Notes under the pieces: model-generated | Database searches by the model: none | What the model saw: the letters and a program-made list of their open reading frames with translations, nothing else | What the model was told of the DNA's origin: nothing | NCBI GenBank assembly: GCA_030066555.1 | Contig: JASJBK010000001.1 | Coordinates: 1-46,291, forward strand | DNA: 46,291 bases | Source of the DNA: Halieaceae bacterium | GTDB taxonomy: Bacteria > Pseudomonadota > Gammaproteobacteria > Pseudomonadales > Halieaceae | Direction: 5' to 3' | In this document: one piece after another, positions 1 to 46,291 of the stretch | Numbering within the stretch: position 1 is the first letter of the stretch | Layout: each line of letters starts with the position of its first letter | Made by a program: the position numbers and the translations under genes

Positions 1-628
1 TGGCGCCGTGGCTGTGGCCTGCCTCGTGCAAGAGGTCAACCCGGGTACCGTCCATTTCCACTTCGCCGATCTCGATGTCGGCAAACTGGAAACGCTCCAG
101 CACCCGCCCATCCTGTGCCACCGTCTGGGTCTTGAGCAGCAGGCCGGTATCGCGGTCGAGGGCCAGCTGGTAGCCGTAGCGGTAAATGTCGCGGGGCAAC
201 ACGTTTATGACGACAGCATCGCGACCGGCGATGCGACTCTTGCCGGCAACCTGCAGCTGGTAATAGCCTCCCACGCCACACTCGCCGGCACCGGAGCGGT
301 AGAGATCACCGATCCGCACCAGGCGGTGGCCAGGATGTATACAATCCAGTGGATGCTCGGTGCGCATAACGCGTGCACCGCTACCGGTCAGGTGGGTGAC
401 CTGCTCCCGCTCAAGGTTGCCGGCCACCGAGTGGGAGATGCGCATGGATTGCACCGCTGCACCGTGCTGGTAGGTGAACACACCCTGGTAGCTGGTTTCC
501 CGCAGGCTGCGTGACATCTTGTCGAGCCAGCGCAGCGCTTCCTGATCCGCGGCCGGGCACTCGGCCTGAGCCGAGACAGACGCCGAGCTCGCTGCGACAA
601 ACAGTGCTGCAAGTACGAGTGTGCGCAA
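1..628 (-). CDS. rseB: MucB/RseB-like sigma-E regulatory periplasmic protein (partial, C-terminus off the left edge; probable TTG start)
   Basis: Manual reverse-strand translation MRTLVLAALFVAASSASVSAQAECPAADQEALRWLDKMSRSLRETSYQGVFTYQHGAAVQSMRISH...; signal peptide plus MucB/RseB N-terminal motif; directly downstream of rseA. Confidence 0.85.
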   Translation of the reverse strand, partial: MRTLVLAALFVAASSASVSAQAECPAADQEALRWLDKMSRSLRETSYQGVFTYQHGAAVQSMRISHSVAGNLEREQVTHLTGSGARVMRTEHPLDCIHPGHRLVRIGDLYRSGAGECGVGGYYQLQVAGKSRIAGRDAVVINVLPRDIYRYGYQLALDRDTGLLLKTQTVAQDGRVLERFQFADIEIGEVEMDGTRVDLLHEAGHSHGA

Positions 629-631
629 GCC

Positions 632-1780
632 CTAGTCCTCGGTGCTGAACGTGGCAACGCGGGCATAGGGCATCATGCCCTGGGGTGCGTTGAGCGAGGC
701 TTCATCGGCGTGTTCCAACATGTAGCGTTCGAGACGCTCACGGGCGATAGCGTCGTAGTCTGTGCTCGGCGCGGCCTCGCGGGCCGGTGCCACAGGGCGT
801 GCTGCCGCGGGCGCCGGAGTGGCATAACCGGCCAGCGTGGCACGTCCGCCCAGTACTGTCACCGCGCCGGAGGGGGCGAGACGGTCGCCTCCAGCAGCGA
901 CCACAGGCGCGCCTGCCACCGGCTGGTCCTGGCTGCCGTAGAACTGGCTACCCACCAGTACCACGGCGAAGACCGACGCGGCCACGGCGAAACTCGCCAC
1001 CGGGCGCAATATTCGCTGCCAGCTGGCCACCGGTTGGATATCGTCGGGAATCTCGGTCGGGGTCGGTTGGGCGCTGTAGGTGGGTTCCTGTTCAATGGCC
1101 GCCATGATGCGACCGGACAGGTCGATATCCGTGACCATTGGCCCGGACTGCAGTCCATGACTGGCGGCATGAAAGCGGCGCCAGGTAGTGCGCAGCGACG
1201 GGTCCTGGACATTGTCCAGCAGCTGGTCCAGCGACGCAGGCTCGGCTTCCCCGTCCATCAGTGCGGACAGGGATTCGCCAAATTCACTGCTGTCGGAGAG
1301 ATCGGCAGGCTGAGCTCCCTGGGTCGACTCCTGCTCAATTGCCGCCATGATGCGGCCCGACAGGTCGGTAGCTGTCACCAGCGGACCCGGCTGCAGGCCG
1401 TGGCTGGCGGTATGGAAGCGTCGCCAGGTGTCGCGCAGCGACTCGTCCTGGATATTGTCCAGCACCTGATCCAGCAGCGCAGCATCGGCTTCCCCGTCCA
1501 TCAGGGCAGACAGTGACTTACCTAACTCGCTGTCGTCGGGGAGAGCGGCAGGCTGGTTACCGTGGGCCGGCTCCTGCTCTATCGCCGCCATGATGCGGCC
1601 CGACAGATCGGTAGCTGTCTCCAATGCACCCGGCTGCAGTCCGTGGCTGGCGGCGTGGAAGCGTCGCCAGGTGTCGCGCAGCGACTCGTCCTGGACATTG
1701 TCCAGCACCTGTTGAAGTGCCTGGTCGTCGGCTTCCCCGTCCATCAGGGCCGACAGCGCTTCGCCAAGCTCTTTGTTCAC
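632..1780 (-). CDS. rseA: RseA/MucA-like anti-sigma-E factor with three tandem RseA N-terminal domains, one TM helix and a periplasmic tail
   Basis: Motif (E/S)LG..LSALMDGEA...DNxQDxSLRxTWRRFHxASHGLQ...DLSGRIMAAIEQE occurs three times; TM segment ASFAVAASVFAVVLVGSQF; lies between rpoE and rseB. Confidence 0.93.
   Translation of the reverse strand: MNKELGEALSALMDGEADDQALQQVLDNVQDESLRDTWRRFHAASHGLQPGALETATDLSGRIMAAIEQEPAHGNQPAALPDDSELGKSLSALMDGEADAALLDQVLDNIQDESLRDTWRRFHTASHGLQPGPLVTATDLSGRIMAAIEQESTQGAQPADLSDSSEFGESLSALMDGEAEPASLDQLLDNVQDPSLRTTWRRFHAASHGLQSGPMVTDIDLSGRIMAAIEQEPTYSAQPTPTEIPDDIQPVASWQRILRPVASFAVAASVFAVVLVGSQFYGSQDQPVAGAPVVAAGGDRLAPSGAVTVLGGRATLAGYATPAPAAARPVAPAREAAPSTDYDAIARERLERYMLEHADEASLNAPQGMMPYARVATFSTED
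1046..1774 (-). repeat. Three in-frame tandem copies of an 81-codon (243-bp) anti-sigma domain unit
   Basis: The 'cttccccgtcca' (MDGEA) landmark recurs at about 1743, 1500 and 1257, a period of exactly 243 bp; protein copies are highly similar. Confidence 0.95.
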
Positions 1781-1902
1781 TCAAGACCTCCCAGATCTCA
1801 CCTTACTCTCAATGCCAGCGCTCTGCCGACACTATGCCAGCGCTCTGCCGGTACCTCGCCTCTGACGGGCGAGGCTACATTCCTATGCCGCTGCAGTGTC
1901 AG

Positions 1903-2499
1903 CTATGCATAAGGTGCGTTTTCGCCGTCTACCTGCGCTCGCACTTTCTTGTCTATGGCCTCCCTGGCCCGGAAAATCCTCGACCGTACCGTCCCCACGG
2001 GGCAGTCCATGATCTCCGCGATCTCCTCGTAACTGAGACCATCAAATTCACGTAAAGTTACCGCAGTTCGCAGGTCATCGGGCAAATCGCTTATCGCCTG
2101 CTTGACCACCTCGCCCAGCTCGCGGCTGAACAACATGTTCTCCGGGTTTTCCATGTCCCGGAGCGCGCCACCGTTTTCGAAATGCTCGGCGTCCTCGATC
2201 TCCACATCGCTGCCTGGCGGACGCCGGCCGCGTGCCACCAGGTGATTCTTTGCGGTATTGATCGCTATCCGGTAAAGCCAGGTATAGAAGGCACTGTCAC
2301 CGCGAAAACGCGGCAGGGCCCGGTAGGCCTTGATAAAGGCCTCCTGGGTAACGTCCTGCACCTCATAGCTATCGTGTACATAGCGCGACACCAGCCCCAG
2401 GATCTTCGGCTGGTACTTCAATACCAGAAGATCAAAGGCACGCTTGTCTCCCGCTTGTACGCGTTCTACCAACTGCTGGTCTGTTGCGGCCGAAGCCAA
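1903..2499 (-). CDS. rpoE: RNA polymerase sigma factor RpoE/AlgU (ECF sigma-E)
   Basis: DQQLVERVQAGDKRAFDLLVLKYQPKILGLVSRYV...QDVTQEAFIKAYRALPRFRGDSAFYTWLYRIAINTAKNHL...LSYEEIAEIMDCPVGTVRSRIFRAREAI. Confidence 0.98.
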   Translation of the reverse strand: MASAATDQQLVERVQAGDKRAFDLLVLKYQPKILGLVSRYVHDSYEVQDVTQEAFIKAYRALPRFRGDSAFYTWLYRIAINTAKNHLVARGRRPPGSDVEIEDAEHFENGGALRDMENPENMLFSRELGEVVKQAISDLPDDLRTAVTLREFDGLSYEEIAEIMDCPVGTVRSRIFRAREAIDKKVRAQVDGENAPYA

Positions 2500-2521
2500 T
2501 CGTGCCCCCTTATCCTGCCAC

Positions 2522-2549
2522 TGTGATCACAGGAAAATAAAAAAGTTCC
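2522..2549 (-). promoter_or_regulatory. Putative sigma-E-type promoter for rpoE (GGAACTT-N16-TCACA)
   Basis: Minus strand reads GGAACTTTTTTATTTTCCTGTGATCACA upstream of rpoE; the -35 matches the known sigma-E consensus, the -10 is only approximate. Confidence 0.6.
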
Positions 2550-2614
2550 TTTCGATTATCCGCTGCGTATTATGAGCGATCGGACTGCTCCAGCAGGTAA
2601 CCGGCCCTCGCAGG

Positions 2615-2642
2615 CTGACGTACCGCCAAAGCGGCCTAAAAT
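2615..2642 (+). promoter_or_regulatory. Possible sigma-70 promoter for nadB (CTGACG-N16-TAAAAT)
   Basis: Hexamers with 16-nt spacing, 36 nt upstream of the nadB ATG. Confidence 0.4.
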
Positions 2643-2677
2643 ACACCAATTCCAATCCCTACACAGCCCCGGAACCC

Positions 2678-4288
2678 ATGCCCCAGCGCTACCAGCACGA
2701 CGTCCTCATCATTGGCAGTGGAGCCGCCGGCCTGTCACTGGCCCTGCGCCTGCCAACATCCCTGTCTATCGCTGTGCTCAGCAAGGGCGAACTGACCCAG
2801 GGTTCCACATTCTGGGCCCAGGGCGGCATGGCGGCGGTGCTGGACAAGGACGACACGGTGGAATCCCACGTCGAGGACACCATGATCGCCGGGGTCGGCC
2901 TGTGCCACCGGGACGTGGTGGAGTTCGTAGTCAGCCAGGGAGCCGAGGTGGTCGAGTGGCTGGTAAGCCAGGGGGTGGAGTTCGACCGGCGTGAAACTCC
3001 CAAGCACAGTGAATACCACCTCACCATGGAAGGCGGGCACAGCCACCGGCGCGTGATCCACGCTGCCGACGCCACCGGCCGCGCCATCTCCGAGGTGCTG
3101 GTGGAGAAGACCCTGGCGCGTGACAACGTGGAAATCTTCACCGACGGCGTGGCTGTGGACCTGGTCACCGCTGACGGTCGTTGCCGGGGCGCCTACGTGC
3201 TCGATCGCGACAGCGGTGAGGTCAACCTTTTCCAGGCACGCTTCGTGGTGCTGGCCACTGGCGGTGCCAGCAAGGCCTACCTGTATACCACCAATCCAGA
3301 CGGCGCCAGCGGCGACGGCATCGCCATTGCCTGGCGGGCCGGCTGCCGGGTGGCCAACATGGAATTCAACCAGTTCCACCCCACCTGCCTGTACCACCCC
3401 CGCGCCAAGTCGTTCCTGATCACCGAGGCCCTGCGCGGCGAAGGCGGCCGCCTGCAGCTCCCCGACGGCACCCGTTTCATGGAACGCTTCGACGAACGCG
3501 GCGAGCTGGCGCCCCGGGACGTGGTCGCCCGGGCCATCGACCACGAAATGAAGCGCACCGGTAGCGATTGTGTCTACCTGGACATCAGCCACCAGCCGGC
3601 ACGCTTCCTGCAGTCACACTTCCCTACCGTGCATCGGCGCTGCCTGGATTTCGGCATCGACATCACCCGCGAACCGATCCCGGTGGTGCCCGCCGCTCAC
3701 TACACCTGCGGCGGGGTGCTGGTGGACAAGCGCGGCCAGACCGACCTTCCGGGTCTGTATGCCATTGGTGAAACCGCCTGCACCGGCCTGCACGGGGCCA
3801 ACCGTATGGCCAGCAATTCCCTGTTGGAATGCCTGGTCTATGCGCGCGCCGCTGCCGGAGACATCATTGCGCAGATGGACGATGCGCCGGCACCGGTCGC
3901 GGTCCCGGACTGGGACGAAAGCCAGGTCACCGACTCCGACGAGGATGTGGTGATCTCACACAACTGGGACGAAGTGCGGCGCTTCATGTGGGACTACGTC
4001 GGCATCGTGCGCACCGACAAGCGACTGGCGCGCGCCCGCCACCGCATCGATCTGCTGCAGGAAGAGATCAAGGAGTACTACAGCAATTACAAGGTCAGCA
4101 ACGACCTGCTCGAACTGCGCAACCTGGCCACCGTCGCAGAGCTGATGATCAACTGTGCCATCGCCAGGCGCGAAAGCCGCGGCCTGCACTACACCCTGGA
4201 CTACCCGGAGCTGGACCCCGAGGCCGGTGACACCGTACTAACGCCCAACGGCTCCCTCGCCCAGAGCCAGGCCCAGACCAAGGCGTAA
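2678..4288 (+). CDS. nadB: L-aspartate oxidase
   Basis: [22 protein letters not shown] motif; [60 protein letters not shown]. Confidence 0.98.
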
Positions 4289-4621
4289 GCGACGCCAGCC
4301 CTCGCGGGAGTAATGCGCGCTGCACAGCAGCAGTCGGTAGCGCTGCCCCGCGACCTCCACCCGGGCAGCCAGCAGGCCAGCTGCACTATAGACACTGATC
4401 ACGCTGGCCTGGTCGCCGCGGTCGCTGAACCAGGCCCGTCCATCAAACAACAACACCAGGCCGTTTACCTGCTGCGTAAATAGCCGCCTCACATGACCCA
4501 CGGCCAGCACGGTCAGCAGCGCAATTCCAATAACAGTTACCGACTGGGCAAAAGCGTGACGACCGGACCAGTCACCGGCAAACAGCGCATAAGAGCAAGT
4601 GGGCAGTGCCAGCACCAGCAT
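4238..4621 (-). CDS. YgfX/CptA-like small membrane protein (start uncertain, may extend to about 4660)
   Basis: Two predicted TM segments, then [16 protein letters not shown]...[26 protein letters not shown]; immediately downstream of sdhE, as is typical for ygfX. Confidence 0.65.
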
Positions 4622-4655
4622 TGCCAGGCTCAGGCAACGGGCCGATGCCCTGCCC

Positions 4656-4913
4656 TCAATTCGGGCGGTGGGTAAACGCCAGGACGGTGTCGACAATCTT
4701 GGCCAGCTCGGCGTCTTCCGGCCGCAGGCGACCCAGGAACCAGCCAAACAGCTCCTGGTCCTCGCACTCCAGCAGGGCGCGGTAGCGGGCCTGGTCTTCG
4801 CTTGAGAGCTCGCGGTAGGCGTCCCTTACGAAGGGCTCAAGCACAAGGTCGAGTTCCAGCATGCCGCGCCGGCTGGCCCAGATGACGCGATTGTATTCGA
4901 GGTCAGAATCCAT
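4656..4913 (-). CDS. sdhE: SdhE/YgfY FAD assembly factor
   Basis: MDSDLEYNRVIWASRRGMLELDLVLEPFVRDAYRELSSEDQARYRALLECEDQELFGWFLGR; RRGMLELD motif. Confidence 0.9.
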   Translation of the reverse strand: MDSDLEYNRVIWASRRGMLELDLVLEPFVRDAYRELSSEDQARYRALLECEDQELFGWFLGRLRPEDAELAKIVDTVLAFTHRPN

Positions 4914-4966
4914 GCGCGCAAGTATAAGAGCTGACAGGACCCAAAGCAGCACCTATCATAGCCGGC

Positions 4967-5875
4967 GTGACAACCTACCTGGCCAAACTCCCCCACCGCG
5001 CGGTACTCGAATTCGAAGGGCCCGATACCCGGAAGTTCCTGCAGGGCCAGACCACATGCGATCTGGAACAACTGGCGCCGACTCACAGCCTGGTGGGAGC
5101 GTACTGCAACCCCCAGGGCCGCATGGTCTGCGATTTCCGACTACTGGAGCTGGACGGCGAGCGCCTGCTGATGGTGCTGGAGGCTGACAGTCGGCAGGCG
5201 GCGGCAGACACTTTCGGCAAGTACATCGTGTTCTCCAAGGCAAGCCTGCGCGACGCCACCGACGATTGGTGCCACTACGCCCTGTGGGGTACGGAAGCCG
5301 CGACACTCGCGGGCAGTGCGACTGCTGGCGCGGGTAGCGCCTGGCGCCAGGGCGATGAGCTCTGGGTTGCCTCGGAGGTCCCGAACGCCTTCGAAGTGTG
5401 CCTGCCCGCAGCCGGCGCAGCGGACTTCGAGGCGCGCCTTGATGGGGCCACGCAGGCCGACGGCGAACAGTTCCGGCTTCAGGAAATTCGCGCCGGCATT
5501 GGTCACGTAACCGGGGCCAGCTCCGGCAGCTTCCTGCCACAACAGCTCAACTACCAGGCCGTGGACCGGATCAACTTCACCAAGGGCTGCTATACCGGGC
5601 AGGAAGTGGTGGCGCGCATGCACTACCGCGGCCAGGTAAAGCGCCCCATGGCGCTGGCATCCACCACCTATAGCGGCGAAGTAAATGCCGGGGACCCGCT
5701 GACTTCAGCGGGCAGCGACAAGACTGTGGGCAACGTGGTCAATGCTGCCAGGGCAGACGACGGCGAATTGTGGTTGCTGGCCTCGATAACCCGCGATGCC
5801 CGGGCGGCAGGCGCTGAGCTGGACGGCAGCGCACTGGCGTTTCACAGCCTGCCCTATACGCTCGACGAGGGCTGA
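4967..5875 (+). CDS. ygfZ: Folate-binding protein YgfZ (GcvT-like)
   Basis: [13 protein letters not shown]...[27 protein letters not shown] signature; GTG start. Confidence 0.93.
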
Positions 5876-6558
5876 TCCGGCAGGTGCCAGTCCACCGGCT
5901 CGCGCCCGTGTTCCTGGAGATAAGTGTTGGCCTGGCTGAAGTGAGCGCAGCCAAAGAAGCCGCGGTGTGCACTCAGGGGTGACGGATGCGGCGCACGCAG
6001 CACACAGTGACGCCGGGTATCGATGACCGCTCCCTTGCGCTGGGCGTAGGAACCCCAGAGCATGAACACCACGTGCTCGCACTCGCGGTTGACGATCTCG
6101 ATGGCCCGGTCTGTGAACTGCTCCCAGCCCTTGCCCTGGTGGGAAGCGGCATTGCCCCGCTCCACGCTCAGCACACTGTTTAACAACAATACACCCTGGT
6201 CGGCCCAGTGAGTCAGGCAACCGTGAGCGGCCACCGGAATACCCAGGTCCTGCTGCAGCTCTTTGTAGATGTTGACCAGGGAAGGCGGCAGCGCCACCCC
6301 GGGTCGCACCGAGAAACACAGGCCGTGGGCCTGGCGAGGGCCGTGGTAGGGATCCTGGCCGAGGATCACCACCCGCACCTCATCAAGGGGTGTGTGGTTG
6401 AAGGCGGCAAACATTTCCTTCCCCGGCGGGAAGATCACCTTACCGGCGTCCTTTTCCTCGCGCAGGAAACGCTTCAGGGACTGCATGTAGGGAAGCTGGA
6501 ACTCGTCGCTCAACTGGGCCAGCCAGCTGGCCTCCAGTTGGATTTCTGCCTGGGACAA
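5854..6558 (-). CDS. ung: Uracil-DNA glycosylase family 1
   Basis: [22 protein letters not shown]...[10 protein letters not shown]...[13 protein letters not shown]...[21 protein letters not shown]. Confidence 0.98.
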
Positions 6559-6561
6559 GAC

Positions 6562-9066
6562 TCAGCCCCGGTCGCTGCCGATCAGGCTGTTGCGCAGCAG
6601 TTGCGGGCGCTTTTTGCCACCATCATCCTGGCGCCGTTCGTAGCGTGCCGCCGGGGTGTTCACCACCGGCGCCAGCGGCGCCGCTTGCAGTGCCGTTTCC
6701 CGGCGTTCGGCAGGCGCCGGTTGGTAGCGGGTATCGCGCAGCCAGGGCTCACGACCGATGCCGCGCAGGAAGTTTTCGATGTCCTCCAGCGGCCATTCCT
6801 GGCCGTGGGCAGCACCGGCGGCACGGGTAATGGTTTCGTTCATCAGTGTGCCGCCGAGGTCGTTGCAACCGGCCTCGAGGCAGGCCGCCACGCCGGCCTC
6901 GCCCATCTTCACCCAGGAGGCCTGGATATTCTCAATGAACGGGTAAAGCGCCAGCCTCGCCACAGCGTGTACCAGGATCGCTTCCCGGAAGGTCGGCCCC
7001 TTGCGGGCCCTGCCCTTGAGGTACATCGGCGCTTCCATGTGCACGAAGGGCAGCGGCACAAATTCGGTGAAGCCACCGGTGCGCTGTTGCAGGGCGCGCA
7101 GGCGTAGCAGGTGGCGCGCCCAGTGTCGGGGTTGTTCGACGTGGCCGTACATGATGGTCGCTGTGGTGCGGAAACCGACAGCATGTGCCGCTTCCATCAC
7201 CGCCAGCCACTGCTCGGTATTGATCTTGTCCGGGCAGATGACTGAGCGCACCTCGTCGTCCAGGATCTCCGCCGCGGTGCCGGGTAGCGTTCCCAGCCCC
7301 GCCTCCTTCAATGCCCGCAGGTAATCTTCCAGGGACATGTCGAGGGTGTGGGCGCCCTGCCAGACTTCCAGCGGCGAGAACGCGTGCACATGCATTTCCG
7401 GCGTTGCCTGCTTTACCGTGGCGAGAATGTCCAGGTAGGTCTGGCCGGTGTACTCCGGGTGGATACCCCCCTGCATGCAAACCTCGGTGGCACCCCGCGC
7501 CCAGGCCTCGCTACAGCGCCGCGCGATTTCTTCCGCGTCCAGGTCGTAGGGGCGCCCGCGCAGGTTCTCGCTGAGCTTGCCCTTGGAGAAGGCGCAGAAC
7601 TGGCACTTGAAATAGCAGATATTGGTGTAGTTGATGTTGCGGTTTATCGCGAAGGAAACACGATCTCCGTGTAGCTCGCGGCGCAGCTCATCAGCCGCCC
7701 GGCACACCCAGGCGAACTCGGGGCCGCGCGCGCGAAACAGGCGCTCGACATCGGCCTCGTTCAGTTCCGCGCCAGCGCGACAGCGCTCGACAATCTCCCG
7801 AAGGACGGGGTCGACCTCGCTGTCGTCGGGTACCCTGCGAAGCTGCCCCAGCACCTCGGCCGGCGGCTCCATCTCTGCACCCGGACACCAGTCGTCGGTG
7901 CGCGCCAGTCCCTCTGCATCAGAGTGCCGCAGGACGGCATCGCGTACCGCTTCATCCAGCCATACCCGCGGCTCAGTGGCGTAGCGGGGATACAGGGTCA
8001 GCCGCGGCGTAAGCACTTTGCCGGCGGCCGCGGTCTCCGCCGCCAGCTTGTCCAGGTGCGGCCAGGGCGCCTCAGGATTCACGAAGTCCGGGGTCACTGG
8101 TGAGACGCCACCCCAGTCGTTGATGCCCGCGTCTACGATCTGCGGCAACACCCCCGGGCTCAGGTTGGGGGGCGCCTGGATATTCATCTCCGGCCCGAAC
8201 AGGATGCGCGCCACGGCAATGGTCCACAGCAAATCCTCGAGGTCCGGCTCTGGCGCCTGGGCCATCAGCGTGCCGGGCTTGGCGCGAAAATTCTGGATGA
8301 TGACTTCCTGCAGCTGGCCGTGCCGACGATGGCTGGCGCGCAATGCCAGCAGCGACTCAATGCGCTCGCGGCGGGTCTCGCCGATGCCAATGAGAATGCC
8401 CGACGTGAACGGTACATTCAGGCGACCGGCCCGCTCGATTGTTTCCAGCCTGCGGGCGGGCGCCTTGTCCGGGGAGCCGTAGTGCGGCATGCCCTTTTCG
8501 CAAAGTCGTTCCGAGGCGGATTCGAGCATAATGCCCATGGACGCCGACACGGCACGTAGCGCCAGCATTTCCTCGTCATCCATGCAGCCGGCATTGATAT
8601 GCGGCAGCACACCGGTTTCCTCCAGCACCCGGCCGGCAACAACCGTGAGGTATTCCAGCGTCGACGCAAAGCCCATTTCTGCCAGTGCATCGCGGGCCGC
8701 CTTGTAGCGCAGTTCGGGTCGCTCACCCAGTGTGAACAGGGCTTCCTGGCAGCCCAGCTTGCCGGCAGCGCGCACCTGGTCGAGCACCTCGTCTATGGGC
8801 ATATAGGCCTGCGGGATGTGCCTTGGCGTCTGCGCGAAGGTGCAGTAGTGGCAGACGTCGCGACACAGGTGGGTTAGCGGAATGAAAACCTTGCGCGAAT
8901 AGGTGACCAGGCTGCCGTGGCCGCGGTCACGGAGCTCCGCGGCGGCCGCTGCCAGCCTTGCGGTGTCATCAAACTCCGCCAGCTCCAGGGCGGCCTCATC
9001 GTCCGGCGGTAAGGCCAACCAGGACTGCAGCAGCGCATCCGCGGCAAGATCTTCGTAACCAGTCAT
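6562..9066 (-). CDS. fbiC: Bifunctional FO synthase (CofG-CofH fusion, FbiC-type), two radical SAM domains
   Basis: 834 aa with two CX3CX2C motifs: HLCRDVCHYCTFAQ (CofG half) and NICYFKCQFCAFSKG (CofH half). Confidence 0.95.
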   Translation of the reverse strand: MTGYEDLAADALLQSWLALPPDDEAALELAEFDDTARLAAAAAELRDRGHGSLVTYSRKVFIPLTHLCRDVCHYCTFAQTPRHIPQAYMPIDEVLDQVRAAGKLGCQEALFTLGERPELRYKAARDALAEMGFASTLEYLTVVAGRVLEETGVLPHINAGCMDDEEMLALRAVSASMGIMLESASERLCEKGMPHYGSPDKAPARRLETIERAGRLNVPFTSGILIGIGETRRERIESLLALRASHRRHGQLQEVIIQNFRAKPGTLMAQAPEPDLEDLLWTIAVARILFGPEMNIQAPPNLSPGVLPQIVDAGINDWGGVSPVTPDFVNPEAPWPHLDKLAAETAAAGKVLTPRLTLYPRYATEPRVWLDEAVRDAVLRHSDAEGLARTDDWCPGAEMEPPAEVLGQLRRVPDDSEVDPVLREIVERCRAGAELNEADVERLFRARGPEFAWVCRAADELRRELHGDRVSFAINRNINYTNICYFKCQFCAFSKGKLSENLRGRPYDLDAEEIARRCSEAWARGATEVCMQGGIHPEYTGQTYLDILATVKQATPEMHVHAFSPLEVWQGAHTLDMSLEDYLRALKEAGLGTLPGTAAEILDDEVRSVICPDKINTEQWLAVMEAAHAVGFRTTATIMYGHVEQPRHWARHLLRLRALQQRTGGFTEFVPLPFVHMEAPMYLKGRARKGPTFREAILVHAVARLALYPFIENIQASWVKMGEAGVAACLEAGCNDLGGTLMNETITRAAGAAHGQEWPLEDIENFLRGIGREPWLRDTRYQPAPAERRETALQAAPLAPVVNTPAARYERRQDDGGKKRPQLLRNSLIGSDRG

Positions 9067-9794
9067 CGCGCATCCCGGCTATTGGCGGTATAGAGGTCTG
9101 ACAGGGCCGCCAGCCGGCGGGTGATCTCAGAGCGGGACAGGAAAGCCCGCGTGTGCCGACCCGGGCGGGTTGCAGCGGGATCAGCCTGTAAGCGGTACCA
9201 GGCATCGATCAGGTCTGCGGGCTGATCGATATCCAGCGCCGCATCGGGCATCTGCTGCTCATCAACAACGAGGTCCTGCTGTTCCGCAGCGACCCGGTGG
9301 GCATCGAAACTACCGGAGCCATAATGGAAGGCAGGAAGCCGGTCGCTGCGCGCCAGCAGTATGTTGGTGCCATCCCGGCGACGGTCGGGCACCAGCAACA
9401 GGTCCGCGGGTTCAGACGCGAACCGGGTAACCAGGCTGTCGACATCGGAAGCCCGCAACAGCGGCAAGTCGCTGTGCACCACCATCACCTGCTCGATACC
9501 GCGCTGACGCAGGGTTTCGCAACCGGCAGCGACTACCGCGTTGAGTCCGCTGGCGCCCAGCTCCGCCTCCGGTAGCCAATCGACACCGTACTTTGCGGCC
9601 AGCATGTCAGCGCCGGGATCATCGGACACCAGCAGCACCCCGGCGATGTGCTCAGCGCTGGTCAGTGCGTCCAGTACATCTTCCGCCATGGCCTGGGCCA
9701 GGGCGCGGCGCTCGTGGGAGGCCAGCACGCCGCCCAGCCGGGTCTTGGCCTGTACCAGGTCCTTGATTGGCAATAGCGCCCAGCACGCGCTCAC
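9063..9794 (-). CDS. cofC: CofC/FbiD-type guanylyltransferase (2-phospholactate, phosphoenolpyruvate or 3-phosphoglycerate substrate)
   Basis: WALLPIKDLVQAKTRLGGVLASHERRALAQAMAEDVLDAL...VMVVHSDLPLL...LLLVPDRRRDGTNILL; operon context. Confidence 0.93.
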   Translation of the reverse strand: MSACWALLPIKDLVQAKTRLGGVLASHERRALAQAMAEDVLDALTSAEHIAGVLLVSDDPGADMLAAKYGVDWLPEAELGASGLNAVVAAGCETLRQRGIEQVMVVHSDLPLLRASDVDSLVTRFASEPADLLLVPDRRRDGTNILLARSDRLPAFHYGSGSFDAHRVAAEQQDLVVDEQQMPDAALDIDQPADLIDAWYRLQADPAATRPGRHTRAFLSRSEITRRLAALSDLYTANSRDAR

Positions 9795-10735
9795 GGCTTG
9801 GCATCCTCCGCATGGGAGAGCAACACGCGCGCCAGCTGCTCGCGATCTTCCAGGGACTTCATTACCGTGGGCGCCGTCATTACCTGCATTCCCGGCTCAT
9901 CAATCGTGCCTGCCAGTGTAGCGTCAGAATCGTCCATGACAAAAGTATCCACCAGGCCGCGGTAGTGAGCTGCCACCGAGGCGGCGCTTACCGGCAGGCC
10001 CAGCTCGGCCATCATTTTGGCCGCCGGCCCCTTCAGCGCCCGGTCGCCGACAATCGGGGATACCGCATAGACAGGTGCCGCGCAGGACGCCAGCGCATCG
10101 CGCACAGCGGGCAGGCCTAGAATCGGATCGACGCTGACGAAGGGATTGGACGGGCAGATCACCACCAGGCCGAGCTCCGGGTCCGCCAGCAGCTCCATGA
10201 ACTGCGCCTGGGGGCGCGCCAGCTGCTGGCCTTCAAAACGAAAACCGCGCACCGCCGGCCGGCACTGTTCGCGCACGAAATAGTGCTGGAATGGCAGTTC
10301 GCCGTCCTCACAGTCAACCAGGGTTCGCACCGGGTCATCGGACATGGGCAGTAGCGTTACCGCCACCTGCAGTGCATCACACAGCCGCGCGGTCACCTCG
10401 GTGAGGCTCAGCCCCTCGCGCAGCAGGCTGCTGCGCAGGATATGGGTGGCGAGGTCGCGATCGCCGAGCTGGAACCAGCGTTCACCGCCGAGGCGGTCGA
10501 GGGCATCCAGGCATTGCCAGCTTTCCCCCGCCAGCCCCCAGCCCCGCTCGCTGTCGTTGATGCCCGCCAGGGTATACATGACGGTGTCGAGGTCGGGAGC
10601 TATATAAAAGCCGAGGTGTTCGAAATCGTCGGCGGTATTGGCCACCACGGTAAGCGCGTCCACTGGCAGCACCCGGGCCAGCCCCAGGGCCAGCTTGGCG
10701 CCACCAACGCCGCCGGAGAGGGCCAGCACCTTCAC
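9791..10735 (-). CDS. cofD: CofD/FbiA-type phospho-transferase forming F420-0 or dehydro-F420-0
   Basis: MKVLALSGGVGGAKLALGLARVL...VVANTADDFEHLGFYIAPDLDTVMYTLAG...ICPSNPFVSVDPIL. Confidence 0.95.
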   Translation of the reverse strand: MKVLALSGGVGGAKLALGLARVLPVDALTVVANTADDFEHLGFYIAPDLDTVMYTLAGINDSERGWGLAGESWQCLDALDRLGGERWFQLGDRDLATHILRSSLLREGLSLTEVTARLCDALQVAVTLLPMSDDPVRTLVDCEDGELPFQHYFVREQCRPAVRGFRFEGQQLARPQAQFMELLADPELGLVVICPSNPFVSVDPILGLPAVRDALASCAAPVYAVSPIVGDRALKGPAAKMMAELGLPVSAASVAAHYRGLVDTFVMDDSDATLAGTIDEPGMQVMTAPTVMKSLEDREQLARVLLSHAEDAKP

Positions 10736-10766
10736 CGCTTTGCTGTCTCCAGTACGGGTGAGGCCA

Positions 10767-11531
10767 TCAGCGGAACATATCCATTTCCCGGGGCCTCAGC
10801 AGTGCCGTGGAGCCCTGCTCCGAGGCCTGCCAGCGGGCGCCGCGGATCACTACTGCGGGACAGCCCTGGTCGGCCTGCCCCATCAGCAGCGAAGCGGCCG
10901 CGGCCATTTCATCAGCCACCGCTACCTCGGTGACTTCCAGCGGCCGCCCGAACAGGTCCAGCCGGCCGACCTGGTCTTCCACCGGCTCGATGCCACTGCA
11001 GCCCAGCGCAAAGCCCTCGGTGCCCTGGCGCCAGGCGCGGCCGGCGCTGTCGTTAATGATCACCGCCAGTCCAGGCTGGAAAGCTGCCTCCAGGGCTGCG
11101 CGCAAGGCGGCGGCGCTGGAGTCGGGATCCTCGGGTAGCAGCAGCACGGCGGGGTCGTCCGCGCCGGGCAGGTTGGAGCGATCGATGCCAGCATTGGCGT
11201 GCACGTAGCCAAGTCGATGCTCGACAATGATGACGCCGGGGCGCACTCGCAGCACCTCCCGGGATTCGTCGAGAATAAGCTGCGCCAGAGCAGGCTCCTT
11301 GTCGGCCTGCTGCGCCAGTTCCCTGGCCTGGTCGCCGACCTCCACCTGCGACAGCGTCACGTAGCGCCCCTCGGCCTTGCTGACCACTTTCTGCGCCAGC
11401 ACCAGAACGTCGCCGGCTGCAAGCCGGATGTCGGCGTCCGCCAGGGCAGCGAGCACCACCGCCGCAAGGTCGTCCCCCGGCTCTACCAGGGGAAAGGGAA
11501 GTACCGGTACAAGCTGTACCGACGCGATCAT
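10767..11531 (-). CDS. cofE: Coenzyme F420-0:L-glutamate ligase, single-domain (archaeal CofE type)
   Basis: VLVLAQKVVSKAEGRYVTL...IVEHRLGYVHANAGIDRSNLPG...VIINDSAGRAWRQGTEGFALGCSGIEP; 254 aa without an FbiB-type C-terminal extension. Confidence 0.95.
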   Translation of the reverse strand: MIASVQLVPVLPFPLVEPGDDLAAVVLAALADADIRLAAGDVLVLAQKVVSKAEGRYVTLSQVEVGDQARELAQQADKEPALAQLILDESREVLRVRPGVIIVEHRLGYVHANAGIDRSNLPGADDPAVLLLPEDPDSSAAALRAALEAAFQPGLAVIINDSAGRAWRQGTEGFALGCSGIEPVEDQVGRLDLFGRPLEVTEVAVADEMAAAASLLMGQADQGCPAVVIRGARWQASEQGSTALLRPREMDMFR

Positions 11532-12214
11532 TCAGCGCTATCCGGTCCCGTAATGGAGATGCCGGCGTGGCATTTGTACTGGCGGTTGATGGTAATCAGC
11601 ACCGAGGTCAGTGCCTCGGCGGCTGCGGCATTGGCAATGGGCCCGGCATGGAAGCCGCGCATTCCTGCCGCCTCCACCAGGTCGATCACCTGGCCGCGGG
11701 CTTCCTTGTTGTCGCCGGTCACCAGCACATCGCACTCGATGCCGTGTCCTTCCTGCAGGTGGTGGGCCGCCACGTTCTGGAAAGCGGACACTACCTGCAC
11801 GGATTCACCGAGCAGGTCCTGGGCAATCTGGCCGGCGGAACCGCCTTCCGGCAGCTGCACCCGGCCCACCTTTGGCGGTACCAGCGGCACGGTGACGTCG
11901 ACCAGGATCTTGCCGTCAAGGGCACCCTTTACATGCTCGAGGGTGCTGACCTGGTGTGCGAAAGGAACAGTCAGGGTGACAATCTGGGCGGCCTCGGCCG
12001 CTGCCAGGTTTTCCATCGCTTCCACCGACACTTCAGCGACCCCGCGCTCGGCCATGACCTCGTGCAGGTCGGCCACTGCGGCTTCCGCTTTCTCCTGGGT
12101 GCGCGAGCCGATAATCACCCGATAGCCGGCCTGGGCCCAGCGCCGCGCCAGCCCGGTGCCGAGATCACCAGTGCCCCCCAGTATTGCCAGTACTGGCAGC
12201 GATTCGTTCGTCAT
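11528..12214 (-). CDS. npdG: NADPH-dependent F420 reductase (Fno/NpdG)
   Basis: VLAILGGTGDLGTGLARRWAQAGYRVIIGSRTQEKAEAAVADL...LVTGDNKEARGQVIDLVEAAGMRGFHAGPIANAAAAEALTSVLI. Confidence 0.93.
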   Translation of the reverse strand: MTNESLPVLAILGGTGDLGTGLARRWAQAGYRVIIGSRTQEKAEAAVADLHEVMAERGVAEVSVEAMENLAAAEAAQIVTLTVPFAHQVSTLEHVKGALDGKILVDVTVPLVPPKVGRVQLPEGGSAGQIAQDLLGESVQVVSAFQNVAAHHLQEGHGIECDVLVTGDNKEARGQVIDLVEAAGMRGFHAGPIANAAAAEALTSVLITINRQYKCHAGISITGPDSAE

Positions 12215-12235
12215 AGGTCGTTCCTCTGAAGTGCG

Positions 12236-12354
12236 CTCCCGCCGGGCGGGAGGCTTGTTGATTGCCTGGATATTGGAACCCCGCCTCGGGCGGGGGTAGG
12301 ATTGTGCTCCGGCATATTATGTAACTCCCCCCACCATAACAAGCCGTGGGGGAG
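12236..12354. promoter_or_regulatory. Divergent intergenic region with three GC-rich inverted repeats
   Basis: CTCCCGCCGGGCGGGAG (12236-12252), CCCCGCCTCGGGCGGGG (12279-12295), CTCCCCCCAC...GTGGGGGAG (12325-12354). Confidence 0.55.
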
Positions 12355-12392
12355 GCGCTGGCCAGCCAGATGGAAGGCGCCAGCAGACGGCA

Positions 12393-13196
12393 ATGGACGT
12401 GCAAAGGACTCAGCCTATGGACAAACCCCTGGACCTCAGCGGCAAGGTAGCGATTGTCACCGGCGGCGCCCGGGGTGTGGGTCGCGGCATCAGCGAGCGC
12501 CTGCTGGCCGCCGGCGCCGAGGTGCATATCTGCGGTCGCAACCAACCGGAAACACTGCCGGCCAGTGACGGTCACCAGGCCCGCTTCCACGGCTGCGATG
12601 TACGCGATGCCGAACAGGTGGACAGTTTCGTCAACGCCGTGGTGGCAGCCGCCGGGAGGCTGGATATCCTGGTGAACAATGCTGGCGGCGCCCCGGCGAC
12701 GGACGCGGCCAGCGCCTCACCACGGTTTTCCGAAGCCATCATCGGGCTCAACCTGCTGGCGCCGCTGCTGGTCGCCCAGGCCGCCAACCGGGCCATGCAA
12801 AGCCAGGAGTCGGGCGGCAGCATTATCAACATCGCCAGCGTCAGCGCTGTTAGACCCTCTCCAGGTACGGCAGCCTACGGCGCCGCCAAGTCCGGTCTCG
12901 TCAACCTCGGGACCTCGCTGGCCGTCGAATGGGCGCCGCGAGTCAGGGTCAACACCATCATCTGCGGCCTGGTGCTGACCGAGCAGGCGCATCTGCACTA
13001 TGGCGACGACGAGGGCGTCGCCCGGGTCGCAAACACCATTCCACTGGGCAGGCTCGCGGAACCGGGCGATATCGGCGACGCCTGCCTGTTCCTGGCCTCC
13101 AGTCTCGCCAGCTATATCAGCGGTGCCAGCCTGCTGGTGCACGGCGGCGGTGAAAAACCGGCCTTTCTCGACGCCGCCAATCCCGCGCAGCCCTGA
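12393..13196 (+). CDS. Short-chain dehydrogenase/reductase (start may be 12417)
   Basis: VAIVTGGARGVGRGISERLLAAGAEVHICGRN...DILVNNAGG...YGAAKSGLVNL. Confidence 0.95.
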   Translation: MDVQRTQPMDKPLDLSGKVAIVTGGARGVGRGISERLLAAGAEVHICGRNQPETLPASDGHQARFHGCDVRDAEQVDSFVNAVVAAAGRLDILVNNAGGAPATDAASASPRFSEAIIGLNLLAPLLVAQAANRAMQSQESGGSIINIASVSAVRPSPGTAAYGAAKSGLVNLGTSLAVEWAPRVRVNTIICGLVLTEQAHLHYGDDEGVARVANTIPLGRLAEPGDIGDACLFLASSLASYISGASLLVHGGGEKPAFLDAANPAQP

Positions 13197-13228
13197 GTCA
13201 CAAAGGCCCTGCAGCGAGCCGCAACGGT

Positions 13229-13259
13229 TTGTCACCCCTGCTATTGATCAGGTTATACT
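13229..13259 (+). promoter_or_regulatory. Possible promoter (TTGTCA-N19-TATACT) for the GGDEF/EAL gene
   Basis: Good hexamers but a long 19-nt spacer; upstream of the leader hairpin. Confidence 0.35.
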
Positions 13260-13282
13260 CAGGGCGCTACGTGCGGTCGGGA

Positions 13283-13298
13283 CCACACGGAAGTGTGG
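13283..13298 (+). promoter_or_regulatory. Leader hairpin presenting a CsrA/RsmA-consensus GGA loop
   Basis: CCACAC-GGAA-GTGTGG, a perfect 6-bp stem; ACACGGAAGT matches the CsrA consensus ACANGGANGU. Confidence 0.55.
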
Positions 13299-13401
13299 CG
13301 GTTTCTGCGCGACCTGCTGGCCGCAGCGGTAAAGCCGTGACCGAATATGCCGATGAAAGCCGAGAAAGCCGTGAAGGCAACCATCAAGAATAAGGTTAAA
13401 C

Positions 13402-16400
13402 ATGTCGCAAGCTGAGGTACTGCCGGAGTCGCACCCGGCGGAGCTCCACCTGGAAGGCGGGGCGAGCTACGCAGGCGAGGTGAGCAAGCTGCTGGAATTC
13501 GGCTTGCTACTGAGCCAGGCCCACCGCGTCGGCAACCAGCAAGGCGACGATAAGCTCGCGGTACCTGTGGGCGCGCGCGCCCTCCTGAAAATCAATGATG
13601 CCTACGATGATGACGGCAGCCGGCTGGAGATCCCGGTCTCGATCAGTTCCGGCAGTGGTACTGACATCAAGCTTGAGTACCGTTCCCACGACAGCGAGTT
13701 TGCGGCACGCATTCGTCGCCTGCTGCTACCCGACGAGGCCCGCAGCCTGGCGGACTCAAGAGCCCACCTGCAGGACTTCAGGGAACGGGCCCTGCGCCAG
13801 CTCGACCGCCTGATCGACACATTCATTCTCGACGCCGCCGATCGCATGATGGATCTCGCTTCCCAGTCGGGTAACCGCGAGCGCCAGGACGACCTGTACG
13901 AGGCCATGAACATTCTGCGGCGCAGTCACAGGGACATGCTCGGGTCTTTCGGCAGCCAGATCAGTGCCTTCTTTGATGAACCGCTGCTGCCGGAACGCCA
14001 GCAGGACGGGAGTATCGATGAAGTGGCTTTCGACGAGCTCGATCTTGTCGACATCCAGGTGTTCGAGGATTCACTGACCATCGACCGCATCGTCAGCAGT
14101 GCCCAGAGCAAGCTCGGCCTGCCCATGGAAGCGCTGACTATCCGCTATGCCGACATGTGCGACATCGAGCCGCTGGACACGCGGCTGCCGGTGCACGTGG
14201 CACAACTCGCCGCCGCTTTTCGTGAAGTTGTGGTCGATGGCGGTATATCCACCAGTGTCATGTCAGATCTCTACAAGTTCTTCGACAGCGGTCTCGTCAC
14301 GAATCTGGACTCCTACTACAAGAGCCTGAATACCTTCCTGCGAGATCGCGGGGTAAAGCCCGAAATCGACGAGGATCTCGAGAAGCACGGTTCCCTGTTC
14401 GAGCGTATCCGCAAGCAGCGTGCCAAACCGGTACCGAAACCCAAGCCACCGCCCGCACCGGCCCCTGACCTGCCCGTCGAGGACGAAGCCGCGGAACTGC
14501 TGGCCGCTGCCCAGGAGGCCGGCCTGGCACCGGCCGACAACAAGGGCCTGGCGGCGCCCCCGCCAGCACCCAAAGGTGCCGCAAGCCGCCACTTCGACAC
14601 ACCCACCCTGTATCGCTCGGTGATCGATGCCCTGAATTTCCGACGCGCGGCACCGGTGGAAAGCGGCGGCACACTGGCCGGCACCGCGGGTACGGGAACC
14701 GGCAGCGGCGGGCCGCCCGCCACCTCCAATGCCCTGGCCAATGTGCTGTCCGAATTGCAGTCCAATGCCGAGGCACGTTCGGAACTTCGCGAGCAGCGCT
14801 CGGTGCGCCAGTACCTGGCGGATCGCCAGGGCAGCATTGCCGGGCTGGAGGGCACCGACGGCTTCGAACAGGACAGCGTCAACCAGCTGGACCTGGTGGA
14901 CAACCTGTTCTCGGACATCTCCGTCGAAATCGATGTAGAACCTGACCTGCGCCCGATCGTCGGCGACCTGCAGATCCCGCTGGCCAAGTTGGCGCTGCTG
15001 GAGCCCCAGTTCTTCGCCGACAAGGCGCACCCGGCCCGCGGCGTAATCGACAAAGTCACCCAGCTCGCCAACTCCAGCAATTACCCGAACCGGGCACTGG
15101 AGACCAAGGTTTCGGCGATCATCGACAACATCGTCCAGAACTACCAGACCAACAGCGAGGTATTCGCTAGCGCGCTGACCGAACTGGACAGCCTGTCCGA
15201 GCAGCAGAAGAAAGCCCTGGAGCGCAATGTCGAGCGCGTGGTCAAGACCCAGGATGGGCAGGAAAAGCTGCGCAAGGCCGAAAAGGCCGTCGATAAGGTA
15301 CTGCGCACCCGTCTGCGGGCGCCGCAGGCACCCAAGCCGCTGGTAGAGCTGGTGGACAAGGGCTGGCGCGACCTGCTCAAGCTCACCTTCGTCAAACAGG
15401 GCCCCAACAGTCGCGCCTGGAAGGACTACGTCAAAACCCTGGACCTGCTGTCACTGTGGCTGATGCAGAAAAAACAGGGCGAAGCCGAAGATGAACAGGT
15501 ACAGGTAGAGCGCGCGCTGGAGGCAGAACCCCTGCTGGACATGGTGAGCCAGCAGATCTCCGAGGCACTGCCAACCCACATGGAGCACGAACCGGTACTC
15601 GAGAACCTGAGGGAGGTACTGGCTGGCCGTGCCGAACTCGAGTATACGACGGTAGAGCCGCCGAGCGAGGCGGACGAGCGCGACCCCGAGAAGATACGAG
15701 AAAAGGTCGAGACACTGCCGCGCCTGCGTCGCTGGATAAAGCGGGTGGAAGACCTCGAGCGCGGCACCTGGCTGACTTACCGCGACCCCCAGGGAGCGAA
15801 GCGCCGTATGCAGCTGGCCTGGATCAGCGAAGACGGCGACCGCTTCATATTTGTGAACGAACGCGGCCAGAAAGTCGCGGATGTAAGCGGCGTCGAACTG
15901 GCCCGGCAGCTCTCCAAGGGCGTCAAGCCGCCAACGCCCAGCGAGGAGCTACCGCTGGTCGACCAGTCGATGTACAAGACCCTCGAGCACGTACAGCGCT
16001 CACTCAGCTTCGACAAGAACCACGACAGTCTCACGAGCCTCATCAACCGCGACTCGTTCCTGGAGCAGCTTGAAAAAGCGCTGCAGCATGCCAAAAGCAA
16101 GCACGCTTCCCACGCGCTGCTGTATATCGACATCGACAAGTTCGGCCTGGTCAACGATGTTTACGACCAGGCCACGGGAGACCAGATTCTCATCGAGTTC
16201 GGCAAATTGCTGGCCCAGCAACACGATCGCAAGGTGCTATCGGCACGACTGGAAGGCGATCGCTTCACGGTATTGCTGCTGGATCGCACCATGGAGCAGG
16301 CCATCGCCCATGCCGAGGGCATACGCGGTGATATCGAAGTAAGCCCGGTCCAGGTCAACAACGACAAGATCTCGTTCACCGTATCCGTCGGTGTGGCCGC

Positions 16401-17322
16401 CATACTCGATCACAGCCAGTCCGTCGCCGGTGTAATGGAGAACGCCCGCCTGGTATCCGAGCAGGCCAAGCAGGACGGTGGCAACCGGGTTGTCCACTTC
16501 AATGAGGACAAGGCCCGCGCCGATGCCTACAAGTCCGAAGAAGCAGCTGCGATCAAGCAGATCGAACACACCCTCGATACCAAGAACTTTGTGCTGCAGG
16601 CCCAACCCATCGCTCGCACCGCAATGGTGGACGGCCAGTTTGATATCGCACACTACGAAATCCTCATGGCCATTGCCGACGAATCCGGCAAGCTCAGCTC
16701 GCCCCAGGACTTCATCAAGAGCGCGGAACAGTTTGGCTACATGACACAGGTGGACCAGTGGGTGGTGCGCCAGGTGTTCAGCTGGATCAGCCAGATGATG
16801 GACGAGGAAAAGGATGTGCCCAATCTTGCCATCAACCTGTCCGGTAACAGCGTCACTGACAACAGCTTCATGGACTTCCTGTTCGAGGCGATCTCAGAGT
16901 ACGGGGTAGGCACCAGCAAAATCTGCTTCGAGATCACCGAAACCGGCACCATCGACAACATGGTAAAGGCCACCGATTTCGTCAACCAGTTCAAGAACAT
17001 CGGCTGCAAGTTCTCCATCGATGACTTCGGTACCGGTCTCGCCTCCCATTCCTACCTGCGCGACCTGCCGGTGGACTACGTGAAGATCGACGGCACCTTC
17101 ATCAAGAGCATCCACAAGAATTCCAAGGACTTCGCCATGGCCAAGTCCATCAATGACCTGTCCCACTTCCTGGGCATGGAAACCATCGCCGAATTTGCCG
17201 AGAACGAGGAGATCATCGACAAGCTGCGGGAAATGGGCTGCGACTACATTCAGGGCTGGGGTGTCGGTCGCCCCACCCCCCTCACCAGCCTGACCGACAA
17301 GCTGGAGATGGTTGAAAAGTAG
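13402..17322 (+). CDS. Large c-di-GMP signalling protein: DUF1631-like N-terminal region + degenerate GGDEF + EAL
   Basis: 1306 aa; LTSLINRDSFLEQLEKAL...LLYIDIDKFGLVNDVYDQATGDQIL...RLEGDRFTVLL; EAL region YEILMAI...AINLSGN...CFEITETG...FSIDDFGTGLASHSYLRDLPVDYVKIDG. Confidence 0.9.
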   Translation: MSQAEVLPESHPAELHLEGGASYAGEVSKLLEFGLLLSQAHRVGNQQGDDKLAVPVGARALLKINDAYDDDGSRLEIPVSISSGSGTDIKLEYRSHDSEFAARIRRLLLPDEARSLADSRAHLQDFRERALRQLDRLIDTFILDAADRMMDLASQSGNRERQDDLYEAMNILRRSHRDMLGSFGSQISAFFDEPLLPERQQDGSIDEVAFDELDLVDIQVFEDSLTIDRIVSSAQSKLGLPMEALTIRYADMCDIEPLDTRLPVHVAQLAAAFREVVVDGGISTSVMSDLYKFFDSGLVTNLDSYYKSLNTFLRDRGVKPEIDEDLEKHGSLFERIRKQRAKPVPKPKPPPAPAPDLPVEDEAAELLAAAQEAGLAPADNKGLAAPPPAPKGAASRHFDTPTLYRSVIDALNFRRAAPVESGGTLAGTAGTGTGSGGPPATSNALANVLSELQSNAEARSELREQRSVRQYLADRQGSIAGLEGTDGFEQDSVNQLDLVDNLFSDISVEIDVEPDLRPIVGDLQIPLAKLALLEPQFFADKAHPARGVIDKVTQLANSSNYPNRALETKVSAIIDNIVQNYQTNSEVFASALTELDSLSEQQKKALERNVERVVKTQDGQEKLRKAEKAVDKVLRTRLRAPQAPKPLVELVDKGWRDLLKLTFVKQGPNSRAWKDYVKTLDLLSLWLMQKKQGEAEDEQVQVERALEAEPLLDMVSQQISEALPTHMEHEPVLENLREVLAGRAELEYTTVEPPSEADERDPEKIREKVETLPRLRRWIKRVEDLERGTWLTYRDPQGAKRRMQLAWISEDGDRFIFVNERGQKVADVSGVELARQLSKGVKPPTPSEELPLVDQSMYKTLEHVQRSLSFDKNHDSLTSLINRDSFLEQLEKALQHAKSKHASHALLYIDIDKFGLVNDVYDQATGDQILIEFGKLLAQQHDRKVLSARLEGDRFTVLLLDRTMEQAIAHAEGIRGDIEVSPVQVNNDKISFTVSVGVAAILDHSQSVAGVMENARLVSEQAKQDGGNRVVHFNEDKARADAYKSEEAAAIKQIEHTLDTKNFVLQAQPIARTAMVDGQFDIAHYEILMAIADESGKLSSPQDFIKSAEQFGYMTQVDQWVVRQVFSWISQMMDEEKDVPNLAINLSGNSVTDNSFMDFLFEAISEYGVGTSKICFEITETGTIDNMVKATDFVNQFKNIGCKFSIDDFGTGLASHSYLRDLPVDYVKIDGTFIKSIHKNSKDFAMAKSINDLSHFLGMETIAEFAENEEIIDKLREMGCDYIQGWGVGRPTPLTSLTDKLEMVEK

Positions 17323-17325
17323 GTC

Positions 17326-18519
17326 ATGGGCCCCTCGCCCCCCGCAAACTCATCGGAGCTCTCATTCGAAGAGCTGGTAGAGCTGGTTTACGAGGGTCCG
17401 CTGCAGGACAAGCCCTGGCGCAGTTTCCTGCCGGCGCTGCGACGCGCCATGGACGCCCAGGTGGTGTCACTGGTGCTCAGACCCCCCGCCGCCGGCGATC
17501 GCGGCGTAATCCTCAATTGCCAGCGCAGCGACAGCGGCGAAGACGACCTCGCCGACCCCAGCGACTGGGAGGCAATGACCTACCAGGAACAGTTTTTTGC
17601 CATCGACCCCTTCGTCAACCTGCCCCCCGGCAAGGTGGTGACCCAGCAGGAGCTGATCCCCGATAAGGAGCTGCTGGCCTCGGACTACTACCTGAACTAC
17701 CTGAAACCTATCGGGCTGTTCCACATCCTCGGTGTCGACACCGTCGAACCGGACGGCATGCAGGCCCGTCTGCGAATAGCCCGCCGCCCCGATGAGCCGG
17801 CCTTCGGTGCCGCCCACAAGCAGTTCTGCGAACAGTTGCTGCCGCACCTCAAGCGCGCCATCCAGATTCACGCCCGGCTCAGTCGCATCGAATCCGAACG
17901 CGACCTGTACGCCGATGCAGTGGATCAACTGGCGGTGGCCACCCTGGTGCTGGACGAGCGCGGCCGGGTGCTGAACACCAACACGGTGGCCGGCGCCCTG
18001 CTCGAGGAAGATGACGGCATGAGCGTGGTGGAACAGAGGCTACACCTGCAGGATCGCGCCGCCGACAACCAGCTCCAGGCCATGGTGGAAGCCGCGGTGG
18101 CTGCCCAGCGGGCCGGCACCGCCGGCATGGTTCGCGCCCTGCGGGTGCCGCGCCCCAGCGGTTTGAAGGATTACGGCCTGGTGCTGCGCCCGGTACCGCT
18201 GGCCGAATGGGCCGAGGGCCAGTCCAGCCCCAGCGTGGCAGTCTTCATCAGCGATCCGGCGCGGGGCGAAGGCGCGGGGTTCGAGCCCAGCGAGGTCACG
18301 CGGCAACTGCTGCAAGAGCTGTTCCAGCTGACCCCCGCCGAGGCCTCGCTGGCCTTGCGACTGGCCCAGGGACTGAGCCTCGCCGAGGTGTCCGAGCAGC
18401 AGAACGTTTCCCAACACACGGCCCGGGCCCAGCTCAAGTCGATCTTTGCCAAGACCGGGGTCGCACGCCAGGCCGAGCTGGTGCGGCTGGTGCTGAAGAG
18501 CGTCGCCAGCCTCGCCTGA
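17326..18519 (+). CDS. LuxR-type helix-turn-helix transcriptional regulator
   Basis: C-terminal FQLTPAEASLALRLAQGLSLAEVSEQQNVSQHTARAQLKSIFAKTGVARQAELVRLVL; starts 3 nt after the GGDEF/EAL stop codon. Confidence 0.85.
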   Translation: MGPSPPANSSELSFEELVELVYEGPLQDKPWRSFLPALRRAMDAQVVSLVLRPPAAGDRGVILNCQRSDSGEDDLADPSDWEAMTYQEQFFAIDPFVNLPPGKVVTQQELIPDKELLASDYYLNYLKPIGLFHILGVDTVEPDGMQARLRIARRPDEPAFGAAHKQFCEQLLPHLKRAIQIHARLSRIESERDLYADAVDQLAVATLVLDERGRVLNTNTVAGALLEEDDGMSVVEQRLHLQDRAADNQLQAMVEAAVAAQRAGTAGMVRALRVPRPSGLKDYGLVLRPVPLAEWAEGQSSPSVAVFISDPARGEGAGFEPSEVTRQLLQELFQLTPAEASLALRLAQGLSLAEVSEQQNVSQHTARAQLKSIFAKTGVARQAELVRLVLKSVASLA

Positions 18520-18552
18520 GCCCACGCGCGGGCCCGGCGCCCCGCTAAAGAG

Positions 18553-19452
18553 TTATTCCGGTGCCTTGAACTCGTGGCCCCACAGGCTGGGGCGGGTTGA
18601 AATGGTGGGCGTGTAACCCTCCCAGTCCATTTGCAGGCCGTCACAGCCGTATTCGAGGGCGAAGCCGCCCGGAGTCGCCATATAGAACGACAGCATCCGG
18701 TCGTTGGTATGGCGCCCCAGCGTAGACGTTACCGGGATATCCCGCGCCAGTACCCGGTCGAGGCAGTACCCCACCTCGTCAATGGTCGGCACTTCCACCA
18801 TCAGATGCACGCAACCGGAAGGCATTTCCGCCTGGTACAGCGCCAGGCTGTGGTGGCGCGGATTCTGCACGTGCATGAAGTTCAGGCCCTGGCCCGGGTC
18901 GGCGGGGTCCTCGCTGAAATGGAAATGCATGTAATCGGTGTCGCCGAAGCCCAGCACGTCACGGTAGAAGGCATGGGTTTCGACCAGGTTGGGCGCCGGC
19001 AGCACCGCGTGCCCGAACCCCATGTCACCGTTGAAGCCGGTCTCGAATCCCGCCACCCCGGCCGGGGAAACGAACTTGTCGTATTCGAGCGCGCCACCGT
19101 GATAAAGCTCCAGGGTATTCCCCGCGGGATCAGCCAGACGCACCAGGGCCTGCACCTGCCGCTCTGCACATTCATCATCGCTGCCGTGGCTGTAGCTGAC
19201 ACCGGCGGCATCGAGCTCGGCGCAGGCGGCGATGAAATCCTCGGACGATGCCAGTTCCCAGCCGCACAATTGCAGGCGATCGGCGTCACCGGGAATGATC
19301 GCAAACCGGAACGGCCGCGCGTCCATCTTCAGGTAGACATGGCCGTCGGGGGCGCTGGCCAGCATCATTCCCAGCACCTCGGTGCCGAAACTGGCCCACC
19401 GGGCGGGCTCAGTGGATTCAATGCGCACATAACCGAGGCTGCGAACGTTCAT
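18553..19452 (-). CDS. VOC-family extradiol (type I) ring-cleavage dioxygenase, HsaC/BphC-like
   Basis: Two glyoxalase/VOC modules; probable metal ligands in GFGHAVLPAPN, NPRHHSLALYQ and FALEYGCD. Confidence 0.85.
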   Translation of the reverse strand: MNVRSLGYVRIESTEPARWASFGTEVLGMMLASAPDGHVYLKMDARPFRFAIIPGDADRLQLCGWELASSEDFIAACAELDAAGVSYSHGSDDECAERQVQALVRLADPAGNTLELYHGGALEYDKFVSPAGVAGFETGFNGDMGFGHAVLPAPNLVETHAFYRDVLGFGDTDYMHFHFSEDPADPGQGLNFMHVQNPRHHSLALYQAEMPSGCVHLMVEVPTIDEVGYCLDRVLARDIPVTSTLGRHTNDRMLSFYMATPGGFALEYGCDGLQMDWEGYTPTISTRPSLWGHEFKAPE

Positions 19453-19574
19453 AGGCTCTCCTGTGTTTCGTTCATTCTGGCGACTGGTCTCGCAGCCGGT
19501 CAACCGAATGTGGCAGCGGCGAGCGCCCGGTTCAGGCCTGTAAACCAACCCGCGAAGCCCCAAATTCAGCGCTA

Positions 19575-19588
19575 TTGACCTGCATCAA
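19575..19588 (+). promoter_or_regulatory. Putative FNR/Anr box upstream of hemN
   Basis: TTGACCTGCATCAA, one mismatch to TTGATNNNNATCAA; 50 nt upstream of the hemN ATG. Confidence 0.7.
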
Positions 19589-19638
19589 GCCCCGCAGGAG
19601 GCGGCGTTGCTATGCTCTCCGCAGGAGGCTGAGACTGG

Positions 19639-21036
19639 ATGGACAAGTTGGTGACGAACGCGGGGCAGGATATGGCGCTGATTGAGAAATATGCGCGCAG
19701 TGGTCCCCGTTACACCTCCTACCCGACCGCCCCGCAGTTCGGCGAGAGCTTCCCCGTGGACGACTACCTGCGCGACGCTCGCAGCCACCAGTTGGGCTCG
19801 CTGTCGCTGTATGTGCACATCCCCTTCTGCCAGGACATCTGCTACTACTGCGCCTGCAACAAGATCGTGACCCGTGAGCCGGGCACTGCGCAGCGCTACC
19901 TGGCCTCCCTGCGCCGCGAAATCGCCATGCAGGCGGAAATCCACGGCAAACGCCGACCCGTGCGCCAGATGCACTGGGGTGGCGGTTCGCCGACCTACCT
20001 GGATAACGCCGAGGTCACCGAGCTGATGCACGACCTCGCCAGCCACTTCACGCTGATGGACAGCGGCGTGCGCGAGTACTCCATGGAACTCGACCCACGC
20101 ACCACCGCCGCCGGCGCCATCCCACTGATGAAAGGGCTGGGCTTTAACCGGGTCAGCCTGGGGATCCAGGATTTCGACCCGCTGGTACAGAAGTCCATCA
20201 ACCGGGTCCAGCCCTTCAAGATGGTGCGCAAGCTGGTCGACGAAATCCGCCACTTCGATTTCCGCTCGCTGAGTTTCGATTTGATCTACGGCCTGCCGCA
20301 CCAGGACAGCCTGACCATGGAATCGACGCTGCAGAAAGTAATCGAGCTGCGGCCGGACCGGATCGCCTGTTTCAACTACGCGCACCTGCCGGATCGCTTC
20401 AAGTCCCAGCGTGCGATTGACCGACTGACCTTGCCAAGCCCTTCCGATAAGCTGGCATTGCAGTGGCAGATTGCCGACACCCTGCAGGCCGCAGGTTATG
20501 TCCATATCGGTCTCGACCACTATGTGCTGCCCGATGACGACCTGGCGCAGGCCCAGCGCGATGGCAAGCTGCAGCGCAACTTCCAGGGCTATTCACTGTT
20601 GCTGGCGGACGACCTGGTCGGCATGGGTGTGTCTTCCATCAGCCAGGTGGGCGACTACTACGTGCAGAATGCCCGCGGCCTGGACGACTACTACTCAGAT
20701 GTGGATGCGGGCAAGCTGCCCATTCATCGTGGCTACCGCACCAGCTCGGAAGACCGCCTGCGGCGCCACGTGATCATGTCACTGATCTGCAATCTGTCAC
20801 TGGATCTCGATAGCTGTGAATTGCCTGGCGACGCCAGTTTCTGGCAGCACTTCGAGCAGGAAATCGCCGCGCTGGAGGACATGCAGGCGGATGGGCTGCT
20901 GGCCCTGGAAAATGACCGCATCAGTATCACCGAGCAGGGAAGGCCCTTCCTGCGCAACGTTTGTATGGTATTTGACCAATATCTGAATCCACCGGAATCA
21001 GCGGCTAACTCGCCGCGCTATTCCGCAGTGATCTGA
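19639..21036 (+). CDS. hemN: Oxygen-independent coproporphyrinogen III oxidase
   Basis: YVHIPFCQDICYYCACNKI radical SAM motif; MHWGGGSPTYL; RVSLGIQDFDPLVQKSINRVQP. Confidence 0.97.
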   Translation: MDKLVTNAGQDMALIEKYARSGPRYTSYPTAPQFGESFPVDDYLRDARSHQLGSLSLYVHIPFCQDICYYCACNKIVTREPGTAQRYLASLRREIAMQAEIHGKRRPVRQMHWGGGSPTYLDNAEVTELMHDLASHFTLMDSGVREYSMELDPRTTAAGAIPLMKGLGFNRVSLGIQDFDPLVQKSINRVQPFKMVRKLVDEIRHFDFRSLSFDLIYGLPHQDSLTMESTLQKVIELRPDRIACFNYAHLPDRFKSQRAIDRLTLPSPSDKLALQWQIADTLQAAGYVHIGLDHYVLPDDDLAQAQRDGKLQRNFQGYSLLLADDLVGMGVSSISQVGDYYVQNARGLDDYYSDVDAGKLPIHRGYRTSSEDRLRRHVIMSLICNLSLDLDSCELPGDASFWQHFEQEIAALEDMQADGLLALENDRISITEQGRPFLRNVCMVFDQYLNPPESAANSPRYSAVI

Positions 21037-21048
21037 CGGTCTATACTA

Positions 21049-21846
21049 ATGAAAAAAATTCCGGGGGGGCTTATGAACATTCCAGCAAAAACTGTGGGTG
21101 AATCGGCTGTTACGCGCAAATGCACCCACGATTACCGGGTGAGCTGCGGCAACTGCCGGCTCAATACTCTCTGTCTTCCACTTGCTCTGGATTCCGCTGA
21201 CGTGGAGCGACTGGACAACATCATCCAGCGCGGCAAACCACTACAGAAAGGCGAGCACCTGTACCAGGAAGGTGTGGCCTTTACCGCCGTCTACGCAGTC
21301 CGCTCGGGGGCGATCAAGGCCTACCGGGTGACTGACGACGGGCGCGAACAGGTTACCGGCTTCTACTTCCCCGGCGAGATCCTCGGCATGGACGGCATCA
21401 GCAAGAATGCCCACGCCTGCTCGGCCCGGGCCCTGGAGACTGCGGCGGTTTGCGAAATACCGTTCAGTCACCTGCAGGAGTTGAGCACCCAGATGCCCGA
21501 CCTGCAGCGCCACTTCTTCCAGTTGATGAGCCGCGAGATCACCGAGGATCAGCAGCTGATTACCCTGCTCAGCAAGAACACCGCGGAGGAACGCATCGCT
21601 GCGCTGATGCTCAGCATCTCGTCGCGCAATGCCCGCCGCAAGCTGAGTGCCACCCAGTTCCGCCTGCCGATGTCGCGCATCGATATCGGCAACTACCTTG
21701 GCCTTACGGTGGAGACCGTGAGTCGGGTTTTCAGTCGCTTGCAGAAACTCGAAATCCTCGAGGTCAGCAACAAGGAAATCAAGATACTCGACCTGGACGC
21801 GCTCAAGGAGATAGCCAACGTCCACGTATGCGAGGACGACGAATAG
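21049..21846 (+). CDS. fnr: FNR/Anr-family oxygen-responsive regulator (start may be 21073)
   Basis: CGNCRLNTLC plus a later Cys (HACSARALE) consistent with 4Fe-4S ligation; CRP-fold and HTH SRIDIGNYLGLTVETVSRVFSRLQ. Confidence 0.95.
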   Translation: MKKIPGGLMNIPAKTVGESAVTRKCTHDYRVSCGNCRLNTLCLPLALDSADVERLDNIIQRGKPLQKGEHLYQEGVAFTAVYAVRSGAIKAYRVTDDGREQVTGFYFPGEILGMDGISKNAHACSARALETAAVCEIPFSHLQELSTQMPDLQRHFFQLMSREITEDQQLITLLSKNTAEERIAALMLSISSRNARRKLSATQFRLPMSRIDIGNYLGLTVETVSRVFSRLQKLEILEVSNKEIKILDLDALKEIANVHVCEDDE

Positions 21847-21962
21847 CGTCAGACTCCCGGGGTTCCGGGACCTAGAGAAAAGCAGCCCGGGTTCGAACTG
21901 CCCGGTTGTATAAATGAAGGCGGTGACCAACACCGCCCGGTCAAACAACGAGGGGTGAATCG

Positions 21963-22565
21963 ATGTTCAATCATGCATTGGGCCTGATGGTGCAGCCGAG
22001 TGTGGCATGGCAAAAGGTGGCGGACCTGCCGGCGCCCACCATGCGAACCATGGTGCTGTTTCCTGCCATCATGGCCCTGCTGCCTTCCGTCGCCTGGTAC
22101 TTCGGCACCACCAACGTGGGCTGGACCGTCGGCGAAGGGGGCGCCATCCGCCTGACCGCGGACAGCGCCCTGGTACTGATCATCCTGTTCTATTGCGCCA
22201 TGGTCGGCTCGATCGCTGTGATCGGCTACTTCATCCACTGGATGTCCAAGACCTACGGCGCCGATTCGAGCCTCGCCAAGGGTATTGTCATTGCGGGCTT
22301 TACGGCCACGCCGCTGTTCATCTTCGGGGCGGTTGGTTTCTATCCGGTACTCTGGCTCGATATGCTTATTGGAGTGGTCGCCGTCTGCTGGTCGGTCTAC
22401 CTGATGTACCTGGGGATTCCGATCGTGATGCGCATTCCCGAAGAACGCGGCTTCCTGTTCTCGAGTGCCGTTCTAGCAATTTGCCTGGTGATCCTGGTCT
22501 GCATTCTTGTGGGCTCAGTGATCCTGTGGGACTTCGGGGCCGGGCCCGCGTTTACCGACGCATAA
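21963..22565 (+). CDS. Yip1-family-like integral membrane protein
   Basis: 200 aa with several hydrophobic helices; QPSVAWQKVADLPAPTMRTMVLFPAIMALLPSVAWYFG and IAGFTATPLFIFG...YLMYLGIPIVMRIP. Confidence 0.65.
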   Translation: MFNHALGLMVQPSVAWQKVADLPAPTMRTMVLFPAIMALLPSVAWYFGTTNVGWTVGEGGAIRLTADSALVLIILFYCAMVGSIAVIGYFIHWMSKTYGADSSLAKGIVIAGFTATPLFIFGAVGFYPVLWLDMLIGVVAVCWSVYLMYLGIPIVMRIPEERGFLFSSAVLAICLVILVCILVGSVILWDFGAGPAFTDA

Positions 22566-22600
22566 GCCGCCACCGACACCAGATTTTCAAGGATTTGTAG

Positions 22601-24115
<1,515 letters not shown>

Positions 24116-24125
24116 GGAGCAGTCA

Positions 24126-24734
24126 ATGAAACACGAGGTAGTTGAAAAGAACATTGGCCTGATGATGATTCTCATCGTTGTCGCCATCAGCTTTGGTGCA
24201 CTGGTCGAACTGGTACCCCTGGTCTTCGGCAAGGAAGTACGCGAGCCGATCGAGGGACTCAAGCCCCTGAGCGCCCTGGAGCTGGAGGGCCGCGACATCT
24301 ATGTACGTGAGGGCTGCAACGTCTGCCACTCGCAGATGATTCGCCCGCTGCGTGCCGAGACCGAGCGCTACGGCCACTTCTCGGTCGCCGGAGAGTTCGT
24401 TTACGACCACCCATTCCTGTGGGGCTCCAAACGCACCGGCCCGGACCTGGCCCGGGTGGGCGGCCGCTACAGCGACGATTGGCACCGCGCCCACCTCTAC
24501 AACCCGCGCGACCTGGTGCCGCAATCCAACATGCCGGCATTCCCCTGGCTGTTTGACCGCGATATCAACGGCGACAAGACCGGCGGCAAGATGGCTGCCC
24601 TGCGCGCGGTCGGCGTGCCTTACACGGATGCCGACATTGAAGGCGCCGCGGCCGCGGTCGCCGGCAAGAAAGAAATCGACGCTATGGTCGCCTACCTGCA
24701 GCAATTGGGCACGCTTATTCAGAGGAGACGCTGA
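24126..24734 (+). CDS. ccoO: cbb3-type cytochrome c oxidase subunit II (mono-haem)
   Basis: [32 protein letters not shown]...[28 protein letters not shown]. Confidence 0.97.
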
Positions 24735-24736
24735 GC

Positions 24737-24955
24737 GTGGATATCAACACCGTGCGCGGCCTGACGACGCTGCTGCTGCTGATCGCCTTTATCGGCCTGG
24801 TCATCGTTGTGTACAGCCGCAGCAACAAGTCGCGCTTTGACGAAGCGGCCAACCTGCCGTTCGCCGACGAGGAAGCCCACCGCCAGACCATGGCACAAAC
24901 CTTGGCAGAGCGTGAGACCGGCGCCGACACGGCGCATAAGGAGAAGCAAGCATGA
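24737..24955 (+). CDS. ccoQ: cbb3-type cytochrome oxidase subunit CcoQ (GTG start)
   Basis: MDINTVRGLTTLLLLIAFIGLVIVVYSRSNKSRFDEAANLPFADEE between ccoO and ccoP. Confidence 0.93.
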   Translation: MDINTVRGLTTLLLLIAFIGLVIVVYSRSNKSRFDEAANLPFADEEAHRQTMAQTLAERETGADTAHKEKQA

Positions 24956-25830
24956 GCAGTTTCTGGAGTGCCTGGGTCATCATCCTGACCGTTGTCACCT
25001 TCATCGGGACATTCTGGGTACTGTTTGCCAATCGCACCCGGGCACCCGCAGACCCGGAACAGACCACCGGCCACGCGGCTGACGGTATTGAGGAATACGA
25101 CAACCCGCTGCCCTACTGGTGGTTCCTGATGTTCATGATCACCCTGGTGTTCGGTGTCGGCTACCTTATCGTCTACCCGGGCCTCGGCAACTTCCCGGGT
25201 ATGCTGGGCTGGACCCAGGTGCAGCAATGGGAGACTGAGGTGGCACGCGCGGAGGAGCGTTTCAGCGCAGTGCGCTATCGCTACCTGGCGATGCCGGTGG
25301 AAGAAGTGATCCAGCACCCCGAAGCACTGCGCATGGGCCAGCGCCTGTACGGCGTCAACTGCTCGGTGTGCCACGGTGCCGACGCCTACGGCGCCTACGG
25401 CTTCCCCAACCTGGCTGACGGCGACTGGATCTGGGGCGGCACTCCAGACGCGATCAAGCACACGCTGGTACACGGTCGCCAGGCGGCCATGCCCTCCTGG
25501 GAGGCGGCCCTCGGTGACGAGGGTGTTCGCAACGTGACCGCCTATGTCATGCAACTCAGCGACCGCGACGTCGATGACAGCATGGCGGCTGCCGGCAAGA
25601 CCCAGTACGACATGCTTTGCGTGGCCTGCCACGGCGCCGAGGGCCTGGGTAACCCGGTACTGGGCGCACCGAACCTGACCAATGGCATCTGGCTCTACGG
25701 CGGTTCCGAAAGCGAGATCCAGCACACCCTGCGCGTTGGCCGCAACGGCGTGATGCCCGCCTTTGGCGAGCAGCTCAGCGAGGACAAGATTCACCTGATC
25801 ACTGCCTACGTCTATAGCCTGAGCCAGTAG
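24952..25830 (+). CDS. ccoP: cbb3-type cytochrome c oxidase subunit III (di-haem)
   Basis: CSVCHGADAYGAYGFPNLADGDWIWGG and CVACHGAEGLGNPVLGAPNLTNGIWLYGG. Confidence 0.97.
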   Translation: MSSFWSAWVIILTVVTFIGTFWVLFANRTRAPADPEQTTGHAADGIEEYDNPLPYWWFLMFMITLVFGVGYLIVYPGLGNFPGMLGWTQVQQWETEVARAEERFSAVRYRYLAMPVEEVIQHPEALRMGQRLYGVNCSVCHGADAYGAYGFPNLADGDWIWGGTPDAIKHTLVHGRQAAMPSWEAALGDEGVRNVTAYVMQLSDRDVDDSMAAAGKTQYDMLCVACHGAEGLGNPVLGAPNLTNGIWLYGGSESEIQHTLRVGRNGVMPAFGEQLSEDKIHLITAYVYSLSQ

Positions 25831-25864
25831 ATGTAAGCAGCAGTTGCGAACAAAGCGGTAATCC

Positions 25865-27283
25865 ATGAACAAACCAGACCTCATCGAGGTCGAGGATCTG
25901 GCGCCAGCCGAGGTTGCTGAGCTCGACCTCTACCAGAAGCGGGAAAAGATCTACACCCGCAAGATTGAAGGCTTTTTCCAGCGCGTTCGGCTGTTCACCG
26001 GCTGGCCGCTGCTGGCCGGCTACTTCCTGCTGCCCTGGCTGCAGTGGGGTGATCGCCCGGCGGTGCTGTTCGACCTGCCCGAGCGCAAGTTCCACATCCT
26101 GTTCATGACCTTCTGGCCGCAGGACTTTCCGCTGCTGGCCTGGCTGCTGATCATCTCGGCGTTCTCCCTGTTTACCGTGACCGTGTTCCTGGGCCGGGTG
26201 TGGTGCGGCTACACCTGTCCGCAAACTGTGTGGACCAGTATTTTCATGTGGGTGGAGCAGCGGGTCGAAGGCAGCCGCAACCAGCGCATGAAACTCGACA
26301 AGACACCCTGGTCCCTCGCCAAATTCGGCAAGAAGTTCACCAAGCACTTCCTGTGGCTGGCGGTGGCCTTCTATACCGGCATGACATTCGTCGGCTACTT
26401 CTATCCGATACGCGAGTTGAGCCTGGATATCGTTACCCTGCAGGTCACCACCTGGGGCGCGGCCTGGACCACTTTTTTCACCCTCGCCACCTACATCAAC
26501 GCCGGCTGGTTGCGCGAACAGGTCTGCGTATTCATGTGCCCGTACGCGCGCTTCCAGTCCGTGATGTTCGACCACGACACGCTGATCGTGGCCTATGACA
26601 AGCAGCGCGGCGAGCCGCGCGGCGCGCGCCGGCGCGACGCCGACAAGTCGGCCGAGGGCCTGGGCGACTGCATCAGCTGCCAGCTGTGCGTGCAGGTCTG
26701 CCCCACCGGCATCGACATTCGCGACGGCCTGCAGTACCAGTGCATCGGCTGCGCCCTGTGTGTGGACGCCTGCGACTCGGTCATGGACAAGATGGGCTAC
26801 GAGCCGGGCCTGATTCGCTACGCCAGCGAAGCCGAGCTGGAAGGCGGCAAAACCCACTGGCTGCGCCCGCGCCTGATCGGTTACATCGTCGCCCTGCTGG
26901 TGATGGTGAGCGCCTTCTCCTGGCGCATCTACAACCGGGTACCGCTGGAAATGACCGTGATTCGTGATCGCAGCCAGCTTTATACCGAGATCGCGGGAGA
27001 CTCGATCGAAAACGTCTACACACTGTCGATTCTCAACATGGACGAGGAGATGCACAGCTATACGCTGCGACTGGAAGGCCTGCCCGACGCCAGCATCATC
27101 GGCGACACCGAACTGCTGCTGAATGCCGGCGAAGTGCGCAGCCTGCCGCTGCGAGTGCGCGCGCCGAGGGACAGCTTCGACCGCCCGAGCAGTGCCTTCG
27201 AATTTGTTATCGAATCCGATGACGGCGCCGCCCTCTCGGATCGCGCAGAAAGCCGCTTCCTGGTACCAATGGGGAACCCTTGA
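25865..27283 (+). CDS. ccoG: Cytochrome c oxidase accessory protein CcoG (RdxA/FixG)
   Basis: Ferredoxin motifs CISCQLCVQVCPTGIDIRDGLQYQCIGCALCVDACD; WCGYTCPQTVWT. Confidence 0.97.
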   Translation: MNKPDLIEVEDLAPAEVAELDLYQKREKIYTRKIEGFFQRVRLFTGWPLLAGYFLLPWLQWGDRPAVLFDLPERKFHILFMTFWPQDFPLLAWLLIISAFSLFTVTVFLGRVWCGYTCPQTVWTSIFMWVEQRVEGSRNQRMKLDKTPWSLAKFGKKFTKHFLWLAVAFYTGMTFVGYFYPIRELSLDIVTLQVTTWGAAWTTFFTLATYINAGWLREQVCVFMCPYARFQSVMFDHDTLIVAYDKQRGEPRGARRRDADKSAEGLGDCISCQLCVQVCPTGIDIRDGLQYQCIGCALCVDACDSVMDKMGYEPGLIRYASEAELEGGKTHWLRPRLIGYIVALLVMVSAFSWRIYNRVPLEMTVIRDRSQLYTEIAGDSIENVYTLSILNMDEEMHSYTLRLEGLPDASIIGDTELLLNAGEVRSLPLRVRAPRDSFDRPSSAFEFVIESDDGAALSDRAESRFLVPMGNP

Positions 27284-27774
27284 ACGACTTCGCCGACACA
27301 ACACCGCCGCCCTGGTATCGCCAGTTCTGGCCATGGTTTCTATTTGGCCTGCCCGGGATTGTGGTGGTGGCCGGGCTGACCACCTGGTGGATCGCTGCCA
27401 ATAATGCCGACAGCCTGGTGGCAGAGGACTATTACAAGGAAGGCCTGGCGATCAATCAGGAGCTCAGTAAACAGCGCCTGGCAGAGCAGCTGGGCGTGGC
27501 CGCCGTCATTGAGGCGAGCGGCGACAGCGTCGAGGTCACCCTGGACAGCGAAGTACTGCCGGCCGCGCTGGAGCTGGAGCTGTCACACCCGTTGGATGCC
27601 GAGAGCGACATCGAGCTGCGCCTCGCCCAGATCACCCCCGGAATCTACCGTGCCCCCGCTGACCTCTCTGCTAGTCCTCGCTGGCTCTGGCAACTGGAAC
27701 CCATCGTGAGCGACGCCGATCGCCGCTGGCAGCTGCTCGGGGAGCTCAGGCTCCGCGATGTTGAAGCGAACTGA
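27280..27774 (+). CDS. ccoH: FixH/CcoH-family protein
   Basis: PPPWYRQFWPWFLFGLPGIVVVAGLTTWWIAANNADSLVAEDYYKEGLAINQ between ccoG and ccoI. Confidence 0.92.
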   Translation: MNDFADTTPPPWYRQFWPWFLFGLPGIVVVAGLTTWWIAANNADSLVAEDYYKEGLAINQELSKQRLAEQLGVAAVIEASGDSVEVTLDSEVLPAALELELSHPLDAESDIELRLAQITPGIYRAPADLSASPRWLWQLEPIVSDADRRWQLLGELRLRDVEAN

Positions 27775-30154
27775 CAGCGAGCACTGCTACCACTGTGGCG
27801 AGCTGGTGCCGCCTGGCACCCACCTCACTGTGGAGATCGGTGGCGAGCCCCGCCCGATGTGCTGCCCGGGCTGCCAGGCGGTGGCGCGACTGATTGCCGG
27901 TAGCGGCCTCGATTCTTTCTACCGCCTGCGCACCGAGCTCAACGAAACCGCGCCGCCCCTGCCGCAGGAAAATCTTTACCTGGCCTACGACAACCCGGAA
28001 AACTGCGCAGACTTCGTCAGCGCGCTCGACAACGGTGAGCATCGCGCACAGCTCTTACTGGGCGGCATCAGCTGTGCTGCCTGTACCTGGCTGATCGAGA
28101 AGGCCCTGCTGGCGAACCCCGCCGTCAGCGGCGCCAACGTCAACCTGTCCCAGCAGTCCCTGGTGGTGGAGTTCAACCGCGAGCAGCTGCCGCTCAGCGA
28201 GATATTCCAGCAGCTGCTGGCGCTGGGCTACGACCCCCACCCCTGGCAGCTGAGTCAGGGCGCACGATTGATTGAAACCGAGCAGCGCGCTGCCCTGCGC
28301 GAGCTGGCGGTAGCCGGCCTCGCCATGATGCAGGTGGGCATGTTCGGTATCGCCCTGCACGCCGGCGACATCCAGGGTATCGCGCTGGAATACCGCGGCC
28401 TGATGCGCTGGGTCAGCCTGCTGATTGCCAGTGTGGTGGTGTTCTACAGTGCCCGCAGCTTCTTCCACAATGCCTGGAACAACCTGCGCTTCGGCCGCCT
28501 GGTCATGGACCTGCCGGTAGCCCTGGCTATCGGCCTTGCCTATATCGCCAGTGCCTGGGCGACGCTACAGAACAGCGGCGAGGTGTATTTCGACTCGATC
28601 GCCATGTTCACGTTCTTCCTGCTGCTGGGCCGCTATATGGAGCGCCAGGTGCGGCGCCGCGAGTTCCTGCGCCAGACAGACCTGCAAAGCCTGTTGCCGG
28701 TCGCATCACTGCGCCGTGAGGGTGATAGCTGGGCTACGGTACCCACGCGATCTATACGCAGCGGCGACGTGCTGCTGCTGCGGGCCGGGGAAACCATTCC
28801 AGCCGACGGCGTGTTGCTCGACGGCGGCGGCGCAGTGGACGAGGCGGCCTTCACCGGCGAGCATCTGCCGCGCAGTATCGGGCCCGGCGAACAGGTGTCT
28901 GCCGGTACCGTACTGCGGGAAGGCGGCGGCAGCATGCGGGTAGCTTGCGATGCCGCAGGCAGTCGCCTCGCCACCATGCTCGGCATGCTGACCCGGGCTG
29001 GCGACAAGCCCACGTTGGCCAGGCTCGCCGACCGGGTGGCTGCCAGGTTTGTCGGCGCGGTACTGGTAATCGCCGCCCTGGTGGCGGCCTACTGGATTCA
29101 GGTCGATGCCACCCGCGCCCTGTGGATTACGCTTTCGGTGCTGGTGGTCAGCTGTCCCTGTGCGCTCGCGTTGGCAACCCCGGCGGCACTCACGGCTGCC
29201 ACCGCGCACCTGCGCCGTCGCGGGTTGCTACTGGTGGGTGAGGACAGCCTTGAAGGACTGTTACGCTGCCAGCGGGTCATCTTCGACAAGACCGGTACCC
29301 TGACCCACGGCGAGCTGCGCCGTCGCGAAACCCGTGTCGCCGAGGGCAGCACTGAAGAAGAAGCACTGGCCATTGCCGCGGCGCTGGAACAACAGGGCAG
29401 GCACCCGATTGCCCAGGCCTTTGCCGACATTACGGCTGCCACCGGTTTGCGGGAGGTCGAGGTGGTCGCCGGGCGCGGCATTCGCGCCTCGCTGGATGGC
29501 CGCCGCATTGCCATCGGCAGCCCGGCATTTGTTTCTGAAACCTGCCCGGGACTACCGGCACCTCCGCAGGCACCGGGACACTGGATTGCACTGGCAGCAG
29601 ACAGCGGACTGCTGGCCTGGTTCGCCCTCGACGACTCGCCACGCTCCGATGCCGAAGCAACCGTGGCTGCCCTCCAGGGTCGAGGCCTGGCCGTGGAGCT
29701 GCTGTCCGGTGATCCTTCAAATGCGGGCCGGGAGCTGGCGCAACAGCTGGGCATCGATGCGGTGCGTATCGGTGCCAGCCCCAAGGACAAGCTGGAACAC
29801 ATCCACAGCCTGCAGGCCGCCGGCACACCGGTGGCCATGGTGGGCGACGGTCTCAACGATGCTCCGGTACTGGCCGCTGCCGACTGCGCCTTTGCGGTCA
29901 ACCAGGCCACCGATCTCGCCAAATCGCAGGCCGACGCAATCCTGCTGGGCCAATCACTGGGACCACTGGATGACGCCTTTGCGATGGCGGTGCGCTGCCG
30001 CAAGATCATTCGCCAGAACATGAGCTGGGCATTGGCCTACAATGGCCTGGCGGTGCCACTGGCTGCGGCGGGTTGGGTACCGCCCTGGGCCGCCGCAGTA
30101 GGCATGAGCGCCAGCTCACTGCTGGTGGTGCTCAACAGCCTGCGACTAAAATAG
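27758..30154 (+). CDS. ccoI: Heavy-metal (copper) P-type ATPase CcoI/FixI
   Basis: N-terminal CYHCGELVP and CCPGCQAV; GISCAACTWLIEKAL; VVSCPCALALATP; DKTGTLTHGE; MVGDGLNDAPVL. Confidence 0.97.
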   Translation: MLKRTDSEHCYHCGELVPPGTHLTVEIGGEPRPMCCPGCQAVARLIAGSGLDSFYRLRTELNETAPPLPQENLYLAYDNPENCADFVSALDNGEHRAQLLLGGISCAACTWLIEKALLANPAVSGANVNLSQQSLVVEFNREQLPLSEIFQQLLALGYDPHPWQLSQGARLIETEQRAALRELAVAGLAMMQVGMFGIALHAGDIQGIALEYRGLMRWVSLLIASVVVFYSARSFFHNAWNNLRFGRLVMDLPVALAIGLAYIASAWATLQNSGEVYFDSIAMFTFFLLLGRYMERQVRRREFLRQTDLQSLLPVASLRREGDSWATVPTRSIRSGDVLLLRAGETIPADGVLLDGGGAVDEAAFTGEHLPRSIGPGEQVSAGTVLREGGGSMRVACDAAGSRLATMLGMLTRAGDKPTLARLADRVAARFVGAVLVIAALVAAYWIQVDATRALWITLSVLVVSCPCALALATPAALTAATAHLRRRGLLLVGEDSLEGLLRCQRVIFDKTGTLTHGELRRRETRVAEGSTEEEALAIAAALEQQGRHPIAQAFADITAATGLREVEVVAGRGIRASLDGRRIAIGSPAFVSETCPGLPAPPQAPGHWIALAADSGLLAWFALDDSPRSDAEATVAALQGRGLAVELLSGDPSNAGRELAQQLGIDAVRIGASPKDKLEHIHSLQAAGTPVAMVGDGLNDAPVLAAADCAFAVNQATDLAKSQADAILLGQSLGPLDDAFAMAVRCRKIIRQNMSWALAYNGLAVPLAAAGWVPPWAAAVGMSASSLLVVLNSLRLK

Positions 30155-30158
30155 GCGC

Positions 30159-30332
30159 ATGGACAGTCTCTACATCCTGATCCCCATTGCCGTGGTGTTC
30201 TGCGCAATCGCCATCAAGCTGCTGCTGTGGGCCATCGACAACGGCCAGTATGATGATCTCGACAAGGAAGCCTGGCGCATCCTGATGGACGAGGAAGATG
30301 TACAGCGCAAAGAACAGGCCGACAGGGATTGA
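30159..30332 (+). CDS. ccoS: cbb3-type cytochrome oxidase assembly protein CcoS (57 aa, below the ORF-track cutoff)
   Basis: Manual translation MDSLYILIPIAVVFCAIAIKLLLWAIDNGQYDDLDKEAWRILMDEEDVQRKEQADRD; follows ccoI. Confidence 0.92.
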   Translation: MDSLYILIPIAVVFCAIAIKLLLWAIDNGQYDDLDKEAWRILMDEEDVQRKEQADRD

Positions 30333-31060
30333 ACGGAACTGAAACCACCCTCCTCGCCGCACTGACCCTCGGACTCCTCGGCAGCAGCCACTGCCTGGTG
30401 ATGTGCGGCGGCATCAGCGCCGCGCTCGGCATGGGCACGGCGTCGCAGCATCGCTACTGGCTGCTGCTGCTGTTCCAGTTCGGCCGCATCATCACCTACA
30501 TGTTACTGGGTGCGGGGCTCGGCGCCGCAGTCGGCAGCATTACGGGGCTCAGTGACACGCTGATGCCGCTGCTGCGCATCCTCTCCGGCGCGCTGCTGAT
30601 CGCCATGGGCCTGTACGTGGCCAATGTATGGGCGGGGCTGACCTGGCTCGAGCGCGGCGGTCAGGCTCTGTGGCGACACATCGAACCGCTGGCACGCAGT
30701 CGACTGCCGGTGCAGCACTCCGTTGACGCCCTGGCCGTGGGGCTGTACTGGGGTTTCCTCCCCTGCGGGCTGATTTACACCGCGCTGGCCTGGACTGCCA
30801 CCACTGCCGACTGGCAGCAGTCGGCCCTGCTGATGGGCGCCTTTGGCCTGGGCACACTGCCGGCGATGCTGGCCACGGGCGTGGCTGCACAGCGCATCAT
30901 GGGTCTGTTGGGTAAGCGCGGATTGCGCCGGGTAGCGGGAATACTGCTGGTGGTTGCCGGTGCCTGGACCGCGTGGATCGGCCTGCAGCATGCCGGCCAT
31001 GGACAACATAGCGGGGCTGACGTCGAAGACGCCGCCCCGCATTCACATCATATGCACTAG
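30329..31060 (+). CDS. TauE/SafE-family (UreH-like) membrane protein of the cco cluster (TTG start)
   Basis: LLAALTLGLLGSSHCLVMCGGISAALG...GLYWGFLPCGLIYTALAWT; overlaps the ccoS stop. Confidence 0.85.
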   Translation: MNGTETTLLAALTLGLLGSSHCLVMCGGISAALGMGTASQHRYWLLLLFQFGRIITYMLLGAGLGAAVGSITGLSDTLMPLLRILSGALLIAMGLYVANVWAGLTWLERGGQALWRHIEPLARSRLPVQHSVDALAVGLYWGFLPCGLIYTALAWTATTADWQQSALLMGAFGLGTLPAMLATGVAAQRIMGLLGKRGLRRVAGILLVVAGAWTAWIGLQHAGHGQHSGADVEDAAPHSHHMH

Positions 31061-31066
31061 CTGGCG

Positions 31067-31759
31067 CTAGAACTTGTAGGCAACACCTACCATGTAAACG
31101 TAGGGATCGATCTCAACGTCGAATTCGACGTTGGCCACATCCGTCTTGATGGTGGCCTCGGTGTCGATGTCGATGTACCAGATACTGGCGTTCACACCCC
31201 AGTTGTCATTGATCATGTAGTCGAAGCCGGCTCGCGCAGCGAAGCCCCAGGAATCATCCAGGTCCAGGTCTGCCGGCACCGGCTCGTCGCTGCCGATGAT
31301 GGTGCCCAGCGCAGCCTCGAGTTCTCCATCGACTTCCTCATCCCAGAAGTAGGTGTAGTTTATGCCGGCACCGACATAGGGCTGGAAGTTGGACTCCTTG
31401 CCACCAAACGGATACCACATGAAGGTCAGGGTCGGCGGCAGGTGCTTGGTGGAACCTGCGTCGATCGGTGCACCCTTGACGGTGATGTCGTGTTCGAAGG
31501 GCGTAGCCGCCAATAACTCGAGACCCCAGATGTCCGTCAGCATATAAGTTGCGGTAATACCCAACTGAGTATCGTCATCGACGTCCACACCCTGCAGGGT
31601 GGCAAGGCCGGCAACATCGATGCGGTCGCTCTCGGTATCCGGATCAACGTTGGCGGCACCGACGCGGAAAATCCAGTCGCCCTGCTCGGCCTGGACCGGC
31701 AGCGCAGACAGGGAGGCGGCCGCCACGGCGGCCAGGATTACGTTACGGGAAATCATCAT
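31067..31759 (-). CDS. ompW: OmpW-family outer membrane protein
   Basis: Signal peptide MMISRNVILAAVAAASLSALPVQAEQGDWIFRVGAANVDPD...; C-terminal VGVAYKF; upstream GGAGTG. Confidence 0.93.
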   Translation of the reverse strand: MMISRNVILAAVAAASLSALPVQAEQGDWIFRVGAANVDPDTESDRIDVAGLATLQGVDVDDDTQLGITATYMLTDIWGLELLAATPFEHDITVKGAPIDAGSTKHLPPTLTFMWYPFGGKESNFQPYVGAGINYTYFWDEEVDGELEAALGTIIGSDEPVPADLDLDDSWGFAARAGFDYMINDNWGVNASIWYIDIDTEATIKTDVANVEFDVEIDPYVYMVGVAYKF

Positions 31760-31818
31760 GTCACTCCTGTTGTGCTTGTTTGACTCCTGAGGAAAACAAT
31801 ACAACAGGGCTGGAAAAC

Positions 31819-31842
31819 GGGGCTTGACTGAGGTCAAGCCCC
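31819..31842 (-). terminator. Perfect 10-bp hairpin between pckG and ompW; also contains an FNR-like palindrome
   Basis: GGGGCTTGAC-TGAG-GTCAAGCCCC; followed on the minus strand by GTTTTCC; centre reads TTGAC-N4-GTCAA. Confidence 0.6.
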
Positions 31843-31914
31843 GAAAGTTTAGGGCGGGAATGGTATTAGTTACAAAAAAAGCGCCCGCGTAAGCAACGGT
31901 TGGGCGGCCTGCGT

Positions 31915-33717
31915 TCAGGCGGCCTTGCGCACCCGGTCCGCGGTGTACTGGCGCTGTTGTTCCATGGCCTCGGGTACCCGCTCACCGATACTGTCGAAGT
32001 AGTCCCGCTGCTCCTCACACTCGCTGAGCACCTGCTCGGGGTCGACTGCCATCAGCGCCTCAAACTGCTCGCGGGTGTAGTCGAGGCCGGCCCACTCCAG
32101 GTCGTCGTAGGTGGGAGAGACACCCAACAGGTTTTCATGCGCCTCGGCCTCGCCGTTGGCGCGCCTGGCGATCCACTGCAGCACGCGCATGTTCTGGCCG
32201 AAGCCGGGCCACATGAACTTGCCTTCGGCATTCTTGCGGAACCAGTTAACGCGGTAGATGCGCGGCGGCTGGCTGAGGTGTTCCTTCATGCTCAGCCAGT
32301 GACCCCAGTAATCGGCCACGTTGTAGCCACAGAACGGCAGCATGGCCATCGGGTCGCGGCGGATAGCCGCCTGGTTCTCCGCAGCGGCGGTTGCCTCGGA
32401 GCCCATGGTAGCGGCCAGGTAGACGCCGTGATCCCAGTCATGACTCTCATAGGCCAGCGGGAAGGTGGTGCTCATGCGACCGCCAAACAGGAAGGCGCTG
32501 ATCGGCACTCCGGCGGGATCTTCCCAGGCCGGGTCCATGCTCGGGCACTGGGATGCCGGCGTCGTGAAGCGGGCATTGGGGTGGGCCGCGGGTCGACCGC
32601 AGTCCGGGGTCCAGTCCTTGCCGGTCCAGTCGATCAGGTGGGCCGGCGGCTCCCTGGTCATGCCCTCCCACCAGACGTCGCCGTCATCGGTGAGGGCCAC
32701 GTTGGTAAAGATGCTGTTACTGGCGATGGTGCGCATCGCCGCAGGATTGGATTCCTCGGAGGTGCCAGGCGCCACACCGAAGAAACCGGCTTCTGGATTG
32801 ATCGCATACAGGCGGCCGTCGTCGCCTGGCTTCAGCCAGGCAATGTCGTCACCCACCGTGGAAACTTTCCAGCCCTCGTAGCCTTCCGGCGGAATCAGCA
32901 TGGCGAGGTTGGTCTTGCCACAGGCGCTGGGGAAGGCACCGGCGATATAGGTCTTCTCGCCGCTGGGAGATTCCAGGCCCAGGATCATCATGTGCTCGGC
33001 CATCCAGCCCTCGTCGCGGGCCATGGCGGAGGCGATGCGCAGCGCCACGCACTTCTTGCCCAGCAGGGCGTTGCCGCCGTAGCCGCTACCGTAGGACCAG
33101 ACCTGGCGCTCTTCCGGGAAGTGCACGATGTAGCGGTTGTCCGGGTCGCAGGGCCAGGCCACGTCTTCGACGCCAGGGGTCAGCGGCGCACCCACCGAGT
33201 GCAGGCACTTGATAAAGAAGCCGTCGCCGAGGGCGTCCAGTACCGGGCGACCGATACGCGCCATGATGTACATGCTCACCACCACGTACGGTGAATCAGT
33301 AACCTGCACGCCAATCTGGGAAATATCGCCGCCGGGGCCCATCATGAAAGGAATTACATACATGGTCCGGCCTTCCATGCAGCCGTCGAACAGCGGCGTC
33401 AGGGTTTGCAGCATCTCCTCGGGACCGCGCCAGTTGTTGGTCGGGCCGGCATCGGCCTTGTCGCGGCTGCAGATGAAGGTGCGGTCCTCGACCCGAGCGA
33501 CGTCGCGGGTATCCGAACGGCACAGGTAGCTGCCCGGGCGCTTCTCTTCATTCAGGCGAATAAACACCCCGGCGTTGACCAGCTCGTTGCACAGGCGCTG
33601 GTATTCCTCTGCGGAACCATCACACCAGTAGATATCCCTGGGTTGACAGAGCCTGGCCATGTCAGCCACCCAGCTATCCAGTTGCGAGCCAATAGAGTCC
33701 GGTTTGTTTGTTTCCAT
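31915..33717 (-). CDS. pckG: Phosphoenolpyruvate carboxykinase (GTP)
   Basis: [73 protein letters not shown]. Confidence 0.98.
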
Positions 33718-33806
33718 GAAGTGAGGTACCGAGTGCGAGTGAATGAAGAATGCAAACGTATGCAGGCGCAGGATTCTATCAAGGCTCCCTGACGTTTTGA
33801 ACCGCG

Positions 33807-34466
33807 TTACAGGGGTTCCAGGGCGTCACCGCAGCCCCGGTATTCACGGCCATTGAGATCGACCCGCACCCGGTTGGAATAGGCCTCGCCAGACATGCTG
33901 TCGTAGCAGTGGTGCAGCTCGATTTCCACCACCATGTGATGGCGTTCGTCCTGCGATTCATAGCGCTCGAGCCCGTCAAGTAGCTCGACCTCCGGCGTCG
34001 GCAGCAGGACCCGGCGGCTACCGTAATCCGCGACCATCAGCATATTGCGCTCAGGCTGGATCTCCAGTACCCAGCCGGGCTCTTGCCCCACGGCACGAAA
34101 GCTGACCCCGCGCCGGCGCGCGTCTTCCCACGGACCGCGGGCACGATTCAGCTGGCAACCCCGGTAACGACGGGAGCCAACGTCGAGGCTGGCTTCATTG
34201 CCTTTGCTCCAGAACACCACGTCGCCGTCTTCGTAGCGCGCACCCGAGGCGGCACGCACCTGCCCCAGCACGCGGTAATCGTCGGGCAGGTACAGGGCAA
34301 TCTGACCCGCACCGGTTCGCACCACGAACTCGTAGTCGCGACATTCATAGACCAGGGTTTCGCCTGTCGATTTGGGGGCCACTCCGGCGGGCTGGCGCGC
34401 GCCGCTCGAGCAGGCCACCAGTAGCGCGAGTCCCAGTGCTGTCCAGCTCACTCGCAGCGCATTCAT
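33807..34466 (-). CDS. Putative lipoprotein with an MliC-like domain and an additional COG3650-like C-terminal domain
   Basis: Lipobox [73 protein letters not shown]; then [16 protein letters not shown]...GCGDALEPL. Confidence 0.7.
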
Positions 34467-34533
34467 CGCCGTTTTACCTGCAGCACCACCCGCTCGGGAA
34501 TGCAGTTGGCCACGCATGCGCTGGTAGCGGAGT

Positions 34534-35412
34534 TCATTCACCACGCAAGCCTCTCACGTTTCTATAACGGCGCAAAGTATCGGCAATGATCGCAGCCAGA
34601 CCCAGCCACACCAGAACAAAACTGCCGAGCTGAACGGTATTGAGTGGTTCTTCAAAAATGAATATCGCCACCAGTAGCTGGCAACTGGGGCCGATATAGA
34701 AGGTCAGCCCCATGGCGGTCAGCGCCAGCCGGTGCGAGGCCGCCACGTACAGAACCAGAGGCACCGTGGTGATAACGCCGGCACCCGCCAGGAACAGGTC
34801 TACCCGGGTCCCGAAGTCGCCGAAGCTGGCGCCGCCCGACATCCACATCCAGGCCAGCGCCAGCGGCGACAGGAACGCCACCTCCATGGCCAGGCCCTCG
34901 ATGGCGCCAATATGCACCAGCTTGCGCACCAGGGTGTAGATACCAAAGGACACCGAGACACTCAGCGCCACCCAGGGCAGCCCGCCCATATCCCAGACCA
35001 GGATACTCATTCCCAGCGCTGCCAGCGCGATGGCAATTGCCTGGGCCCGGTCGATGGCTTCACGCAGCACCATAACGCCAATCGCCACGTTCACCAGCGG
35101 CAACAGAAAGTAACCGAGACTCGCCTCGGCGGCGTGATCGTGAGTCACTGACCAGACGAAGACCCCCCAGTTGCAGGCCTGCGCCGTCGCGGAGACCGCG
35201 ATGACCATAAAGGTACGCGGCGTCAGCCACTGTCCCAACGTCTCCCGCAACCGACCCAGAGCGGCGAGCAGCAGCACCAGTAGTAGCAGCGACCACAGCA
35301 CGCGGTGGGCCACAATATCGAGCGCCGGCACCTGGCCAGTCTGCACCCAGTATAGCGGCGCGAAGCCCCAGATCAGGTGGGCGGCGACCGCCGCTGCCAG
35401 TCCCGGATTCAC
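34534..35412 (-). CDS. rarD: RarD/EamA-family permease
   Basis: NPGLAAAVAAHLIWGFAPLYWVQTGQVPALDIVAHRVLWS...YIGPSCQLLVAIFIFEEPL; GTG start overlapping the upstream stop. Confidence 0.9.
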   Translation of the reverse strand: MNPGLAAAVAAHLIWGFAPLYWVQTGQVPALDIVAHRVLWSLLLLVLLLAALGRLRETLGQWLTPRTFMVIAVSATAQACNWGVFVWSVTHDHAAEASLGYFLLPLVNVAIGVMVLREAIDRAQAIAIALAALGMSILVWDMGGLPWVALSVSVSFGIYTLVRKLVHIGAIEGLAMEVAFLSPLALAWMWMSGGASFGDFGTRVDLFLAGAGVITTVPLVLYVAASHRLALTAMGLTFYIGPSCQLLVAIFIFEEPLNTVQLGSFVLVWLGLAAIIADTLRRYRNVRGLRGE

Positions 35413-36125
35413 GGCCACAGCACCAGGGCAATCATGCGCAGCGCCAGCAGTGACACCAGCAGGCGAAACCACAACAGGAAGTTGACCTCGGGAATGAACT
35501 GCCGCAGCCGGGTACCCAGCCAGGAGCCCAGCATCACGCCGGCGATCATGCCGCCCAGCAACAGGCCGTACTGGCTGAAGCCGAAGCCGAGCGCGGCGAA
35601 GGCCAGCACCCGCAACAGGTGATTGGCCGACATGTATACCGCGGTGTTTACCACCAGCCAGTCCCGTCGCGGGTTGCGCCGCGCCAGCACCGCGCCGCCC
35701 AGCGGCCCGGTGGCACCGACCAGCATACCGATTCCGGTCTGGTAGACCCCAAGCAGCACCAGCGGCAAATTCCCCTCGCCCCGGACAGCCGGTAATGGCG
35801 TCCAGGTCACCACCAGGATGAAGACCCCGATCAACGCAGGCAGCCAGTCCAGCTGCAATTGGGAAAACACCAGTGCGCCGGCGGCGGCGCCGATCACACC
35901 GCCCACCGCAAAGGGCAGCAGCAGGCTGCGATCGATATGACGCCAGCCGAACAGGGCCCGGGACCCATTGCTGGCCAGCTGCGTGGCAGCGTGCAGCGGC
36001 AGGATGGCAGCGGCCGGCACCAGGCCAGGCATCAGGGTAATCAGCGGCACGCCGCCGCCCATCCCGAAGACGCCGGCCACGGTAGAAGTCAGCAAGGCGA
36101 TGGGGACCAGCCAGAATTCGCTCAA
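35409..36125 (-). CDS. TauE/SafE-family permease
   Basis: ALLTSTVAGVFGMGGGVPLITLM...ATQLASNGSRALFGWRHID...LGVYQTGIGMLVGATGPLGGAVL. Confidence 0.88.
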   Translation of the reverse strand: MSEFWLVPIALLTSTVAGVFGMGGGVPLITLMPGLVPAAAILPLHAATQLASNGSRALFGWRHIDRSLLLPFAVGGVIGAAAGALVFSQLQLDWLPALIGVFILVVTWTPLPAVRGEGNLPLVLLGVYQTGIGMLVGATGPLGGAVLARRNPRRDWLVVNTAVYMSANHLLRVLAFAALGFGFSQYGLLLGGMIAGVMLGSWLGTRLRQFIPEVNFLLWFRLLVSLLALRMIALVLWP

Positions 36126-36775
36126 GTGCCCGCCTCGTCCGCCTCGACGATTTCCGGCTCGGCGCGTCCCAGTTCCACCCAGCTCTTGACGTCCGGGTCG
36201 GCAAATACGGTTGCCATATAAGCGTGCGCCGGCGCGGGCAGCTCAACCTGGTAGTTATGGAAGCGGATAGCCACCGGAACGTACATCACGTCCGCCAGTG
36301 AAAAGCCGCCGAACAGCCAGGGACCGCCATGCTCATCGAGACAGGTCGCCCACAGGCTGCAGACCCGGTCGATATCGGCCTGGAGCGCATCATCAACCGG
36401 CACGCGGCGCTGCTCTGCCCGGCAGTTCATCGGCATGCGGGCGCGCAGTTCCAGGAAGCCAGAGTGCATCTCCGCCATCATGGCACGCGCCTCGGCGCGG
36501 GCGGCGCTGTCTGCGGGCAGCAGGCGGCCGCCTGCCCAGCGCTCGTTGGCGTACTCGGCAATAGCCAGTGAATCCCACACCACCAGGCCTTCATCGCGCA
36601 GCACAGGCACCCGCCCGGTCGGCGACAGGTCGGGGATGCGTTCCGCGAACTCATCGGTGTCCAGGGGCAACCGCAGCTCTTCGAAATCCGCACCCGCCTT
36701 GCGCATAGCCAGCCAGCCGCGCAGCGACCACGATGAATAGTTCCTGTTACCGATGACAAGGACCGGTTTGCCCAC
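36122..36775 (-). CDS. Glutathione S-transferase family protein
   Basis: LVIGNRNYSSWSLRGWLAMRKAGADFEELRLPL...LSPTGRVPVLRDEGLVVWDSLAIAEYANER. Confidence 0.92.
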   Translation of the reverse strand: MGKPVLVIGNRNYSSWSLRGWLAMRKAGADFEELRLPLDTDEFAERIPDLSPTGRVPVLRDEGLVVWDSLAIAEYANERWAGGRLLPADSAARAEARAMMAEMHSGFLELRARMPMNCRAEQRRVPVDDALQADIDRVCSLWATCLDEHGGPWLFGGFSLADVMYVPVAIRFHNYQVELPAPAHAYMATVFADPDVKSWVELGRAEPEIVEADEAGT

Positions 36776-36942
36776 GGGAGTGTCTCCTCAGCTGAAAGCA
36801 GGATACGAGCACGGCGGGAGGGCTGCGCTCGGGGGCGCATAGCATACACCCTGTCTGCCATTCACGTGAGCGCGCTGACTTCAGGCAGGCGGAGGCTGTA
36901 TGGAATTCAGGTGTTGAGCTCCCTGGTGACGCACGCGCAGTA

Positions 36943-37038
36943 CCTGGTAGGTTTCCGGGACACGCTAAAAGCTTGACGTCCATGTCTCGCTCGACTGCGG
37001 CCATCCATGGCCGCAGACGGTCCCGGAAACCTACCAGG
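36943..37038 (-). repeat. Structured repeat copy C: 19-bp outer inverted repeat enclosing a 10-bp inner hairpin and a conserved core
   Basis: CCTGGTAGGTTTCCGGGAC (36943-36961) / GTCCCGGAAACCTACCAGG (37020-37038); inner CTGCGGCCAT-CC-ATGGCCGCAG (36995-37016); minus-strand core GAGCGAGACATGGACGTCAAGCTTTTAGCGTGTCC. Confidence 0.93.
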
Positions 37039-37116
37039 CACTCCGCGCGCTCTGGGGGTGCAATTCTGGATTTTCTAGCTTCGGCACTAGCAAGCCGAAT
37101 TCCAGCGCTGATATGA

Positions 37117-37250
37117 GGGCGTGGGCTGGGCCTACCCCTCACAGGACCGTAAACGGCCATGGATGGCCGTTTCCGAGCGAGCCATGGACGGCATGCTTTT
37201 AGCGTGTCCGGTGAGGGGTAGGCCCAGTGCACGCCCTCCCTACGGAGCAC
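37117..37250 (+). repeat. Structured repeat copy A: same architecture, different outer arms
   Basis: CTGGGCCTACCCCTCAC (37126-37142) / GTGAGGGGTAGGCCCAG (37211-37227), extended by GGGCGTG/CACGCCC; inner AAACGGCCATGGATGGCCGTTT; core GAGCGAGCCATGGACGGCATGCTTTTAGCGTGTCC. Confidence 0.93.
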
Positions 37251-37273
37251 TAATCCCGACCTGGTCCAGTGCC

Positions 37274-37349
37274 AAGCGAGACTTGGACGTCATGATGTTA
37301 GCGTGTCCGTGGAAGCCCCTTCACAGTTCGCGTCCTCGCTACGGAGCAC
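37274..37349 (+). repeat. Structured repeat copy B: partial copy, ungapped alignment with 37175-37250
   Basis: AAGCGAGACTTGGACGTCATGATGTTAGCGTGTCC...CCTCGCTACGGAGCAC; same ends as copy A (CTACGGAGCAC), diverged middle; offset 99 bp. Confidence 0.85.
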
Positions 37350-37379
37350 ACATGTAGAAATGCTGAATGGACCGAACGG

Positions 37380-38255
37380 TCAGTCGTTCTGCAGGAAATC
37401 CAGGCAGAGGCGGTTGAACATGGCCTCGTGCTCGACCATCACCCAGTGGCCGCATTCAGATACCAGCACCAGGCGTAATTGCTTGCAGTGTTTAGTGAAG
37501 TTGGCAATGCCGCTCTCGGGCATCATGCGCTCGTTCAATCCCCAGAAGCCCAGCACCGGACAGCGCAGGTCGGCCAGTCGTTCGCTGAGCTCGGGAATCT
37601 GCATCGAGGACATGACCTGGCCGTTCATGAGCTGCATGACCTGCATGCGCTCGTTCACGAGTTCGTCAGTGGCAAAGCGCGGGTCGTGCATCAGTCCGAA
37701 GGCGAACAGGTCTTTCATCACCTCATGGGTGACGGGCTCGCCTGAACCGTAAACCTGGAAGAGCTTCTGCATGCCCGGCATCTGGCCGTACTCCTCCATG
37801 GTGCTGAGGCCGCCAGGCGCCATCAGGATCAGCTTCTCCACCAGCGCCGGTCGCGCCAGCGCCAGGCCGATGGCGATCGCGCCGCCCAGTGAATTTCCCA
37901 CCACCGTGCACTTGTCGACGCCAATGGCATCGAGCGTCTGCGCTACGCAATCGACGAAGAAGTCGAGGGTATAGGTTTCATTCTCGGGCTTGTCGGAGAA
38001 ACCAAAACCGACGATGTCGAGCACAATGGACCGGTAGCCACTAGCTGCGATGTGTGGGTAATTCCCCTTGAAATTGCTATGACCGCTGGCGCCGGGGCCG
38101 GAGCCGTGCAGCCACAATACCGCCGGCCCCTCACCACAGTCGAGGTAGTGCATGCTGTAGCCGTTAACACAGGCGGCGTAGCGGTGCTCGGGAAGCGAGC
38201 CATTCAGCTGTGGTTCACTCCCCTTCCAGGGCGCGGCGCCGGTTCCAGGCGTCAC
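37380..38255 (-). CDS. Alpha/beta-hydrolase, meta-cleavage product hydrolase-like (HsaD/BphD/MhpC type)
   Basis: VLWLHGSGPGASGHSNFKGNYPHIAASGYRSIVLDIVGFGFSDKPENETYTLDFFVDCV...VVGNSLGGAIAIGLAL...ECGHWVMVEH. Confidence 0.85.
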   Translation of the reverse strand: MTPGTGAAPWKGSEPQLNGSLPEHRYAACVNGYSMHYLDCGEGPAVLWLHGSGPGASGHSNFKGNYPHIAASGYRSIVLDIVGFGFSDKPENETYTLDFFVDCVAQTLDAIGVDKCTVVGNSLGGAIAIGLALARPALVEKLILMAPGGLSTMEEYGQMPGMQKLFQVYGSGEPVTHEVMKDLFAFGLMHDPRFATDELVNERMQVMQLMNGQVMSSMQIPELSERLADLRCPVLGFWGLNERMMPESGIANFTKHCKQLRLVLVSECGHWVMVEHEAMFNRLCLDFLQND

Positions 38256-39484
38256 AGACCGAGATCGGTGTTGTTTTCGCCGAGCAGCACGCCGCCCATA
38301 TTCACCGCGAAGGGCGTGGAGTGGTTGGCCACATGGGCCTGGCTGGCGAGGATATCCAGGTGGTTTGCCAGCACCTCGCTGCCGTTGCGGATACCGCTGG
38401 AACCTACTGCCTTGAGCATGCGTCCGGACAGGTCGACGCAGCGGTCGGCAACAATCGCGGAATCATAACGGTAACGCACCCGGTCCTCGATGGGGATCGC
38501 TTCGCCCTCTCGGGTGCAGTCCATCATCTGGTCAAAGTTGCGATACATCACCAGCTTCATCTGCTCGAGTTCTGAGCGCACTTCGGCGGCGAGACGTCGC
38601 GCAAAGGGGTCATCGCGCATCGGCACCGGGCCGGCGACGCGGGTTTTGGCGACGTCCTGGTAGGCATCGAGCTGGCCCTCGAGGGCGCCCAGTGAGGCGG
38701 TGCACACTGCCCGCACAAATACCTGCATGAAAGGCATGCGGTAGAGCGGCGCAGTATTGACCGCGTTGCCCGGGTTGTCGCAGTTGAAGCCGTCCACCAC
38801 CTTATGGGTGCGGTGCTCGGGCACAAACACATCTTCCATCACCACGTCGTGGCTGCCGGTGCCCTGCAGGCCGACTACGTCCCAGTTGTCGACAATCTCG
38901 TAGTCCTCGATCGGCACCAGGAACGTGCGGTAGTTCTTCATATCGAAGGGAGCCTCTTCCGTGGGCACCACCGCACCGACGAACACCCACTTGCAGTGCT
39001 CACAACCGCTGGAGAAGCTCCAGCGCCCGCTGAGCTTGAAGCCACCTTCCACCGGGGTCACCTTGCCCACCGGCGCATACGAAGAGGAAATCAGGACCTC
39101 AGGGTCTTCACCCCAGACGTCCTCGGCGGCCTGCGCATCAAACAGGGCAATCTGCCAGTTGTGCACGCCCACCACGCCCAGCACCCAGGCACTGGACATG
39201 CACACCTTCGCTATCTCCAGGCCCACCGCATAGAACACCTGTGGATCCATGGCGTAGCCACCGTACTGCTCGGGTTGCAGAATCTTGAAGAAGCCGGCGT
39301 CGTGGAAGTCGCGGATGGTCTCATCGGGTACCCGGCGCTCGGCCTTGCACTGCGCCCTCCTCTGCTCCAGTACCGGCTGCAGCTCACGCGCTGCTGCCAA
39401 CAGAGCCTCAGCCCGGGGGGATCCCATGCTGTAGGGGCTTGCGGGGCCGATCTTGGCATGTGCGGTCATGACGAAACTCTCCAC
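38252..39484 (-). CDS. Acyl-CoA dehydrogenase-fold flavin-dependent monooxygenase, HsaA-like (start may be 39469)
   Basis: ETIRDFHDAGFFKILQPEQYGGYAMDPQVFYAVGLEIAKVCMSSAWVLGVVGVHNWQIALF...LSGRWSFSSGCEHCKWVFVGAV...GLQGTGSHDVVMEDVFVPEHRT. Confidence 0.85.
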   Translation of the reverse strand: MESFVMTAHAKIGPASPYSMGSPRAEALLAAARELQPVLEQRRAQCKAERRVPDETIRDFHDAGFFKILQPEQYGGYAMDPQVFYAVGLEIAKVCMSSAWVLGVVGVHNWQIALFDAQAAEDVWGEDPEVLISSSYAPVGKVTPVEGGFKLSGRWSFSSGCEHCKWVFVGAVVPTEEAPFDMKNYRTFLVPIEDYEIVDNWDVVGLQGTGSHDVVMEDVFVPEHRTHKVVDGFNCDNPGNAVNTAPLYRMPFMQVFVRAVCTASLGALEGQLDAYQDVAKTRVAGPVPMRDDPFARRLAAEVRSELEQMKLVMYRNFDQMMDCTREGEAIPIEDRVRYRYDSAIVADRCVDLSGRMLKAVGSSGIRNGSEVLANHLDILASQAHVANHSTPFAVNMGGVLLGENNTDLGL

Positions 39485-39619
39485 GGTTAACTCTTACGGT
39501 CCAATTACACCCGGGGCCCGACAAGGGCGCATCACTCGTTTGGGCTATTTTTATATTTATCAATATTTTCAATGAGTTAAGAATATTTATTGAAGTGCAT
39601 TATCGAATTTGCAGCCGCT

Positions 39620-40483
39620 CTACTCGACCACCGCCTCACCGTAGCGCGTGGGCTCACCGAAAAATGCCCGGTGTGACGGCGGCTGGCGTCCGTCGACATC
39701 CTGGACCCCGTAGTGCTGGGCCAGCTCTGCACCAATAAAGACCTGGCCGGATTTCTCCATGAGCTGTGCGTCCCTGGCGAGGGCATCGATAATGCGGCCG
39801 GTGAATTCGGGAGTCTCCGCGGTGGCCGCCATTTCGCTGTAGAGCTCGGGCTGGGCATCGAACACCGCCCGGGTGCGCTCGGTCAGCAGTAATCCCATCC
39901 ACAGGGAGACTACCGCCACACCAAAGGGCCTGAAATCATGGGCCATGTCGTGGGCCATCTTGTCGATGGCGGCCTTGCCGGCGCCGTAGGCCGGTCCGTG
40001 CATGTAGATGCGCCCACCAAACGACGAGGTGTTGACCACCAGGCCGGCCCCGGCAGCCAGCAACAGCGGCGCCGCGTACCAACTGGCAACGTAGTGCGAC
40101 CGCAGCCCCACATCGAACAGGCAGGCCTGATCCAGCGGCTTTTCCCAGAATGGCCCGCTGTCGGTAATCGAGGCGGGTAGCGCCGTGGCATTGTTGACCA
40201 GGATATCCAGCCGGCCCTGTTCATCCCGCACTTGCGCGAACAACGCAGCCACCTGGGTATCGTCCGCATGATCGCAATGCACGGCGATGCCTGTACCACC
40301 GGCGGCGGTGACTGCATCGGCCGTGACCTGCACGCTGCCCGGCAGCGTTGCCTCGCCGTCGACGCGGGTGCGGCCGGTCACATAGACAGTTGCCCCGGTC
40401 GCACCGAGGGCGCAGGCAATGCCCTTGCCCGCGCCGCGGCTGGCACCGGTAACCACCACGACCCTGTCCTGCGCCAAACCCAT
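39620..40483 (-). CDS. Short-chain dehydrogenase/reductase
   Basis: VVVVTGASRGAGKGIACALGATGATVYVTGRTRVDGEATLPGS...LDILVNNATALP...GPAYGAGKAAIDKMAHDMAHDF. Confidence 0.93.
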   Translation of the reverse strand: MGLAQDRVVVVTGASRGAGKGIACALGATGATVYVTGRTRVDGEATLPGSVQVTADAVTAAGGTGIAVHCDHADDTQVAALFAQVRDEQGRLDILVNNATALPASITDSGPFWEKPLDQACLFDVGLRSHYVASWYAAPLLLAAGAGLVVNTSSFGGRIYMHGPAYGAGKAAIDKMAHDMAHDFRPFGVAVVSLWMGLLLTERTRAVFDAQPELYSEMAATAETPEFTGRIIDALARDAQLMEKSGQVFIGAELAQHYGVQDVDGRQPPSHRAFFGEPTRYGEAVVE

Positions 40484-40582
40484 GGCATTCCCCTCCCGGA
40501 GTGAATTGTTCTAGTATCCGCACTCGTCGCAACGGGTGGAAGGCCCGTACCCCAGCGACCCGCTACTGGTTTGGATATCTGC

Positions 40583-41509
40583 ATGATCAAGGTCCTGGTC
40601 CTGTCCCAACACGCTGAGCGCTACCGTGAACTGATTGAAGACGTGGGGCTGCGAGGCGCCGAGCTGCACTATGCCCTCGACCTCGAGCAGGCGCTGCCGG
40701 TAGCAGCCGGCTGTGAAGTGCTGTTCGGTGCGCCCGACCTGCTGGCCAGCGCACTGCCTCACTGTCCGGACCTGAAGTGGGCACAGTCTAGCTGGGCCGG
40801 CATCACCCCGCTGCTCGAGGCAGAGCGACGGGATTATCTGCTGACCGGTGTGAAGGGCATTTTCGGTGCGCCCATGACCGAGTATGTGCTCGGCTGGTTA
40901 TTGGCGCTGGAGCGGCAGATTCCGCAGCGCTTTGCCGCCACGAGCTGGGATGACAGCCGCGACGGCCATGTGGCCGGCAAGGCGATCGGCATCATGGGTA
41001 CCGGTTCGATCGGCGCACACCTGGCACAGCAGTGCCGTCAGATGGGACTGTCCACCCGCGGCCTCAATTCCGACGGGCGCCCGGTGGACGGCTTCGAGCA
41101 GTGCTGGGTAACGGACCAGCGCCTGGAATTTGCTAACGGACTCGACTACCTGGTAGCCCTGCTTCCACACACTGCCGACACCGACGGCCTGGTAGACGCT
41201 GCACTGCTGCAACAACTGGCGCCGGGGGCGATATTCATCAACGGCGGCCGCGGCAACGCCGTCGACGTGGACGCCCTGCTCGCCGCCCTGGCGTCGGGCG
41301 CCCTGCGCCACGCGGTGCTGGATGTACTCCCGGAGGAACCGCTGCCGGACAACGATCCACTGTGGTCAGTCACCGGATTGTCGATTACCAGCCATACGGC
41401 GGCACCGACACCGGGCCGGGCCATTGTCGAGATATTTACCGAGAATTTTCGCCGCTACGTCGAGGGGCAGCCTCTCAACTACCCCATCGACTTCGAGCGC
41501 GGCTACTGA
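40583..41509 (+). CDS. D-isomer-specific 2-hydroxyacid dehydrogenase
   Basis: GKAIGIMGTGSIGAHLAQQCRQMG...AIFINGGRGNAVDVDALLAAL...VLDVLPEEPLPDNDPLW...ITSHTAAPT. Confidence 0.92.
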   Translation: MIKVLVLSQHAERYRELIEDVGLRGAELHYALDLEQALPVAAGCEVLFGAPDLLASALPHCPDLKWAQSSWAGITPLLEAERRDYLLTGVKGIFGAPMTEYVLGWLLALERQIPQRFAATSWDDSRDGHVAGKAIGIMGTGSIGAHLAQQCRQMGLSTRGLNSDGRPVDGFEQCWVTDQRLEFANGLDYLVALLPHTADTDGLVDAALLQQLAPGAIFINGGRGNAVDVDALLAALASGALRHAVLDVLPEEPLPDNDPLWSVTGLSITSHTAAPTPGRAIVEIFTENFRRYVEGQPLNYPIDFERGY

Positions 41510-41515
41510 GCGGGA

Positions 41516-42007
41516 TTAAAGGCCAGGCTCCTCCGCCTGTTCACCGGCTGCATAGGTCGTATAGATGTAGACCGGTATACCCAGGTCGCCGAGACGATTC
41601 TCCACCAGCGGCTTGACGTCGGACCAGTCGAGGCCGCCAACACCGGTGGCGAGGCGCGGCAGCGCCAGCGAAGTGAAGCCTTCCTTTGCCACCATCTTGG
41701 CCAGCGCGCGCAGTGAGTCATTGACCGCCTTGGTGGTGGCCTTGCCGGGCTTGCTGCCGTGACCGTGGCCGCCCTCCTGGGTGAGCAGGTTGACGATACG
41801 CACATTTCCGGCGCCGCCCCACATCCAGGCCTCACCGGGCTTGGGGTGGTTGACGTGACACCAGTGATGGTAATCCTTGTGCATGGATGGGTAGCGCTCG
41901 TGCAGCGACAGCGCCAGTCCCTGGTTCATCGGATCGTTTGCAGCCACACCGTGAGCGACGGCGTGGGCTTTGCTCAGCAGGATATCGCCACTGACTTCAT
42001 ACAACAT
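41516..42007 (-). CDS. Macrodomain (ADP-ribose-binding/hydrolase-like) protein
   Basis: MLYEVSGDILLSKAHAVAHGVAANDPMNQGLALSLHERYP...VRIVNLLTQEG...SLALPRLATGVGGLDWSDVKPLVENRLGDL. Confidence 0.82.
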   Translation of the reverse strand: MLYEVSGDILLSKAHAVAHGVAANDPMNQGLALSLHERYPSMHKDYHHWCHVNHPKPGEAWMWGGAGNVRIVNLLTQEGGHGHGSKPGKATTKAVNDSLRALAKMVAKEGFTSLALPRLATGVGGLDWSDVKPLVENRLGDLGIPVYIYTTYAAGEQAEEPGL

Positions 42008-42099
42008 TTACTGAGTCCTTGTGTTGTGATTGATAAGGCTATGGTAGGCAATTCGCGCCGCCGGAAACTTGATCCAGAGCAGTCGAGTGGCAGACTTCC

Positions 42100-43266
42100 T
42101 CAGGACCACAGCTTGAAGATGGCGGTGCCGATAAAGGTGCCCAGCGCATACCCCAGCACTCCCACCAGCACCCCGGGCGTCACCAGGCTGTTCCAGCCGC
42201 GGGTCGCTGCCAGCGCCGGCGCGGTGGTGGCGCCGAGGACGGCGGCGTTGGAAGCGGTGATCAGCTCCGGCAGACTCAGGCGCAGCAAGCTGCCGAGGCC
42301 GAACGTCACCAGCGCATGGATACTCAGCAATACCAGCACCAGCAGAGTCAGCATCGGCGCTACCTCAATCATCGCGACCACATCAGCGCCAGCGGCAATC
42401 GCGGCAAAGAACAGGAATGACAGGCCAATGCCCACCTCGAAACTACCCGCCAGCCGGTCCGCCAGGTTGGGAATCGCGGTGGCCAGCACCAGCGTCACCA
42501 CGGTAATAGCGACATAGCGCCAGTCCGGCGCACCCAGCCAGGCCACCACCGCGTCGCAGGTCGCCACAATCACCGTGGCCGCCGCCAGTCCCAGGGTCAG
42601 CGACATCGCCGTGGGTGACGAACTGTGGGTACTGGCCTCGAACTCGCTGTGATCCTGGTGCGGGTAGCGGGACGCGAGCCAGCGCCAGCCGGGCAGCAGC
42701 GCCAGCAGCCCCAGGTACACCGCACTGAACAGATTGTCCGCGGCAGTCGCCGCCGAGAAGAACGAGGCATCACGGGACAGTCCGGTGATCTCACCCAGCG
42801 CCGCATAGTTCACAGAGCCGCCAATATAGGTAGAAGCAAACAGGCCGGCGATGGCCGCCTCCCGTGATTCCGGGGCGATAGCGGCACCTGAGGCAAGCCC
42901 GCCCAGGTCCAGGAACGAGGCTGCCACGACCACACCGGCCACAGTACCCGTGGTCGCCAGCAGGAAGGCCAGGGTGGTGCGTCCGGTTTCAAACACCAGT
43001 CGCTTGAGATCCGCCTGGAACAGGAACAGGGGTATCAGTACCGGCACGATGTAACTGAACACGAATCCATAGGCCGGCGCGCTATGGGGGATGATCTTCA
43101 GGTTTGAAGCGAGGATGGCCCCGAGGATGGCGATCACGGCGCCGGTCAGGTGCGCACCGATGCGGGTACGCTCCGCGAGAAAGCCGACGCCGGCGATGGC
43201 GAACAGCGCCGCCATCACGGCCATATGGTTATCCGCAGGGATCAACGACATGCAGGGCTCCGGCAA
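42100..43266 (-). CDS. DUF819-family integral membrane protein (start may lie within the first codons of the ORF)
   Basis: ERTRIGAHLTGAVIAILGAILASNLKIIPHSAPAYGFVFSYIVPVLIPLFLFQADLKRL...ASTYIGGSVNYAALGE...ASNAAVLGATTAPALAATRGW. Confidence 0.85.
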   Translation of the reverse strand: MPEPCMSLIPADNHMAVMAALFAIAGVGFLAERTRIGAHLTGAVIAILGAILASNLKIIPHSAPAYGFVFSYIVPVLIPLFLFQADLKRLVFETGRTTLAFLLATTGTVAGVVVAASFLDLGGLASGAAIAPESREAAIAGLFASTYIGGSVNYAALGEITGLSRDASFFSAATAADNLFSAVYLGLLALLPGWRWLASRYPHQDHSEFEASTHSSSPTAMSLTLGLAAATVIVATCDAVVAWLGAPDWRYVAITVVTLVLATAIPNLADRLAGSFEVGIGLSFLFFAAIAAGADVVAMIEVAPMLTLLVLVLLSIHALVTFGLGSLLRLSLPELITASNAAVLGATTAPALAATRGWNSLVTPGVLVGVLGYALGTFIGTAIFKLWS

Positions 43267-43327
43267 AAAGCCGCCACCTTACTGCATTAACGCCGCTATG
43301 CGCACCCCCGCAGCAACGAATGGGTGA

Positions 43328-44677
43328 TCAGGCCACCAGTAACTGCTCTGACTTGACGTGATCGAGGGTGGCGTCCAGTGCCCGGCCGAGTTTATCGACC
43401 AGCTCGTCCGCCTGTGTACGTGACAGAATCAGCGGCGGGCACAGGGCGATGGCATTGCCGGCCATGGCGCGCACCAGCAGGCCGTTATCCTGGCAGCGCT
43501 GCTGGCAGAAACCGCCGACCGCGTTACCGTCAAAGGCCTGGCGGGTCTCGCGGTTGGCCACCAGCTCGAGGGCGGCAATCATGCCCATGCCACGAACCTC
43601 GCCCACCAGCGGGTGGTCGGCAAACTTCCGCAGCTGCTGCTGCAGGTAGCCACCGACCTCGGCAGCATGTTCGAACAGGCGCTCACGCTGGTAGATATCG
43701 ATCACCTTGGAAGCTACCGCGCAGGCCACCGGGTGGCCGCTGTAGGTATAGCCGTGGCCGAACACGCCGACCTGGGCACTGGGCTCCACCAGTGCCTCGT
43801 AGAAATCACCGCTCACCACCGCGGCACTCACCGGCATGTAGGCGGAGGACAGGGCCTTGGCCAGGGTCATGAGCTGGGGCTGGATATTGAGGCTGTCCGC
43901 GCCAAACGGTGCGCCAGTGCGACCGAAGCCGCAGATCACCTCGTCATCCCACATGAGGATGTCGTACTTCGCCAGCACCGCCTGGATCTTTTCGAAATAA
44001 CCCGGCGGTGGCACGACTACGCCGCCGGCCCCGTTGATGGGCTCGGCAATAAAGGCGGCAATTGTTTCCGGGCCTTCCTCGAGAATCAGTGCTTCGAGTT
44101 CGTCGGCGCGGCGGGTGGCAAACTCCTCCTCGCTCTCTCCGGGCAGGCCGTCGCGGTAAAAATGCGGTGCGCCAGTGCGCAGCACGCCCAGCGCCTCGAA
44201 GGGCAGGCTGAAGTGGGTGTGGTTTGCCGGCAGGCCGGTGAGCGAGGCGGCCGCCACGGTCACCCCGTGGTAACCCCGCTCGCGGGCGATGATCTTGTAG
44301 CGCTCCGGACGACCGATGGCATTGTTGTAATAGCGCAGCAGCTTTACCAGGCTGTCATTGGCATCGGAGCCGGAATTGCCGAAGAACACCTGGGCGTTAT
44401 CGATGGGCACCATCGCCGACAGCTTGTCGGCCAGCTCCATCGCCGCCGGGTGGGTCTTGCCGCCAAACATATGGCTGTAGGCCAGGGTGCGCATCTGCTG
44501 CGCCGCGGTCTCCACCACTTCTTCGTTGCCGTAGCCCAGCGCCGTGCACCACAGGCCCGCCATACCTTCCAGGTACTGGTTGCCGGCATTGTCGTAGACG
44601 TACACCCCCTCACCTCGTTCGATAACCAACTGCTCGGTGGCCTTGAGGTTGGTGGTGGGATAAATCACATGGCTCAT
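43328..44677 (-). CDS. Class III PLP-dependent aminotransferase (omega-transaminase-like)
   Basis: GVYVYDNAGNQYLEGMAGLWCTALGYGNEEVVETAAQQM...FGNSGSDANDSLVKLLRYYNNAIGRPERYKIIARERGYHGVT...LMWDDEVICGFGRTG...MTLAKALSSAYMP. Confidence 0.95.
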   Translation of the reverse strand: MSHVIYPTTNLKATEQLVIERGEGVYVYDNAGNQYLEGMAGLWCTALGYGNEEVVETAAQQMRTLAYSHMFGGKTHPAAMELADKLSAMVPIDNAQVFFGNSGSDANDSLVKLLRYYNNAIGRPERYKIIARERGYHGVTVAAASLTGLPANHTHFSLPFEALGVLRTGAPHFYRDGLPGESEEEFATRRADELEALILEEGPETIAAFIAEPINGAGGVVVPPPGYFEKIQAVLAKYDILMWDDEVICGFGRTGAPFGADSLNIQPQLMTLAKALSSAYMPVSAAVVSGDFYEALVEPSAQVGVFGHGYTYSGHPVACAVASKVIDIYQRERLFEHAAEVGGYLQQQLRKFADHPLVGEVRGMGMIAALELVANRETRQAFDGNAVGGFCQQRCQDNGLLVRAMAGNAIALCPPLILSRTQADELVDKLGRALDATLDHVKSEQLLVA

Positions 44678-44753
44678 TGGCTTGCCCCCGCATTGCCTTC
44701 GCTTGTTTGGTATGGATGCTGCGCCCGGGATGAGCGGGCAGCAATCCCGAATA

Positions 44754-45239
44754 TCAACTAGTGGCGGTGAGTTCGTCCGCCGCTGCCTGCAGTGCCATCA
44801 ACACATCGTCCAGCGCCTGGCGCTGCTTCGCCGACAGGCTTTCAAGCAAGCGCGCCTCACAGTCCCTGGCCATCGGGACGATACGCCGGTACACCTCAAC
44901 ACCGCCATCGCTGAGCGACAGCCGCGAGAGCCGGCGGTCGTTGCTGTCGATGCTGCGATTTACCAGCTCTCGCTCGACCAGCCGCGCCACGCTGCGGCTC
45001 ACCGCCACCTTATCCATGCGGGTGCGGGTTACCAGGTCCTGGGCGGAACTGTCGGGAAAACGCGCAAGCACCGCCAGCACCCGCCAGTCCGGGATGCTGA
45101 GCCCGAAGCTGTCGCGATACAGCTCGGCGATGGCGTTGCTGACGGTATTGGTCAGCCGCGACAGCCGGTACGGCAGGAAGTGCTCCAGTTCGATGGCATC
45201 TTCCAGCGCCTTTTGTCGTGCCGTTGCTTCGCTGGCCAC
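44754..45239 (-). CDS. MarR-family transcriptional regulator
   Basis: IPDWRVLAVLARFPDSSAQDLVTRTRMDKVAVSRSVARLVERELVNRSIDSNDRRLSRLSLSDGG. Confidence 0.95.
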   Translation of the reverse strand: MASEATARQKALEDAIELEHFLPYRLSRLTNTVSNAIAELYRDSFGLSIPDWRVLAVLARFPDSSAQDLVTRTRMDKVAVSRSVARLVERELVNRSIDSNDRRLSRLSLSDGGVEVYRRIVPMARDCEARLLESLSAKQRQALDDVLMALQAAADELTATS

Positions 45240-45291
45240 GTCGCCTTGCTCCTCCGTATGAGCGGTATAGTTTCATTTGTAACCATCTTGA

Positions 45292-45308
45292 TTGCAAGAC
45301 GCTTGCAA
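45292..45308. promoter_or_regulatory. Putative MarR operator
   Basis: Perfect inverted repeat TTGCAAG-ACG-CTTGCAA between divergent marR and the protease gene. Confidence 0.6.
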
Positions 45309-45342
45309 GCTGTATACTTCGCCCCACTCTCCAGGAGCGCCG

Positions 45343-46065
45343 ATGCCAGACAAACATCTACCGTGGTTGGCCAATACCCGTTATACCGCCCTGTTGTTGG
45401 TAGCCGGCTGGCTGGTGGTGAACGTGCAGGCCTCCGAGCGCGAAGTATTCGATGCACAGTCACCACAGGTGCTGCAGGCAGTCGGCAAACTGACCGTGCC
45501 CGGTCACGACCGCGTCGATGGCCGGCGACGCAGCCGCGAGGAAAACTGTACCGCGAGCCTGGTGGCGCCCAGCACCATCCTCACCGCCTGGCACTGCCTC
45601 GAGTACTACAGCGACCTGAGCCGCGACCCCCAGTTCGCCCTGCCCGGCGTGATGGGCGGTGACACGGTGGCGGCGACCCGAATTGCGGACGGCGGCGGTA
45701 TGGAAGCGGATTGGGCACTACTGCGGCTGGCGCGCCCGATTCGACAGGTAGACCCGTTGCCGGTAACCAAGACCGCAGCACCCGACAACGCCAGGCTGCT
45801 ATTGGCGGGCTATGCCCGCGATACCGGGCTGGGTAATCGCGGCGAGCACCTGACCTGGCAGGCGAACTGTCGCCTGAGGGATCGCGAGATCACACGGGTG
45901 GGTACCGACTGTGTCACTTACAAGGGCGCGTCCGGCGGACCGGTGCTGCTGAACGGGCACGTGGTGGGTGTGATCTCGGCCGGAGACAGCGAGGAAAGAA
46001 CCTATTTTGCGCCCTTCGCTGCCAGCAACCGATTCTTCAGCCTCTATCGTCTTCACGCTCGCTAG
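45343..46065 (+). CDS. Secreted trypsin-like serine protease
   Basis: Signal-like N-terminus; catalytic motifs LTAWHC, EADWALLRL, YKGASGGPVLLNG. Confidence 0.88.
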   Translation: MPDKHLPWLANTRYTALLLVAGWLVVNVQASEREVFDAQSPQVLQAVGKLTVPGHDRVDGRRRSREENCTASLVAPSTILTAWHCLEYYSDLSRDPQFALPGVMGGDTVAATRIADGGGMEADWALLRLARPIRQVDPLPVTKTAAPDNARLLLAGYARDTGLGNRGEHLTWQANCRLRDREITRVGTDCVTYKGASGGPVLLNGHVVGVISAGDSEERTYFAPFAASNRFFSLYRLHAR

Positions 46066-46291
46066 CACTGCCCTCGCGGCGGGCAGCCAACGCCTGTTCC
46101 ACTTCACTGACAGCGTTGTCCACGGTGTAACCTTCATCCCCATATTCGTCGAACAGGTTTATCAGTCGATCAGAGCGGCGGCCGAGCTGCATTAGTTTCA
46201 GGTAGAGACTGTCTTCAAGCGGGGGTTGGCGCAGGGCATCGAGCACGAACACCACGATGCTCAGTGGGCTCAGGGCGAAGTCTCGCAGTGC
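46037..46291 (-). CDS. Hypothetical protein, partial (N-terminus off the right edge)
   Basis: Reverse-strand ORF ...SIVVFVLDALRQPPLEDSLYLKLMQLGRRSDRLINLFDEYGDEGYTVDNAVSEVEQALAARREGSASEREDDRG, open at the window end. Confidence 0.55.
   Translation of the reverse strand, partial: ALRDFALSPLSIVVFVLDALRQPPLEDSLYLKLMQLGRRSDRLINLFDEYGDEGYTVDNAVSEVEQALAARREGSASEREDDRG

Follow-up and report, generated by a model that had tools for sequence, protein, structure and literature searches.

An RseA anti-sigma factor with three in-frame copies of its sigma-binding domain is encoded in a 46,291-nucleotide stretch of Halieaceae DNA, hereafter the window. The gene is a true RseA in which the sigma-binding cytoplasmic domain has been duplicated in tandem, and this arrangement is kept within the genus. 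RseA is a membrane protein that keeps RpoE, the envelope-stress sigma factor, in an inactive state. The two form a textbook model of regulated proteolysis in which 1:1 titration is assumed, and one sigma-binding domain per protein describes the known RseA members but does not define the family.

Architecture of the tandem RseA and its locus

The rseA gene (632-1780, minus strand), recognised by its open reading frame and Pfam matches, encodes 382 residues with three RseA_N domains and begins at a GTG, ahead of which lies a GGGAGG ribosome site (1787-1792). The locus is otherwise ordinary, with nadB divergent, rpoE upstream of rseA and rseB downstream. The cognate sigma-E is encoded by rpoE (1903-2499, minus strand; TIGR02939 RpoE_Sigma70, 323 bits, above cut-off), with 1OR7_A and 6IN7_B as relatives. 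Running off the window edge, rseB (1-628, minus strand) matches Pfam MucB_RseB at 157 bits, while nadB (2678-4288, plus strand), identified by family match, is the divergent neighbour also seen when the E. coli layout is compared. The 122-bp gap between rpoE and rseA (1781-1902) is too ordinary in length to hint at special control. Within this gap, the short direct repeat GGCAGAGCGCTGGCAT occurs twice and is absent from the sister-species stretches compared.

Three in-frame copies of RseA_N type with a period of 243 bp, or 81 codons, had been described in an earlier note on this DNA, and Tandem Repeats Finder, motif spacing and Pfam all confirm them. A single array was detected in the 46-kb window (1086-1756, period 243, 2.8 copies, 83% matches). 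LSAL motifs start at residues 9, 90 and 171 and DLSGR motifs at residues 58, 139 and 220, so that both periods are exactly 81. The RseA_N profile, a check proposed in the same note, matches the protein in three stretches at 135 bits, against a cut-off of 24. Although the tandem is real, its placement in the note needs correction, as the strand is minus and the gene extends to 632.

Repeat 1 (residues 6-71; 1568-1765, minus strand, as are all features of the gene) gives a genome match of 52.9 bits. Repeat 2 (residues 87-152; 1325-1522) scores 43.3 bits and is predicted to form four helices, and repeat 3 (residues 168-233; 1082-1279), the sigma-binding domain closest to the membrane, scores 51.1 bits and has the best match to 1OR7 chain C. 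The closest pair is copies 1 and 2, at 83% amino acid identity. Drift from DESLRD to DPSLRT, previously assigned to copies 2 and 3, holds for copy 3, whereas copy 2 keeps DESLRD. In sequence, the domains are separated by linker 1 (residues 72-86; 1523-1567), which is divergent and rich in Ala, Pro, Gln and Asp, and linker 2 (residues 153-167; 1280-1324). Two sister species show the same exact period of 81 residues, and the two-copy sister has one of 82.

Hydropathy finds one hydrophobic segment after the repeats, in agreement with the single transmembrane (TM) helix and periplasmic tail noted before. Together with alignment, it places the helix at about residues 257-277 (950-1012; the hydrophobic segment itself spans about 257-278), where it contains a VAA/S motif (the stroke marks the cut site). 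The tail (635-943) carries a single-copy segment of RseB-binding type, supported by alignment with relatives and by a weak match to the MucA periplasmic chains 6in9/6jau.

Against the NCBIfam RseA equivalog model NF008116, the protein scores 118 bits with a cut-off of 263, again in three stretches, the best of which covers only positions 4-126 of 216. This sub-cut-off score may reflect the scope of the model and is not treated as defining for the family. Structure models add little to the case. The full-length model has low confidence (pTM 0.24), with helices showing the four-helix plan three times. Modelled alone, repeat 2 gives four helices (pLDDT 68, pTM 0.40), and a fold search with it returned MucA-cyto as a top match that is not significant (E 0.25).

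Distribution and evolution of the repeats

All four genomes examined of the genus carry the tandem, with 3, 3, 2 and 3 copies, and the sister species likewise match Pfam RseA_N in repeated stretches. The earlier note had raised an assembly artefact as an alternative, and the window's genome is indeed fragmented, in 267 contigs. However, the window copies differ pairwise at 15-22% of bases, which rules out both a read used more than once and an assembly that collapsed and then expanded again. The arrangement also recurs with diverged sequence in three other genomes, including the two-copy genome, a public, separately deposited MAG (Halieaceae bacterium PL23b_bin.40). Four separate genomes with the tandem thus refute the artefact, and the chance that assembly or binning created it is negligible.

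A survey of repeat number in relatives, as the earlier note had suggested, covered about 880 distinct genomes (family, order sample and class sample) and found the tandem nowhere outside the genus, at an E-value limit at which a tandem with one strongly degenerate copy would be missed. It was absent from 126 further RseA_N-positive Halieaceae genomes belonging to 27 other genera, whose RseA shares the same operon, domain and TM sequence, and from the 394 genomes of the order sample and the 369 of the class sample. Where surveyed genomes outside the genus had a second RseA_N match, this always lay on another contig or far away. On present data, the RseA_N tandem is a feature of this one genus. 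A second, distant RseA_N protein occurs in G101, G102, G044 and G105 (same family, genus g27), in frames of 256-345 residues at an unlinked place, with a score near the cut-off.

All 11 copies from the genus fall in one clade apart from single-copy relatives (support 100/99), and the duplications are therefore internal to the genus. In the same tree, orthologous copies of the sister species G001 and G003 pair with support of 99/94 for copy 1, 98/91 for copy 3 and a weaker 80/71 for copy 2, and the copies of G002 match copies 1 and 3 by position and tail. The tree does not place the window copies, and the two-copy species may have lost one copy or the ancestor may have carried two. Window copies 1 and 2 are separated by a dS of 0.38, compared with 0.63 or more for orthologues between species, which fits recent duplication or gene conversion.

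Between G001 and G003, dN/dS was estimated at 0.16 for copy 1, 0.34 for copy 2 and 0.13 for copy 3, with overlapping intervals; all three lie below 1, so that no copy is drifting freely. By these estimates, every copy is under purifying selection. In this one species pair, copy 2 has the highest dN estimate, roughly double the values for copies 1 and 3, again with overlapping intervals, and it might accordingly bind RpoE more weakly. Single-copy domains of other genera, compared at larger distances, have dN/dS of 0.06-0.16 when one near-identical pair (dS 0.04) is left aside, indicating similar constraint on copies 1 and 3 and perhaps somewhat weaker constraint on copy 2. The linkers of the sister species evolve far faster than the domains (dN about 0.5) and keep their length, a combination of fast sequence and fixed length that would be expected of flexible spacers.

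Sigma binding and release

Contact residues were numbered with E. coli RseA as the ruler, using the contact list of PMC7406223. S7, D11, W33, D54, S56 and R58 are retained in 11/11 copies, and position 40 is S in ten of them. In that source, the specificity positions of RseA are S7, D11, Y36 and S56, and D11H alone abolishes activity of the E. coli protein. Y36, which contacts sigma-4, is kept as Tyr in E. coli and nearly all relatives but replaced in every copy of the genus, by F in nine and by L in two, which are the first copies of two species. For the E. coli protein, phosphorylation at Tyr36 has been reported (PMC8103513), and control of that kind therefore cannot act in the genus.

Each of the four genomes encodes one RpoE, the other three being 94-95% identical to that of the window, with contact positions identical across the genus. 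No other ECF sigma in the ten genomes compared exceeds 39% identity to RpoE over the main match, short partial matches aside. At RpoE position 31 (E. coli numbering), which faces RseA residue 51 in the helix 3-4 linker, all four members of the genus have Pro where most relatives have His.

In E. coli, RseA is cut by DegS and RseP, after which SspB and ClpXP degrade the cytoplasmic fragment and free RpoE (PMC8103513). RseP cuts between A108 and C109 (PMC4597795), and the conserved VAA/S motif at A268/S269 of the window RseA aligns with this site. RseP was found in all four genus genomes, although the incomplete genome of the window yielded no more than a fragment of it. Three of the four also have SspB. 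The RseP fragment (G000:C3:13572-13940, L115) is a 135-residue frame matching positions 3-124 of 421.

The retained contact residues in all three domains make binding of more than one sigma-E by one anchor plausible. An anchor for up to three sigma-E molecules, as the earlier note proposed, thus gains credibility from three intact domains, while the occupancy itself is something we infer. Tandem RseA probably holds up to two or three RpoE molecules, which one RseP cut followed by ClpXP would free together or in order. Each RseA_N domain would sequester one RpoE, giving up to three per RseA, whereas release of RseB, cleavage by DegS and cleavage by RseP at VAA/S would each occur once per RseA molecule. 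ClpXP would then degrade the freed fragment from its new C-terminal end, through domain 3, then 2, then 1, such that one proteolytic event could release up to three RpoE close in time. Storage capacity and output per cut would rise, with the signal-sensing part unchanged. The changes at positions 36 and 40 and the possibly weaker binding by copy 2 weigh against this reading. A more speculative extension, which we consider possible but rather doubtful, is that the protein acts as a multivalent membrane-anchored sigma reservoir in which one cut yields a timed burst of two or three sigma-E in a fixed order, membrane-proximal first, and changes in copy number over evolution tune the gain of the envelope stress response. 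A toy stochastic simulation with arbitrary rates left sigma mostly free and has no bearing on these readings.

Other explanations would leave the extra domains with a lesser or different role. The copy number, varying between two and three, could reflect turnover by unequal recombination around one working domain, with the others being tolerated duplicates. This would suit the highest dN estimate falling on copy 2, as well as the recently duplicated or converted look of window copies 1 and 2. Such partial redundancy is nevertheless unlikely, given that dN/dS is estimated below 1 for every copy, the tandem is retained in all four species at a dS of about 0.6 or more and the contact residues are intact throughout. 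It is similarly improbable that the protein binds no more than a single RpoE at once, for instance because the domains crowd each other, with the additional domains raising local concentration and reducing leakage through rebinding. Conserved contact residues are needed by this explanation too, and linkers of about 15 residues are short. However, the RpoE of E. coli binds RseA in preference to core polymerase as it is, and nothing but proteolysis sets it free (PMC8103513), leaving little to gain from rebinding, and no result here favours exclusive binding.

The earlier note also considered that separate domains might bind separate ECF sigma factors. The genomes do encode several distant ECF sigmas, and the L at position 36 in some first copies differs from the F elsewhere. 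Yet the presence of a single RpoE with no close paralogue speaks against the idea, as does the identity of the charge-type position D11, along with S7 and S56, in all copies, making it very unlikely. Sequestration of several RpoE molecules by one tandem RseA is the reading favoured here.

Relation to known systems and neighbouring genes

E. coli RseA (chain C of the sigma-E complex in PDB 1OR7) shares the nadB / rpoE-rseA-rseB layout, the domain, one TM segment, the VAA motif and the periplasmic tail, but has one sigma-binding domain in 216 residues as opposed to three in 382. Pseudomonas aeruginosa MucA (PDB 6IN7, 8Z6G) has the same RseA_N domain, bound by the RpoE relative AlgU, and its periplasmic part (6in9/6jau) bears a weak likeness to the window RseA tail. 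Unlike the tandem protein, MucA has one domain, and its solved complex consists of one MucA domain and one AlgU. More broadly, class I anti-sigma domains (ASDI), such as those of RsiW, RskA and ChrR, are described in PMC7406223 as having the same four-helix plan and dual contacts to sigma-2 and sigma-4. The passages of this ASDI survey that were consulted describe one domain per protein, the survey nowhere uses the words tandem, duplicated or copies, and open-access literature searches for such domains in anti-sigma factors returned nothing relevant. What appears new is a multiplied sigma-binding domain in a well-known anti-sigma factor, found so far in one genus.

With this natural series of one, two and three domains on a shared anchor, it can be tested directly how anti-sigma stoichiometry shapes the gain, speed and noise of a stress response. 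Tandem RseA also offers an off-the-shelf component for synthetic sigma/anti-sigma circuits.

Elsewhere in the window, a fused CofGH, or bifunctional FO synthase (6562-9066, minus strand), scores 1150 bits, above cut-off, and represents F420 precursor synthesis in a gammaproteobacterium.

Follow-up and report, generated by a model that had tools for sequence, protein, structure and literature searches.

A divergent pair and a truncated copy of a high-copy TwoAYGGAY repeat in Halieaceae, with compensated stems and candidate CsrA sites

Our analysis indicates that the intergenic repeat cluster studied here is probably a divergent pair plus a truncated copy of high-copy, non-autonomous Halieaceae TwoAYGGAY repeats, presenting two candidate CsrA sites. 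The cluster lies in a window of 46,291 nucleotides, which is a complete contig of the host genome (Halieaceae bacterium; a 3.2-Mb, 86%-complete MAG). A preliminary description had recognised no described family in it, a view that has to be revised: the repeats belong to the catalogued Rfam motif TwoAYGGAY (RF01731), since both full copies, which lie on opposite strands, exceed its gathering cut-off of 43 bits (47.7 for copy A, 44.5 for copy C) and each encloses two AYGGAY-type loops in an outer stem that covaries. Within Rfam, RF01731 and CsrB are both members of clan CL00106, and a CsrA role for the motif has been proposed earlier (PMC4333381). MicroRNA families also matched the same arms, far below their cut-off, and were rejected as reflecting only the long hairpin.

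At the locus, copy C is the left (L) element, on the minus strand at 36931..37050 (100.4 bits with our own model R1), in which 37050-37020 pairs with 36961-36931 around the core. Copy A is the right (R) element, on the plus strand at 37115..37238 (R1, 97.7 bits), and its outer stem joins 37115-37147 to 37206-37238 (inverted repeat I3). The arms of both are 90-91% complementary and their cores are 85% alike in inverse orientation, which confirms that C and A are inverted repeats with a common core and layout. Judged by sequence, fold and conservation, L carries candidate CsrA sites in loop 1 (AUGGAU on a stem closed by C-G, 37003..37008, minus strand) and loop 2 (AUGGAC, 36978..36983, minus strand); sequence and conservation point to the same in R for loop 1 (AUGGAU, 37159..37164, plus strand) and loop 2 (AUGGAC, 37184..37189, plus strand). 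Between the two elements lies a 64-nt spacer (37051..37114) with a weakly conserved AGCTTCG motif, identified by spacer comparison. R is followed by the terminal motif CTACGGAGCAC (37240..37250, plus strand), which recurs in R copies as CTACGRAGC and which, read in reverse complement, has GTAG at the hairpin foot. Copy B (37272..37349, plus strand; direct repeat D1, 74% identical to 37173-37250) had been described as the core and the same end around a different, short hairpin; it does keep the CTACGGAGCAC end, together with hairpin 2 and the 3' arm, but is really a truncated R' copy that lacks the 5' arm. Each strand folds far better than its shuffled versions (z about -11, 0 of 200 shuffles as good). 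The cluster is bordered by the 3' end of a minus-strand gene (37380-38255), which we take to be an alpha/beta-hydrolase gene from its sequence, and by the 5' end of another minus-strand gene (36122-36775), presumably glutathione-S-transferase-like.

Pairing within the units is beyond doubt, given the slid controls and how large the effect is; the units have an outer stem, or clamp, of 25-31 bp and two inner hairpins. In alignment A1 (68 copies from four related species, 37-pair structure) 99.0% of cells are paired and 25 pairs have changed on both sides. Covariation scores 0.636, compared with at most 0.126 for slid structures and 0.140 (sd 0.008) for shuffles, which overstate significance because the copies are related. 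When 3' arms are swapped whole between copies, pairing falls from 98% to 59%, and mean identity among host-genome copies is 44% in the 5' arms and 87% in the cores. At orthologous loci 172 pair positions differ between copies, and 124 of them have gone from one Watson-Crick pair to another; these comparisons are not independent, because some share copies. The first inner stem likewise has double changes, with no G-U cell in the 68 copies. The preliminary description had reported arms that differ in sequence yet stay complementary and had read them as selection on structure; the former holds across all 68 aligned copies, and the covariance model and covariation test that it proposed bear out the latter, far above both kinds of control.

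The mismatches that do occur are strongly polarised. In a perfect DNA palindrome neither strand is the sense strand: a single change that reads as G-T in one reads as A-C in the other, and the two mismatches should be equally frequent. Over outer-stem positions 0-30 of 27 copies chosen by their core only, we counted 66 G-U and 2 A-C (binomial p 1.6e-17, uncorrected for ancestry), a count that is core-anchored and position-fixed and does not carry the finder bias of the following ones. Counted over all genomes as distinct genome-position-pair events, the numbers are 28 vs 4 at positions 6-16 and 110 vs 9 at positions 17-28, both mildly biased because the finder scores G-U above A-C; alignment A2, selected by stem score, was for that reason left out of the G-U rates. 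In folding energy, too, the sense strand has the advantage over its complement, by 8-13 kcal/mol (-96.1 vs -88.2 and -90.4 vs -77.3 kcal/mol). The excess of G-U over A-C argues that selection acts not on a symmetric DNA palindrome but on one strand, the one of TwoAYGGAY sense, as RNA or, less likely, as single-stranded DNA. In the inner part of the clamp G-U is about 2%, below what might be expected from drift with selection on RNA alone, and arm-to-arm correction may add to the pattern there.

The repeat is abundant and dispersed. A genome-wide search with the core, as the preliminary description had suggested, gave 47 matches in the host genome and none for the reversed pattern, so that copies C and A do not owe their likeness to chance, and RF01731 gave 22 at E <= 0.001. 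With model R1, built from 51 copies of many species, we found 54 copies in the host genome and, in three congeners, 26, 45 and 43; of 38 relatives, 25 carry the repeat, with up to 65 copies per genome. The relatives that share the core are Halieaceae MAGs. RF01731 matched in 31 of 118 relatives, in none of 14 control genomes and strongly in 15 of 369 genomes sampled from the class, where the matches are partly divergent neighbours (e.g. G384:C1 460963- and 461240+). Neither the window sequence nor the core had a match among plasmids, phages or IMG/VR. Many contigs of the host MAG end in or beside repeats (C11, C12, C14, C28, C42, C138, C140, C142 and C149 of G000); the repeat fragments the assembly, and its copy number is therefore a lower bound. 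One genome of another family (G107, L115-L121) has 18 RF01731 copies, mostly single and with conserved, not variable, arms (GATATGGGGTAACAGGG...), and elsewhere in that genome are six IS200-like transposase copies of equal score.

Copies are of two types, L and R. The standard unit is a divergent L and R pair with 227-230 nt from core to core, and among loci with two intact copies across genomes 37 are arranged as '-+' and 1 as '+-'. The flanking genes of 68 loci are convergent in 37 cases, tandem in 25 and divergent in 6; a crude count of background intergenic gaps without elements gave 6, 37 and 25, respectively. The spacer is only weakly conserved, often with GCTTCG near its centre, and truncated R' copies recur, following at 98-102 nt (a spacing of about 99 nt). 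Longer pairs (319 nt and more) carry in their spacer an inverted pair of CGTCATTCCCGCGAAGGCGGGAATCCAG, seen as CGTCATTCCCGCGAAGGCGGGAATCCAG / CTGGATCCCCGCCTTCGCGGGGATGACG in C14, C132, C234 and C255 of G000 (L033, L039, L048, L050). This inverted pair resembles CGTC-tagged REPs (PMC3733652) and is also like Neisseria dRS3. At one locus (L141:1091-2092, G006) the stretch separating L from R holds a MazE-like antitoxin gene (PF04014) and a PIN-domain gene (PF01850), as though a toxin-antitoxin cassette were carried by, or inserted in, the pair spacer. Five loci (L107, L139, L203, L208 and L144) have a GC-rich insertion of 13-20 nt at one and the same site of the first inner hairpin, in its 3' strand (GGCC[CGGGCGGCGATCC]GCG).

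By sequence, both loops match the high-affinity CsrA/RsmE site C-A[N]GGA[N]-G. Among 150 model-aligned copies, loop 1 reads A[N]GGA[N] in 137 and is closed by C-G in 142, its exceptions being mostly stem insertions that retain GGA, and loop 2 does so in 149 and 150, respectively. Variation is limited to the N positions, and the N of loop 1 is sometimes absent; RsmZ loops bound by RsmE occur in a 6-nt form and in a 5-nt form without N, under the rule A(N)GGAX (PMC4005645). Of 133 copies, 128 have their two GGA motifs 20-26 nt apart, and since one CsrA dimer bridges sites 10-63 nt apart (PMC7652899) the two loops are in range for bridging by a single dimer. Each unit thus has the features of a CsrA-type target, A(N)GGAX stem-loops, at least two of them, at a bridgeable distance (PMC4005645, PMC7652899). 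A point against CsrA binding is the first inner stem, which exceeds that of most CsrA ligands from SELEX in length and stability; most of those ligands have four or fewer contiguous pairs (PMC7652899). The host genome has a csrA gene whose canonical product retains the RNA-contacting Arg44. CsrA is present in 109 of 118 relatives and did not predict the repeat (Fisher p 0.44), a comparison that is uninformative because CsrA is nearly universal.

The mechanism that we consider most likely is that the unit acts as sense RNA, in which the 25-31 bp clamp would hold two C-A(N)GGA(N)-G loops toward both faces of a CsrA dimer. Given the divergent order of the units and their usual place between convergent genes, a transcript that runs through the gene junction from either side would carry one sense unit, which would fold into the clamp with its two loops and be bound on both by one CsrA dimer. 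In 3' regions and read-through RNA the pair would most likely serve as a CsrA dock, a sponge or a CsrA-stabilised RNA end; locally the 3' end could be protected or destabilised, and globally many units could titrate CsrA. The letters of the clamp would drift with compensation, since pairing alone would matter. More tentatively, and with somewhat less confidence than doubt, we propose that this is a mobile family that spreads CsrA docks as orientation-proof pairs, whose transposition rewires or buffers the regulator, with cores homogenised within each species and clamps locus-specific and compensated.

The units have been gained or lost between sister species, as shown by empty sites, which the preliminary description had proposed to look for. 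We located the orthologous flanks of 15 host loci in sister genomes: C179 is occupied in all those compared, C132, C193 and C261 only in the host, while at the window site G002 has the repeat and G001 and G003 are empty. The empty sites lie in diverged intergenic sequence that masks exact junctions and target-site duplications. Loci shared between species bear a species-typical core (GCCATGGACGGC in the host and GACAGGGACGTC in G002, at C179 and C234), which suggests that cores are homogenised between loci. Dispersal, presence and absence between sister species, pairing like that of REP dimers, a bias toward the 3' ends of genes such as REPs are reported to have (PMC3733652), truncated tandem copies and the GTAG-like foot CTACGRAGC at R ends would all be expected if the repeat were pure mobile DNA of MITE or REP type, its hairpins read as single-stranded DNA by a transposase, its GGA loops contacted by that enzyme and its RNA without function. 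The strand asymmetry fits as well, G-T being the milder mismatch in DNA too, and a pattern scan of the window locus found no promoter. Against this reading, the loops fit the CsrA site wherever that site is constrained and differ only at its two free positions, and the searches point to no cognate Y1/RAYT: no such gene was found in the host genome or in G001, G006, G016 and G023, which hold 21-54 copies, no repeat copy lies within about 2.5 kb of any of the family's 20 Y1/RAYT loci, and RAYT presence is not tied to copy number (p 0.15). We therefore reject RAYT/Y1 as the cognate mobiliser, so that the RAYT acting in trans envisaged in the preliminary description is unsupported, and consider the purely mobile reading unlikely, though it is the strongest competitor of the CsrA-site repeat.

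Divergent transcription of free-standing Csr sponge sRNAs out of the spacer, in place of CsrB/RsmZ, would explain the divergent arrangement, the clan shared with CsrB and a host genome in which CsrB had no match and RsmZ none above cut-off. However, the same pattern scan of the window locus found neither a promoter nor an intrinsic terminator, hence no sign of a free-standing sRNA, the spacer is weakly conserved, and at 86% completeness an ordinary sponge may be absent from the assembly, which makes this reading improbable. A weak RsmZ-like match in the host genome (G000:C258:5363-5509; 22.5 bits, cut-off 44) could be an ordinary Csr sponge RNA. Least probable of all is that template switching within the hairpin (quasipalindrome correction) maintains the arms of an unselected structure, as in the arm-templating alternative of the preliminary description: near-perfect arms, the two-sided Watson-Crick changes at orthologous loci and a first inner stem with double changes and no G-U speak for it, but it predicts equal G-T and A-C where, besides the 66 vs 2, 33 vs 4 are seen in the most perfect zone, and it leaves the invariant loops unexplained, so it is refuted as sole cause and may at most contribute.

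If the CsrA-site reading is true, these repeats would be mobile elements that carry binding sites of a global post-transcriptional regulator. Since 2010 TwoAYGGAY has remained an orphan among RNA motifs, and a dispersed, gained-and-lost, paired repeat with CsrA-type loops turns a vague CsrA idea into a testable system; the alignment offers, besides, a natural case of compensatory evolution with strand polarity that is unusually clean. A literature search for Halieaceae repeats returned no report. The family itself is already catalogued, and what appears to be new is the paired architecture, the hypervariable compensated clamp, the turnover by gain and loss, and the dispersal.

Compared with known systems, the repeats are like REP/BIME/REPIN elements in forming inverted pairs that are scattered through intergenic DNA close to gene 3' ends, with a GTAG-like foot (on part of the ends only) and G-T pairs. 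They differ from them in their stems (25-31 bp, not 5-13 bp), their two-hairpin core and the fact that no associated RAYT was found. With the CsrB/RsmZ-type sponge sRNAs of CL00106 they share several A(N)GGAX loops per RNA on C-G closed stems; unlike these, they come as dozens of dispersed units with two sites each, a long clamp and no promoter or terminator that we could see. Published TwoAYGGAY is a candidate RNA of the human gut, gamma-Proteobacteria and Clostridiales (PMC2864571, PMC4333381), and these descriptions make no mention of dispersed divergent pairs, a hypervariable clamp or empty sites, nor give copy numbers such as the 20-65 per genome found here. The likeness to it lies in the structure, two AYGGAY hairpins inside one outer stem (Weinberg 2010, PMC2864571), and the elements described here, with two AYGGAY loops each, match its name.
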